Below, piece by piece: positions 1-41,553 of a DNA stretch of 41,553 nt; position 1 is the stretch's first letter, and each line of letters opens with the position of its first letter. The notes below the pieces were generated by a model, which saw only the letters and a program-made list of their open reading frames with translations, was not told the origin of the DNA and did not search any database. Position numbers and translations under genes: made by a program. The stretch is from Bacteroidota bacterium. GTDB taxonomy: Bacteria; Bacteroidota; Bacteroidia; Bacteroidales; F082. The DNA lies in assembly GCA_014382445.1 (NCBI GenBank), contig JACNJS010000027.1, positions 1 to 41,553 of the forward strand, given 5' to 3'.

Positions 1-416
1 ACACCCGCGGGCAGGCCGAAAAAAATACGGGCGTGATGAGCCATGCGGGCAGATAGTATATTTTTTTCTTGACTTTTTTGTTTACTTTTTTGGTCAAGCA
101 AAAAAGTAAAAGCCTGTCCGGCTCGAGGACATCGGATTCATTTACAATAATATTCAATTGTCTATAAATCATAATATCAACAAATTACAAAACGTTGTCA
201 TTAGTATCCGCCAGAGGCGGAGAGAGATCCCAAAAAAAACCACTCAAAATCTCCCCCCAAATCTTAAAAAAAGTTAAAATGATCCTCAGCTTGAAACTGT
301 TAGTAATATAATTATGTCACTACAATAGTAGTTTTTAACCGAACTACTTTCTTATTAATCAATTTGAAGAAAACTAAATGTTTGGTTTAATTCATACTTA
401 ATTTAAAAAAAGTGAT
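1..416. other. Intergenic region with hairpin, no gene seen
   Basis: No convincing reading frame. Positions 81-91 and 100-110 form a perfect 11-bp inverted repeat (TTTACTTTTTT / AAAAAAGTAAA, 8-nt loop), and CTTGAC (68-73) can alternatively pair with GTCAAG (93-98). This resembles a terminator or a dispersed palindromic element. A smaller hairpin, CCGCCAGAGGCGG, lies near 210-222. Whatever gene precedes the window is not visible. Confidence 0.5.
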
Positions 417-2582
417 ATGAAAAATCTATTAATTATTTTACTGATTGTACCCTTAACAGCAATTACAAGTATTGCCCAAATATTAAGCAATGGAACCGGT
501 GGTGGTACGTGGAATAGCACAAGCACTTGGATAGGAGGGATTATACCAGTCACTGAAGATGTTATAATTCAGGCATCAGACAATGTTACTGTAGGCACAA
601 CGCAGAGTTGTGAGGATTTAACGATTAATTCGGGAGCTACATTAACAGTACAAACCGGTTCAAATTTGAGCACCTCAAATACTTTAAAGATTCTGGGTAC
701 ATTAACAATGGCGGATGGTGTTATAAACGCCGGTAATGGAACATCCGATTATTTTCACAACAGCGGTGGAACATTTAATTTTAGTGGTGGTATTATTAAT
801 GCTTCCGGACGGTTTAAACAAAATTTAACAGGGGCAGTATCAAATTTATCTGGCTCGGGAACAATTAATGTAAGCACCAGCGGACAGCAAACAGCCTCCA
901 CTATTAATAACTTTTCTGTTACCGGAGATAATACTTTTTCTGTCAGCAATGGTTCTACGGTTCAGATTATAATAAAGAATGGTAATACAACAGGCAATGA
1001 GGTGATAAACTATTCGCCTCAAACATCAACCTTTAATGGTGGATCATTCGTTATGGAAAATGGTACAGGACTATCAGATATTTATATGGATAGTGATGAA
1101 CCAATTTATAAGATTGAGTCAAAAGTAGGCACTGGGAATACATTTCATTTTAACCCGGACTGTAATTTTAGCTTGACTGATTTAACTGTAACAAGTGGAG
1201 ATGTGCAAATTGATGTTGGCGCCATGATTAATATAACAGGAAATGCAACTCTGGGAGGTTCAAATGGACTGGTCGTACAATCAACGGGTGCTGGAAATGG
1301 ATCATTAATTGCTTCAGGTACTGTTGTTGGTTCTGCAACCGTACAAAGGTATATCGAAGGCTACTCAGGTGCTGCTGATGGTTGGCATAATATAAGTTCC
1401 CCTGTTAACAATATGACTATTTCAGGTAGCGATTTTGAGCCTGGTAGCACCGATGATCTTTATGCTTGGGGTGAAAGCAGTAATTTGTGGTTAAACTTTA
1501 AAGTAGAGGCAAACAATATTACTCACTTCACAAACGGACAAGGTTATCTTGCTGCTTATGAAAATACTGCAACCAAAAATTTCATCGGAGTACTTAATAT
1601 TGCAGATATTACTTTTTCAAACTTAAGTGTAGGAAGTGGTGGAGGTTGGCACCTGCTGGGCAACCCATATTCATCGGCACTACAGTGGAACACTGGAAGT
1701 TGGACACTCAATCAAATCGGTGGTGTAGCTAAAATATGGGATGAGATAGCTGGAAATTACGCAGATATTTCAGCAAACGGCTATATCCCATCAACCAATG
1801 GATTTTTTGTACAGGCAGAAAATGCCACCAACGAAATTACTATTCCTGCTGCCGCTAGGGTCCACAATGCGACCAACAATTATAAGAATGCAAATTCCGG
1901 TGAACTGCCTGAAACTTTAAAGTTGATTGTTAGTAACGATGAAAACTCATTCTACGATGTTACAACAATTGGTTTTAGCCATGACGCCGAAACAACCTTC
2001 GACTGGGCTCTCGATTCACATAAATTGTTCGGACAAAGTACAGCACCACAATTATGGACAGTTATTGATGGAGAAGAGTTTTCCACAAATAATCTACCAT
2101 ATGTTTACGAATCTTATCAATTGCCACTTCACTTTAGAGCAGGTGCTACTACAATGCATCATCTGGTTATTGAGGGGATTGAAAGTTTTTATCTCAACAG
2201 TGAGATTTATCTTGAAGACCTCTTCTTAAATGAAATTATTGATTTACGCGAACAACAAGTGTATGATTTTACTGCTACTGTTGGTGATGATGAAAATCGT
2301 TTTGTCCTTCATTTTTATGGTGTTACAAGTACAGAAGAAAAAACGGAGTTGGTGGAGACAAGTGTTTATGCTAATCAGAATACTATTTACATTAAATCAA
2401 ATCAGCTGCCTAAAGATAATTATCGGGTAGAAGTATTTAATGTAATGGGACAGATTGTGATTTCCCGCAACATTGAACCTTCAACACTGAGTAGTATTAA
2501 ACTTAGTGAAAAGGCGGGTATTTATATTGTACGTGTACATACTGAAAACGGTATAGTTGTTCAAAAAGTGTTAATTAAGTAA
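417..2582 (+). CDS. Secreted T9SS type A sorting domain protein
   Basis: A 721-residue secreted protein. Residues 1-20 form a Sec signal peptide (MKNLLIILLIVPLTAITSIA). Residues ~25-300 are Gly/Ser/Thr/Asn-rich and repetitive (GTWNSTSTW, LTINSGATLTV), like the beta-helical surface domains of many Bacteroidota exported proteins. A middle region contains WHNISSPVN and WHLLGNPYSSAL, a pattern common in T9SS cargo. The last ~75 residues have the type A sorting domain signature: YRVEVFNVMGQIV, then KAGIYIVRV, ending VVQKVLIK. By family knowledge this domain directs outer-membrane export by the type IX machinery, is cleaved, and the protein is released or surface-attached. The substrate or role of the N-terminal region is unknown. 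The start ATG is followed directly by the signal peptide. A small anchored protein lies 28 bp downstream and is probably co-transcribed. Confidence 0.9.
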   Translation: MKNLLIILLIVPLTAITSIAQILSNGTGGGTWNSTSTWIGGIIPVTEDVIIQASDNVTVGTTQSCEDLTINSGATLTVQTGSNLSTSNTLKILGTLTMADGVINAGNGTSDYFHNSGGTFNFSGGIINASGRFKQNLTGAVSNLSGSGTINVSTSGQQTASTINNFSVTGDNTFSVSNGSTVQIIIKNGNTTGNEVINYSPQTSTFNGGSFVMENGTGLSDIYMDSDEPIYKIESKVGTGNTFHFNPDCNFSLTDLTVTSGDVQIDVGAMINITGNATLGGSNGLVVQSTGAGNGSLIASGTVVGSATVQRYIEGYSGAADGWHNISSPVNNMTISGSDFEPGSTDDLYAWGESSNLWLNFKVEANNITHFTNGQGYLAAYENTATKNFIGVLNIADITFSNLSVGSGGGWHLLGNPYSSALQWNTGSWTLNQIGGVAKIWDEIAGNYADISANGYIPSTNGFFVQAENATNEITIPAAARVHNATNNYKNANSGELPETLKLIVSNDENSFYDVTTIGFSHDAETTFDWALDSHKLFGQSTAPQLWTVIDGEEFSTNNLPYVYESYQLPLHFRAGATTMHHLVIEGIESFYLNSEIYLEDLFLNEIIDLREQQVYDFTATVGDDENRFVLHFYGVTSTEEKTELVETSVYANQNTIYIKSNQLPKDNYRVEVFNVMGQIVISRNIEPSTLSSIKLSEKAGIYIVRVHTENGIVVQKVLIK

Positions 2583-2610
2583 GTCAATATAACTCTAAAA
2601 GTTTATAAAA

Positions 2611-2835
2611 ATGAAAAAGATAAAATTCATATTAGCCGGTTTATTAGTCGCTTTCGCATTAAACGTACTTTCCCAGGTTCCTCCCGATCCTCCCGGAGGT
2701 CATGGTAGCAGTGGTGATGCAGGAGCTGGTGGTGGAGCACCAATAGGCAGCGGACTGCTCATCCTCCTCGGCCTTGCGGCTGCTTACGGCGGAACGAAGT
2801 TATATCAAATTAAGAAAGAAGATTTAGAAGAATAG
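2611..2835 (+). CDS. Small Gly-rich secreted protein with C-terminal membrane anchor
   Basis: A 74-residue protein in three parts. First is a signal peptide (MKKIKFILAGLLVAFALNVLSQ). Next is a short Pro/Gly/Ser/Ala linker (residues ~23-48). Last is a C-terminal helix GSGLLILLGLAAAYGGTKLY preceded by API and followed by a charged tail, QIKKEDLEE. The layout of motif, hydrophobic helix and basic residues resembles the short CTERM-like sorting proteins of Bacteroidota, often seen beside T9SS cargo genes. I am not sure which named family it belongs to. It lies 28 bp after the T9SS protein and is likely in the same transcript. No enzymatic role is visible; it could be a cell-surface or periplasmic tether. 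Confidence 0.75.
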   Translation: MKKIKFILAGLLVAFALNVLSQVPPDPPGGHGSSGDAGAGGGAPIGSGLLILLGLAAAYGGTKLYQIKKEDLEE

Positions 2836-2837
2836 CA

Positions 2838-2975
2838 CTACCAAACCCGCTTAATGCCTTTTCCTGATTCCTCCTGGTAATGTTGATAAAGGGATTTAAT
2901 ATCAGGAAAACTCTCAGCGGGTTGAATATAAAGTTTTTCCTCATTACTAATTGCTTTTCGCCCTATAACAAACAA
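2838..2975 (-). pseudogene. Possible 3' remnant of an unknown gene
   Basis: A 45-codon open frame on the minus strand, preceded by a stop and lacking an ATG. It contains EEKLYIQPAESFPDIKSLY and ends KRVW. The composition looks like real protein, so it may be the tail of a gene whose body has been lost, but a chance frame is possible. I do not recognise the family. Confidence 0.25.
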
Positions 2976-3045
2976 TTAAAGGAAAGGACAAAATTCAACC
3001 TAAATCCGCAATACTCTAATTATTTCCAAAATAAATAATTATTTA

Positions 3046-3076
3046 TTTGGAGATATTAAAAATCCACTTATTTTTG
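3046..3076 (+). promoter_or_regulatory. Bacteroidota-type promoter of tRNA-Asp
   Basis: TTTGG at 3046-3050 and TATTTTTG at 3069-3076 match the Bacteroidota -33 (TTTG) and -7 (TAnnTTTG) elements with the expected 19-nt spacing. The predicted transcription start near 3083 is about 25 nt before the tRNA. Confidence 0.75.
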
Positions 3077-3108
3077 CAGTCCGTTTTAAGCGGAGTTCTT
3101 TAGTATAC

Positions 3109-3183
3109 GGTCTGGTAGTTCAGTTTGGTTAGAATGCCTGCCTGTCACGCAGGAGGTCGCGGGTTCGAGTCCCGTCCAGACCG
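3109..3183 (+). tRNA. tRNA-Asp(GTC)
   Basis: A complete cloverleaf. The acceptor stem is GGTCTGG/CCAGACC with discriminator G. The anticodon stem is CCTGC/GCAGG around loop CTGTCAC, giving anticodon GTC. The T arm is GCGGG-TTCGAGT-CCCGT. CCA is not encoded. The last 16 bp of this gene are the left edge of the integration repeat that recurs at 13741, so this tRNA is the attachment site of the downstream element, and it stays intact after integration. Confidence 0.97.
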
Positions 3184-3186
3184 CAA

Positions 3187-3221
3187 AGCCTAATTAGTTT
3201 TCAGCTAGTTAGGCTTTTTTT
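3187..3221 (+). terminator. Rho-independent terminator of tRNA-Asp
   Basis: AGCCTAA and TTAGGCT pair around a short loop, followed by a T7 run. A diverged copy of the same hairpin lies at 13760-13792 next to the duplicated tRNA end. The element therefore appears to carry its own terminator, so tRNA transcription ends normally after integration. Confidence 0.85.
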
Positions 3222-3232
3222 ATGCCTATAAT

Positions 3233-3251
3233 CCCCACATCTTCCCCACAT
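3233..3251 (+). promoter_or_regulatory. Paired CCCCACAT motifs at left end
   Basis: CCCCACAT at 3233-3240 and 3244-3251, start-to-start spacing 11 bp, 48 bp inside the core. Matches the pair upstream of the integrase gene in sequence, orientation and spacing. Confidence 0.5.
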
Positions 3252-3450
3252 ATAGAAAAACTCGTCGATTTATGTCTTTATTTTTCATATTGAGAACAGG
3301 GTTATTTCATTGGGTTAAGTGATTCGATTAATATCCTCATCACATTATTCCAAAAATGCATAATTATGCTGTAGTGGCATAAACACTATTTCTATCCGGT
3401 AGAGTTTAATTGTGTATAAAACTTTTTATCTTTACATCGAATTTATAGTT

Positions 3451-3603
3451 ATGACGCCTAACCTAACGCCTGAACAGAAATCACGAGAGAAGATTGACAG
3501 GATGCTTAATGCTTCTGGCTGGATCATACAGGATATGAAAACCATTGACTTCTCTGTTAACACTGGTATAGCTGTTCGTGAGTATCAAACAGAAGTTGGT
3601 CAA
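3451..3603 (+). pseudogene. hsdR: N-terminal stub of type I restriction subunit HsdR
   Basis: From ATG 3451 the frame reads MTPNLTPEQKSREKIDRML and continues to REYQTEVG. This is the characteristic N-terminus of EcoEI-type HsdR (TPEQ-AR-KID-ML-ASGW, then AVREY-T). Homology stops at about codon 50, where the family continues into the nuclease core. The frame then runs on into unrelated sequence and stops at 3705. The intact protein is usually about 780 residues or more, so over 90 percent is missing. The break coincides with the start of the AbiJ-like tail, indicating a deletion of at least ~2.5 kb. A frame that also looks like the HsdR C-terminus lies at 13943-14032, outside the element. Confidence 0.85.
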
Positions 3604-3935
3604 ACACAACGGCCTTGTCTTTACTTTCCGATAGAAAAAATCCAGATTATCGAAATTCAATTAAAGAATCTATTTCAGCTATCGAATCTTTATGTAAAAT
3701 ATTAGTTGGAGACAATTCCAAAACATTAGGTAAAGCGCTAAAAGAACTACGAAAGAAATTTGAGATACCACCAAGTTTGTTAAAAGCATTTGATGCGATT
3801 TATGGATACACCTCATCTGAAGGAGGTATTCGTCATTCTTTATTGGAGGATGATATTACAGTAGGTCTTGAAGAAGCAAGGTTCATGCTTGTAGCCTGTT
3901 CGGCATTTACAAATTACCTCATATCAAAACAATAA
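3603..3935 (+). pseudogene. C-terminal remnant of AbiJ-like abortive infection protein
   Basis: In the frame that is +1 relative to the hsdR stub, the sequence reads TTALSLLSDRKNPDYRNSIK and goes on to GYTSSEGGIRHSLLEDD and MLVACSAFTNYLISKQ. This matches the C-terminal half of HEPN-like/AbiJ-type proteins often found beside restriction loci; intact relatives are roughly 250-300 residues. There is no ATG at the break. The only local start is TTG 3615 inside the conserved region, so this is probably not an independent gene. The fragment ends 4 bp before hsdS, implying an ancestral order hsdR, abiJ-like, hsdS. The family assignment is from memory of the motif. Confidence 0.7.
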
Positions 3936-3939
3936 TATT

Positions 3940-5376
3940 GTGAAGGGAAAGATTATACCAAATAGATGGGTAATCCATAAACTGGGGAATGTATGCAATA
4001 TATACCAGCCAAAGACTATTTCTAAGAATAATTTAGTTCCTAAGGGTCAATTCTTGGTCTATGGTGCTAACGGAGTAATAGGAAGGTTCGATGAGTTTAA
4101 TCATGTTGATAGCGAAATCCTAGTTACTTGCCGTGGAGCAACATGTGGTACAGTTAATGTTTCGGAACCTTATTCATGGATTAATGGAAATGCGATGGTT
4201 ATACAGCCGAAAATTGACCAGTTAACCAAGCCTTTTATTCGGTATTTTTTTGAATCAATTAACCTCTCAAAAGTAATTACTGGTTCTGCACAACCACAAA
4301 TAACAAGAACCTCAATTTCACCACTTGATTTTCCAATACCCCCTGTCCCCGAACAACACCTCATAGTAACCAAAATAGAAGAGTTGTTTTCCGAACTTGA
4401 CAATGCTGTAACTAACCTGAAAAAGGTCAAAGCACAGTTAAAGGTTTATCGTCAATCAGTATTGAAGTGGGCATTTGAGGGAAGGTTGACAGAGGAATGG
4501 AGGAAGAACAATAAGACTGAGCCTATCGAAAGTTTTATAGAGAGGATTAGTGAAGAGAAAGAGTGTAAGTATAATAAGCAGTTGGAGGTATGGGATGATA
4601 CTGTCAATGAATGGGAAAAGGGCGGTAGGCAAGGTAAAAGACCCAATAAGCCTAGTAAGATTAGTGAAATTCAAGAATTGTCAAAAGAGGAACTTAGCGG
4701 GCTTGAACAAATACCGAATAATTGGATTTGGGTTAGATTAGGTGAACTTACTTGGTCTGTTAAGGATGGCCCACACTATAGTCCTAAATATGAAGATGAG
4801 GGAATCCCATTTATCTCTGGAGGAAATGTTCGACCGGAAGGAGTTAATTTTGAAAATACAAAATACATATCAACAGACTTACATTATGAGTTAAGTAAAA
4901 GGTGTATACCTGAGTATGGCGACATTTTATATACAAAAGGGGGTACAACAGGTATTGCGAGAGTAAATACATACAAAATCGATTTCAATGTTTGGGTGCA
5001 CGTTGCTGTCTTAAAAATCACAAAATCGATTTATCCTTTCTACTTGCAAAATGTACTTAACTCACCATTTTGTTATAGACAATCACAGAAATACACTCAT
5101 GGTGTTGGTAACCAAGATTTGGGTTTAACAAGAATGGTGAACATTATTCTGCCCTTATGTTGTATAGAAGAGCAGCATCAAATTGTCAAAGAAATAGAAA
5201 ATCGTATCTCAGTAGCCGACAACCTTGAAATAACCATTGACCAAAGCCTTAAACAATCCGAAGCCCTCAGACAGTCCATCCTTAAACGAGCCTTTGAAGG
5301 TAAGCTTGTACCTCAAGACCCGAATGATGAGCCTGCTGAGGTGTTGTTGGAGAGTATAAAGCATAATCAACAATAA
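3940..5376 (+). CDS. hsdS: Type I restriction-modification specificity subunit HsdS
   Basis: A 478-residue DNA-recognition subunit for type I methyltransferase and restriction complexes. It has two target recognition domains (~10-145 and ~255-400), each followed by a conserved helical spacer: EEQHLIV-like PEQHLIVTKIEELFSELDNA with LKWAFEGRLTEEW at ~135-190, and EEQHQIVKEIENRI with ILKRAFEGKLVPQDP near the end. Full length for the family, with both half-sites intact. The start is GTG 3940, just after the AbiJ-like stop. With HsdM it should give an M2S methyltransferase recognising a bipartite site. Because the hsdR gene is destroyed, it would methylate without cutting unless HsdR is supplied from elsewhere. 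Confidence 0.93.
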   Translation: MKGKIIPNRWVIHKLGNVCNIYQPKTISKNNLVPKGQFLVYGANGVIGRFDEFNHVDSEILVTCRGATCGTVNVSEPYSWINGNAMVIQPKIDQLTKPFIRYFFESINLSKVITGSAQPQITRTSISPLDFPIPPVPEQHLIVTKIEELFSELDNAVTNLKKVKAQLKVYRQSVLKWAFEGRLTEEWRKNNKTEPIESFIERISEEKECKYNKQLEVWDDTVNEWEKGGRQGKRPNKPSKISEIQELSKEELSGLEQIPNNWIWVRLGELTWSVKDGPHYSPKYEDEGIPFISGGNVRPEGVNFENTKYISTDLHYELSKRCIPEYGDILYTKGGTTGIARVNTYKIDFNVWVHVAVLKITKSIYPFYLQNVLNSPFCYRQSQKYTHGVGNQDLGLTRMVNIILPLCCIEEQHQIVKEIENRISVADNLEITIDQSLKQSEALRQSILKRAFEGKLVPQDPNDEPAEVLLESIKHNQQ

Positions 5377-5389
5377 TTATCTTTGAACC

Positions 5390-6907
5390 ATGAAAGTTGA
5401 GCAAATACCCGATAAGATTACTGCCATAATAAGAAAAGGTGAAGGAATTGATATTGAATTTAAAACTGCACAGTTTGAATTAAGCAGAGATACTTTTGAT
5501 TCAATATGTGCCTTTCTTAATCGTAATGGAGGACATCTTTTGCTTGGGATTGATGATGATGGTCAAATACAAGGCGTTATTGATGATTGTGTGCAGCCAA
5601 TCATAGATGGTATTGTTATAAATGCCAATAATCCACAAAAACTAAACCCTCCGTTTTATCTTTCACCAAAAGTATATGAGGACAAGAATGGTAAGAAGAT
5701 AATTTATGTTTTTATTCCTGAGAGCTCACAAGTTCATAACACCGTTGGTAAAATATTTGACAGAAATGAAGATGGTGATTTTGATGTAACAAGGAATAAT
5801 GAACATCTTGCACAGTTGTATTCCCTGAAAAAGACAACTTATTCTGAGAATAAAATCTATCCTTATCTTACCATTGATGATTTTGTAGATGATCTTTTTC
5901 ATCGTGTTAGAAGCCTCGCCAGTAGTCAAAGGCCTGACCATTCATGGTTGGAGATGTCAAATAAAGAATTACTGAAATCGGCATCACTTTACAGAAAAGA
6001 CTTTCAAACAGGAGAAGAAGGTTTCACATTGGCATCTGCATTATTATTTGGTAAGGATGAGGTAATACATAATATCGTTCCGCATTACAGGATAGATGCT
6101 ATTCTCAGAGAGAGTAATGTTGATCGTTATGATGACAGAGATGACATAAGAACCAACTTAATCGACAGTTATGACAGGCTTATGGCATTCACTCGCAAAC
6201 ATTTACCCGATGTGTTTTATCAGGAGGATGATCACAGGATCAGTCCCCGAGATATAATTTTTCGTGAAGTTGTTGGAAATATGCTGATTCATCGTGAGTA
6301 CAATAATGCTTATCCGGCAAAATTCATTATTGAACAGGAAAGAGTGGTAACTGAAAACTGGAATCGTCCTCATGGATTGGGTAATATTGATCCTGAATTT
6401 TTCTCGCCTTATCCCAAGAATCCTGTTATTGCTAAGTTTTTCAGAGAAATAGGCAGGGCTGAGGAACTTGGTTCAGGAGTTAGAAATACTCATAAGTATT
6501 GTGAAGTATATACAAAGGGACGTAGACCTGAGTTTATTGAAGGAGATGTATTTGTAACAACTATTCCTATACCATTCATAGATACTGTAACAAAAATAGG
6601 AGGTGTTAGAATTGAGGGAGCTACAGAGGGAGCTGTTAAGGGAGTAATTGATGCTGTAAATGATGCTGTAAATGATGCTGTAGGTGATGCTGTAAGAAAG
6701 AGGCTTGTTAAAGAATTACTTTTAATGATAAAACAAGGAGGAATAACTCTTGAGGAAACTAAAAATGAATTTAATATTGAGAGAGCTACAGTGCAAAGGG
6801 ATATGAAAATATTGAAAGAAATTGGGTTTGTAAATTTCATCGGCTCACCAAAATCAGGTAAATATATGGCAACACCCAAAATAATTTCAATAGTCGAAAA
6901 ACGATAA
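5390..6907 (+). CDS. Schlafen AlbA-2/ATPase-type putative transcriptional regulator
   Basis: 505 residues. The N-terminal AlbA-2 domain (~10-150) contains IDIEFKTAQFELSRDTFDS and GGHLLLGIDDDGQIQGV. The middle (~280-380) is the HATPase-like region of this family, with REVVGNMLIHREYNN and AEELGSGVRNTHKY. The C-terminus has a winged HTH (ITLEETKNEFNIERATVQRD). Between them lies a DAVN-type four-residue repeat encoded by four 12-bp direct repeats (6650-6697). It sits between hsdS and hsdM with 13-bp and 1-bp gaps, so it is co-transcribed. Proteins of this family are often called transcriptional regulators but their role in type I loci is not settled. It could regulate the locus or take part in defence. 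Confidence 0.85.
   Translation: MKVEQIPDKITAIIRKGEGIDIEFKTAQFELSRDTFDSICAFLNRNGGHLLLGIDDDGQIQGVIDDCVQPIIDGIVINANNPQKLNPPFYLSPKVYEDKNGKKIIYVFIPESSQVHNTVGKIFDRNEDGDFDVTRNNEHLAQLYSLKKTTYSENKIYPYLTIDDFVDDLFHRVRSLASSQRPDHSWLEMSNKELLKSASLYRKDFQTGEEGFTLASALLFGKDEVIHNIVPHYRIDAILRESNVDRYDDRDDIRTNLIDSYDRLMAFTRKHLPDVFYQEDDHRISPRDIIFREVVGNMLIHREYNNAYPAKFIIEQERVVTENWNRPHGLGNIDPEFFSPYPKNPVIAKFFREIGRAEELGSGVRNTHKYCEVYTKGRRPEFIEGDVFVTTIPIPFIDTVTKIGGVRIEGATEGAVKGVIDAVNDAVNDAVGDAVRKRLVKELLLMIKQGGITLEETKNEFNIERATVQRDMKILKEIGFVNFIGSPKSGKYMATPKIISIVEKR
6650..6697 (+). repeat. 12-bp in-frame minisatellite in the AlbA-type gene
   Basis: Four consecutive units of GATGCTGTAaat (third position variants ggt, aga) encode DAVN-DAVN-DAVG-DAVR. 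The unit is a multiple of three, so copy-number change would alter linker length without breaking the frame. Confidence 0.9.
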
Positions 6908-6908
6908 A

Positions 6909-8384
6909 ATGAACACAACAACAATAGTAAATAAAGTATGGTCTTACTGTAATGTCCTTAGGGATGATGGAGTAAGTTATGGTGATTACCTTGAGCAGAT
7001 AACCTACCTGCTCTTCCTTAAAATGGCTGATGAGTATTCTAAGCCACCTTATAACCGGATTATAGATATACCTGAAGAATATAATTGGGATAGCCTTAAA
7101 GCAAAACGTGGAGCAGAATTAGAAGTTCATTACATTAGTCTTTTACGTACATTAGGAACGCAAAAAGGTATGTTAGGACAAATATTCGTTAAGTCCCAAA
7201 ACAAGATACAAGACCCATCAAAATTGTTCCAGATTATTGACATGATAGACAATGAGCAATGGGTAATGATGGGCTCTGATGTAAAGGGAGATATTTACGA
7301 AGGATTACTTGAGAAGAATGCTGAGGACACAAAGAGTGGGGCTGGGCAATACTTCACTCCAAGAGCCTTGATTAGGGCAATGGTAGAGTGTTTAGCCCCT
7401 GAACCAATGAAGACTATAGCTGATAGTTCATGTGGTACAGGTGGCTTCTTCTTAGCTTCTTATGATTACCTACTCGGAAATTACAAATTAGATAAGGATC
7501 AGAAAGATTTCCTTAAACACAAAACTTTTACGGGTAACGAAATAGTAGCTAATACAAGGCGGTTGTGCCTGATGAATATGTTCCTTCACAACATAGGTGA
7601 GATGACCGGAGAGAGCATGATTTCGCCAAATGACTCACTGCTATCTGACAGTGGTGAGAGGGTAGACTACGTGCTTACAAATCCCCCTTTCGGAAAGAAG
7701 AGTTCCATGACCATAACCAATGAAGAAGGGGAGCAAGTAACGGAAGATAAAAATTACATTCGACAGGACTTTTGGGCAACTACCTCAAATAAGCAATTGA
7801 ACTTTGTGCAACATATAAGAACCTTGCTTAAAACTACAGGCAAAGCCGCAGTAGTTGTTCCTGACAATGTTCTGTTTGAAGGCGGAGCAGGAGAAACTGT
7901 ACGTAAGAAGTTAATGCAAAATACAGATGTTCATACCATACTAAGGTTGCCTACAGGTTTGTTCTATGCTCAGGGTGTGAAAGCTAATGTGATATTCTTT
8001 GACAACAAACCGGCAAGCAAAGAACATTGGACAAAAGAGGTCTGGTATTACGATCTCAGAACTAATAAGCACTTCACTTTAAAGACCAGCCCTTTGAAGT
8101 TAGATGATCTGAAGGACTTCATTAAGTGCTATAGCTCAGGAAACAAACATAAGCGTAAGGAAACATGGTCAGAGGAGCATCCTGATGGTAGATGGAGAAA
8201 GTACACCTACGATGAGATATTGGCTCGTGATAAGACTAGTCTGGATATATTCTGGGTAAAAGATGATAGCCTTGCCGATCTTGATAACCTGCCTGCCCCT
8301 GATGTGTTGGCTGATGAAATTATTGAGAACCTTCGGGCAGGTTTGGAGGCGTTTAGTGTGGTAAGGAATGGATTGACTGATTAA
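6909..8384 (+). CDS. hsdM: Type I DNA methyltransferase subunit HsdM
   Basis: 491 residues. N-terminal helical domain (YLEQITYLLFLKMADE), then the N6-adenine methyltransferase core. SAM-binding motif I is DSSCGTGGF at residues 172-180, the conserved AGQYFTPR is at 145-152, and the catalytic NPPF is at 258-261. The length is normal for EcoEI-type HsdM and no lesion is seen. It begins one base after the stop of the AlbA-type gene, so translation is probably coupled. The only partner left in the locus is HsdS, which suggests a functional orphan methyltransferase. No hsdR follows: the next 85 bp are non-coding and then an HTH gene begins. Confidence 0.95.
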   Translation: MNTTTIVNKVWSYCNVLRDDGVSYGDYLEQITYLLFLKMADEYSKPPYNRIIDIPEEYNWDSLKAKRGAELEVHYISLLRTLGTQKGMLGQIFVKSQNKIQDPSKLFQIIDMIDNEQWVMMGSDVKGDIYEGLLEKNAEDTKSGAGQYFTPRALIRAMVECLAPEPMKTIADSSCGTGGFFLASYDYLLGNYKLDKDQKDFLKHKTFTGNEIVANTRRLCLMNMFLHNIGEMTGESMISPNDSLLSDSGERVDYVLTNPPFGKKSSMTITNEEGEQVTEDKNYIRQDFWATTSNKQLNFVQHIRTLLKTTGKAAVVVPDNVLFEGGAGETVRKKLMQNTDVHTILRLPTGLFYAQGVKANVIFFDNKPASKEHWTKEVWYYDLRTNKHFTLKTSPLKLDDLKDFIKCYSSGNKHKRKETWSEEHPDGRWRKYTYDEILARDKTSLDIFWVKDDSLADLDNLPAPDVLADEIIENLRAGLEAFSVVRNGLTD

Positions 8385-8469
8385 AATACTACTTCTATGG
8401 CATCTTAGTAATACTCAAAGATATTTTTTTTCTGTAGATTTATGCGTTAAATCTTAATGATCTGAAACC

Positions 8470-8772
8470 ATGAATAATCCATTTGAAACTCTAGAACAAA
8501 AGCTATCAGTTATCGAGCAGAAACTTGATAACTTGATACAGAAAATTGATGATCCACAATCTTCATCCCCAACTTGGATAACATCAAAACAGTTAGCGAA
8601 ATACCTTGGAATATCAACCACTACTGTCAATAAGTTACGCAGTAGTAAATTACCTTACTATAAATTAGGGGGGAGGATATATTTTAAAAAGCAAGAAGTT
8701 GATGAGTGGATGGAAAAAACCAGACATAAATCGGGCGGCGAATACTTGAACGAATACTTAGGCTTACGATAA
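8470..8772 (+). CDS. Excisionase-like helix-turn-helix protein
   Basis: 100 residues. A short N-terminal coiled coil (LEQKLSVIEQKLDNLIQKI) is followed by a MerR/excisionase-type HTH-17 domain: WITSKQLAKYLGISTTTVNK, then YYKLGGRIYFKKQEVDEWM. Such proteins in Bacteroidota elements act as excision or transcription factors. Its stop codon overlaps the start of the next gene (TAATG), so the two are translationally coupled. Confidence 0.85.
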   Translation: MNNPFETLEQKLSVIEQKLDNLIQKIDDPQSSSPTWITSKQLAKYLGISTTTVNKLRSSKLPYYKLGGRIYFKKQEVDEWMEKTRHKSGGEYLNEYLGLR

Positions 8773-9500
8773 TGGAAGAAAAAGTACTGAAAGAAATAAG
8801 AGAGATTAAGAAGTTGCTTTCAGAAATGCTTGGAACTTCTGATCTTCCGACCAAAGAAAAGTTCTCGAAGGAAGCCATAACCAAAGCCGCAAAAGAATAC
8901 CGTAAAATGGCCATAGAGAGAGGTGAATGGCTTCCTGATGATGAAATACGTAAAGTTATAAGGAAAGCCCCTTGGAGGTCAGGAAAGGTAATAATAGAGA
9001 AGTTTGGGTTCACAAACTATTTTAAGAGAGGGCATACTTTCTATTTCAGTAAAAAAGACCTTATTGCACTCAATGTTGTATTAAAGAAAAAGAATATAAA
9101 CTTAGCTGAATACTGTGAATTACTTGATGATCAGGCTAACTTTGAGAAATATCGTCAGAGGGCGAATCAAACTGATGGGAGAAAATCAAAGATAAGGTTC
9201 AGGATTCCTGAGGGACTAGAAGGATTAAACTCTAAGCACTATCCTCCTCCCTCTGAAGAAGCAATTATCAACGAAATAGCTAACTATATGGAAGAGGTTA
9301 AGAAATTTGACCTATCCGAGTATATTAGTTTTGCTGAAAAGAATACTTACGCATGGTTCAAATATGATTATAGTTTGGATAGATACGTAGACTCTAAGCT
9401 GAAGAAATATTGTAAGGATTGGTGTTTTAAGTTTAACTATGCAAATAATGCTTTGAAGAAAATAAGGAAGATAGAATCAGGGGATGATAGGCAGTATTAG
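8772..9500 (+). CDS. Unknown 242-residue protein coupled to the HTH gene
   Basis: I do not recognise a family. The protein begins with a charged helix (MEEKVLKEIREIKKLLSEML) reminiscent of the coiled coil in the HTH partner. It has a middle region with YFKRGHTFYFSKKDLIALN and a C-terminus rich in Lys, Tyr and Trp/Phe (WFKYDYSLDRY, CKDWCFKFNYAN). The start ATG overlaps the preceding stop by one base. No signal peptide or membrane segment. The coupling suggests the pair acts together in element maintenance. Confidence 0.7.
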   Translation: MEEKVLKEIREIKKLLSEMLGTSDLPTKEKFSKEAITKAAKEYRKMAIERGEWLPDDEIRKVIRKAPWRSGKVIIEKFGFTNYFKRGHTFYFSKKDLIALNVVLKKKNINLAEYCELLDDQANFEKYRQRANQTDGRKSKIRFRIPEGLEGLNSKHYPPPSEEAIINEIANYMEEVKKFDLSEYISFAEKNTYAWFKYDYSLDRYVDSKLKKYCKDWCFKFNYANNALKKIRKIESGDDRQY

Positions 9501-9542
9501 TTATTGGCTTTATATTAGATCAAATTCTCTGCGATACTTTGT

Positions 9543-9857
9543 TCATATCTCAGTCCTAATCTCCATCAAAATACTTTGGAATTTCGATTCACATATCTCG
9601 GAAGGCTTACGAGGAGAGTCTGGAAATGGAGCAAGTAGGCTTACTATGATTTCTTGAGCAGCTTCCTCTATCATGTTGTGTTTAGTAATGAAGTTACTTT
9701 TCACTGATAGAGCAAACTCCACTGTTGTCTCCACATTCTTTCTGAGAAGCCCTTGCTCATGCAATCTGAGTAGGTTTTGAGGTTCATAATCTCTCATCCA
9801 TATCAGCCTTGTCATGGCTTCAGGAGTGTCAATAATTGGGATTATACTTTTATTCAT
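9543..9857 (-). CDS. Hypothetical protein downstream of rep
   Basis: 104 residues, soluble and predicted mostly helical (TPEAMTRLIWMRDYEPQNLL; MIEEAAQEIIVSLLAPFPDS). No recognised domain. It begins 84 bp after the end of the rep gene on the same strand. The gap contains the 10-bp palindrome TAGCATGCTA (9894-9903). Codon use and the upstream context suggest a real small gene of the element. Confidence 0.6.
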   Translation of the reverse strand: MNKSIIPIIDTPEAMTRLIWMRDYEPQNLLRLHEQGLLRKNVETTVEFALSVKSNFITKHNMIEEAAQEIIVSLLAPFPDSPRKPSEICESKFQSILMEIRTEI

Positions 9858-9893
9858 TTCAGTTTGATATGTTTGCTAATTTACTCAATAATG

Positions 9894-9903
9894 TAGCATG
9901 CTA
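9894..9903. other. 10-bp palindrome between rep and downstream gene
   Basis: TAGCATGCTA is a perfect palindrome in the 84-bp gap after rep. It could be part of an origin or a regulator site, but nothing besides position supports this. Confidence 0.25.
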
Positions 9904-9941
9904 ACGTACAATGTAATATATGTGATATGTGATTTAGGGTG

Positions 9942-10991
9942 TTATTGGAGTGTTGTATCTATGTTATTGTAAAGTAGATTCTGAAGGTGTGGGTCTAATT
10001 GAAAATCGGCAAACACTTGTCCAGTGAACTCGCTATACCAATCTGCATTTGAAGGGTCGTAAATCCAAATGTCGTAGTCTGTAACACTTGCAATCTTGGT
10101 TTCATGTTCTATTGTTGTCTGTGGTAGGTTAAAACCAAACCGGTCAAAGATTCGGTGATCTTTCATTGTAGAGAGGATGTTATACATTGCTGCTACATAT
10201 ATTTTTGGGGATATTTTTCTTGAAGCCTTGTTTTTTAAGTCAGGTTCTGTAAATATCTTAGTACCATATTTAATGATTTCGATGAGGCTGCTTTCTATAC
10301 TGCTTATTTTGCGAATATCTTGACACCATGCCTCATTATGCTTTTTAGTCCAAATGTCTAACCAGTCTGTTTTCAATTGTAGGGCTATTTCCTTATTGGG
10401 AACAATGATGTGGTAGTGAGGATTATAAGTTTTCGTAACTGGGTTAAAATTGCATTCTAAAGACTTTATACCTATTAGTTTGATGCCTTTACCCCGCTGA
10501 TGCCTTTTTTTATTACGTTCTTTAATCTTTCCGAAAGCTCTCACCATGCCATCTATCATAATCGGTAATCTTTTAGCTGAGCATGCCCTGATTGTGAGGG
10601 TAACAAAGTGAGGGTCTTCCCATGAGCTTAATACCGGTAGGTATTTATTAATCATTTCTGCTTTACGTATTCCAAGGCATATAGTGCAATATCTATTCTT
10701 GCAATACTTACTGTAAATACGTTTCTCATAAGTAATAAGTTTGTTTTGACAGTAGTATGTATTCCATAATGATTTCTCCATTACAATATCATTTTTCTTC
10801 TTGGCGACATCAATTAAACTCAATATCATTTTTTGCGTGATAATTTTCTTTTTCGCTTTCCTGCTTAATTCACCCCTATTGCTTGGTTTTGAGCCATTTC
10901 CTCCAATCAGAACAGATGGTAATGTAGTATGAGCTGTCCCGCTTTGTGCTAATGTATTGAATTGCCCCTCCTGAAGGTTACCTCTTTCCAT
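9942..10991 (-). CDS. rep: Rolling-circle replication initiator (Rep_1-like)
   Basis: 349 residues. A Cys-rich segment, KYCKNRYCTICLGIRKAEM (Cys97, 102, 105), resembles the zinc-like motif of plasmid Rep_1 proteins. Motif 1 is HFVTLTIRA (129-133). Motif 2 is the metal-binding HUH pair in YNPHYHIIVPN (His192, His194). Motif 3 is EIIKYGTK with a candidate catalytic Tyr242. By family knowledge these proteins nick the double-strand origin and stay bound to the 5' end through the tyrosine. It lies 2 bp after an HTH gene on the same strand. Finding it in a tRNA-integrated element suggests rolling-circle replication of the excised circle. It might instead act as a relaxase for mobilisation. Confidence 0.85.
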   Translation of the reverse strand: MERGNLQEGQFNTLAQSGTAHTTLPSVLIGGNGSKPSNRGELSRKAKKKIITQKMILSLIDVAKKKNDIVMEKSLWNTYYCQNKLITYEKRIYSKYCKNRYCTICLGIRKAEMINKYLPVLSSWEDPHFVTLTIRACSAKRLPIMIDGMVRAFGKIKERNKKRHQRGKGIKLIGIKSLECNFNPVTKTYNPHYHIIVPNKEIALQLKTDWLDIWTKKHNEAWCQDIRKISSIESSLIEIIKYGTKIFTEPDLKNKASRKISPKIYVAAMYNILSTMKDHRIFDRFGFNLPQTTIEHETKIASVTDYDIWIYDPSNADWYSEFTGQVFADFQLDPHLQNLLYNNIDTTLQ

Positions 10992-10993
10992 CG

Positions 10994-11305
10994 TTATACC
11001 CTTTCTTTTAAAGCGGGATCAACGTCTGAACGACGGTAGCGTACTTGGTTACCGATTTTAAGGTTTGCTAATGTTCCATTTTTGTTCCAGTGGTGCAGGG
11101 TAGGTAAGGAAACTTTTAGAATGTCGGAGACTTGTGCTCTGGTAAGAAGCTCTTCAGGTTTGTTTAATCCCTTTAAGATACGAGTAGTTTCTTTGGTAGT
11201 ATCTCTAACCAACTTTTCTGCGAAAGTGATTAGGTCAAACCCATTAAGACTCACTGAAAGTTGCTTTGCTATTTCTGGGTTTGATCTTAAAAAATCTAGT
11301 TTCAT
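10994..11305 (-). CDS. Helix-turn-helix protein, excisionase/MerR-like
   Basis: 103 residues with a C-terminal HTH-17-type domain: LLTRAQVSDILKVSLPTLHH, then KIGNQVRYRRSDVD. The N-terminal half is helical. It lies immediately upstream of rep with a 2-bp gap, so it probably shares its transcript and may control rep or assist excision. Proteins of this type next to integrases in Bacteroidota elements often serve as recombination directionality factors. Confidence 0.85.
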   Translation of the reverse strand: MKLDFLRSNPEIAKQLSVSLNGFDLITFAEKLVRDTTKETTRILKGLNKPEELLTRAQVSDILKVSLPTLHHWNKNGTLANLKIGNQVRYRRSDVDPALKERV

Positions 11306-11384
11306 ATCAATTAATTTTGATGTAAAACTCGTGTTAATCGAATCCGAGAAAGTGACCTAGGTAACTTGGTGAGTTAGGGTACTC

Positions 11385-12218
11385 TTATAAAAAGTTAAAT
11401 AAACTACAGTACTGTTCAATTTCTGCTCTTTGGCCAAATTTGAAAAAGTGACCACTTGACTTATACTTGAAATATTCTCCAAAAGAAATTGATATTTCTT
11501 TGTCGGTGTATGCCTTTCTTAGGTATTTTCCGTCTTGTATTTTGAGAGATAAAGCTGCAAGCAGTTTTTCTTTGGGATTTCGAGAAGTAGCTGCTATGAC
11601 TTTGCCTTTCCATACACCATCTATGATAAACCCTCTATCGGTTAATGTTTGAGTAATTTCATTCAGCACGTTAACATCAATGAACATTTCTTCTAAGGTT
11701 ATATTTTTCTCTGATTTAACCTTGTGTTTCGTAAACTTCTCACCCTCACTTGCAATAAAACTATTAACAGTTATGTCCACATCCTCTTTGGATACAAGTA
11801 ATGTGTCCTCAGTTATGAATCTTTCTATTTCAGCAACGGTTATCGGAATGTTAAGGATGCTCTTCCCTATAGGAATATTAAGTGATCTGCCACCCGTAAT
11901 ACTCTCTTTCAAAAGAGTTTTTCTGTATGGTTCAGATGTAATTAGATTCTTTATCAGATCAACTAGTGGTGCTATCATTAGCTCTGACTTTTTGGTTATT
12001 TTATCATCTTTTTTGACCAAACCAATACCTAAAAGTGCAAGCCCTCCAACAAAGTCAATGATAATATTTTTCTCAATAGACTTATCTGCTTCAAGGTAGG
12101 TATCAACTATGATGATCAGCGATTCGAGTTTTATGAAGATGTTTTTGTAAAATGGGTCTTCGTTGCACCAAAAGTTAGTTTCTCTTAAAAGGACTTCATT
12201 TATTGGATTATACTCCAT
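11385..12218 (-). CDS. Unknown 277-residue protein beside integrase
   Basis: No family recognised. The N-terminal half is helical and partly hydrophobic (IIIDFVGGLALLGIGLVKK). The C-terminal part contains FIIDGVWKGKVIAATSRNPK and a Tyr/Phe-rich end (GHFFKFGQRAEIEQYCSLF). It starts 49 bp downstream of the integrase stop on the same strand. In related Bacteroidota elements the gene after the integrase is commonly an accessory factor, but that is inference from position only. Confidence 0.65.
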   Translation of the reverse strand: MEYNPINEVLLRETNFWCNEDPFYKNIFIKLESLIIIVDTYLEADKSIEKNIIIDFVGGLALLGIGLVKKDDKITKKSELMIAPLVDLIKNLITSEPYRKTLLKESITGGRSLNIPIGKSILNIPITVAEIERFITEDTLLVSKEDVDITVNSFIASEGEKFTKHKVKSEKNITLEEMFIDVNVLNEITQTLTDRGFIIDGVWKGKVIAATSRNPKEKLLAALSLKIQDGKYLRKAYTDKEISISFGEYFKYKSSGHFFKFGQRAEIEQYCSLFNFL

Positions 12219-12267
12219 TATATCAGCGTTTATTGAGGTTGTGGTTAATTTTGAATTATACGGTCGA

Positions 12268-13536
12268 CTACTTAACTACTGATAAATGACTACCTGTTTT
12301 TAACCAAATATCCCTTAGTTTATGTGCCTGCTCTTCTTTGGTCATCTTAATATATTTCATAAATGATGATTCTGTTTTATGCCCTGTCATTGCCATAATA
12401 GTAATTGTTGGAATATCATCCTTAAACATATTTGTTGCGAATGATCTTCTGGCTAAATGTGTAGATACTAACTGCCATTTTTTTAAAAATATTGTTTCCT
12501 TCTTTCCAGCTTTGGTGATATGTTTAGTGACACCTTCTTTGAATTTGGCCTCTTTAGCAATATCTCTAAGATACTCATTGAACTTATTATTTGAAATTGG
12601 TTTGGGTAGATTATAGTCATATTTGTTGAGAATGGATTCAACAACAGGGTGTAAAGGAATCATTACAAAGCTGGAGGTCTTATCCTGCTGATATTTTAGA
12701 AAGCCATTATTGATATTTTCTTGCCTGACATGTTTCAAATCCGCAAATCTTATTCCTGTCCAGCAAGCGACTAAGAATAAATCTCGAATGTGTTCCAAGT
12801 GCGAAGTCTTTGATAGGTTCATCTCAAATAATTTTTGAAGCTCTTCTTTGTTCAGATAAATGCTTTCGCTTTCTTCTGTTAAAACCTTAAAATCTTTAAA
12901 CTGATCACTGGAAATAAACTCAGGAGTAGCGGCATTAAGAAAAACCTTCAATACCTTTATTTTTTTTCCAATAGTGTTTAGTGCATATTCCTTTTCAAAT
13001 GTTAGGTATAGTACAAAATTGTCGTAAAACTTTTTTGTCATATCTCGGAAGCTATATTCCTCCTTTCCACTATAGGTTGTAAAGCTTTTTAAGTCTTCAA
13101 AAGTCTTGGTATAGTCTTGTATTGTTCTTGTTGATGCTATATGTCCTGATGGTAGTATTCTTTGCGGAGCTCTATCAATAAAGTCTTGAATAAAAGTAAA
13201 CAAAGTAGCAGTCTTTATTTTATACTTGTTGGGTTTGTTAAACTTGTCAATAGTCAGCCTAAGCCAAGTGCCAGAAGGGTCTTCCGTAATGCCTTTATAC
13301 TCTGATAGAATCCATTTTTCTAAATCTTTTAATTTATCACTATCTTTATCTTTGTCCTTGTTTGCAGCCCTTTGCCTTATCTTGTGTGTCTCATTACTGA
13401 AATAGTCCGGTAATACTTCAATTCCTGTTTTTGCAGTTAAATCAACTTTCCGTCCATCTTTGAGTCGAACATAAATGTTAACTCTTTTTGAAGGTTTTTT
13501 TTTGGGAGGTCTGGTAAAAAAAATAATTGATGCCAT
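12268..13536 (-). CDS. int: Tyrosine recombinase/integrase
   Basis: 422 residues with Bacteroidota integrase architecture. There is an N-terminal arm-binding domain (~10-110), a SAM-like core-binding domain (~110-210) and a C-terminal catalytic domain. Visible catalytic residues are Arg263 in WTGIRFADL, His360 and Arg363 in THLARRSF, His386 in MTGHKTES and the nucleophile Tyr395 in SFMKYIKM. The family joins the circular form to a target, here the tRNA-Asp 3' end duplicated at 3168 and 13741. The gene is last in the element, 205 bp from the right core. Upstream lie two CCCCACAT motifs 11 bp apart. Confidence 0.96.
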   Translation of the reverse strand: MASIIFFTRPPKKKPSKRVNIYVRLKDGRKVDLTAKTGIEVLPDYFSNETHKIRQRAANKDKDKDSDKLKDLEKWILSEYKGITEDPSGTWLRLTIDKFNKPNKYKIKTATLFTFIQDFIDRAPQRILPSGHIASTRTIQDYTKTFEDLKSFTTYSGKEEYSFRDMTKKFYDNFVLYLTFEKEYALNTIGKKIKVLKVFLNAATPEFISSDQFKDFKVLTEESESIYLNKEELQKLFEMNLSKTSHLEHIRDLFLVACWTGIRFADLKHVRQENINNGFLKYQQDKTSSFVMIPLHPVVESILNKYDYNLPKPISNNKFNEYLRDIAKEAKFKEGVTKHITKAGKKETIFLKKWQLVSTHLARRSFATNMFKDDIPTITIMAMTGHKTESSFMKYIKMTKEEQAHKLRDIWLKTGSHLSVVK

Positions 13537-13586
13537 TTTGATTGTCTTTATAAAATCAATGCAAAGCTAATCAAATATATTTCTTT

Positions 13587-13605
13587 CCCCACATTTTCCC
13601 CACAT
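13587..13605 (+). promoter_or_regulatory. Paired CCCCACAT motifs, candidate integrase arm sites
   Basis: CCCCACAT occurs at 13587-13594 and 13598-13605, 11 bp apart. The same pair with the same spacing is at the left end (3233-3240, 3244-3251), and a single copy is in the right-hand repeat (13805-13812). A one-turn spacing near both ends and next to int suggests arm-type binding sites. This is inference. Confidence 0.5.
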
Positions 13606-13740
13606 TTAGTTAATCTAATGAAATCTTAATTAATCTTACTTAATCATATGTGATTTACAGAAGTGCTGTAAATACTGCATTATAGGATAATTTGGTCATG
13701 TTTCCAGTATGTTAGGATTTTGCAAAAATTAACTCTGAGT

Positions 13741-13946
13741 AGTCCCGTCCAGACCGCAGAGCCTAATTAGTTTTCAGCTAGTTAGGTTTTTTTATGTCTA
13801 TTTTCCCCACATAAAGAAAAACTCATCAATTTTTGTCTTTATTTTTCATATTGAGAACTAAGTTATTTCATTAGTTAAACTATTCATAACCACATACATT
13901 ATTTTGATAGAGTATAATTATACTTTAGGGATATAATCACTATTTC
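13741..13946 (+). repeat. Right integration repeat: attR plus a second left end
   Basis: It begins with the exact 18-bp tRNA-Asp end and continues with a diverged version of the whole left end of the element: terminator hairpin, one CCCCACAT, TCTTTATTTTTCATATTGAG, ATAATTAT and CACTATTTC. The element itself cannot supply a second left end on its right side, so I infer that this is the left end of another, related element lying in tandem. The homology stops at 13946, exactly where HsdR-like coding sequence begins. Confidence 0.8.
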
Positions 13947-14032
13947 AGGGTGGTATTGGTAAGATATTTCAGTTGTTTGGGAGCGAAATGGAGAAGGTGG
14001 CGGATGAGTTGAGTGAGGCACTAGTAGCCTGA
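13943..14032 (+). pseudogene. C-terminal remnant of a second HsdR
   Basis: Reading from 13943 gives FQGGIGKIFQLFGSEMEKV and then ADELSEALVA and a stop at 14030-14032. This resembles the extreme C-terminus of EcoEI-type HsdR proteins (GGLGK-QLFG, then ELNE-LA). It has no start and is preceded by a stop at 13934. It is fused directly to the duplicated element left end. In the intact element hsdR sat next to that same end, so this is most simply an internal deletion in a tandem relative. The assignment rests on ~30 residues recalled from the family. Confidence 0.6.
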
Positions 14033-14158
14033 TTACTAATGGTAGTACATGAGGAAGTTTTGACAACCTTAGTTTATTACCCTTTACATTATATATATCC
14101 CTAATTATATGACAAAATATTGTAGTTTTATCCCTCAGTTTATAACAAATATAGTAAT

Positions 14159-14443
14159 ATGTTTCATCGTACAATCATAGAGGATTTCAAAAAATGGGCG
14201 GCAAAACCCGAAAGTAGGCCGCTTGTTCTAAGGGGGGCAAGACAAGTGGGTAAGACCACTGCTGTTAAAATATTTGCTAAAGAATATGATATTTTCATTT
14301 ATCTTAACCTTGAAAAAGCGGAGGAACGCAATATTTTTGAAGGTGATTATCCTTTTAGCGATTTGTTGAACAGGCTATTTCTACATGTAGGCAAAGAAAG
14401 AAATGCAGGGAGAGTGCTGATTTTTATTGATATAATCAAATAG
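14159..14443 (+). pseudogene. Truncated AAA/DUF4143-type ATPase
   Basis: 94 residues. P-loop GARQVGKTTAVKIFAKEY and strand IYLNLEKAEERNIFEGD. The frame breaks off at the Walker B site: it reads LIFIDIIK where the full-length paralogue at 32198 has LLFIDEIQ. The family is normally about 380-450 residues with a C-terminal DUF4143 nuclease-like domain, which is absent here. The N-terminus is intact with its own ATG. Likely non-functional debris left at the edge of the tRNA-Asp island. Confidence 0.85.
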
Positions 14444-14470
14444 AAGCTGAAAACCACTATGGACAACTAG

Positions 14471-14695
14471 ACAAAACTAAAAAACCTTTATGTTAATAAC
14501 CATCTAAGCAAGGGGGATCTGGTTTCACCTCAACGTTGGTTAGATGCAGTAGAAGCAATAGACAAGATACTGCTTCAGTACCTACCTCAGTACATCAAGC
14601 AGCTAAAGTTTTTGAATAATATACCCAAAGAATGTTTTGAAGATGAAATATATAATCTCTTTGGGGTTAGTTCCCCGAAGCTCTACTTCGTTTAA
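14471..14695 (+). pseudogene. Unidentified gene remnant
   Basis: An open frame of 74 codons without an ATG, containing KGDLVSPQRWLDAVEAIDKI and IPKECFEDEIYNLFG. It looks protein-like but I do not recognise it. Its last codons run into the palindromic repeat at 14663-14750, so the original C-terminus is gone. Confidence 0.35.
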
Positions 14696-14750
14696 TAACT
14701 AACTTCCAATTGATACCCCGTCAGCTCTGCTGCGAGGTAGTTCATTTCGA
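14663..14750. repeat. Palindromic intergenic repeat
   Basis: Contains TTCCCCGAAGCTCTACTTCG and ACCCCGTCAGCTCTGCTGCG, two imperfect hairpin halves typical of REP-like sequences that occur in many copies in Bacteroidota genomes. It lies between the debris and the 3' end of comEC. Confidence 0.55.
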
Positions 14751-14766
14751 TTTAGACCCAATTACA

Positions 14767-16863
14767 TTATAGCTCAACCACAAACGCCCCATCTGTTTTT
14801 ACATTATAGCAACTGATTCCATATTTACCGGCAGTTTCACTTATCACTTTTTGATCCCAATATGGTACAGATGAGTCAATAATAACCCTGCTAAAATCAA
14901 ATACCAATAGCAATTGATCAAGATCAGTACTCTTTCTCCCTGAAATTATAACCATATCCAAAGCTAACTTTGACTTGGTCGGGTAGTATTGTTTCGTGCC
15001 GTTATTAATAAATATCCTTATATTGTTGAAATACATGAAATTACCACTCGAGTAAAGTAGATTATTTAAACTTGTATCATTCTCTGGTTTAGTATGTGAA
15101 ATATTATCGATGCCCCATTGAATACGGCTGTTCTTAAGATGATAATCCATTTTACTTTCTTCATTAGATAAAATGCTGTCGGTTATTAACACATGATCTT
15201 TACCATCAATAAAATCGTATGTACTGTAGTTGTTTATACTGTATATAACTACTTTTTTTTGATTTAGGATTATATATTGATGATAGGTTTTTAATCCGAT
15301 AATAATCGCGAGCACCAATATAACCGGTAATAGCATAACTAGGTTCTTTTTATTGAGCATTACAAAAGTTAAGACCATAAAAATGTATATCAAAAATACC
15401 ATTGGTAGGGAAGTGTAAATATTATCTATCCCCGAAAGGGGGAGGTGTTTAACCATGCCAACAACGTAATTTAGCAGATAAATCATCCCCGAAAGGAGCC
15501 ACCCTACAAACTGAGGTAACATGGGTATCCATATTGTGGATGCAAATGCCAATCCTGTTGCAATAATTAAAAATGATAATGGGAATGTAAACAGGTTGGT
15601 AAGCCAAAACCAGGGCGGAAAAAAGTGAAAATAATAAGTAACTATCGGGAATGTAGCTAATTGAGCCGCAAACGATAATACTGTAATCGACCATATTTTA
15701 TCTATAACGCTGTTTTTGATGTAAATCAGTTTGTAAATCGGTTGATGGAATGTTACTATACCCGTAACCGCTGCATACGACAACTGAAATCCGACATTAA
15801 AAATCAGGTACGGATTGATAATTAATAAAATTAAAGCGGATACTGCCAAAGTATTGTATGTATCACGATTGCGGACCAGTAAATTTCCGATAATAAATAC
15901 GGATAACATCACTGATGCCCGCTGTACGGAAGGGGAGAGGCCGGTTATCGCTGCATAGGCCCATACTGTACTAAATAGAAGTAATGCTTTAAAAATATTG
16001 TTAAATCGATTGTTTCTCAGAAAACCGAGTAAAAAGTTAATTACCAGATAAATAATACCAACATGAAGTCCTGAAACACACAGTATATGCATAGCACCAG
16101 CCATTATATAATCTTGCTTCAGGTCGCTTTCCATAGTATCATCGTAACCAAGAAGTATAGCGGCTGCAACGGCATAGTTATCACCCGATAAACCATTTTT
16201 ACTAAGCATATCAAGCATCTGCTGCCGCAGACTTCCTGCAATTGCTATAATGGGATTGGACGGGTTGTAACCTATTAATTTCCAATTATTACTGCCGATA
16301 AATGTTGTATAATTAATGCCGTTTTGTTCAAGGTAACTGCCATAGTTAAATTCGCCGGGATTTAACGGACCTTCGGGAGCTGCAAGTTTACCTTCAAATG
16401 CAATTATATCGCCATATTTAAGATTTAAACTTAAAGTGTCTTTAGATATATAACATAGCACTTTTATAGACTTCTGCTGATTTGTTGTGTCATGCTCGAC
16501 AGGTGTAACCATTATAGTTGCTTTAACTGCCTGTTTGCTTTCTGTGGGATTGCTTATAATATTCGCTAAATAGGTTTCATATTTTTCAGATACGGGATAA
16601 TCGTTATTTATGGATGATCTCTCGGATGTAATAAGGATGCCAATAGTAGTAATTAAAATACCGAAAATGAGTCCTGTAAGCCAATTGAACCTGTGTTTTA
16701 ACGATGATAAAGTGAGGGATATGGCAACAGCCAGCAATATTAATGAGATTGAAAGGAATAGTTCATTACTAATATTGCTAATAGCAGGTATATATCTTGT
16801 AATCAGGATACCGATTACAAAGAAAATCAAAATACGTACAAAGGGCCGTACCGACCAGATCAT
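14767..16863 (-). CDS. comEC: ComEC/Rec2 family DNA uptake channel protein
   Basis: A 698-residue multi-spanning membrane protein. The N-terminus has two or three membrane helices (~10-75), then an OB-fold-like segment (~100-215), then the competence core. The core carries the signature LCVSGLHVGIIYLVINFLLG (~265), GLSPSVQRASVM and many helices up to ~525. The C-terminal ~170 residues are soluble but lack the HxHxDH metallo-beta-lactamase motif, as is usual for Bacteroidota ComEC. The family forms the inner-membrane channel for transforming DNA. It is on the same strand as lpxB further right, with an accretion region between. Confidence 0.93.
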   Translation of the reverse strand: MIWSVRPFVRILIFFVIGILITRYIPAISNISNELFLSISLILLAVAISLTLSSLKHRFNWLTGLIFGILITTIGILITSERSSINNDYPVSEKYETYLANIISNPTESKQAVKATIMVTPVEHDTTNQQKSIKVLCYISKDTLSLNLKYGDIIAFEGKLAAPEGPLNPGEFNYGSYLEQNGINYTTFIGSNNWKLIGYNPSNPIIAIAGSLRQQMLDMLSKNGLSGDNYAVAAAILLGYDDTMESDLKQDYIMAGAMHILCVSGLHVGIIYLVINFLLGFLRNNRFNNIFKALLLFSTVWAYAAITGLSPSVQRASVMLSVFIIGNLLVRNRDTYNTLAVSALILLIINPYLIFNVGFQLSYAAVTGIVTFHQPIYKLIYIKNSVIDKIWSITVLSFAAQLATFPIVTYYFHFFPPWFWLTNLFTFPLSFLIIATGLAFASTIWIPMLPQFVGWLLSGMIYLLNYVVGMVKHLPLSGIDNIYTSLPMVFLIYIFMVLTFVMLNKKNLVMLLPVILVLAIIIGLKTYHQYIILNQKKVVIYSINNYSTYDFIDGKDHVLITDSILSNEESKMDYHLKNSRIQWGIDNISHTKPENDTSLNNLLYSSGNFMYFNNIRIFINNGTKQYYPTKSKLALDMVIISGRKSTDLDQLLLVFDFSRVIIDSSVPYWDQKVISETAGKYGISCYNVKTDGAFVVEL

Positions 16864-16991
16864 AATACTATAATTGAGGATGGATAAATTTACAGAATTT
16901 TTTGTTCCAATCTAATATGGTTGCAAAATAGGCTAAAATTTTGATGTGCTGACTTCAATTTATAACTCTTTTTATTCCATTTTTAAGTTAA

Positions 16992-17217
16992 AACTAGCGC
17001 AAGTCTGAAGCGCAGGTTCACGGGTTGGGACTTGTGCTTTAATTCAACAAAACTAGCGCAAGTCTGAAGCGCAGGATCGTGGGTTGGGACTTGTGCTTTA
17101 ATTCAACAAAACTAGCAAGTCTGAAGCGTAGGATCGTGGGTTGGGACTTGTGCTTTAATTCAACGACGATAAGTTATGCACAAGTCCCTCCGCGCGGGCT
17201 TACCCTACAGACTTGCG
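16992..17217. repeat. Three 59-bp tandem repeats plus related hairpin
   Basis: Units begin AACTAGC at 16992, 17051 and 17110. Each contains CAAGTCTGAAGCG, a GGGTTGGGACTTGTGCTTT arm and AATTCAACA. CAAGTC and GACTTG within a unit can pair. A further hairpin half (CACAAGTCCC to GACTTGCG) follows at 17179-17217. The same architecture, with different bases, occurs at 33534. The rest of the gap up to 17476 shows a GTTGTCGTTGTT-type low-complexity stretch (17225-17275) and no gene. Confidence 0.9.
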
Positions 17218-17476
17218 ATAGTTGGGGTTGTCGTTGTTCTCATGGTTGTAGGGTTGTCGTGGTAGTTGTTGTGCGAATTTATATTGGGATTGGTTAAATA
17301 AATAAAGTCCACGTCCTGCCTGCGTACAAGCTTGCTTGAAGACTTGAACTAGGAAGGGTTGCGAATTGGCATTTCAGCGATCCGAACTTTCAATTTACTA
17401 CAATGTTTATTTATTGCTACCATCTTCAATTTTAGCACTATCTGCCAAATGCACTATATTTGTTGTGCAGCGTTTG

Positions 17477-18643
17477 TTATTTAATCGCAGGTAAAATAAA
17501 CCTTTTAAGAATTTTGTATATATGTTTCTTAACAACATAATTTCCACCTGTAAACACTACTACCATATTATCATCGGGAAAAATAATTATTTCCTGGCCT
17601 CCCCATCCACCAGCCTGGAATAAATTTACTTTCTCCCCTGAAATTGATATTTCATTTGTCCACCATGAGTATGCATAACCGTTCCTGCCGGAATCATCAA
17701 TAGGAATATTTATCCCAGTATTATTCTTGTAGGTTGATTTGCTTTTTGTTACCCAGTCATTCGATACTATACTTTCATTATTCCATTTGCCTTCATTCAG
17801 GTATGTTATTCCAAATTTTAACATATCTTGTGAGGTCATCTTTATTGATCCATCACAAGCATAGGTTCCATTTTTGAATTGATACCAATAAACCGAATCA
17901 ATTCCCAAAGGTGTAAATAAATACTTCTTCGAAAAATCTCCAATGTTCATCTTAGTGGCATGTTTTAATATCTCGCCTAAAATTATCGTTCCTCCGCCGT
18001 TATAAGTAAACTTTTCACCTGGTGTATTCAATAATTCTTTTTCCAATACACATTTTACAGGATCATCTGAGCATTCAAAATAAATCCTGTCAATATCATT
18101 TGCAGATGTGCCATGAGATTTCCATTCATCCCATTTTAAACCAGAAGTCATAGTAAGAAGATGTTTAATGGTAATCATCTCCTTACCATTTGTTTTGAAC
18201 TGTTGATGATCCGGTAAATAGTTAAAAATAGACTCATCCACACTTTTGATATACCCATGATCAACAGCAATACCTATGCTAGCGGAAGCAATACTTTTCG
18301 AGCATGACATGATAACATGCATACTATTTTTATCCCACTGTATCCTTTCACCATAATGGTCCGGACCATCCCACTTAAAATCATTGCCCTCAAAATATTC
18401 TTCAAAAACCAGCAAACCGTCTTTATAAATGAGAATTGAATGTACCTGGTCGTACTTATTTGCGTAAATGCAATCAATTGCTTTTGATACCAGAAAAGAA
18501 TCCATGCCAACCTGTTCCAATGTCCCAATTTCTAATCCGTTGTTAATAAATTCTGGTGGTTGATATGTGTAAACAGAAGGACAATTATTGCAACTGATAA
18601 ATAAGAATGAAAGAAATGAAATTAATAGTATAATGCTTTTCAT
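17477..18643 (-). CDS. Serine hydrolase lipoprotein, class C beta-lactamase fold
   Basis: 388 residues. A lipoprotein signal peptide ends in FLFISC (lipid-modified Cys18). The beta-lactamase-related domain has a nucleophile SxxK motif SCSK (Ser113, Lys116), a Tyr motif in FTYNGGGTIILGEIL, and near the C-terminus FQAGGWGGQEIIIFPDD in place of the third box. The family includes esterases, D-aminopeptidases and penicillin-binding-like enzymes. The substrate cannot be told. As a lipoprotein it probably acts in the periplasm or at the outer membrane. It stands alone between comEC and lpxB, surrounded by repeats and pseudogenes, which suggests acquisition. Confidence 0.88.
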   Translation of the reverse strand: MKSIILLISFLSFLFISCNNCPSVYTYQPPEFINNGLEIGTLEQVGMDSFLVSKAIDCIYANKYDQVHSILIYKDGLLVFEEYFEGNDFKWDGPDHYGERIQWDKNSMHVIMSCSKSIASASIGIAVDHGYIKSVDESIFNYLPDHQQFKTNGKEMITIKHLLTMTSGLKWDEWKSHGTSANDIDRIYFECSDDPVKCVLEKELLNTPGEKFTYNGGGTIILGEILKHATKMNIGDFSKKYLFTPLGIDSVYWYQFKNGTYACDGSIKMTSQDMLKFGITYLNEGKWNNESIVSNDWVTKSKSTYKNNTGINIPIDDSGRNGYAYSWWTNEISISGEKVNLFQAGGWGGQEIIIFPDDNMVVVFTGGNYVVKKHIYKILKRFILPAIK

Positions 18644-19654
18644 GGTATAGTTTTTATATTTCTTTTTTTGCAGATTTTCAGTCTTTCATATCTGCACAAC
18701 TTGTAGATAATCACAATTCAAAAATCATTAATTATAGTATTATGGCTAACGTAAGTCATTGATTTTATTATATTTATTGGTTATTAAGCGGTTAAAAAAT
18801 AATTACTTAAAAATAGCAAGACTGATTAGTTGGTTGAGCATTATTCAAGTAATAGGTGTAAAAGTATCATTTATTTTTTGATAATCAAATAAAATTGATG
18901 TTTTTTAATAAACTTGATGTAAGGAGTTTTGAGGGGGCTAAACTTATTACGAATGGGCTGGTGATTGAGAACCGTCAGAAGAAACAACCATAAGATTTAC
19001 ATAAATCAGATACAAATGTTGAGCCTACTTTGAATATGAATAGGTGGCCTAAACGAAAGGAAAGAGGACAAAATAATCTTACTTTGGGCGAAAGAAGGGG
19101 AGTTTAAGTTGCAAACTTAAACCAGAGAGATTCATCGCTTGCAGCTTTGGTTTTGCCCAGAAGAGCCTTGGAATGTTAAAAAAGCAAGAAAAAAGATATC
19201 GATCCGGTGTTCAGCCCCTGTAATCTATGTACAAAATATATACTTTTTAGCCAAGTACATGACAAAATTTCCAGACACCTCATGATATCTTTGACTGACA
19301 AAGGATTTAGCAAAACATGGGCGACTAACACCAATTCCATCCCAAATGTGCTTGGAAGATGTCAATTAATTCAAAGAAATAAACTAATAAATTGCTTGAA
19401 ATTGATTTAAAATGATGTACCTTTATTCTTTTATTAAACTAAAAAAATCAGTGAAGTAACAGTTATGGCACTTTTTACAGGGATTGCACTAATAGTTTCA
19501 TGTAAAAAAGATAACAGTACCGGACTTTGGTGGGGGTCTGACGATAATCGGGGAAATTAAGAAGTTAGCAATACCTATAAGTTGTAACTATTTTGTTAAA
19601 GCAGACTAGATAAATTATAATTTACAGAACTACTACTAACCAAATTCTTACGAC
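18644..19654. other. Decayed intergenic region with gene debris
   Basis: About 1 kb without an intact gene. Stretches look like eroded coding sequence, for example SFEGAKLITNGLVIENRQ followed by a stop near 18990, and a lipoprotein leader at 19465. I see no RNA gene or clear terminator. Confidence 0.5.
19465..19560 (+). pseudogene. Lipoprotein signal peptide remnant
   Basis: A 31-codon frame MALFTGIALIVSCKKDNSTG followed soon by a stop. IVSC is a good lipobox and CKKD is typical of Bacteroidota lipoproteins. The body of the gene is missing. A homopolymer of seven A at 19441-19447 just upstream separates it from a possible earlier start in another frame. Confidence 0.45.
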
Positions 19655-19975
19655 ATGAACAATAGAACCTATTTGATTATCCCGGTAATCATTTTGTTAA
19701 CGACGTGTAAAAAGGAAAAAGAAGATATTCCGGTGAGCCTTACCAAAAAGGTGATCGTCGATACCGATGCTGATGCCGACGACGCCATGGCAATTTCCTA
19801 TCTACTGCAATCCAAAGGAATTGAAGTAATCGCAATCACGGTTACCGGAACCGGGTTTATGCTTCAGGAACAGGGGGTTCCTGTAATATTGAAGTTATTG
19901 GCCATGAATGGGAAACCCACCATCCCGGTCTCATATGGAGCAAGCACGGATGTAAGCTGCAAAACTTACAATTGA
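19655..19975 (+). pseudogene. Truncated nucleoside hydrolase lipoprotein
   Basis: 106 residues. A lipoprotein signal (MNNRTYLIIPVIILLTTC) is followed by KKVIVDTDADADDAMAISYL. This is the calcium-binding aspartate cluster (DTDxDxDDAxA) of the inosine-uridine preferring nucleoside hydrolase family. The family is about 300-350 residues; everything after ~100 is missing. The frame ends inside TTACAATTGACTTAACA (19966-19982), identical to the right end of the MITE-like element at 27113-27265, so the break coincides with a mobile repeat. Non-functional as it stands. Confidence 0.8.
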
Positions 19976-20133
19976 CTTAACATTAGAGATATATGGCTTG
20001 CAACCGCATGGGCTTATGCTGATCCGCTCAATATGGCAAAGTTACTAATGAAGTTGTTTAAGAGTTGCAAATATTAATCCAGGTTATGCTGGTTTTTTGA
20101 GGAATACTTCCCTGACAATACCTCCTGCGATAC

Positions 20134-21270
20134 TCAATCATTAATACTAACAATAATCTCAGCTGCCCTCATCGAAGCACCTTTTCTCCCAAGCTCAATT
20201 TTAAGTTTCTTGTAATTGCTTGCAATCTCAATCCTTTTGTCATCATCAAATAATATTTCATCAAGAGCAGTTTTAAGGGAGGAGTAATTAAAATCCTTTT
20301 GAATCAACTCTACTACCACCTCCTTATCCATTATAAGGTTTACCAACGAAATATACTTTACCCTAACAACTCTTTTTGCAATTTCGTACGATATACTATT
20401 GCCCTTGTAGCAAACTACTTCCGGTGTGCCGATCAGTGCAGTTTCGAGAGTTGCTGTGCCGGATGTAACTATAGCTGCATCAGCAAATTGCAGGATGTTG
20501 TTTGTGTTGTTAAAAAGTAATTTTATATCATTATTACCGATAATATCACTATAAAACTTTCTGTCCAAAGTGTTAATTCCGGCAATAATAAACTGGTAGT
20601 TGGGATAGTCATTAGTCAGGCGAAGCATTGTTGTAAGCATAGCTCTCACTTCCTGTTTTCTACTTCCCGGCAGAAGGGCAATTATTGATTTGTTGTTTAA
20701 GTTATTCTTTGAAAGGAAAATAGTTTTTGTAATTTGTTTTTCATTTTCAATCGCATCAAGAAGAGGGTGGCCAACAAAGTCAACATTAACATTATATTTA
20801 GCGTAGAAATCTTTTTCAAATGGAAGTATAACCAACATTTTGTCGACAACCTTCTTAATTTTGAAAACCCTGTTACGTTTCCATGCCCATATTTGAGGTG
20901 AGATGTAATAAACCACCTTAATCCCTTGCTTTTTAACAAATTCGGCGATTCGAAGGTTGAAACCGGGATAATCGATAAGTATAAGGATATCAGGGTTGTA
21001 ATTTACAATATCCTTTTTGCAATATTTCAAATTTGAAAAAATTGTGTGTAGATTCAAAAGCACTTCGGCGAAACCCATAAAAGCCAGATCGCGATAATGT
21101 TTAACCAGCTTTCCTCCAACAGCCTGCATCTTATCACCGCCCCAATACCTGAATTCGGAATCAGGGGCAATTTGTAGAATCGCTTTCATTAGGTTCGATC
21201 CATGTAGATCACCCGAAGCTTCTCCGGCTATTAAATAGTACTTCACAGATGTTGATTTTATTGGTCTCAT
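20134..21270 (-). CDS. lpxB: Lipid-A-disaccharide synthase
   Basis: 378 residues, family GT19. The N-terminus reads YYLIAGEASGDLHGSNLMKA, the hallmark of LpxB. GGDKMQAVGG, ISPQIWAWKRNR, LLPGSRKQEVRAML and ATVTSGTATLETAL-like AIVTSGTATLETALIGTPEV follow in the expected order. It transfers 2,3-diacylglucosamine-1-phosphate from UDP to lipid X at the inner face of the inner membrane, giving the lipid A disaccharide. Full length. Same strand as surE and the 97-residue membrane protein upstream, separated by a 236-bp gap containing an ACTTCTA(A/C) microsatellite (21361-21400). Confidence 0.97.
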   Translation of the reverse strand: MRPIKSTSVKYYLIAGEASGDLHGSNLMKAILQIAPDSEFRYWGGDKMQAVGGKLVKHYRDLAFMGFAEVLLNLHTIFSNLKYCKKDIVNYNPDILILIDYPGFNLRIAEFVKKQGIKVVYYISPQIWAWKRNRVFKIKKVVDKMLVILPFEKDFYAKYNVNVDFVGHPLLDAIENEKQITKTIFLSKNNLNNKSIIALLPGSRKQEVRAMLTTMLRLTNDYPNYQFIIAGINTLDRKFYSDIIGNNDIKLLFNNTNNILQFADAAIVTSGTATLETALIGTPEVVCYKGNSISYEIAKRVVRVKYISLVNLIMDKEVVVELIQKDFNYSSLKTALDEILFDDDKRIEIASNYKKLKIELGRKGASMRAAEIIVSIND

Positions 21271-21506
21271 TCGTTAGTTAAAAATATACACTTTTAGTGC
21301 AAGACTTTCAGTTTCTATAAATTTCATTGTTTCAAGTCGGAAGTCCAGAGTTTGAAGTAACAACTTCTAACTACTAACTTCTAACTTCTAACTTTTGGCT
21401 TCCGTCCATGATTAGGTATTCTCAAAACGAATTTCATTCGTGCTATAAACCTATGATACTTTTAGTCCATAGTGGTTTAGTCGTAATTTAGTACTCAATA
21501 TTCCTA
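21271..21506. repeat. Intergenic ACTTCTA microsatellite region
   Basis: Repeats of ACTTCTAACT occur around 21361-21400, preceded by AAGTCGGAAGTCCAGAGTTTG. Such strings are frequent between Bacteroidota genes. No gene is seen. Confidence 0.6.
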
Positions 21507-21800
21507 TTATGGTTTGTAGTACATATAAAAATATGAAATTACCGCAGCAATTGTAACAAGTAATATTCCCATTCCGGTTTTTTCGAACCTCAGTTTTACC
21601 AGATAATGCCTGATGGGGAATAAGTTGGCGGCCAGGCTCAGTAAATATAGTTGGTGAAATTGATCGGTGATATGAGCATAGTAGTAGCTGTAGAGAGTGA
21701 AGTCGGCAATATAAAGCACAATAAAAAACACTAGCGGTAGCATGGTTCCTATCAACAATCCAATCGGCCATAAATCTCTTTTAAGAATACCTGGTTTCAT
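21507..21800 (-). CDS. Small integral membrane protein
   Basis: 97 residues with three or four hydrophobic helices (WPIGLLIGTMLPLVFFIVLY; LYLLSLAANLFPIRHYLV; GILLVTIAAVISYFYMYY). Function not known. It begins 11 bp after the end of surE on the same strand and lies upstream of lpxB, a neighbourhood I associate with Bacteroidota envelope genes. Confidence 0.75.
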   Translation of the reverse strand: MKPGILKRDLWPIGLLIGTMLPLVFFIVLYIADFTLYSYYYAHITDQFHQLYLLSLAANLFPIRHYLVKLRFEKTGMGILLVTIAAVISYFYMYYKP

Positions 21801-21811
21801 TGGCTAATTTT

Positions 21812-22576
21812 TTAAAGTGAAAAATCCAATTTATTAACATAATCATGAGCTGTAAAGTCGGTATGTGACGGTACTACTGAAACATAATTATCGGCTAATG
21901 CTTTTTCGTCAGTGTCGTTCCTGTCATCACCATTCTCAAATCTACCTGCAAGCCAATAGTACGTACGGCCATGCGGATCCTGGCGTTCTTCAAATTCTTC
22001 AATCCATCTGGCATCAGCCTGACGGCAAACTTTAATACCTTTAAGTGGTTCGCTGCTATTAAGAGGGAAGTTTACATTGAGGCATACACCCTTAGGTAGC
22101 CCTTCTCTAAGCACTTTTTTAGTAATGGCGATAACATACACATCAACATGGCTGAAATCAGCATGAGGGCTAAAATCATCTAATGAGAATCCAATACCCG
22201 GAACTCTGTCAATTGCACCTTCCAGCACCGCTCCCATTGTTCCTGAGTAGATAATGTTAACGGCTGCATTTGATCCATGATTTATTCCCGACAGAATCAA
22301 ATCAGGCAGCCTGCTGGCAAGCTTATGTTTGCCCAGCTTAACATTGTCAACAGGTGTTCCGGTTGTTAGATATTCCTTGTAATCCGTTTCTTCGGTAAGA
22401 AGCCTGACTCTTAATGGGTTTTGAATTGTAACAGCGTGCGCCATTCCCGACATGGGATGTTCGGAAGCAATTACAATGATTTCACCTAAGTGTTTTACCA
22501 GAGAAATAAGTTTACGTAGCCCGGGAGCATTTATTCCATCATCGTTAGTGATTAATATCAGTGGTTTTTTTGTCAT
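21812..22576 (-). CDS. surE: 5'/3'-nucleotidase SurE
   Basis: About 254 residues from the internal ATG at 22576 (MTKKPLILITNDDG). An ATG four codons earlier would overlap the DUF502 gene by 8 bp. The metal-binding NDDG motif is at the N-terminus, followed by SGMAHAVTIQNPLR, SGINHGSNAAVNIIYSGTMG and the ending VVPSHTDFTAHDYV. The enzyme dephosphorylates nucleoside 5'- or 3'-monophosphates. Four bases separate it from the upstream gene, so the two are an operon. Confidence 0.96.
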   Translation of the reverse strand: MTKKPLILITNDDGINAPGLRKLISLVKHLGEIIVIASEHPMSGMAHAVTIQNPLRVRLLTEETDYKEYLTTGTPVDNVKLGKHKLASRLPDLILSGINHGSNAAVNIIYSGTMGAVLEGAIDRVPGIGFSLDDFSPHADFSHVDVYVIAITKKVLREGLPKGVCLNVNFPLNSSEPLKGIKVCRQADARWIEEFEERQDPHGRTYYWLAGRFENGDDRNDTDEKALADNYVSVVPSHTDFTAHDYVNKLDFSL

Positions 22577-22580
22577 ACAA

Positions 22581-23168
22581 CTATTCAATATTAGTTACAC
22601 CTGCCGAAATAACAAATTTCATTACTTCGGTGGGGGAAGCAACTATCTTTGTTATATGCTCAGTAGAAACAATAAATAAATTTCCGGACCAGGCATATGA
22701 ATGCGGCAAATATACAGCTACTTTTTCATTTGGCAGTCCAATTATACTTAGGTCTTTATTAGTAATAAAACCAATTTTTTCTAAGTTCGAATCCTGACTT
22801 ATCTTTACCAAAACAGGTTCAGTAAAACGTTTTTTCTGGCCTACAAATGCAGAGACAAGATCTTTTACGGAAGTGTAAATTATTTTAATCAATGGCGCTT
22901 TGACCATTAACTTGTCGAAATATGTTACTATAGGATTGAAAATGATTGTCGATCCAAGGTAGCCGATAGCTGAGATTAATAATAACAGTACTACAAACCC
23001 CAAACCCGGAATTTCCTTACCTATTACACTAACTATCAAATTTTTGAGTAGGCCGTCTATTAAGTTGAAAAGTTCAATTATAGCCCAAAGTGTAATGGTT
23101 ATCGGTGCTAATAACAGCAAACCTTTTAAAAAATAGTTTACTAATCGTTTAGTTAATCCTTTTTTCAT
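22581..23168 (-). CDS. DUF502 family membrane protein
   Basis: 195 residues. Two N-terminal membrane helices (LLLLAPITITLWAIIELFNL; GFVVLLLLISAIGYLGSTII) are followed by a soluble domain. Typical DUF502 strings are visible: PLIKIIYTSVKDLVSAF and IIGLPNEKVAVYLPHS. Function unknown in this family; members in plants are trafficking-related (COV1-like). It precedes surE. Confidence 0.9.
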   Translation of the reverse strand: MKKGLTKRLVNYFLKGLLLLAPITITLWAIIELFNLIDGLLKNLIVSVIGKEIPGLGFVVLLLLISAIGYLGSTIIFNPIVTYFDKLMVKAPLIKIIYTSVKDLVSAFVGQKKRFTEPVLVKISQDSNLEKIGFITNKDLSIIGLPNEKVAVYLPHSYAWSGNLFIVSTEHITKIVASPTEVMKFVISAGVTNIE

Positions 23169-23433
23169 AAGATTATTGTTTTAAAGTTTAATCATCAAAA
23201 TTAAACAATATTTATGCTATATTTTTCGATGATGTTAAAGTTATGAAACCTATGCACAACCCCTTTTCCTGCCCGTTGGGTAAGCAGTTGTCAAGGAGCA
23301 CGCATCACGTTGAATGACAGCATTCTCCTGTTTTTGCAGATGTCCCAATATGAAGGTTCTGAGGTTTAGTACATGAGGAATGAAACAGTTGCAGCGATTC
23401 CTTATGCCATAAAGATAACACGCTGCAACAAAG

Positions 23434-24063
23434 CTAAATATCTAAAATGATAGTACTTCTATTTCCCTTGCCGCTATCAATAAACATATTTAGTTCTTCA
23501 TAAAGCCTGTGTGTTGGAAGCCCCATTACATTAAAATAGGATCCTTCAATTTTTTCGATAGCTACATGTCCAATCCATTCCTGTATCCCATAGGCACCGG
23601 CTTTATCAAACGGCTTATAATTACTTACGTAGAAATTAATTTCATCCTCCGACAGGTTCTTAAAAAAAACTTCGGTACTAACAGAAAAACTATGTCTCTT
23701 TTCAATTGTGCGCAGAGTTACACCGGTTATTACATGGTGTTTCTTCCCCGAAAGGCTCATTAATATTTTAAAGGCTTGTTTATGATTTGAAGGTTTGCCC
23801 AGAATAGTGTTCCCCAATGCAACTATTGTGTCAGCTGTAATAATTAGCGTATTGTTTTTCATTTCACTTACCTGAAATGCGGCTGCTTTTATCTCGCTAA
23901 GATATTGTGCAACTTTATCAACCGGAAAATCAGCCGGATAATTTTCGTCAACCTTTTTGGTTTGAACCCTGAATTTAATTCCTAACTCTTCCAGTAGTTG
24001 TTTTCTCCTTGGAGAAGCGGAAGCAAGGATTATTTCATATTTTAACAACTTGTTTTGTAACAT
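23434..24063 (-). CDS. maf: Maf-like nucleoside triphosphate pyrophosphatase
   Basis: 209 residues. ILASASPRRKQLLEELGI at the N-terminus, ADTIVALGNTILGKPSNHK, and KAGAYGIQEWIGHVAIEKIE followed by GSYFNVMGLP match the Maf/YhdE family along its whole length. It hydrolyses dTTP/UTP-type or modified nucleotides to monophosphates. It follows ubiA on the same strand with a 12-bp gap. Confidence 0.95.
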   Translation of the reverse strand: MLQNKLLKYEIILASASPRRKQLLEELGIKFRVQTKKVDENYPADFPVDKVAQYLSEIKAAAFQVSEMKNNTLIITADTIVALGNTILGKPSNHKQAFKILMSLSGKKHHVITGVTLRTIEKRHSFSVSTEVFFKNLSEDEINFYVSNYKPFDKAGAYGIQEWIGHVAIEKIEGSYFNVMGLPTHRLYEELNMFIDSGKGNRSTIILDI

Positions 24064-24075
24064 CTTTTCTTGAGT

Positions 24076-25014
24076 TTATATTTCAAAATAAAATAAAATC
24101 ATTGAAAGTATACCAACGAGCATCAGGATTTTTATCATTAAAGATAGCCTGGTATAGTTTGGTTTGGATGATGCCTTGTGAAGCAGCCCAATTATTACAA
24201 TCAACAATAAATCGATTAAAAAAAATGCGCTAAATAATAAGTTGAAATTAGCATTAAAAAAGTAGTACTGAATCAATCCGGAGGAAAAAAGTGAAATATA
24301 TGCGACTATCAAAGCAATTAATTTAGATGCACTAATACCATATTTCACAGTAAATGTTAAACATCCAAACCTGTTATCACCTTTGTAATCCTCAATATCT
24401 TTAATTACTTCGCGTAGTAGGCTTACCATAAAAGCAAATCCCATATAAATAATTAATAGTCGGTTTATTAAAGGAAAATCAGATTGAACATTAACAAATA
24501 CTGCCGCGTTGTTGCTCAGTGCATAAAACTCAAACAGCCAAACCAAAGCAAATGATAATGAGCTTAGAAATGAAATTACAATATTTCCTACCAGCGGTTG
24601 ACACTTATATTTTTGTGAATAGAACCAAAGTAATCCTGCACTGAAAACAAATATCAAACTAAAATTTATCTGATTTATCAAATACGATAAAAGCGCTCCT
24701 GTAATAATCCCTGTACAAGTAGTAATCCAATATAATCTGTAGGCAAACTCCACCGAAACCATTTTTCCAATGATGTTTTTTCCGGGTTTGTTTATTGAAT
24801 CGGTATTAATGTCGCTTACATCATTAATAATATAGCCTCCAATTGCAATTAGCAAAGTTGAAACTACGAGGAGAGCAAATTCTGCAAAAGTTAATCCATC
24901 AGAAAAAACCTTAATGTCTAATCCTGGCTTAATAATGAAAACCAGCATAAAGCTCATACTCAATACTATAATTATGAGATTAGGCCAGCGGATTAGTTTT
25001 AGAAATGTTGTCAT
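24076..25014 (-). CDS. UbiA family prenyltransferase (GGGP synthase-type)
   Basis: About 312 residues with around eight membrane helices. The two Asp motifs are GGYIINDVSDINTDSINKPG and VIKDIEDYKGDNRFG, as in UbiA enzymes that move a prenyl group from a diphosphate donor. Bacteroidota members are usually annotated as geranylgeranylglycerol-phosphate geranylgeranyltransferases; the substrate is not shown here. A longer reading from ATG 25044 would add ten residues, MTTTTTTTTT, encoded by a GTTGTC-type microsatellite. I prefer the inner ATG at 25014 (MTTFLKLIRWPN). Confidence 0.88.
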   Translation of the reverse strand: MTTFLKLIRWPNLIIIVLSMSFMLVFIIKPGLDIKVFSDGLTFAEFALLVVSTLLIAIGGYIINDVSDINTDSINKPGKNIIGKMVSVEFAYRLYWITTCTGIITGALLSYLINQINFSLIFVFSAGLLWFYSQKYKCQPLVGNIVISFLSSLSFALVWLFEFYALSNNAAVFVNVQSDFPLINRLLIIYMGFAFMVSLLREVIKDIEDYKGDNRFGCLTFTVKYGISASKLIALIVAYISLFSSGLIQYYFFNANFNLLFSAFFLIDLLLIVIIGLLHKASSKPNYTRLSLMIKILMLVGILSMILFYFEI

Positions 25015-25052
25015 TGTTGTTGTCGTTGTTGTCGTTGTTGTCATTGTTGTCC
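25012..25052. repeat. GTTGTTGTC microsatellite at the 5' end of ubiA
   Basis: Nine-base units of GTTGTTGTC, with ATTGTTGTC variants, extend from the presumed start codon upstream. In the sense strand they read ACAACGACA and would encode poly-Thr. The same kind of sequence abuts dnaE and the S23 gene. Confidence 0.85.
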
Positions 25053-25055
25053 TTT

Positions 25056-25118
25056 ACTGGCGCGCGTTTCCGAACGCGTGACCAATCACTGGCGCACGTT
25101 TCAACCCGTGACCCGCCA
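25056..25118. repeat. Two 32-bp tandem hairpin repeats
   Basis: ACTGGCGCGCGTTTC at 25056 and ACTGGCGCACGTTTC at 25088 start two diverged units. The first contains CGCGTT-TCCG-AACGCG, a hairpin. They lie between kdsC and ubiA and are more GC-rich than the surroundings, as for REP-like elements. Confidence 0.75.
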
Positions 25119-25130
25119 ACCAATCAACCC

Positions 25131-25652
25131 TCACCAACGAAACGATTCCTCCGTCATCCATTTACCCTGAACTTTTAGCACTTGCTCAATTATATCTCGT
25201 ACGCAACCTTTTCCTCCACTTTTATCAGAAATATATATTGAAATTTCTTTAATTTCTTCACAAGCATCTGACGGACATACAGGCACTCCAACCAGTTTCA
25301 TAACTCTTAAATCAGGTATGTCGTCACCCATAAAAATTATCTCTTCAGGATCGATTTTTTTATTTTTGATGTATTCGTTAAATATCTCGACTTTATCTTT
25401 TACTCCTAAAAAAACATCAGTAATATTGAGTGCCCCAAATCTGTTCTCCACCGATTGTGAGAAACCTCCGGAAATAATTACAACGTTATAACCCAGCTTA
25501 ATAGCCAGCTGAAGCACATAACCATCTTTCACATTTGCTGATCGTAAAGGGTGACCTTCGTGTTGTAGAATTAGTGCCCCATCAGTCATAACACCATCGT
25601 AATCGAACATGAATGTCGTTATTTTCTTGAGTTTTTCTTTGTAATTTGTCAT
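25131..25652 (-). CDS. kdsC: Kdo-8-phosphate phosphatase, HAD superfamily
   Basis: 173 residues from ATG 25652 (MTNYKEKLKKITTFMFDYDG). The earlier in-frame ATG at 25775 lies inside the upstream gene and adds a hydrophobic, non-conserved leader. HAD motifs are FMFDYDGVMTDG, VIISGG, and FMGDDIPDLRVM, typical of the small capless class. KdsC hydrolyses 3-deoxy-D-manno-octulosonate 8-phosphate on the way to CMP-Kdo for lipopolysaccharide core, matching the nearby lpxB. It starts 5 bp after the stop of the DUF2520 gene. Confidence 0.93.
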   Translation of the reverse strand: MTNYKEKLKKITTFMFDYDGVMTDGALILQHEGHPLRSANVKDGYVLQLAIKLGYNVVIISGGFSQSVENRFGALNITDVFLGVKDKVEIFNEYIKNKKIDPEEIIFMGDDIPDLRVMKLVGVPVCPSDACEEIKEISIYISDKSGGKGCVRDIIEQVLKVQGKWMTEESFRW

Positions 25653-25656
25653 ACTA

Positions 25657-26454
25657 TTAATCAGTTTTAGGACCATGTTTTTTAATAATTTGATCTGATA
25701 GTAGTTTGTATATTTTCTTAAATTCAGGATGCTTAGCCAGAAGTAATAGTTGCTTGTTGATAGTTGATATGTCATTTCTTCGTGCCGGCCCGGTTTGTGC
25801 TTCCGCAGGATTTACTTCACTTATTTTAGTTGCGGTTTCTTCAATAAGAGGATGTAATAATGAAAAATCAATACCCTCATCATTAAGAACATCGTGTGCA
25901 ATATTGTACATCAGATTAGTAAAATTATTAACAGTAACGGCACATAGGTGTAAATACTGACGCTGGTTTGAACTTAGCAATACTACATTGTTACTTATTT
26001 TATTTGCTAACTGAACAAGTAATTGTGAAATAGTTTCATCTGATCCTTCAATACAAATGGGTACTTTTTTGAAATCAACAATTTTGTTTTTGGTAAATGT
26101 TTGTACAGGGTAAAATACGCCATAACTTTTAATATTACCACCAAGAATTTCAGATGGTTGGCTCCCCGATGTGTGAGTAACAATACCTTCTATATTTTTA
26201 AATTTTGATACTACATTGCTAATTTCTGTGTCGGGAGTTGCAATAATGTAGAGGTCTGAAACAATATTTAGTTCCTCAATACTAACTGCAATGCCACTAC
26301 CAACTTTCTCGGCCAGCAATTTTGAATTATCCGGATTTGGTGAGTAGACCTCCAAAATTTTAATTCCGGCTTTAGAAAGTGCAATGCCCAGAGCTGTAGC
26401 AACATTTCCTGAGCCTATAATGCTAACCGTTGATATTTTTTTTGTTGATTGCAA
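25657..26454 (-). CDS. Rossmann-like DUF2520 protein
   Basis: 265 residues. An N-terminal NAD(P)-binding Rossmann fold (TVSIIGSGNVATALGIALSK) is followed by a C-terminal helical domain with LCAVTVNNFTNLMYNIAHDV and AQTGPARRNDISTINKQL. This matches the DUF2520 family, related to pyrroline-carboxylate and ketopantoate reductases. No substrate is known to me. It is directly upstream of kdsC and 3 bp after the preceding gene, forming an operon. Confidence 0.92.
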   Translation of the reverse strand: MQSTKKISTVSIIGSGNVATALGIALSKAGIKILEVYSPNPDNSKLLAEKVGSGIAVSIEELNIVSDLYIIATPDTEISNVVSKFKNIEGIVTHTSGSQPSEILGGNIKSYGVFYPVQTFTKNKIVDFKKVPICIEGSDETISQLLVQLANKISNNVVLLSSNQRQYLHLCAVTVNNFTNLMYNIAHDVLNDEGIDFSLLHPLIEETATKISEVNPAEAQTGPARRNDISTINKQLLLLAKHPEFKKIYKLLSDQIIKKHGPKTD

Positions 26455-26457
26455 ATG

Positions 26458-27039
26458 TTAAGCGAAATTTTCTCTAATATCTTCCTTTAATGCCTTAAGA
26501 GCTTTTTCAATAGGATTAACTTTAGTATTAAATCCATTTGTTATTATTTCCTGGGCAAACTTACCTGAATCTTCATCTGAACTATATTTTGCTGCTGCAG
26601 AATTTACCAATCTTACAACCTCTTCTTTTGCTGCTCTAACAAGATCCCAAGCCGAATCAACTATATAAAGTTGTTGCGACATATTATGTTCGTATTCATT
26701 TCTGATAGTCGATAACAACAAAGAATGTAATGTGCTAAATCTAACATTTGGTGTTATAACTCTTGTTACCAGGTTTGGTGGGTTTATGCGTTCCAAAAAC
26801 AAGGCCATCCTCTCGTATGCCTGAAACTTAAGTGGGATACTAATTTTTTGCCCATTTGTTTTTCTGTCAATATCCAGTTTCATTTTAAACAGTTGCTGTT
26901 CGTTGCACAAATAATCCAACTGCTTTAAATTTTGTTTTGTAAATTCACGCATCATAATATAAACAACAACTACAATCGCCAGCGAGGGTATAATTACAAT
27001 CAATAAATTAATAAAATAATCCATAACATATTCATTCAA
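26458..27039 (-). CDS. Conserved membrane-anchored Bacteroidota protein
   Basis: 193 residues. One N-terminal membrane helix (YFINLLIVIIPSLAIVVVVY) is followed by a coiled cytoplasmic region with IPLKFQAYERMALFLERINP and QLYIVDSAWDLVRAAKEEV. I recognise this as a conserved Bacteroidota protein (DUF7935-like, from memory) without known function. It is first in the DUF2520-kdsC-ubiA-maf operon; the stop is 3 bp before the next start. Confidence 0.8.
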   Translation of the reverse strand: MNEYVMDYFINLLIVIIPSLAIVVVVYIMMREFTKQNLKQLDYLCNEQQLFKMKLDIDRKTNGQKISIPLKFQAYERMALFLERINPPNLVTRVITPNVRFSTLHSLLLSTIRNEYEHNMSQQLYIVDSAWDLVRAAKEEVVRLVNSAAAKYSSDEDSGKFAQEIITNGFNTKVNPIEKALKALKEDIRENFA

Positions 27040-27112
27040 ATATCACTAATACAAAATAACAACTAATTTTAATGCTAAAATGCAAATTAATGTGATTACA
27101 TGGAACATATTT

Positions 27113-27265
27113 TAGTGTCAAGTCAAGTATCAACTATTGAGGCGACTGCTTCGCCATTCTTCCCTGTCTGCAGGCCAGGCTCAGGCTCGCAGTGCCGTCT
27201 TTGCAATGATGAAGTACGAGGAAGCGGCAATCTCTATTCGCCACTTTACAATTGACTTAACACTA
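27113..27265. mobile_element. MITE-like element with 14-bp terminal inverted repeats
   Basis: The ends TAGTGTCAAGTCAA (27113-27126) and TTGACTTAACACTA (27252-27265) are inverted repeats with one mismatch. The interior includes ATTGAGGCGACTGCTTCGCC and a GAGGAAGCGGCAATCTC stretch, resembling a dispersed Bacteroidota repeat that ends GCTTCG...GCAATG. No coding capacity. The right end recurs at 19966-19982 beside the truncated nucleoside hydrolase. No target duplication is evident. Confidence 0.6.
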
Positions 27266-27338
27266 TCGCACGAATTTTTCGCGTATTTAGTTATAATAAT
27301 TTTGTATTGTTCACCTACTTAAGCTCTCATTTTAATAC

Positions 27339-27346
27339 TATATTTG
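27339..27346 (+). promoter_or_regulatory. Candidate -7 box of the aminotransferase gene
   Basis: TATATTTG matches TAnnTTTG. A start about 7 nt downstream would place transcription after the ATG at 27307 and before the GTG at 27367, supporting the latter as the translation start. No clear -33 element is seen. Confidence 0.4.
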
Positions 27347-27366
27347 CTCCTTTTAAATTCAAAAAA

Positions 27367-28575
27367 GTGGATAAAAATATATTATCCGATCGGATATTAA
27401 ATCTGACGGAATCAGCAACATTGGAAATGACAAGGCTCAGCCGCGAGTTTAAAGCAAACGGAATTGACGTTATAACACTAAGTATTGGTGAGCCAGATTT
27501 TGATACACCTCAGCATATAAAAGATGCCGGTAAAATAGCTATTGATAATAACATTACTCATTATCCTCCTGTACCTGGTTTCCTGGAACTAAGGGAGGCA
27601 ATTGCTCAAAAGCTAAAGCGCGATAACGGTCTGGATTTCAATGCAAGCCAGATTGTTGTCTCAACAGGTGCAAAGCATTCGCTTATTAATGTTTTTATGT
27701 GTATTCTCAATCAGGGTGATGAAGTAATTATACCCGCACCTTATTGGGTGTCGTACCCCGAAATGGTTAATCTTTCAGGAGGAACCCCGGTTATTATCGA
27801 TGCCGGGATTGAAAATGATTTTAAGGTAACACCCGAAAAAGTAGAAGCCGCGATTACGCCTAAAACCAAAGCATTTTTGTTTAATTCCCCGGGCAATCCA
27901 ACAGGATCGGTTTATTCACGTAGTGAACTTGAGGCGCTTGCCGATGTTTTTGCTAAATATCCAGATATACTGATTGTTGCAGATGAAATATATGAATATA
28001 TAAATTTTGAAGGAAAGCATGAAAGCCTTGCTTCTTTTAAAAAAATACAAGATCGGGTTGTAGTAGTAAACGGTGTTTCGAAGGGTATGGCTATGACAGG
28101 CTGGAGAATTGGTTATATAGCAGGTCCGCAATTTATTGCAACTGCATGCATAAAACTTCAGGGTCAGTATACTTCCGGAACCGGTACTATTTCGCAAATG
28201 GCTGCCCTGGAAGCGGTGAAAACCATACCTGAAACTTCAACAGATTTGAAAAATATGTTAAGTGCTTTCAGGGAAAGACGTGATTTGTTAATTGATTTAG
28301 TTAATGATATTCCCGGAATGAAAACCAATGTGCCAGTTGGTGCATTTTACCTTTTCCCTGATGTTAGCTATTATTACGGTAAGTCGGATGGAAATACTAT
28401 AATAAATAATAGCAATGATTTAAGTATGTATTTGCTCAACTATGCCCATGTTGCGGTGGTTCCGGGTGAAGCTTTTGGAAGTCCTGAATGTATCAGGATT
28501 TCTTATGCTACCTCAAAAGAATTGATTACCGAAGCTGTAAAAAGGATAAAGCTGGCTCTGGAAAAACTCTCTTAG
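27367..28575 (+). CDS. Class I PLP-dependent aminotransferase, aspartate type
   Basis: About 402 residues from GTG 27367 (VDKNILSDRILNLTESATLE), which is where similarity to aspartate aminotransferases begins. The ATG at 27307 adds 20 non-conserved residues upstream of the putative promoter. Conserved features are ITLSIGEPDFDTP, STGAKHSLINV, FNSPGNPTGSVYSR, VADEIYEYI and the cofactor lysine in NGVSKGMAMTGWRIGY; the C-terminus has the substrate-binding Arg in CIRISYATS. It probably interconverts aspartate/oxaloacetate and glutamate/2-oxoglutarate; prephenate activity is possible. Monocistronic. Confidence 0.93.
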   Translation: MDKNILSDRILNLTESATLEMTRLSREFKANGIDVITLSIGEPDFDTPQHIKDAGKIAIDNNITHYPPVPGFLELREAIAQKLKRDNGLDFNASQIVVSTGAKHSLINVFMCILNQGDEVIIPAPYWVSYPEMVNLSGGTPVIIDAGIENDFKVTPEKVEAAITPKTKAFLFNSPGNPTGSVYSRSELEALADVFAKYPDILIVADEIYEYINFEGKHESLASFKKIQDRVVVVNGVSKGMAMTGWRIGYIAGPQFIATACIKLQGQYTSGTGTISQMAALEAVKTIPETSTDLKNMLSAFRERRDLLIDLVNDIPGMKTNVPVGAFYLFPDVSYYYGKSDGNTIINNSNDLSMYLLNYAHVAVVPGEAFGSPECIRISYATSKELITEAVKRIKLALEKLS

Positions 28576-28593
28576 TTTGTAAATTTCATCTAA

Positions 28594-29118
28594 TCATAAA
28601 AATTCAACAACTTCATCAAGTGGTTTCCTGATCTTTTCTATTTTTTTTTGATAACCTGAATTTGGATAACCTAAAGGTGTGATACTGTAAACAACTTCAT
28701 TGTCAGCTAATTGCAGCACTTCTCTCAACACCTTGTTGTCAAAAGCTGCAATCCAGCAAGTAGCTACTTTAACTGCTTCAGCGGCAAGTATCATATGATC
28801 CATAGCAATTGTAACGTCAGTTTCAATTGAATTGTAATCGTCAGTTGTTCGTACCCAGGATAAGCTACTATCGCCTACAACAACTAATATATGTGGAGCA
28901 TTTTTAAACCAATTTTTGGGATAACATTCTCTTACCTGTTGGAGCATATGGTCTGAAGAAATAATAATAAATTTCCATGGTTGCCTGTTGGCAGCCGAAG
29001 GCGCAAGGCGTCCGGCATCAGCTATCTTTAATAAAATTTCCTTTTCAATTTTCTTATTTGTATCGTAATCTCTTACACTTTCGCGTGTATTAATTAGTTC
29101 AAAATAATCCATAAGCAT
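28594..29118 (-). CDS. Nitroreductase family FMN oxidoreductase
   Basis: About 174 residues from MLMDYFELINTRESVRDYD; an ATG two codons later (29112) is equally plausible, and the ATG at 29154 adds unlikely residues. Arg/Ser in NTRESVRDYD, APSAANRQPWKFIII and the C-terminal ITPLGYPNSGYQKKIEKIRKP-like end are typical of the NfsA/NfsB-like flavin reductase fold. The physiological substrate is unknown. It converges on the aminotransferase gene, with 18 bp between the two stops. Confidence 0.9.
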   Translation of the reverse strand: MLMDYFELINTRESVRDYDTNKKIEKEILLKIADAGRLAPSAANRQPWKFIIISSDHMLQQVRECYPKNWFKNAPHILVVVGDSSLSWVRTTDDYNSIETDVTIAMDHMILAAEAVKVATCWIAAFDNKVLREVLQLADNEVVYSITPLGYPNSGYQKKIEKIRKPLDEVVEFL

Positions 29119-29228
29119 ATAATTAAAATTACGGTAACTAATCAGCGTTAGCAAAGGTAGTTAGTTTTTTCCTAACTAATCAGTGTTTTAAAGTGTTGTT
29201 TATATTTTTATTACAGAAATAGTTTCTA

Positions 29229-29325
29229 CCGCAATGAACGCCAAGTTATATACAAAGAACGCTAAGTTGTTGAATATGTATTCTTTGCGAATTTTGCGGT
29301 TTACATGGCGAACTTTGTGGTTAAA
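29229..29325. repeat. Imperfect inverted repeat, CGCCAAG/CTTTGCG type
   Basis: ACCGCAATGAACGCCAAGTT to ATTTTGCGGTTTAC and GCGAACTTTGTGGTTAAAT form the arms of an imperfect palindrome similar in style to the repeats at 39102-39410. It fills most of the 284-bp gap before the TonB receptor; no gene is seen. Confidence 0.6.
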
Positions 29326-29402
29326 TAACTTAGATCACTCACATTGAGTATAATACAATTTATTATAGCACACTGATTAGTTACATTACTTTAATGTATA
29401 GT

Positions 29403-31808
29403 CTAAAATTTTAAGTTCACCCCAAGCATAAAATTAAACCCGGCCTGAGGAAAGTACCCGTTCATTTCATATTCCACATCATCATAATAATATCTATATA
29501 CCCAGGCGTTTGTTTCATACTTTTCATTAAAGATGTTGTTGAGACTTAATAATAAATCAATCTTCCGGATAAAACCGGTTTCAAACGAATAATTAAAGCT
29601 GATATTATTAACAAAATATGGCCCAAGACTCCGTTTAATATTTGCGGTATTATCAATATACTGTCTGCCTACATACTTAGAAAATAAACTGACCTTAAGG
29701 TTCTTAACAGGAATTATGCTTATGTTGCCTGAGAGTATGGTATTTGGTGAAAAGGAAATATCTGTTGTGCCCAGCTCTTGTTTTTCCTGCCCCCATGTTG
29801 TCCAATTATCAACGTAGGAAACAAAATCCATAATTTTATTTTGACTTAGTGTAGCGTTTACTTTCAACTCAACAATTTCAAAAAGCCATGTTCCGGCAAT
29901 TAGTTCAATTCCGGCGCGATAACTACCCGGTACATTTGTAAAGATGGGTGTTCCTACATTATTTATTTTTCCGGTCATCACAAACTGGTTTTTGTAATCC
30001 ATGAAAAATAAATTTGCCTCAATCAAAACCGAATTACGCTCATACTTGTAACCAAACTCTATATCAGTAAGTTTCTCAGGTGAGATGGATTGTGAGGAGT
30101 CAGCATCCCTAAATACTGAGCGGTTTGGCTCCCTGTTTGCAATTCCAACCGACAAATATATATTTTGTGTATTATTAATTTTGTAAAAAATGCCGGCTTT
30201 TGGGTTAAAGAAATTGTAACGATGTGTTTGTGTTAGATCGCGCAGATCGTCATGAGTTCCATTAATATTGTAGCTGATATTACGGTATTGTAAATCTCCA
30301 TAAAGATTTATTTTATCGTTTAAATCAAATCTTGCTTTAGCAAAAATGTTTATGTCCGATTTCTTCCCTGTGTTGAAATACCAATTATTGTTATATTGGT
30401 CTAAAGTTGCAACCTGGGCCCAAATAACTTTTCCATAATGATCGCCATCGTAATAATTCAAACTACCTCCAAAACTCAGTTTTAATCTTTCTGTTGAATA
30501 ATTTGCCGAGAGGTTGATCCCGTAGAACTTATTATCCAGCCACTTCTGTTGTATTAGGTTGGTTCTGGTAATCGTATCATTGCCTATAATTGTATCTCTT
30601 AAGCCATAACTTGTTAATTTACTGCCATTTTTATAACTTTCATAATATCCTTTACCTGTGGTAAGAAATATAGAAGAGGCAATATTAAACTTATTGTTGA
30701 ATTGGTGACCGTGGTGTAATTGATAGTAATTCTGTAAATAGTTATCGGTTTGATTATTGTAATAACCTAAAAAATTTCCGTCTTTGTCATATATTTCACC
30801 TGCGGGGTTATAAGTCCTGTTTGTTTCCAGACTGTCTTTTGGTACACCGTACCACGACTGGTAAGTTTTTTCATCCCCCAATAGTACAACGGCTTTTATA
30901 ATGTCCTTTTTTCCATAATATGATCCGGAGAAATATGCCGACTTAAGGTTTGATGAAGCACGGTCGATATAACCGTCAGATTTAATGGAAGAAACCCGGC
31001 CGATAAAATTCCACCTTGTATTTAACATTCCCGATCCAACAATAATTGAATTTTTTAGAGTATTGAATGATCCAAACGAATTATTAATTTCCGCATAGGG
31101 ATTAGGATTATTGTCTCCGGTTTTGATATTAATACTTGCTCCGAAAGAGGCAGCACCGTTAGTGGATGTACCTACACCTCGCTGAACCTGAATATCATTA
31201 ATAGATGATGCAAGGTCAGGAAGGTCGACGAAATATACGCTGTGTGATTCACCATCGTTTACTGGAACTCCGTTGAGTGTAACGTTTATACCGGTTAAAT
31301 CCGTCCCCCTGATTCTAAGACTCGTGTAACCAATTCCGGCTCCTGCATCCGACGAAACTACTATTGATGGAATTGATTTAAGAATATAAGGGAGGTCCTT
31401 TCCAGTGTTATTTTCTTCAATTTCAGCTTGATCTATAATAGTATATGTGTTTGGCGATTCATCAGTGGCTCGGATGGCCGAGATAATTACTTCATCACTC
31501 ATTATTGTTGATGGCTGTAAAGCTATGTTTTGGCTGGCATTCTTCTTGATATTTATTTTAATAGTTTGTGATTCAAATCCTACATAAGATATTTTTATCT
31601 TATAACTTCCAGAATTTAAATCCATAATTTCGTAATATCCGTTGTTATCAGAAATTGATTTTAATTGGGTGTTTAGTACAACAATATGTGCTCCCGTTAA
31701 AGGAAGCCCATCATCATTGCCGGTAATTTTGCCAGATATACTAAACTGAGCAACTACCATAATTGGCAACATTGCCAAAACAATAATTAGTAAGTAATTC
31801 TTTTGCAT
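29403..31808 (-). CDS. TonB-dependent receptor, TPP riboswitch-controlled (thiamin uptake)
   Basis: 801 residues. A signal peptide (MQKNYLLIIVLAMLPIMVVA) is followed by a carboxypeptidase-regulatory-like domain (~22-100; ISGKITGNDDGLPLTGAHIV). A plug domain follows (~125-235; PYILKSIPSIVV, LRIRGTD, INVTLNGVPVNDGESH, VQRGVGTSTNGAASFGASI), then a 22-strand type barrel ending in FNFMLGVNLKF. It would import a large or scarce ligand across the outer membrane using TonB energy. The TPP riboswitch in its leader makes thiamin or a thiamin phosphate the likely ligand, as in the OMR1-type receptors of Bacteroidota. Monocistronic; no other thiamin gene is adjacent. Confidence 0.94.
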   Translation of the reverse strand: MQKNYLLIIVLAMLPIMVVAQFSISGKITGNDDGLPLTGAHIVVLNTQLKSISDNNGYYEIMDLNSGSYKIKISYVGFESQTIKINIKKNASQNIALQPSTIMSDEVIISAIRATDESPNTYTIIDQAEIEENNTGKDLPYILKSIPSIVVSSDAGAGIGYTSLRIRGTDLTGINVTLNGVPVNDGESHSVYFVDLPDLASSINDIQVQRGVGTSTNGAASFGASINIKTGDNNPNPYAEINNSFGSFNTLKNSIIVGSGMLNTRWNFIGRVSSIKSDGYIDRASSNLKSAYFSGSYYGKKDIIKAVVLLGDEKTYQSWYGVPKDSLETNRTYNPAGEIYDKDGNFLGYYNNQTDNYLQNYYQLHHGHQFNNKFNIASSIFLTTGKGYYESYKNGSKLTSYGLRDTIIGNDTITRTNLIQQKWLDNKFYGINLSANYSTERLKLSFGGSLNYYDGDHYGKVIWAQVATLDQYNNNWYFNTGKKSDINIFAKARFDLNDKINLYGDLQYRNISYNINGTHDDLRDLTQTHRYNFFNPKAGIFYKINNTQNIYLSVGIANREPNRSVFRDADSSQSISPEKLTDIEFGYKYERNSVLIEANLFFMDYKNQFVMTGKINNVGTPIFTNVPGSYRAGIELIAGTWLFEIVELKVNATLSQNKIMDFVSYVDNWTTWGQEKQELGTTDISFSPNTILSGNISIIPVKNLKVSLFSKYVGRQYIDNTANIKRSLGPYFVNNISFNYSFETGFIRKIDLLLSLNNIFNEKYETNAWVYRYYYDDVEYEMNGYFPQAGFNFMLGVNLKF

Positions 31809-31872
31809 AATTCTTTTGATTTTTTAAATATAAAAATCAATAGAAGAAAGCCTAATGGGTTGTAACTACTCT

Positions 31873-31946
31873 TTCCCTACACCGGCATTATCCGGATCAG
31901 GTACAGAGGGTATAATCTCAGCCCTTGTTTTTGAGGCACCCCTATT
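31873..31946 (-). ncRNA. TPP riboswitch (THI element)
   Basis: Read on the minus strand: AGGGGTGCC, then GGCTGAGATTATACCC, then ACCTGATCCGGATAATGCC and GGTGTAGGGA. These are the conserved P2-P5 blocks of the thiamin pyrophosphate aptamer, in order. It lies 65 bp before the TonB receptor start. In this phylum such leaders repress thiamin uptake and synthesis genes when the cofactor is plentiful. Confidence 0.96.
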
Positions 31947-31957
31947 GGTATGTAATG

Positions 31958-31965
31958 CAAAAGTA
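31958..31965 (-). promoter_or_regulatory. Candidate -7 promoter box for the riboswitch transcript
   Basis: TACTTTTG on the minus strand fits TAnnTTTG. A start ~7 nt downstream would place the RNA 5' end a few bases before the aptamer. No clear -33 TTTG is seen at 19 bp. Confidence 0.5.
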
Positions 31966-31977
31966 TAAAAAATTCTC

Positions 31978-32044
31978 GTTTAGCGAAGCGCAACGAGGAT
32001 GCCTTCTTTCCAATTTATCACCCAAGTAAACGGATATTTTCAAT
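31978..32044 (+). repeat. Diverged direct repeat left of the DUF4143 ATPase gene
   Basis: GTTTAGCGAAGCGCAACGAG and the following TTCTTTCCAATTTATC match 33756-33823 over about 68 bp with roughly three quarters identity by eye. The two copies bracket the ATPase gene. Confidence 0.7.
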
Positions 32045-32197
32045 CAATAATTTTAACAAAAAGTGAAAACTAATTTATTGATAGCTCTATATCAGCATTC
32101 AATCATGTTAAGTATTATTACAATAATTGCCAAATTTATGTTATGTTTTATTACAATATACTTTATCTTTGTCCTACGATTCATTACATAATTAATC

Positions 32198-33538
32198 ATG
32201 TTTAACAGGACAAATATAATCAGACTAAGGAACTGGGCTAACGAAAAAGACCGAAAACCACTGGTATTAAGAGGAGCCCGACAAACAGGAAAAACTACCC
32301 TCATTGATATCTTTGCCAAAGATTTTGATCAGTATATTTATCTCAATCTTGAAAAAGAAAAGGAAAGCAAGCTATTTGATGGTTCATTTTCCATACCTCA
32401 GTTGCTGGATGCAATATTCTATTTAAAAGATGTTGATAAAAACAAGGGTAGTACACTACTGTTTATTGATGAAATTCAGAACAACCCAAATGCAGTTGCT
32501 ACACTGCGTTATTTTTATGAAGAAGCAAAGGATTTATTTGTAGTTGCAGCCGGTTCCCTCCTCGAAACTCTGATTGACAAAACAATTTCTTTTCCTGTTG
32601 GAAGAGTTGATTACATGCCTGTAAGACCATGTTCGTTCATTGAATACCTGAGTGCACTTGGAGAAACTAGTAGCCTTGAGATTATCCTTAGCGGGCAAGT
32701 ACCTGATTATGCACACGACAAACTATCTGAGCTGTTCAGAACTTACACAATTATTGGTGGGATGCCCGAAATTATTAATGAATACTGCAAAAGCAGGGAT
32801 ATGAACCGCCTAAAGCAAATTTACGAAAGGCTGATTGTATCTTATCAGGATGATGTGGAAAAATATGCTCAAAACCAAACAATGGCCAGAGTAATAAGGC
32901 ACATTATCGGATCGGCTTTTCAATATGCAGGCACGCGTATAACCTTCGAAAAATTTGGCCAGTCAACCTATCGTTCCAGAGAGATGAGCGAAGCATTCAG
33001 GACGCTTGAGAAAACAATGTTGCTTCAGTTGGAATATCCTGTTAGCAAAACAAGACTTCCAATTGAAGAGAAATTACGATTGTCGCCAAAATTACTCATG
33101 CTCGACACGGGTTTGGTTAACTATTCGTCGGGCATACAAAAAGAGATGGTCATATCCAATCTCATCGATGAAGTTTATAAAGGGAAAATAGCCGAACACA
33201 TTGCAGGACAAGAACTGTTAGCACTAAAGCCATCAGTACGATCTAAACTAAATTTTTGGGTACCTAAAAACCCAAATGCGCAAGCCGAACTCGACTATGT
33301 ATGGCCATGGGAGGATATGTTAATCCCTATTGAAGTAAAATCAGGAGCAACAGGTAGTCTGCGCTCATTACACCGTTTTGTTGATGAAGCACCTCATAGC
33401 TGGGCTGTCCGCATATACACAGGTAAATATAAGATTGAAGATATTGCAACCATTAAAGGAAAAAAATTCAAACTCATTAATTTGCCCTACTACCTTGTGG
33501 GTCAAATTGATAAGATTCTGAAAGCCAATATAGCATAA
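32198..33538 (+). CDS. AAA ATPase with C-terminal DUF4143 domain
   Basis: 446 residues. An N-terminal AAA-14-type ATPase has Walker A GARQTGKTTLIDIFAKDFD and Walker B TLLFIDEIQNN, with VAAGSLLETL and PVGRVDYMPVRPCSFIEYL downstream. The C-terminal DUF4143 domain includes EYPVSKTRLP, LLMLDTGLVNY, NFWVPKNPNAQAELDYVW and IPIEVKSGATGSLRSL, a nuclease-like E-VK motif. The family is widespread and of unclear function; toxin-antitoxin or defence roles have been suggested for relatives. Its stop codon lies in the first base pairs of the 102-bp tandem repeat. A truncated paralogue is at 14159. Confidence 0.92.
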   Translation: MFNRTNIIRLRNWANEKDRKPLVLRGARQTGKTTLIDIFAKDFDQYIYLNLEKEKESKLFDGSFSIPQLLDAIFYLKDVDKNKGSTLLFIDEIQNNPNAVATLRYFYEEAKDLFVVAAGSLLETLIDKTISFPVGRVDYMPVRPCSFIEYLSALGETSSLEIILSGQVPDYAHDKLSELFRTYTIIGGMPEIINEYCKSRDMNRLKQIYERLIVSYQDDVEKYAQNQTMARVIRHIIGSAFQYAGTRITFEKFGQSTYRSREMSEAFRTLEKTMLLQLEYPVSKTRLPIEEKLRLSPKLLMLDTGLVNYSSGIQKEMVISNLIDEVYKGKIAEHIAGQELLALKPSVRSKLNFWVPKNPNAQAELDYVWPWEDMLIPIEVKSGATGSLRSLHRFVDEAPHSWAVRIYTGKYKIEDIATIKGKKFKLINLPYYLVGQIDKILKANIA

Positions 33539-33735
33539 CTAGCACGAGTCTTCCAACCAGGCCTTGCGGGCAAGCGCGACTCGTGCTTTGTTTCCCACAT
33601 AACTTTCGAAGATAACAATGAAAACCCGACTACCCCATAACTAGCGCGAGTCTTCCAACCAGGCCTTGCGGGCAAGCGCGACTCGTGCTTTGTTTTCCAC
33701 ATAACTTTCGAAGATAACAATGAAAACCCGACAAC
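33534..33735. repeat. Two 102-bp tandem repeats with internal hairpin
   Basis: CATAACTAGC starts the units at 33534 and 33636. Each has GCGCGAGTCTTCCAACC, GCCTTGCGGGCAAGC and GCGACTCGTGCTT, so CGAGTC pairs with GACTCG and CTTGCGGGCAAG is itself a hairpin. They end with AACAATGAAAACCCGAC. The layout resembles the 59-bp units at 16992: ACTAGC, inverted xxAGTC/GACTxx arms, GTGCTTT. Confidence 0.92.
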
Positions 33736-33755
33736 AACGACAACCCCTCTTTCCT

Positions 33756-33823
33756 GTTTAACAAAGCATAACGAGCATGCTTTCTTTCCAATTTATCTCT
33801 CCTGTAAGTGAATATTTTCCACA
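33756..33823 (+). repeat. Diverged direct repeat right of the DUF4143 ATPase gene
   Basis: GTTTAACAAAGCATAACGAG followed by TTCTTTCCAATTTATC; the partner of 31978-32044. Confidence 0.7.
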
Positions 33824-33974
33824 AGACCATTATACAAATCATCAATTAGGCTATCGTATTTACTTTTTTACCGGTCTATATAAATACCAGTTTCTTCCAA
33901 CTATGAAACCGGCATATCAGTCCTAGGTCTAATGCTGTTTAATAATTTCGTTAAATTTGTCAACGTTTAAGCAC

Positions 33975-34134
33975 CTCGTTTGCAACGAGGATGTATGGTT
34001 TACAACGAAGATGTATCTACATCCTCTGCGTTTATAACGCTCTATATAATAATATAATTCAGCAAAATTTCATCTTCGTTATATAAACACTTACAACAGA
34101 CGAGAAATATTATGCATCCTCGTTGCAAACAAGG
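33975..34134. repeat. MITE-like palindromic element downstream of dnaE
   Basis: CTCGTTTGCAACGAGGATG (33975-33993) and CATCCTCGTTGCAAACAAG (34115-34133) are inverted. Internal short palindromes (TTTACAACGAAGATGTA / TACATCCTCTGCG) suggest a highly structured DNA or RNA. No coding frame. The rest of the 33824-34169 gap shows no gene. Confidence 0.65.
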
Positions 34135-34169
34135 ACAAGGTTGAGACCGATTCTGGAAGGTCTGATAGC

Positions 34170-37100
34170 TTACTCCTCCCGCGGATCACCTTGCAAGGGC
34201 AACTTAGCTAGCTTTTCCACTTCAATGCTTGCATAGCCAAATTCGGTAACAACTTTTCCTAATATTAGATAAACACCATGTCCGCGAAAAGGATACCTTA
34301 CTAATGAGTCGGGGAAATGTGTTGTGTCGAAGAATTCGCCTGCTTCATCCAAAAAAGTACCAAAGTGCATAAGCTCCCCTTTTACTGTTTTTACATATTT
34401 GATGGTAACGAGTAATCCAACCATTTTTACCTTTTTTCCAACCATATTATCCATGTTGGATGCTTCTATTTCACCTCTGAAACCGGTTTTCAGCATGTTA
34501 AAATAACTTGTGCTAATAGGGAATCCCAATAACTCTATTTCGTCATATGTATCTTCTAACTGGTTATGTACAAGTTCGGGAAGATTGAACTTTTTAACTC
34601 GTCTTTCAAACAGCAGATTTGCTTTGGGCAGTTGCTTGTTGCTTTTTTGTAATAGATGTGCTTCCCATAGTAATTGTGACTTTAGTTTTCCGGTAAAGCA
34701 AAAGGCGTTAATCTTAACTAACAAAAGTAATTGCTCAATTCCTGGTGCAATCCTATGGATGAAATTTTCAAGACCAGTATATTTCCCACTTTGGTTACGT
34801 TCGTTAACAATAGCATGTGCCAGTTTGTTTTCGAGCCTGGCAATGTGAACCAACCCGATGTAAATATTGTTACCGGTAATATTTGTGTTAAAGTCGCTAT
34901 TGTTCACGCAAGGCAGGTGAATGTTTCCTCCCTGCCGTTTGGCTTCATTAAAATAAACCCATGAATGGTAAAACCCTCCAAAATTATTTATTACAGCTAC
35001 CTGAAATTCCAGTGGGTAGTAAGCCTTCAGGTAAAGACTCTGGAAACTTTCAACGGCGTATGATGCTGAGTGTGCTTTAGAAAATGAGTAGCCCGCAAAG
35101 CTTTCAATTTGTCGCCAAACTTCCTTTGTTATCTCATCAGGGTAACCCCTCTCTTTACAATTACTGAAAAACTTCTCCACAATACGTTTAAACTCATCTT
35201 TCCCCCTGTGTTTACCACTCATAGCTCTTCGCAATACATCAGCATCTGCAAGGTCGAGACCTGCAAAATGATGACATACTTTTAACACATCCTCCTGGTA
35301 AACCATAACTCCATATGTTTCTTCTAATTGCTCTTTCATCACAGGGTGGATATACTCAAATTTGTTAGGGTTATGGAAACGGTGAATGTATTCGCGCATC
35401 ATCCCCGACTTAGCTACTCCCGGCCTTATTATGGAACTGGCAGCTACCAGCGTAAGATAATTATCGCATTTGAGTTTTTTAAGAAGACCACGTGTAGCAG
35501 GGCTTTCTATATAAAAGCATCCGTTCGTTTCTGCTCTTTTAAGCTGTGCTTTTACTTTCTTGTCATTTTTAAATTTTTCTACCTGATGTATATCAATGTT
35601 AATACCATGGTTATTTCGTATTATCTCAACAGCATCATTAATATGCCCTATGCCGCGCTGGCTTAATATATCTAGTTTTTCGAAGCCAATATCTTCGGCC
35701 ACATACATGTCCCATTGAGTGGTAGGGAAACCTTTAGGTGGCAAATCCAATGCTGTGTAGCAAGTAATTGGTTCTTCGGAAATAAGAATTCCGCCGGCGT
35801 GTATGCTCCGAAGGTTAGGAAAATCAACCATCATTGTGGCTAAGTGGTGTATGTGTCTGGTTAATTCACTCTTACCCGTTTCGATTGCGGGGTTTTTAGT
35901 AAGTACATCAATCTCTGATTTGGGAAGACCGTGTACTTTGCCAAGTTCGCGATAAATTGACTTTCCTTTAAATGTTACAGAAGTGCCGAGAAACGCAGTG
36001 TGTTTACGTCCATATCGTTTAAAAATATAATCCTGTACTTCTTCCCTGTCTTTCCACGAGTAGTCAATATCGAAGTCAGGAGGTGAGCTGCGCTTTGGGT
36101 TGATAAAGCGTTCGAAATAGAGGTTAAGCTCAATGGGATCCACATCTGTTATCTTTAAACAATAAGCAACAACACTATTGGCGCCGCTGCCACGGCCAAC
36201 ATGGTAGTAACCTCTTGACAAAGAATATCGGATAATATCCCATGTTATCAGGAAATAAGATGAGAACCCAAGTTTATCAATTATCCCAAGCTCACTCGTT
36301 ACTCTTTTGGTTGCCTGATTATTACTTTTTCCATAGCGATATTTCATTCCGTCGTATGCCAGCTTCTCCAGCAGTATCTTATCGTCGTACCGGCTTCCTG
36401 TGAATGTTTTCTTGTTTTTTGTAGAATTGTAATTGAAATCAATTTCGCAATTATCAATAATGGTTTGAGTGTTGCTAATAATCTGAGGGTATTGCTTAAA
36501 AACTGTAATTATTTCAGCCTCAGAAAGAAAAACCTCATCCTGTTGTGCATGCATGTGCGGCTTTAGTTGGCTCAGTAGAATATTGTGGTCGATGGCACGC
36601 AGATTTTTATGGAGGTACCATGATTTTTCGTCACTAAAAGTAACAGGCTGCTGAATCACCATTTTTGCCAAATCTTGGTGGTTAAGTGATATCAGTTTAT
36701 GAATATGTGATGGTTTTACTCCAATAAATTCGTTATCTTTTAAGTTATTAGGTTTTAGCACAACGTTTTTTGTCATCCTGAGTGTAAGTGAAGGATCTCT
36801 ATTGTTCATGTATTCAAGATTATGAGATTCTTCACTATGTTCAGAATGACAAGTTTTGCTTGGTTTTGTAAAGGCCTCACTACGACTAACTATTCTCTCA
36901 AAAGGGTAAATGATGTAAACATTATTAAATTCAGGAGCTGATGCAGAATACTTTTTTTCTTTTAGGTTGATAGCACTCATGTATTCATTTAGTTCTCTGA
37001 AACCCTTATTATTGCGAGCAATACCAACAAAAAGTAATGCGTCATTATCTCTAAATTCCATTCCTGCTATGGGAGCAATATTGCTGTGTTTACAGCTACG

Positions 37101-37244
37101 AACAAAATCGATAATCCCCGATGAATTATTGATATCGGTTAAAGCCATTGCTGATATACCCATTTTTGCAGCTTCTTTTACCAGAGCATCTATTGAATAA
37201 GTTCCGTAACGGAGGCTGAAATATGAATGAGAGTTTAGGTACAT
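34170..37244 (-). CDS. dnaE: DNA polymerase III alpha-like subunit, probable DnaE2-type
   Basis: About 1024 residues from ATG 37244 (MYLNSHSYFSLRYG); the ATG at 37262 adds MTTTII from a microsatellite. An N-terminal PHP domain is followed by the polymerase core, with the catalytic aspartates in PPDFDIDYSW (palm), GRGSGANSVVAYCL, TRGLLKKLKCDNY, and a helix-hairpin and OB region to the end. The first PHP histidines are changed (YLNSHSYFSL instead of HLHxHSxxS), so metal-dependent proofreading is doubtful. Shorter than replicative DnaE (~1160). The neighbours dinB and a LexA/UmuD-like protein suggest an SOS mutagenesis polymerase. An 81-bp repeat is inserted in frame (36771-36851). Confidence 0.88.
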   Translation of the reverse strand: MYLNSHSYFSLRYGTYSIDALVKEAAKMGISAMALTDINNSSGIIDFVRSCKHSNIAPIAGMEFRDNDALLFVGIARNNKGFRELNEYMSAINLKEKKYSASAPEFNNVYIIYPFERIVSRSEAFTKPSKTCHSEHSEESHNLEYMNNRDPSLTLRMTKNVVLKPNNLKDNEFIGVKPSHIHKLISLNHQDLAKMVIQQPVTFSDEKSWYLHKNLRAIDHNILLSQLKPHMHAQQDEVFLSEAEIITVFKQYPQIISNTQTIIDNCEIDFNYNSTKNKKTFTGSRYDDKILLEKLAYDGMKYRYGKSNNQATKRVTSELGIIDKLGFSSYFLITWDIIRYSLSRGYYHVGRGSGANSVVAYCLKITDVDPIELNLYFERFINPKRSSPPDFDIDYSWKDREEVQDYIFKRYGRKHTAFLGTSVTFKGKSIYRELGKVHGLPKSEIDVLTKNPAIETGKSELTRHIHHLATMMVDFPNLRSIHAGGILISEEPITCYTALDLPPKGFPTTQWDMYVAEDIGFEKLDILSQRGIGHINDAVEIIRNNHGINIDIHQVEKFKNDKKVKAQLKRAETNGCFYIESPATRGLLKKLKCDNYLTLVAASSIIRPGVAKSGMMREYIHRFHNPNKFEYIHPVMKEQLEETYGVMVYQEDVLKVCHHFAGLDLADADVLRRAMSGKHRGKDEFKRIVEKFFSNCKERGYPDEITKEVWRQIESFAGYSFSKAHSASYAVESFQSLYLKAYYPLEFQVAVINNFGGFYHSWVYFNEAKRQGGNIHLPCVNNSDFNTNITGNNIYIGLVHIARLENKLAHAIVNERNQSGKYTGLENFIHRIAPGIEQLLLLVKINAFCFTGKLKSQLLWEAHLLQKSNKQLPKANLLFERRVKKFNLPELVHNQLEDTYDEIELLGFPISTSYFNMLKTGFRGEIEASNMDNMVGKKVKMVGLLVTIKYVKTVKGELMHFGTFLDEAGEFFDTTHFPDSLVRYPFRGHGVYLILGKVVTEFGYASIEVEKLAKLPLQGDPREE
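36771..36851 (-). repeat. In-frame 81-bp palindromic repeat inside dnaE
   Basis: Plus strand TGTCATCCTGAGTGTAAGTG to CTATGTTCAGAATGACA. The ends are inverted repeats (TGTCATtCTGAac...). Read as protein it gives CHSEHSEES and RDPSLTLRMTKN, the well-known translation of a dispersed bacterial repeat. The length is 27 codons with no stop, so dnaE stays open. It sits in a loop of the PHP domain between FERIVSRSEA and NNLKDNEFIG. Confidence 0.85.
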
Positions 37245-37297
37245 TATTATCGTTGTTGTCATTGCCTGCCTGCCGACTAGGCAGGTTGTCGTGGTTG

Positions 37298-37323
37298 TCG
37301 TTGTTGTTCCCGACGATAACCCG
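37298..37323. repeat. 26-bp direct repeat, copy 1 (upstream of dnaE)
   Basis: TCGTTGTTGTTCCCGACGAT followed by AACCCG is identical to 37732-37757. With GTTGTC satellites on the left (37246-37300), it lies between the S23 stop and the dnaE start. Confidence 0.9.
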
Positions 37324-37333
37324 CCAACCCTTC

Positions 37334-37696
37334 CTACGTCTTCCAGTTATTCTCTACGTATTTAATAAAGTTGTGAATTTTTATTCCTAAAGCATCTAAC
37401 TTCTCTGCGATTTCTAACCATGTACTATCCTTTACTGACAGATGTAAAAATTCTGCCTGCGACTTTGCTTCAAGATGAGACGCATAGCTGTCAATGAGAA
37501 ACTTAATAAAATCTGCTTTGTACTTTCTTCTGCCCCATCCTTCAACAATTGTGTCCTTAATACTTTGGCTTGACCTTCTTATTTGACCACCGACTTCATA
37601 TTTATCGCATGATTCAAGTTTTAATGTCAGTTCTCGTATTTTTAATGCTAAATCAAAAGATATCTGATAGATTTCGAGGTCTTTGTAACTTTTCAT
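37334..37696 (-). CDS. Four-helix-bundle protein, 23S rRNA IVP/S23 family
   Basis: 120 residues from ATG 37696 (MKSYKDLEIYQISFDLALKI). Family signatures are SYKDLEIYQ, IRRSSQSIKDTIVEGWGRR and a FLIDSYASHLEAKSQAEFL helix. The family was first found in 23S rRNA intervening sequences but is scattered in Bacteroidota genomes; function unknown. A longer reading to 37828 consists of satellite-derived residues. It lies between dinB and dnaE, bracketed by the 26-bp repeats, and overlaps the 3' end of the dinB frame by 44 bp. Confidence 0.88.
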   Translation of the reverse strand: MKSYKDLEIYQISFDLALKIRELTLKLESCDKYEVGGQIRRSSQSIKDTIVEGWGRRKYKADFIKFLIDSYASHLEAKSQAEFLHLSVKDSTWLEIAEKLDALGIKIHNFIKYVENNWKT

Positions 37697-38954
37697 AAGA
37701 TGGAGTTTTGTTAAAATTATTATCATTATTATCGTTGTTGTTCCCGACGATAACCCGACAACCTGACAACTCGACAACCCGACAACCCTCACCCCCCCCC
37801 ACTGCTCTCCTAACTGCCTTTTTTCCATATCGTAATCTTATGCTGTCCATGGCCTGGTAAAGGTCTATCATCTCGGGCTTGTCATCAAAAAGGTCTAATT
37901 GCTGACTACCTCCAACCAGATGGCTGAAACGTACTCCAATTAACCTTATAAGCATTCTTCTTGTGTATAATCGCTCAAATAATTCCAGTGCTATCTGCAT
38001 TAGTACATGGTCGAACGATGTGTAGGGGAGGTGTTTTTGCAAAGTGTGAGTGTCGAAGTTCGAGTAACGTATTTTAACAGTAATACATCCTGTTAGCTTT
38101 TGTTTTTTACGCAATTCAAAAGCTATTTTTTCCACCATCGAAATAAGAAGATATTTTAGCTTTATAATATCAGTGGTGTCTTTGTCAAAGGTCCGTTCGG
38201 TGCTTATCGACTTACTTTCAGAATATTGCACTACAGGTGAAGGGTCGATACCATTGGCCTTTTTCCAGACTGTAATACCGTTTTTTCCCATTACCTGTAT
38301 TATCATTTCAGGCGGTATCATGCTTAGCGTATGAATTGTAGAAACCCCCATTGATCGCAGAAGCCGATAACTCTGTTTTCCTATCATAGGTATTTTTCTT
38401 ATGGATAGGGGAAACAGAAAGGGTTTCACATTTTCCGGAGGCACATACAGCTCGCCATTTGGTTTGGCTTCACCGGTGGCAATTTTTGAAACGGTTTTGT
38501 TGGTTGAAAGCCCAAATGAAATAGGAAGACCGGTATTTTTTATAATGCGCTCGCGTAACTCATGACTCCATTTTAGGCTGCCAAAAAAGCGGTCCATGCC
38601 TGTTATATCGATGTAATGCTCATCAATCGAGGCCTTTTCGTAAACGGGTGCACTTTCGGAAATTATGTCGGTTACCAGCTTCGATTGCTTGCTGTATTCT
38701 TCCATATCACCACGAATAAATATAGCATCACTGCACAGCTGCTTAGCCATACGCATTGGCATGGCCGAATGTACGCCAAACTGCCTTGCTTCGTAACTGC
38801 AACTTGATACCACACCGCGGTCGGATGTGCCACCTATTATAACAGGCTTACCCACAAGCGAAGAATTTATTAAACGCTCAACCGACACAAAAAAGGTGTC
38901 TAAGTCTAAATGTATTATGGTTCGGTTGTCTTGCCCGGGTGATGGTGAAATCAT
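37653..38954 (-). CDS. dinB: DNA polymerase IV (Y family)
   Basis: 433 residues. The catalytic centre is IIHLDLDTFFVSVERL (Asp17) and SIDEHYIDI (Asp111, Glu112), with SYEARQFGVHSAMPMRMA, SFGLSTNKTVSKIAT and a little-finger domain after ~240. A clamp-binding motif, QLDLF, is at 352-356. The natural end is probably near KKAVRRA (~384). Residues 385-433 (GGGEGCRVVELSGCR, then Asn/Asp-rich) are translated from the 26-bp/8-bp repeat, a G9 tract and the first codons of the S23 gene in another frame. Pol IV bypasses damaged template. It is probably transcribed toward dnaE. Confidence 0.93.
   Translation of the reverse strand: MISPSPGQDNRTIIHLDLDTFFVSVERLINSSLVGKPVIIGGTSDRGVVSSCSYEARQFGVHSAMPMRMAKQLCSDAIFIRGDMEEYSKQSKLVTDIISESAPVYEKASIDEHYIDITGMDRFFGSLKWSHELRERIIKNTGLPISFGLSTNKTVSKIATGEAKPNGELYVPPENVKPFLFPLSIRKIPMIGKQSYRLLRSMGVSTIHTLSMIPPEMIIQVMGKNGITVWKKANGIDPSPVVQYSESKSISTERTFDKDTTDIIKLKYLLISMVEKIAFELRKKQKLTGCITVKIRYSNFDTHTLQKHLPYTSFDHVLMQIALELFERLYTRRMLIRLIGVRFSHLVGGSQQLDLFDDKPEMIDLYQAMDSIRLRYGKKAVRRAVGGGEGCRVVELSGCRVIVGNNNDNNDNNFNKTPSYEKLQRPRNLSDIF
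37732..37757. repeat. 26-bp direct repeat, copy 2 (upstream of S23 gene)
   Basis: Identical to 37298-37323. It continues into 8-bp units of YYGACAAC (to ~37788) and then a run of nine C (37792-37800). This stretch encodes the tail of DNA polymerase IV in the other frame. Confidence 0.9.
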
Positions 38955-39013
38955 TTTTATTTACTTTTTTCTGACGAAATACTTGACATTTAAAATATTT
39001 GTATTACATTTGC

Positions 39014-39033
39014 TTATATTATAATCAATATAA
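39014..39033. promoter_or_regulatory. 7-6-7 inverted repeat, candidate S24 regulator operator
   Basis: TTATATT-ATAATC-AATATAA is a perfect inverted repeat 60 bp before dinB. AATATAA recurs at 39041-39047 and 39058-39064. No identical site is seen at the S24 gene. The location between dinB and the divergent regulator makes an operator possible. Confidence 0.35.
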
Positions 39034-39101
39034 CGGCTACAATATAATCATTAATAAAATATAATGCAAGAGGGAAGGGTAATTTTTTAGACCTTAGTGC
39101 G

Positions 39102-39410
39102 CCTTTGTGGTTAACTTTTTTTTACCACGAAGTAACACAAAGGAGAATTTAATAATAGGAATGTAAATGCAAAATATTAATAATGAAATGAATAATATAA
39201 CAATCCTTAGCGCGCCTTAGTGATACCCTTAGTGGCCTTTGTGGTTAACTTTTTTTTACCACAAAGTAACACAAAGGAGAATTTAATAATAGGAATGTAA
39301 ATGCAAAATATTAATAATGAAATGAATAATATAACAATCCTTAGCGCGCCTTAGTGATACCCTTAGTGGCCTTTGTGGTTAACTTTTTTTTACCACGAAG
39401 TAACACAAAG
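39102..39410. repeat. 134-bp tandem repeats with CTTTGTGGTTAA hairpins
   Basis: CCTTTGTGGTTAAC occurs at 39102, 39236 and 39370, exactly 134 bp apart. Each is followed by a T run and TACCACGAAGTAACACAAAGG, which pairs with it. The spacer (AATAATAGGAATGTAAATGC, CTTAGCGCGCC) is conserved. A fourth hairpin copy follows the GxxExxY gene at 39853. A copy of that gene's last bases (AAGGGTAATTTTTTAGACC) precedes the array at 39075. Confidence 0.95.
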
Positions 39411-39448
39411 TGCATCACGAAGTAACACAAAGGAAAAATATAGTAGTT

Positions 39449-39820
39449 ATGGATATAGAGAAGGTTTTTAAAATAGTACTTGATTGCTCGTTTAAAGTGC
39501 ACACAGCATTAGGTCCTGGATTACTTGAAAGTGCTTATGAAGAGTGCTTGTATTATGAGCTTCAACAATCTGGATTGGAAGTGAAAAAGCAAAAAGCATT
39601 ACCTCTGGTTTATCAAGAAGTAAAACTTGATGCTGGCTATAGAATTGATTTGCTGGTAGAGAATACAGTGGTTGTTGAGATTAAGTCTGTTGATTCATTA
39701 GCAGATATACACATGGCGCAAATTCTCACTTATTTAAAACTCTCAGGATGTAAACTTGGATTATTAGTAAATTTTAATGTTAAACATTTAAAAGATGGGA
39801 TTAAAAGGGTAATTTTTTAG
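39449..39820 (+). CDS. GxxExxY family protein (PD-(D/E)XK-like fold)
   Basis: 123 residues from ATG 39449 (MDIEKVFKIVLDCSF). The signature GPGLLESAYEECLYYEL gives the family its name. AGYRIDLLVENTVVVEIKSV carries the D...ExK nuclease-like motif, and LLVNFNVKHLKDGIKRVIF is the normal C-terminus. Length is complete. The role is unknown; the family is common in Bacteroidota and usually set in TTTGTG-type repeats, as here. An in-frame ATG at 39410 adds repeat-derived residues. Confidence 0.9.
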   Translation: MDIEKVFKIVLDCSFKVHTALGPGLLESAYEECLYYELQQSGLEVKKQKALPLVYQEVKLDAGYRIDLLVENTVVVEIKSVDSLADIHMAQILTYLKLSGCKLGLLVNFNVKHLKDGIKRVIF

Positions 39821-39937
39821 ACCTTAGCGAGCCTTAGTGATACCCTTAGTGGCCTTTGTGGTTAACTTTTTTTTACCACGAAGTAACACAAAGTAAAAAA
39901 TATTAAATCATAAATAATCAATCATAAATCAGAGCAT

Positions 39938-40738
39938 ATGTATTTTAAAAATAACATTAAATTATTAAGGAAACGCAGGGGGCGTACTCAGGATGATGTG
40001 GCTCATGCGTTAGATATGAAACGTTCTACATTAAGTGGTTATGAAAATGGGGTAGGGCACCCTAACATAAGCACTTTAACATTATTTTCTGACTATTTCG
40101 GGGTGGCTATCGACACATTAATTAAGGTCAATTTAGAGAGCTTGTCGGAAAGCCAACTATCACAACTTGAAAGAGGGTATGATATTTATATTAAAGGGAG
40201 TAACCTGAGGGTGTTAGCAACAACTGTTGATCAGGATAACGAGGAAAATATCGAGCTTGTTAACGAAAAGGCAAGTGCAGGATATGCAGCCGGATATGCT
40301 GATCCTGAGTATATCAGGATATTACCAACATTTAAGTTGCCATTTCTATCAAAACAAAAGAAATACAGAAGCTTTCAGATTAGCGGCGACTCGATGCTGC
40401 CTATTCCTGATGGATCGTACGTTACAGGCGAATTTGTTCAGGATTGGAACACTATTAGGAATCACCATGCATATATTATCCTTACCCGTGATGATGGAAT
40501 GGTGTTTAAAGTAGTGGAAAACTTAATTGAACGCAATGGTAAACTGATTCTTCATTCATTAAATCCGCTTTTTTTACCCTACGAAATAAAAATTAACGAG
40601 GTTACCGAAATATGGAAGTTTGTTAACTATATAAGCTCTGAAGTGCCTGAACCTAACAAAGAGAAGAATGAGCTAACCAGGGAGGTTAAAGAATTAAAAA
40701 AGCAGGTGCAGGCCATACAAATGAAGTTGAATTTGTAA
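39938..40738 (+). CDS. XRE-S24 LexA/UmuD-like transcriptional regulator
   Basis: 266 residues. An N-terminal HTH-3 domain (~5-62; GRTQDDVAHALDMKRSTLSG) is followed by a linker and a C-terminal S24 peptidase domain. The catalytic Ser152 lies in ISGDSMLPI and Lys191 in VFKVVEN. Candidate self-cleavage sites are Ala114-Gly115 (SAGY) or Ala118-Gly119. A coiled-coil tail, KELKKQVQAIQMKL, ends the protein. By analogy with LexA and cI it may cleave itself under DNA damage and relieve repression. It is divergent from dinB-dnaE, across the repeats, which suggests it controls them; that link is inference. Confidence 0.92.
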   Translation: MYFKNNIKLLRKRRGRTQDDVAHALDMKRSTLSGYENGVGHPNISTLTLFSDYFGVAIDTLIKVNLESLSESQLSQLERGYDIYIKGSNLRVLATTVDQDNEENIELVNEKASAGYAAGYADPEYIRILPTFKLPFLSKQKKYRSFQISGDSMLPIPDGSYVTGEFVQDWNTIRNHHAYIILTRDDGMVFKVVENLIERNGKLILHSLNPLFLPYEIKINEVTEIWKFVNYISSEVPEPNKEKNELTREVKELKKQVQAIQMKLNL

Positions 40739-41011
40739 GTAGAGGCTTTAATAATGCATCAATAACATCGTTATGCTCATGTTTAGAGTCAGTCATTTAC
40801 GAAAAGTAAACTCCCGACCCCAAACATTTCGCAAGCCTCGTTCTTGACGCATTCTTAAAAGTCTTACATATAAATAGTATGTATTCCAAGACTATTGTTA
40901 ATCCAGACTATCATAAAAAATGATAATATTTCTGCTTGTGTAAAATATTTTTAAGATGGTGTTAATCGAGTAATTCATTAAAACTTTGGTGTACCTTTGT
41001 GAATAACCTTA

Positions 41012-41553
41012 GTGCAACTTAGTGGTAAAACAAAATTGTACGCAATCGTCGACATAGAAACAACCGGACTTAGTCCTTCTAACGAGAAGATAACTGAGAT
41101 TGCTATCATTATTCACGATGGCAAAAAAATTATTGATGAATTTTCAACATTGATAAATCCTGAAAAGAAAATTCCATACAGAATTATTCATATGACAGGC
41201 ATAAATAATCAAATGGTTGAAGGGGCTCCTAAGTTTTATGAGATTGCAAAACAAATAGTTGAAATAACTCAGAGCAAGATTATCGTTGGTCATAACGTGC
41301 GATTTGATTATAGCTTTATCCGTAACGAGTTTAAAAGCCTTGGTTATGATTATGCACGAAAGACACTTGATACTGTTAAGCTTAGCCGTAAACTTATTCC
41401 CGGAAGAAAGTCATATGGTTTAGGTGTGCTTTGTAAGGACCTTGCTATTGAAAATCATGCCCGTCATCGTGCCGGTGGTGATGCGTTAGCCACTACAAGG
41501 TACGTTCAAGATACATCGTTTACAAAGTTCAAGAAACATCGTTTACACTTTTT
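41012..41553 (+). CDS. DnaQ-like 3'-5' exonuclease, partial at window end
   Basis: At least 180 residues, open at the window end. Exo I is YAIVDIETTGLSPSNEKITE (DxE). Exo II is IVGHNVRFDYSFI (HNxxFD). Exo III is around NHARHRAGGDALAT (HxAxxD). Similar Bacteroidota proteins are DNA polymerase III epsilon-like, some with a C-terminal GIY-YIG domain. No ATG precedes the domain. GTG 41012 (in GTGCAACTTAGTGGTAAAAC) or TTG 41036 must serve. The GTG lies in a CTTAGTG-type repeat resembling the units at 39102, so the original start may have been overwritten. The last ~20 codons (VQDTSFTKFKKHRLHF) look unlike the family. Confidence 0.8.
   Translation, partial: MQLSGKTKLYAIVDIETTGLSPSNEKITEIAIIIHDGKKIIDEFSTLINPEKKIPYRIIHMTGINNQMVEGAPKFYEIAKQIVEITQSKIIVGHNVRFDYSFIRNEFKSLGYDYARKTLDTVKLSRKLIPGRKSYGLGVLCKDLAIENHARHRAGGDALATTRYVQDTSFTKFKKHRLHF

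Follow-up and report, generated by a model that had tools for sequence, protein, structure and literature searches.

Evidence for two related integrative elements stacked at a tRNA-Asp gene of a Bacteroidota bacterium, the older one reduced to a scar

The 41,553-nt contig JACNJS010000027.1 of a Bacteroidota bacterium (Bacteroidales, F082; assembly GCA_014382445.1), referred to here as the window, carries an integrative element (element B) at a tRNA-Asp gene. Outside the right core of this element lies what looks like a second left end, joined directly to the tail of a type I restriction gene. As a single element cannot provide such an end, the question is where this sequence came from. The original prediction held that a second element with the same left-end organisation had used the same site. 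The analysis described below makes it highly probable that two related elements, the older element A and the newer element B, accumulated at tRNA-Asp by tandem accretion, in the order of steps given below.

Boundaries, gene content and end motifs of element B

Features of the locus are listed in Table 1. Element B spanned nt 3168-13758 and was bounded on either side by a directly repeated copy of the tRNA 3′-end. Since tRNA-Asp ends at nt 3184, the 18-bp core consists of the last 17 bases of the tRNA plus one A. Exactly two copies of the core were found in the window by repeat search (chance expectation 0.00), and no further copy with up to 3 mismatches was present in the window, including the region to the right of the scar. 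The right core, now attR of B, would previously have been the attL core of element A. With its 18-bp repeats and an open integrase gene, B has the features of an element integrated by a tyrosine recombinase into the end of a tRNA gene.

Table 1. Positions of the features at the tRNA-Asp locus, in window coordinates
Feature	Position	Strand	Basis or remark
tRNA-Asp (GTC)	3109..3184	+	ARAGORN; integration target, 3′-end restored by element B
attL, left core of element B, AGTCCCGTCCAGACCGCA	3168..3185	+	exact repeat of 13741-13758
Left end of B, with a terminator hairpin (up to ~3221) before the scar-shared part	3186..3392	+	alignment
Paired motif CCCCACATCTTCCCCACAT, left end of B	3233..3251	+	candidate integrase arm-type sites
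hsdR of B, first ~50 codons, then out-of-frame fusion	3451..3600 (end approximate)	+	HsdR comparison
C-terminal part of phage-defence candidate PADLOC PDC-S32	3615..3935	+	profile 178-280 of 285; DUF4145 match under cut-off
hsdS, type I specificity subunit	3940..5376	+	profile matches
Schlafen/AlbA_2 domain protein within operon	5390..6907	+	profile match
hsdM, type I methyltransferase	6909..8384	+	profile matches; residues 113-489 share 82% identity with G028
HTH_17 / excisionase-like protein	8470..8772	+	TIGR01764 above cut-off
ORF without family match	8772..9500	+	profile searches
ORF without family match	9543..9857	-	profile searches
Rep_1 family replication protein	9942..10991	-	profile match
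HTH_17 / excisionase-like protein	10994..11305	-	relatives in G121 and G105 elements
ORF without family match	11385..12218	-	profile searches
Tyrosine integrase of element B	12268..13536	-	PF00589, 4.1e-11; PF13102, 2e-9
Paired motif CCCCACATTTTCCCCACAT, right end of B	13587..13605	+	~50 bp from integrase start
Right core, attR of B	13741..13758	+	repeat search
Scar left by element A, with a hairpin terminator, a single motif copy and left-end homology up to CACTATTTC	13759..13946	+	alignment
hsdR of element A, last 29 codons	13943..14032	+	HsdR comparison; G003 is 87% identical at the DNA level (13945-14158)
Chromosomal DNA: AAA_14 gene, shortened here (446 aa in G001), with its upstream region	14060..14443	+	G001 comparison

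The integrase gene of B had no internal stops and started approximately 204-205 bp from the right core. In an alignment of 34 integrases, that of B included, from which L120 and L131 had been dropped by length, R251, K286, H360, R363, H386 and Y395, which we take to be the catalytic set of tyrosine recombinases, were each conserved in at least 32 sequences. Element B does not possess a functional type I restriction-modification system, as hsdM and hsdS are present and hsdR is down to about 50 codons. This hsdR remnant runs, in a different frame, into the defence gene of which only the C-terminal part is left, and the remaining methyltransferase-specificity pair probably methylates DNA without restricting it. 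Since both cores, the paired motifs, the open integrase gene, the excisionase-like HTH proteins and Rep_1 are all retained, B may still be capable of excision.

Each end of B contained a single occurrence of the paired motif, CCCCACATNTTCCCCACAT, which was absent from the rest of the window even when 2 mismatches were allowed (chance expectation 0.00). The paired motif of B probably represents arm-type sites of the integrase; arm-type sites have reportedly been found for IntDOT. It is the tandem arrangement alone that exceeds shuffled sequence: the longest word common to both ends of B is 10 bp, not above that in shuffles (11), and a single motif copy, TTCCCCACAT, is weak by itself, since the window has 7 such sites if 1 mismatch is allowed, a count reached in 4 of 100 shuffles. 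A search of 173 genomes of the family for the exact 18-base paired form gave 7 occurrences, spread over 6 genomes, and none for its reversed control. Four of these occurrences lay shortly before the start of a related integrase gene (B, G040, G172 and G176), two were left ends (B and G003), and the remaining one, in G155, had a terminator-like hairpin before the motif. In G040, the motif was 47 bp upstream of an integrase 31% identical to that of B; in G172 and G176, a match with 29% identity to the integrase of B began about 115 bp from the motif, and since the match coordinates of the latter two are identical, they may be copies or represent one event.

A second left end and the tail of hsdR beyond the right core

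As had been predicted, the 225 bp starting at the left core (nt 3168-3392) and the 206 bp starting at the right core (nt 13741-13946) were homologous over their full length, from the core to CACTATTTC, with a local alignment score of 218. This homology went far beyond the 18-bp core: alignment of the two stretches without the core gave a score of 185, whereas none of 500 dinucleotide-shuffled controls scored above 37, and without both core and hairpin a score of 138 was obtained versus a highest value of 29 in 500 such shuffles. In left coordinates, the shared sequence reached about 170 bp beyond the hairpin, and one of the two motif copies was retained in the scar (nt 13803-13812). Within the left end of B, conservation is highest in the terminator hairpin (-17.1 kcal/mol), as would be expected if an element brings its terminator along with the tRNA end. 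The two left-end copies shared 77-78% identity in blastn and differed by several indels in the alignment, a divergence that bears out the argument made at the outset against a recent duplication.

Both left ends are followed by a piece of HsdR. On the left, residues 4-50 from the ATG at nt 3451 were 43% to 74% identical to the N-termini of all five HsdR proteins compared, consistent with the hsdR N-terminus originally read there. On the right, the stretch 13943-14032, proposed to be an HsdR C-terminus (FQGGIGKIFQLFGSEMEKVADELSEALVA, stop), likewise matched all five HsdR ORFs, with 52% to 67% identity over 27-28 residues, and terminated at the same residue as all of them; its homologue in G003 scored 42.5 bits on PF08463 (cut-off 24). 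Neither of the two outcomes named beforehand as refuting, a lack of homology outside the core and a lack of HsdR similarity in the stretch 13943-14032, was observed. The N- and C-terminal pieces stand in the right order and frame; as the piece left of A covers another part of the protein than that of B, the relatedness of the two hsdR genes is not measurable from them. The five hsd operon loci compared at length (G005, G028, G074, G010 and G032) were drawn from 17 PF08463 matches; L067 and L072 were also given to the HsdR comparison, and neither contained an ORF of 750 aa. No tRNA-Asp was found in the five loci. The closest HsdR relative, G028 (74% in the N-terminus), is located behind a tRNA-Asn gene, and its hsdR has an in-frame stop.

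The site in genus-mates and the order of events

The tRNA region was searched in 8 genomes of the genus, 6 of which, including the source genome, gave a match. In G001 and G004, tRNA-Asp was followed by mutually similar terminators (AGAAGGGGAGC..GCTTCCC and GAGAAAGGGAAGC..CTTCCC, respectively), unlike the element type (AGCCTAATTAG...TTAGGCT). In G001, about 165 bp of its own DNA followed tRNA-Asp, after which the sequence rejoined the window at approximately nt 14060, upstream of the AAA_14 gene; comEC lay to the right in both. In G005 and G006, two further unrelated terminators were observed behind tRNA-Asp, with the sequence ending soon after, and in G006 ComEC was on the opposite side of the tRNA; the native terminator is therefore assigned from G001 and G004. 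By comparison with these two genomes, the resident element is foreign to the site.

In G003, the tRNA was cut by the contig end, but the last 11 bases of the core and the element-type terminator were retained, together with 79 bp of the left end at 94% identity. About 2.3 kb with another ORF, a long one that appears Fic-like by eye, separated this left end from the HsdR C-terminus, of which about 50 codons were joined to the same chromosomal DNA as in the window (HsdR tail and flank together, 87% identity along 215 bp). The B integrase had no match in G003 at E 1e-30. Since the junction between HsdR and chromosome is common to G003 and the window, it is older than their split; thus, the comparisons with G001 and G003 point to the scar as the remnant of an old element that was probably cut before B arrived. 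The expectation that related genomes would show this left end followed by hsdR was borne out in part: G003 has the left end and the HsdR C-terminus, but no intact element with the left end and then a complete hsdR was found in 173 genomes of the family, the source genome included. Over more than 36 bp, the left end was found in the source genome and G003 only, in sets of 100 genomes and of the 173 family genomes, which overlap and both include the source genome; the other matches in these sets covered 24-36 bp. In view of this and of the 2.3 kb that lies between the two in G003, a direct succession of left end and hsdR in A is putative.

The strongest rival explanation is that the right-hand copy is native to the region downstream of tRNA-Asp and that B captured a stretch of it, so that a single integration ever took place. 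A terminator hairpin, the most conserved part shared by the two copies, is expected of a tRNA gene; two other elements related to B by their integrases, L112 and L126, have only a terminator in common across both cores (46 and 51 bp), which would fit capture of a host terminator; and tRNA-Asp terminators vary among genus-mates, making the native one uncertain. This explanation is nevertheless disfavoured as improbable, because G001 and G004 have another terminator type in common, the homology continues well past the hairpin and includes the element-end motif, HsdR sequence comes after the right-hand copy, and the match to G001 DNA starts only beyond that. Even less probable is a duplication of one element's end within the genome, for example by misrepair or homologous recombination, with no second insertion. 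Both ends do belong to the same sequence family, in the same order and on the same strand, but their divergence and indels argue against a recent duplication, the scar-side junction is found in G003, in which the B integrase has no match, and such an event must also account for an additional core placed precisely at the tRNA boundary. Although the genome is a 97-contig draft, an assembly artefact joining two loci can hardly be credited, since the two copies are about 22% divergent, exact repeats between the regions are just 18-27 bp, the right-hand junction is present in G003 too, and window and G001 agree in the position of ComEC.

The comparisons with G001, G003 and G004, together with the element-end motif, thus favour the second related element that had been invoked for the outer left end, and related element ends lie on either side of the target core, as in tandem accretion. 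On the preferred reading of two insertions, element A would have entered the 3′-end of tRNA-Asp with its own terminator, left end and hsdR. An ancestral deletion, common to the source genome and G003, would then have started just behind the stop codon of hsdR, reached some 165 bp into the native sequence and, by taking the right core, locked A in. A second deletion, in the source lineage, would have removed most of hsdR and joined CACTATTTC to its last 29 codons. Element B would finally have recombined at the tRNA-borne core, then attL of A, and thereby have been placed between the tRNA and the left end of A. This order of events is the one we infer. Lacking a right core, A probably cannot excise. 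At the scar junction, at most 1-2 bp, by eye, are shared with the hsdR sequence of G003, which would make end joining likelier than homologous recombination.

Relation to known systems and recurrence of stacking

Tandem accretion and cis-mobilizable elements (CIMEs) are described in the review PMC5704250, which cites Pavlovic et al. 2004 and in which tandems with generally decayed elements are said to be frequent. A CIME retains attL and attR. Element A, a fragment of about 290 bp without a right core, is a fixed scar rather than a CIME. Element B resembles NBU1 and CTnDOT in its tyrosine integrase of Bacteroidetes type, in entry at a tRNA 3′-end (NBU1), and in its candidate arm-type sites, as reported for IntDOT. 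The integrases of NBU1 and CTnDOT are treated as one group of tyrosine recombinases (PMC8138268), and NBU1 integrates at the 3′-end of a tRNA-Leu gene (PMC8138268, PMC5704250). The integrase of B would belong to this IntCTnDOT group. Element B differs from these elements in that no relaxase family of Pfam was found among its 12 scanned ORFs, while a Rep_1 protein and defence cargo are present. In Dehalococcoides, many islands are stacked behind ssrA with copies of its 3′-end between them, and some of these islands have no integrases (PMC3146451). They are like the window in being stacked behind one RNA gene and, as far as described there, unlike B in their serine recombinase and reductive dehalogenase cargo. 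As tandem accretion and ssrA stacking have already been described, the process is known; new here are a well-resolved example, in which the scar is shorter than any CIME would be, and a small survey of such scars. The locus offers a clean layered insertion at a tRNA gene, in which genus-mates date the scar before the newer insertion.

Related integrases, with the source genome counted, were found in 24 of 149 genomes at E 1e-30 and in 12 of 393 genomes of the order at E 1e-60. One integrase locus each was detected in named genome contigs (46% identity) and in viral contigs (25% identity), with no other window protein matching at either. The loci examined were 36, including the window, plus L085; L120, a cut second fetch of G105, was not counted. 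The core could be resolved in 16 distinct elements: in 13 from exact repeats, in G105, and, with mismatches, in L103 and L107; L124, with a possible tRNA-Ser core having 4 mismatches of 18, was excluded. Fifteen of the 16 were located at a tRNA called by ARAGORN (Asp, Leu, Arg, Gln, Pro, Phe or Cys), none being called for L108, and the distance from core to integrase start was 119-220 bp throughout.

Stacking was assessed in the 16 elements by comparing the sequence to the right of the left core with that to the right of the right core. Post-core homology of at least 80 bp was observed in three: the window (tRNA-Asp), G105 (tRNA-Arg) and G081/L115 (tRNA-Cys). The second left end was identical in 100 of 130 columns in G105 and in 59 of 80 columns in G081/L115. 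The geometry of G105 was that of the window, with the core offset from the integrase start by 206 (205 in the window) and a paired motif at both ends; its second left end had the paired motif TGTAACCACC instead of TTGCACCGAC. In 11 elements, homology beyond the right core was not above the shuffle maximum, and the other two were L112 and L126. In all three stacked cases, the integrase was in the tRNA-proximal element, and no further core was found to the right (rest of the window; about 15 kb in G105; about 4 kb in L115). The outer copies therefore look like degraded remnants, which is what one would see if every new element inserted at the core carried by the tRNA. These findings suggest that second-left-end scars are not rare in the integrase family of B. 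Scars beyond the right core can thus be found systematically (3 of 16), giving access to past element traffic and to old versus new integrase-site motifs.

Both ends of 9 of the 16 elements bore an exact tandem motif (6-10 bp, period 11-12 bp), a state reached in at most 1 of 200 mononucleotide shuffles per element; the other 7 were without it. It is conceivable, though rather doubtful, that end motifs of this period are element-specific and diverge faster than the surrounding ends, and that such turnover could let related elements share a tRNA without recombining their ends, so that stacked scars would record a change of arm sites. All nine end motifs differ, those of L102 and G105 (TTGCACGC and TTGCACCGAC, respectively) being similar.

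Defence genes of element B and the adjacent flank

In element B, the integrative element at tRNA-Asp, the start of hsdR ran into the last third of PDC-S32, a phage-defence candidate in PADLOC, in a different reading frame. What looks like a single deletion knocked out both of these defence genes; the reading frames of hsdM and hsdS were still open. In the chromosomal flank, the AAA_14 ATPase gene was shortened by an internal deletion to 94 aa (446 aa in the genus-mate G001).

Coordinates of the features described
Feature	Genome	Position
hsdR/PDC-S32 fusion	window	3451-3935
Schlafen/AlbA_2 gene piece	window	6299-6534
AAA_14 gene	window	14159-14487
Schlafen/AlbA_2 fragment	G003	L017:4814-5053
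GIY-YIG-like gene end and tRNA-Asp 3' end copy	G003	L017:7650-7812
Element at tRNA-Arg	G105	L085:7699-14939
hsdR relative	G028	L080:10020-10600

The tRNA-Asp locus of G003

A piece of the Schlafen/AlbA_2 gene matched, at about 97% DNA identity, a fragment in the genus-mate G003 lying less than 200 bp from the HsdR remnant of G003, at the expected place of the AAA_14 gene. This match points to a recent transfer of DNA here from one of the two species to the other. Also in G003, a putative GIY-YIG-like gene, named from its sequence, ended beside a repeat of the 3' end of tRNA-Asp, and the gene thus resembles a small insertion of its own at that target.

Related loci in G105 and G028

The G105 element at tRNA-Arg, which shares the integrase geometry of element B, encoded a DUF6371 protein together with a primase-helicase-like protein of the D5_N/DUF5906 type; the two make up a replication set like that of phage satellites. 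The closest hsdR relative, in G028, began behind tRNA-Asn and contained an in-frame stop, and is thus another broken hsdR next to a tRNA.
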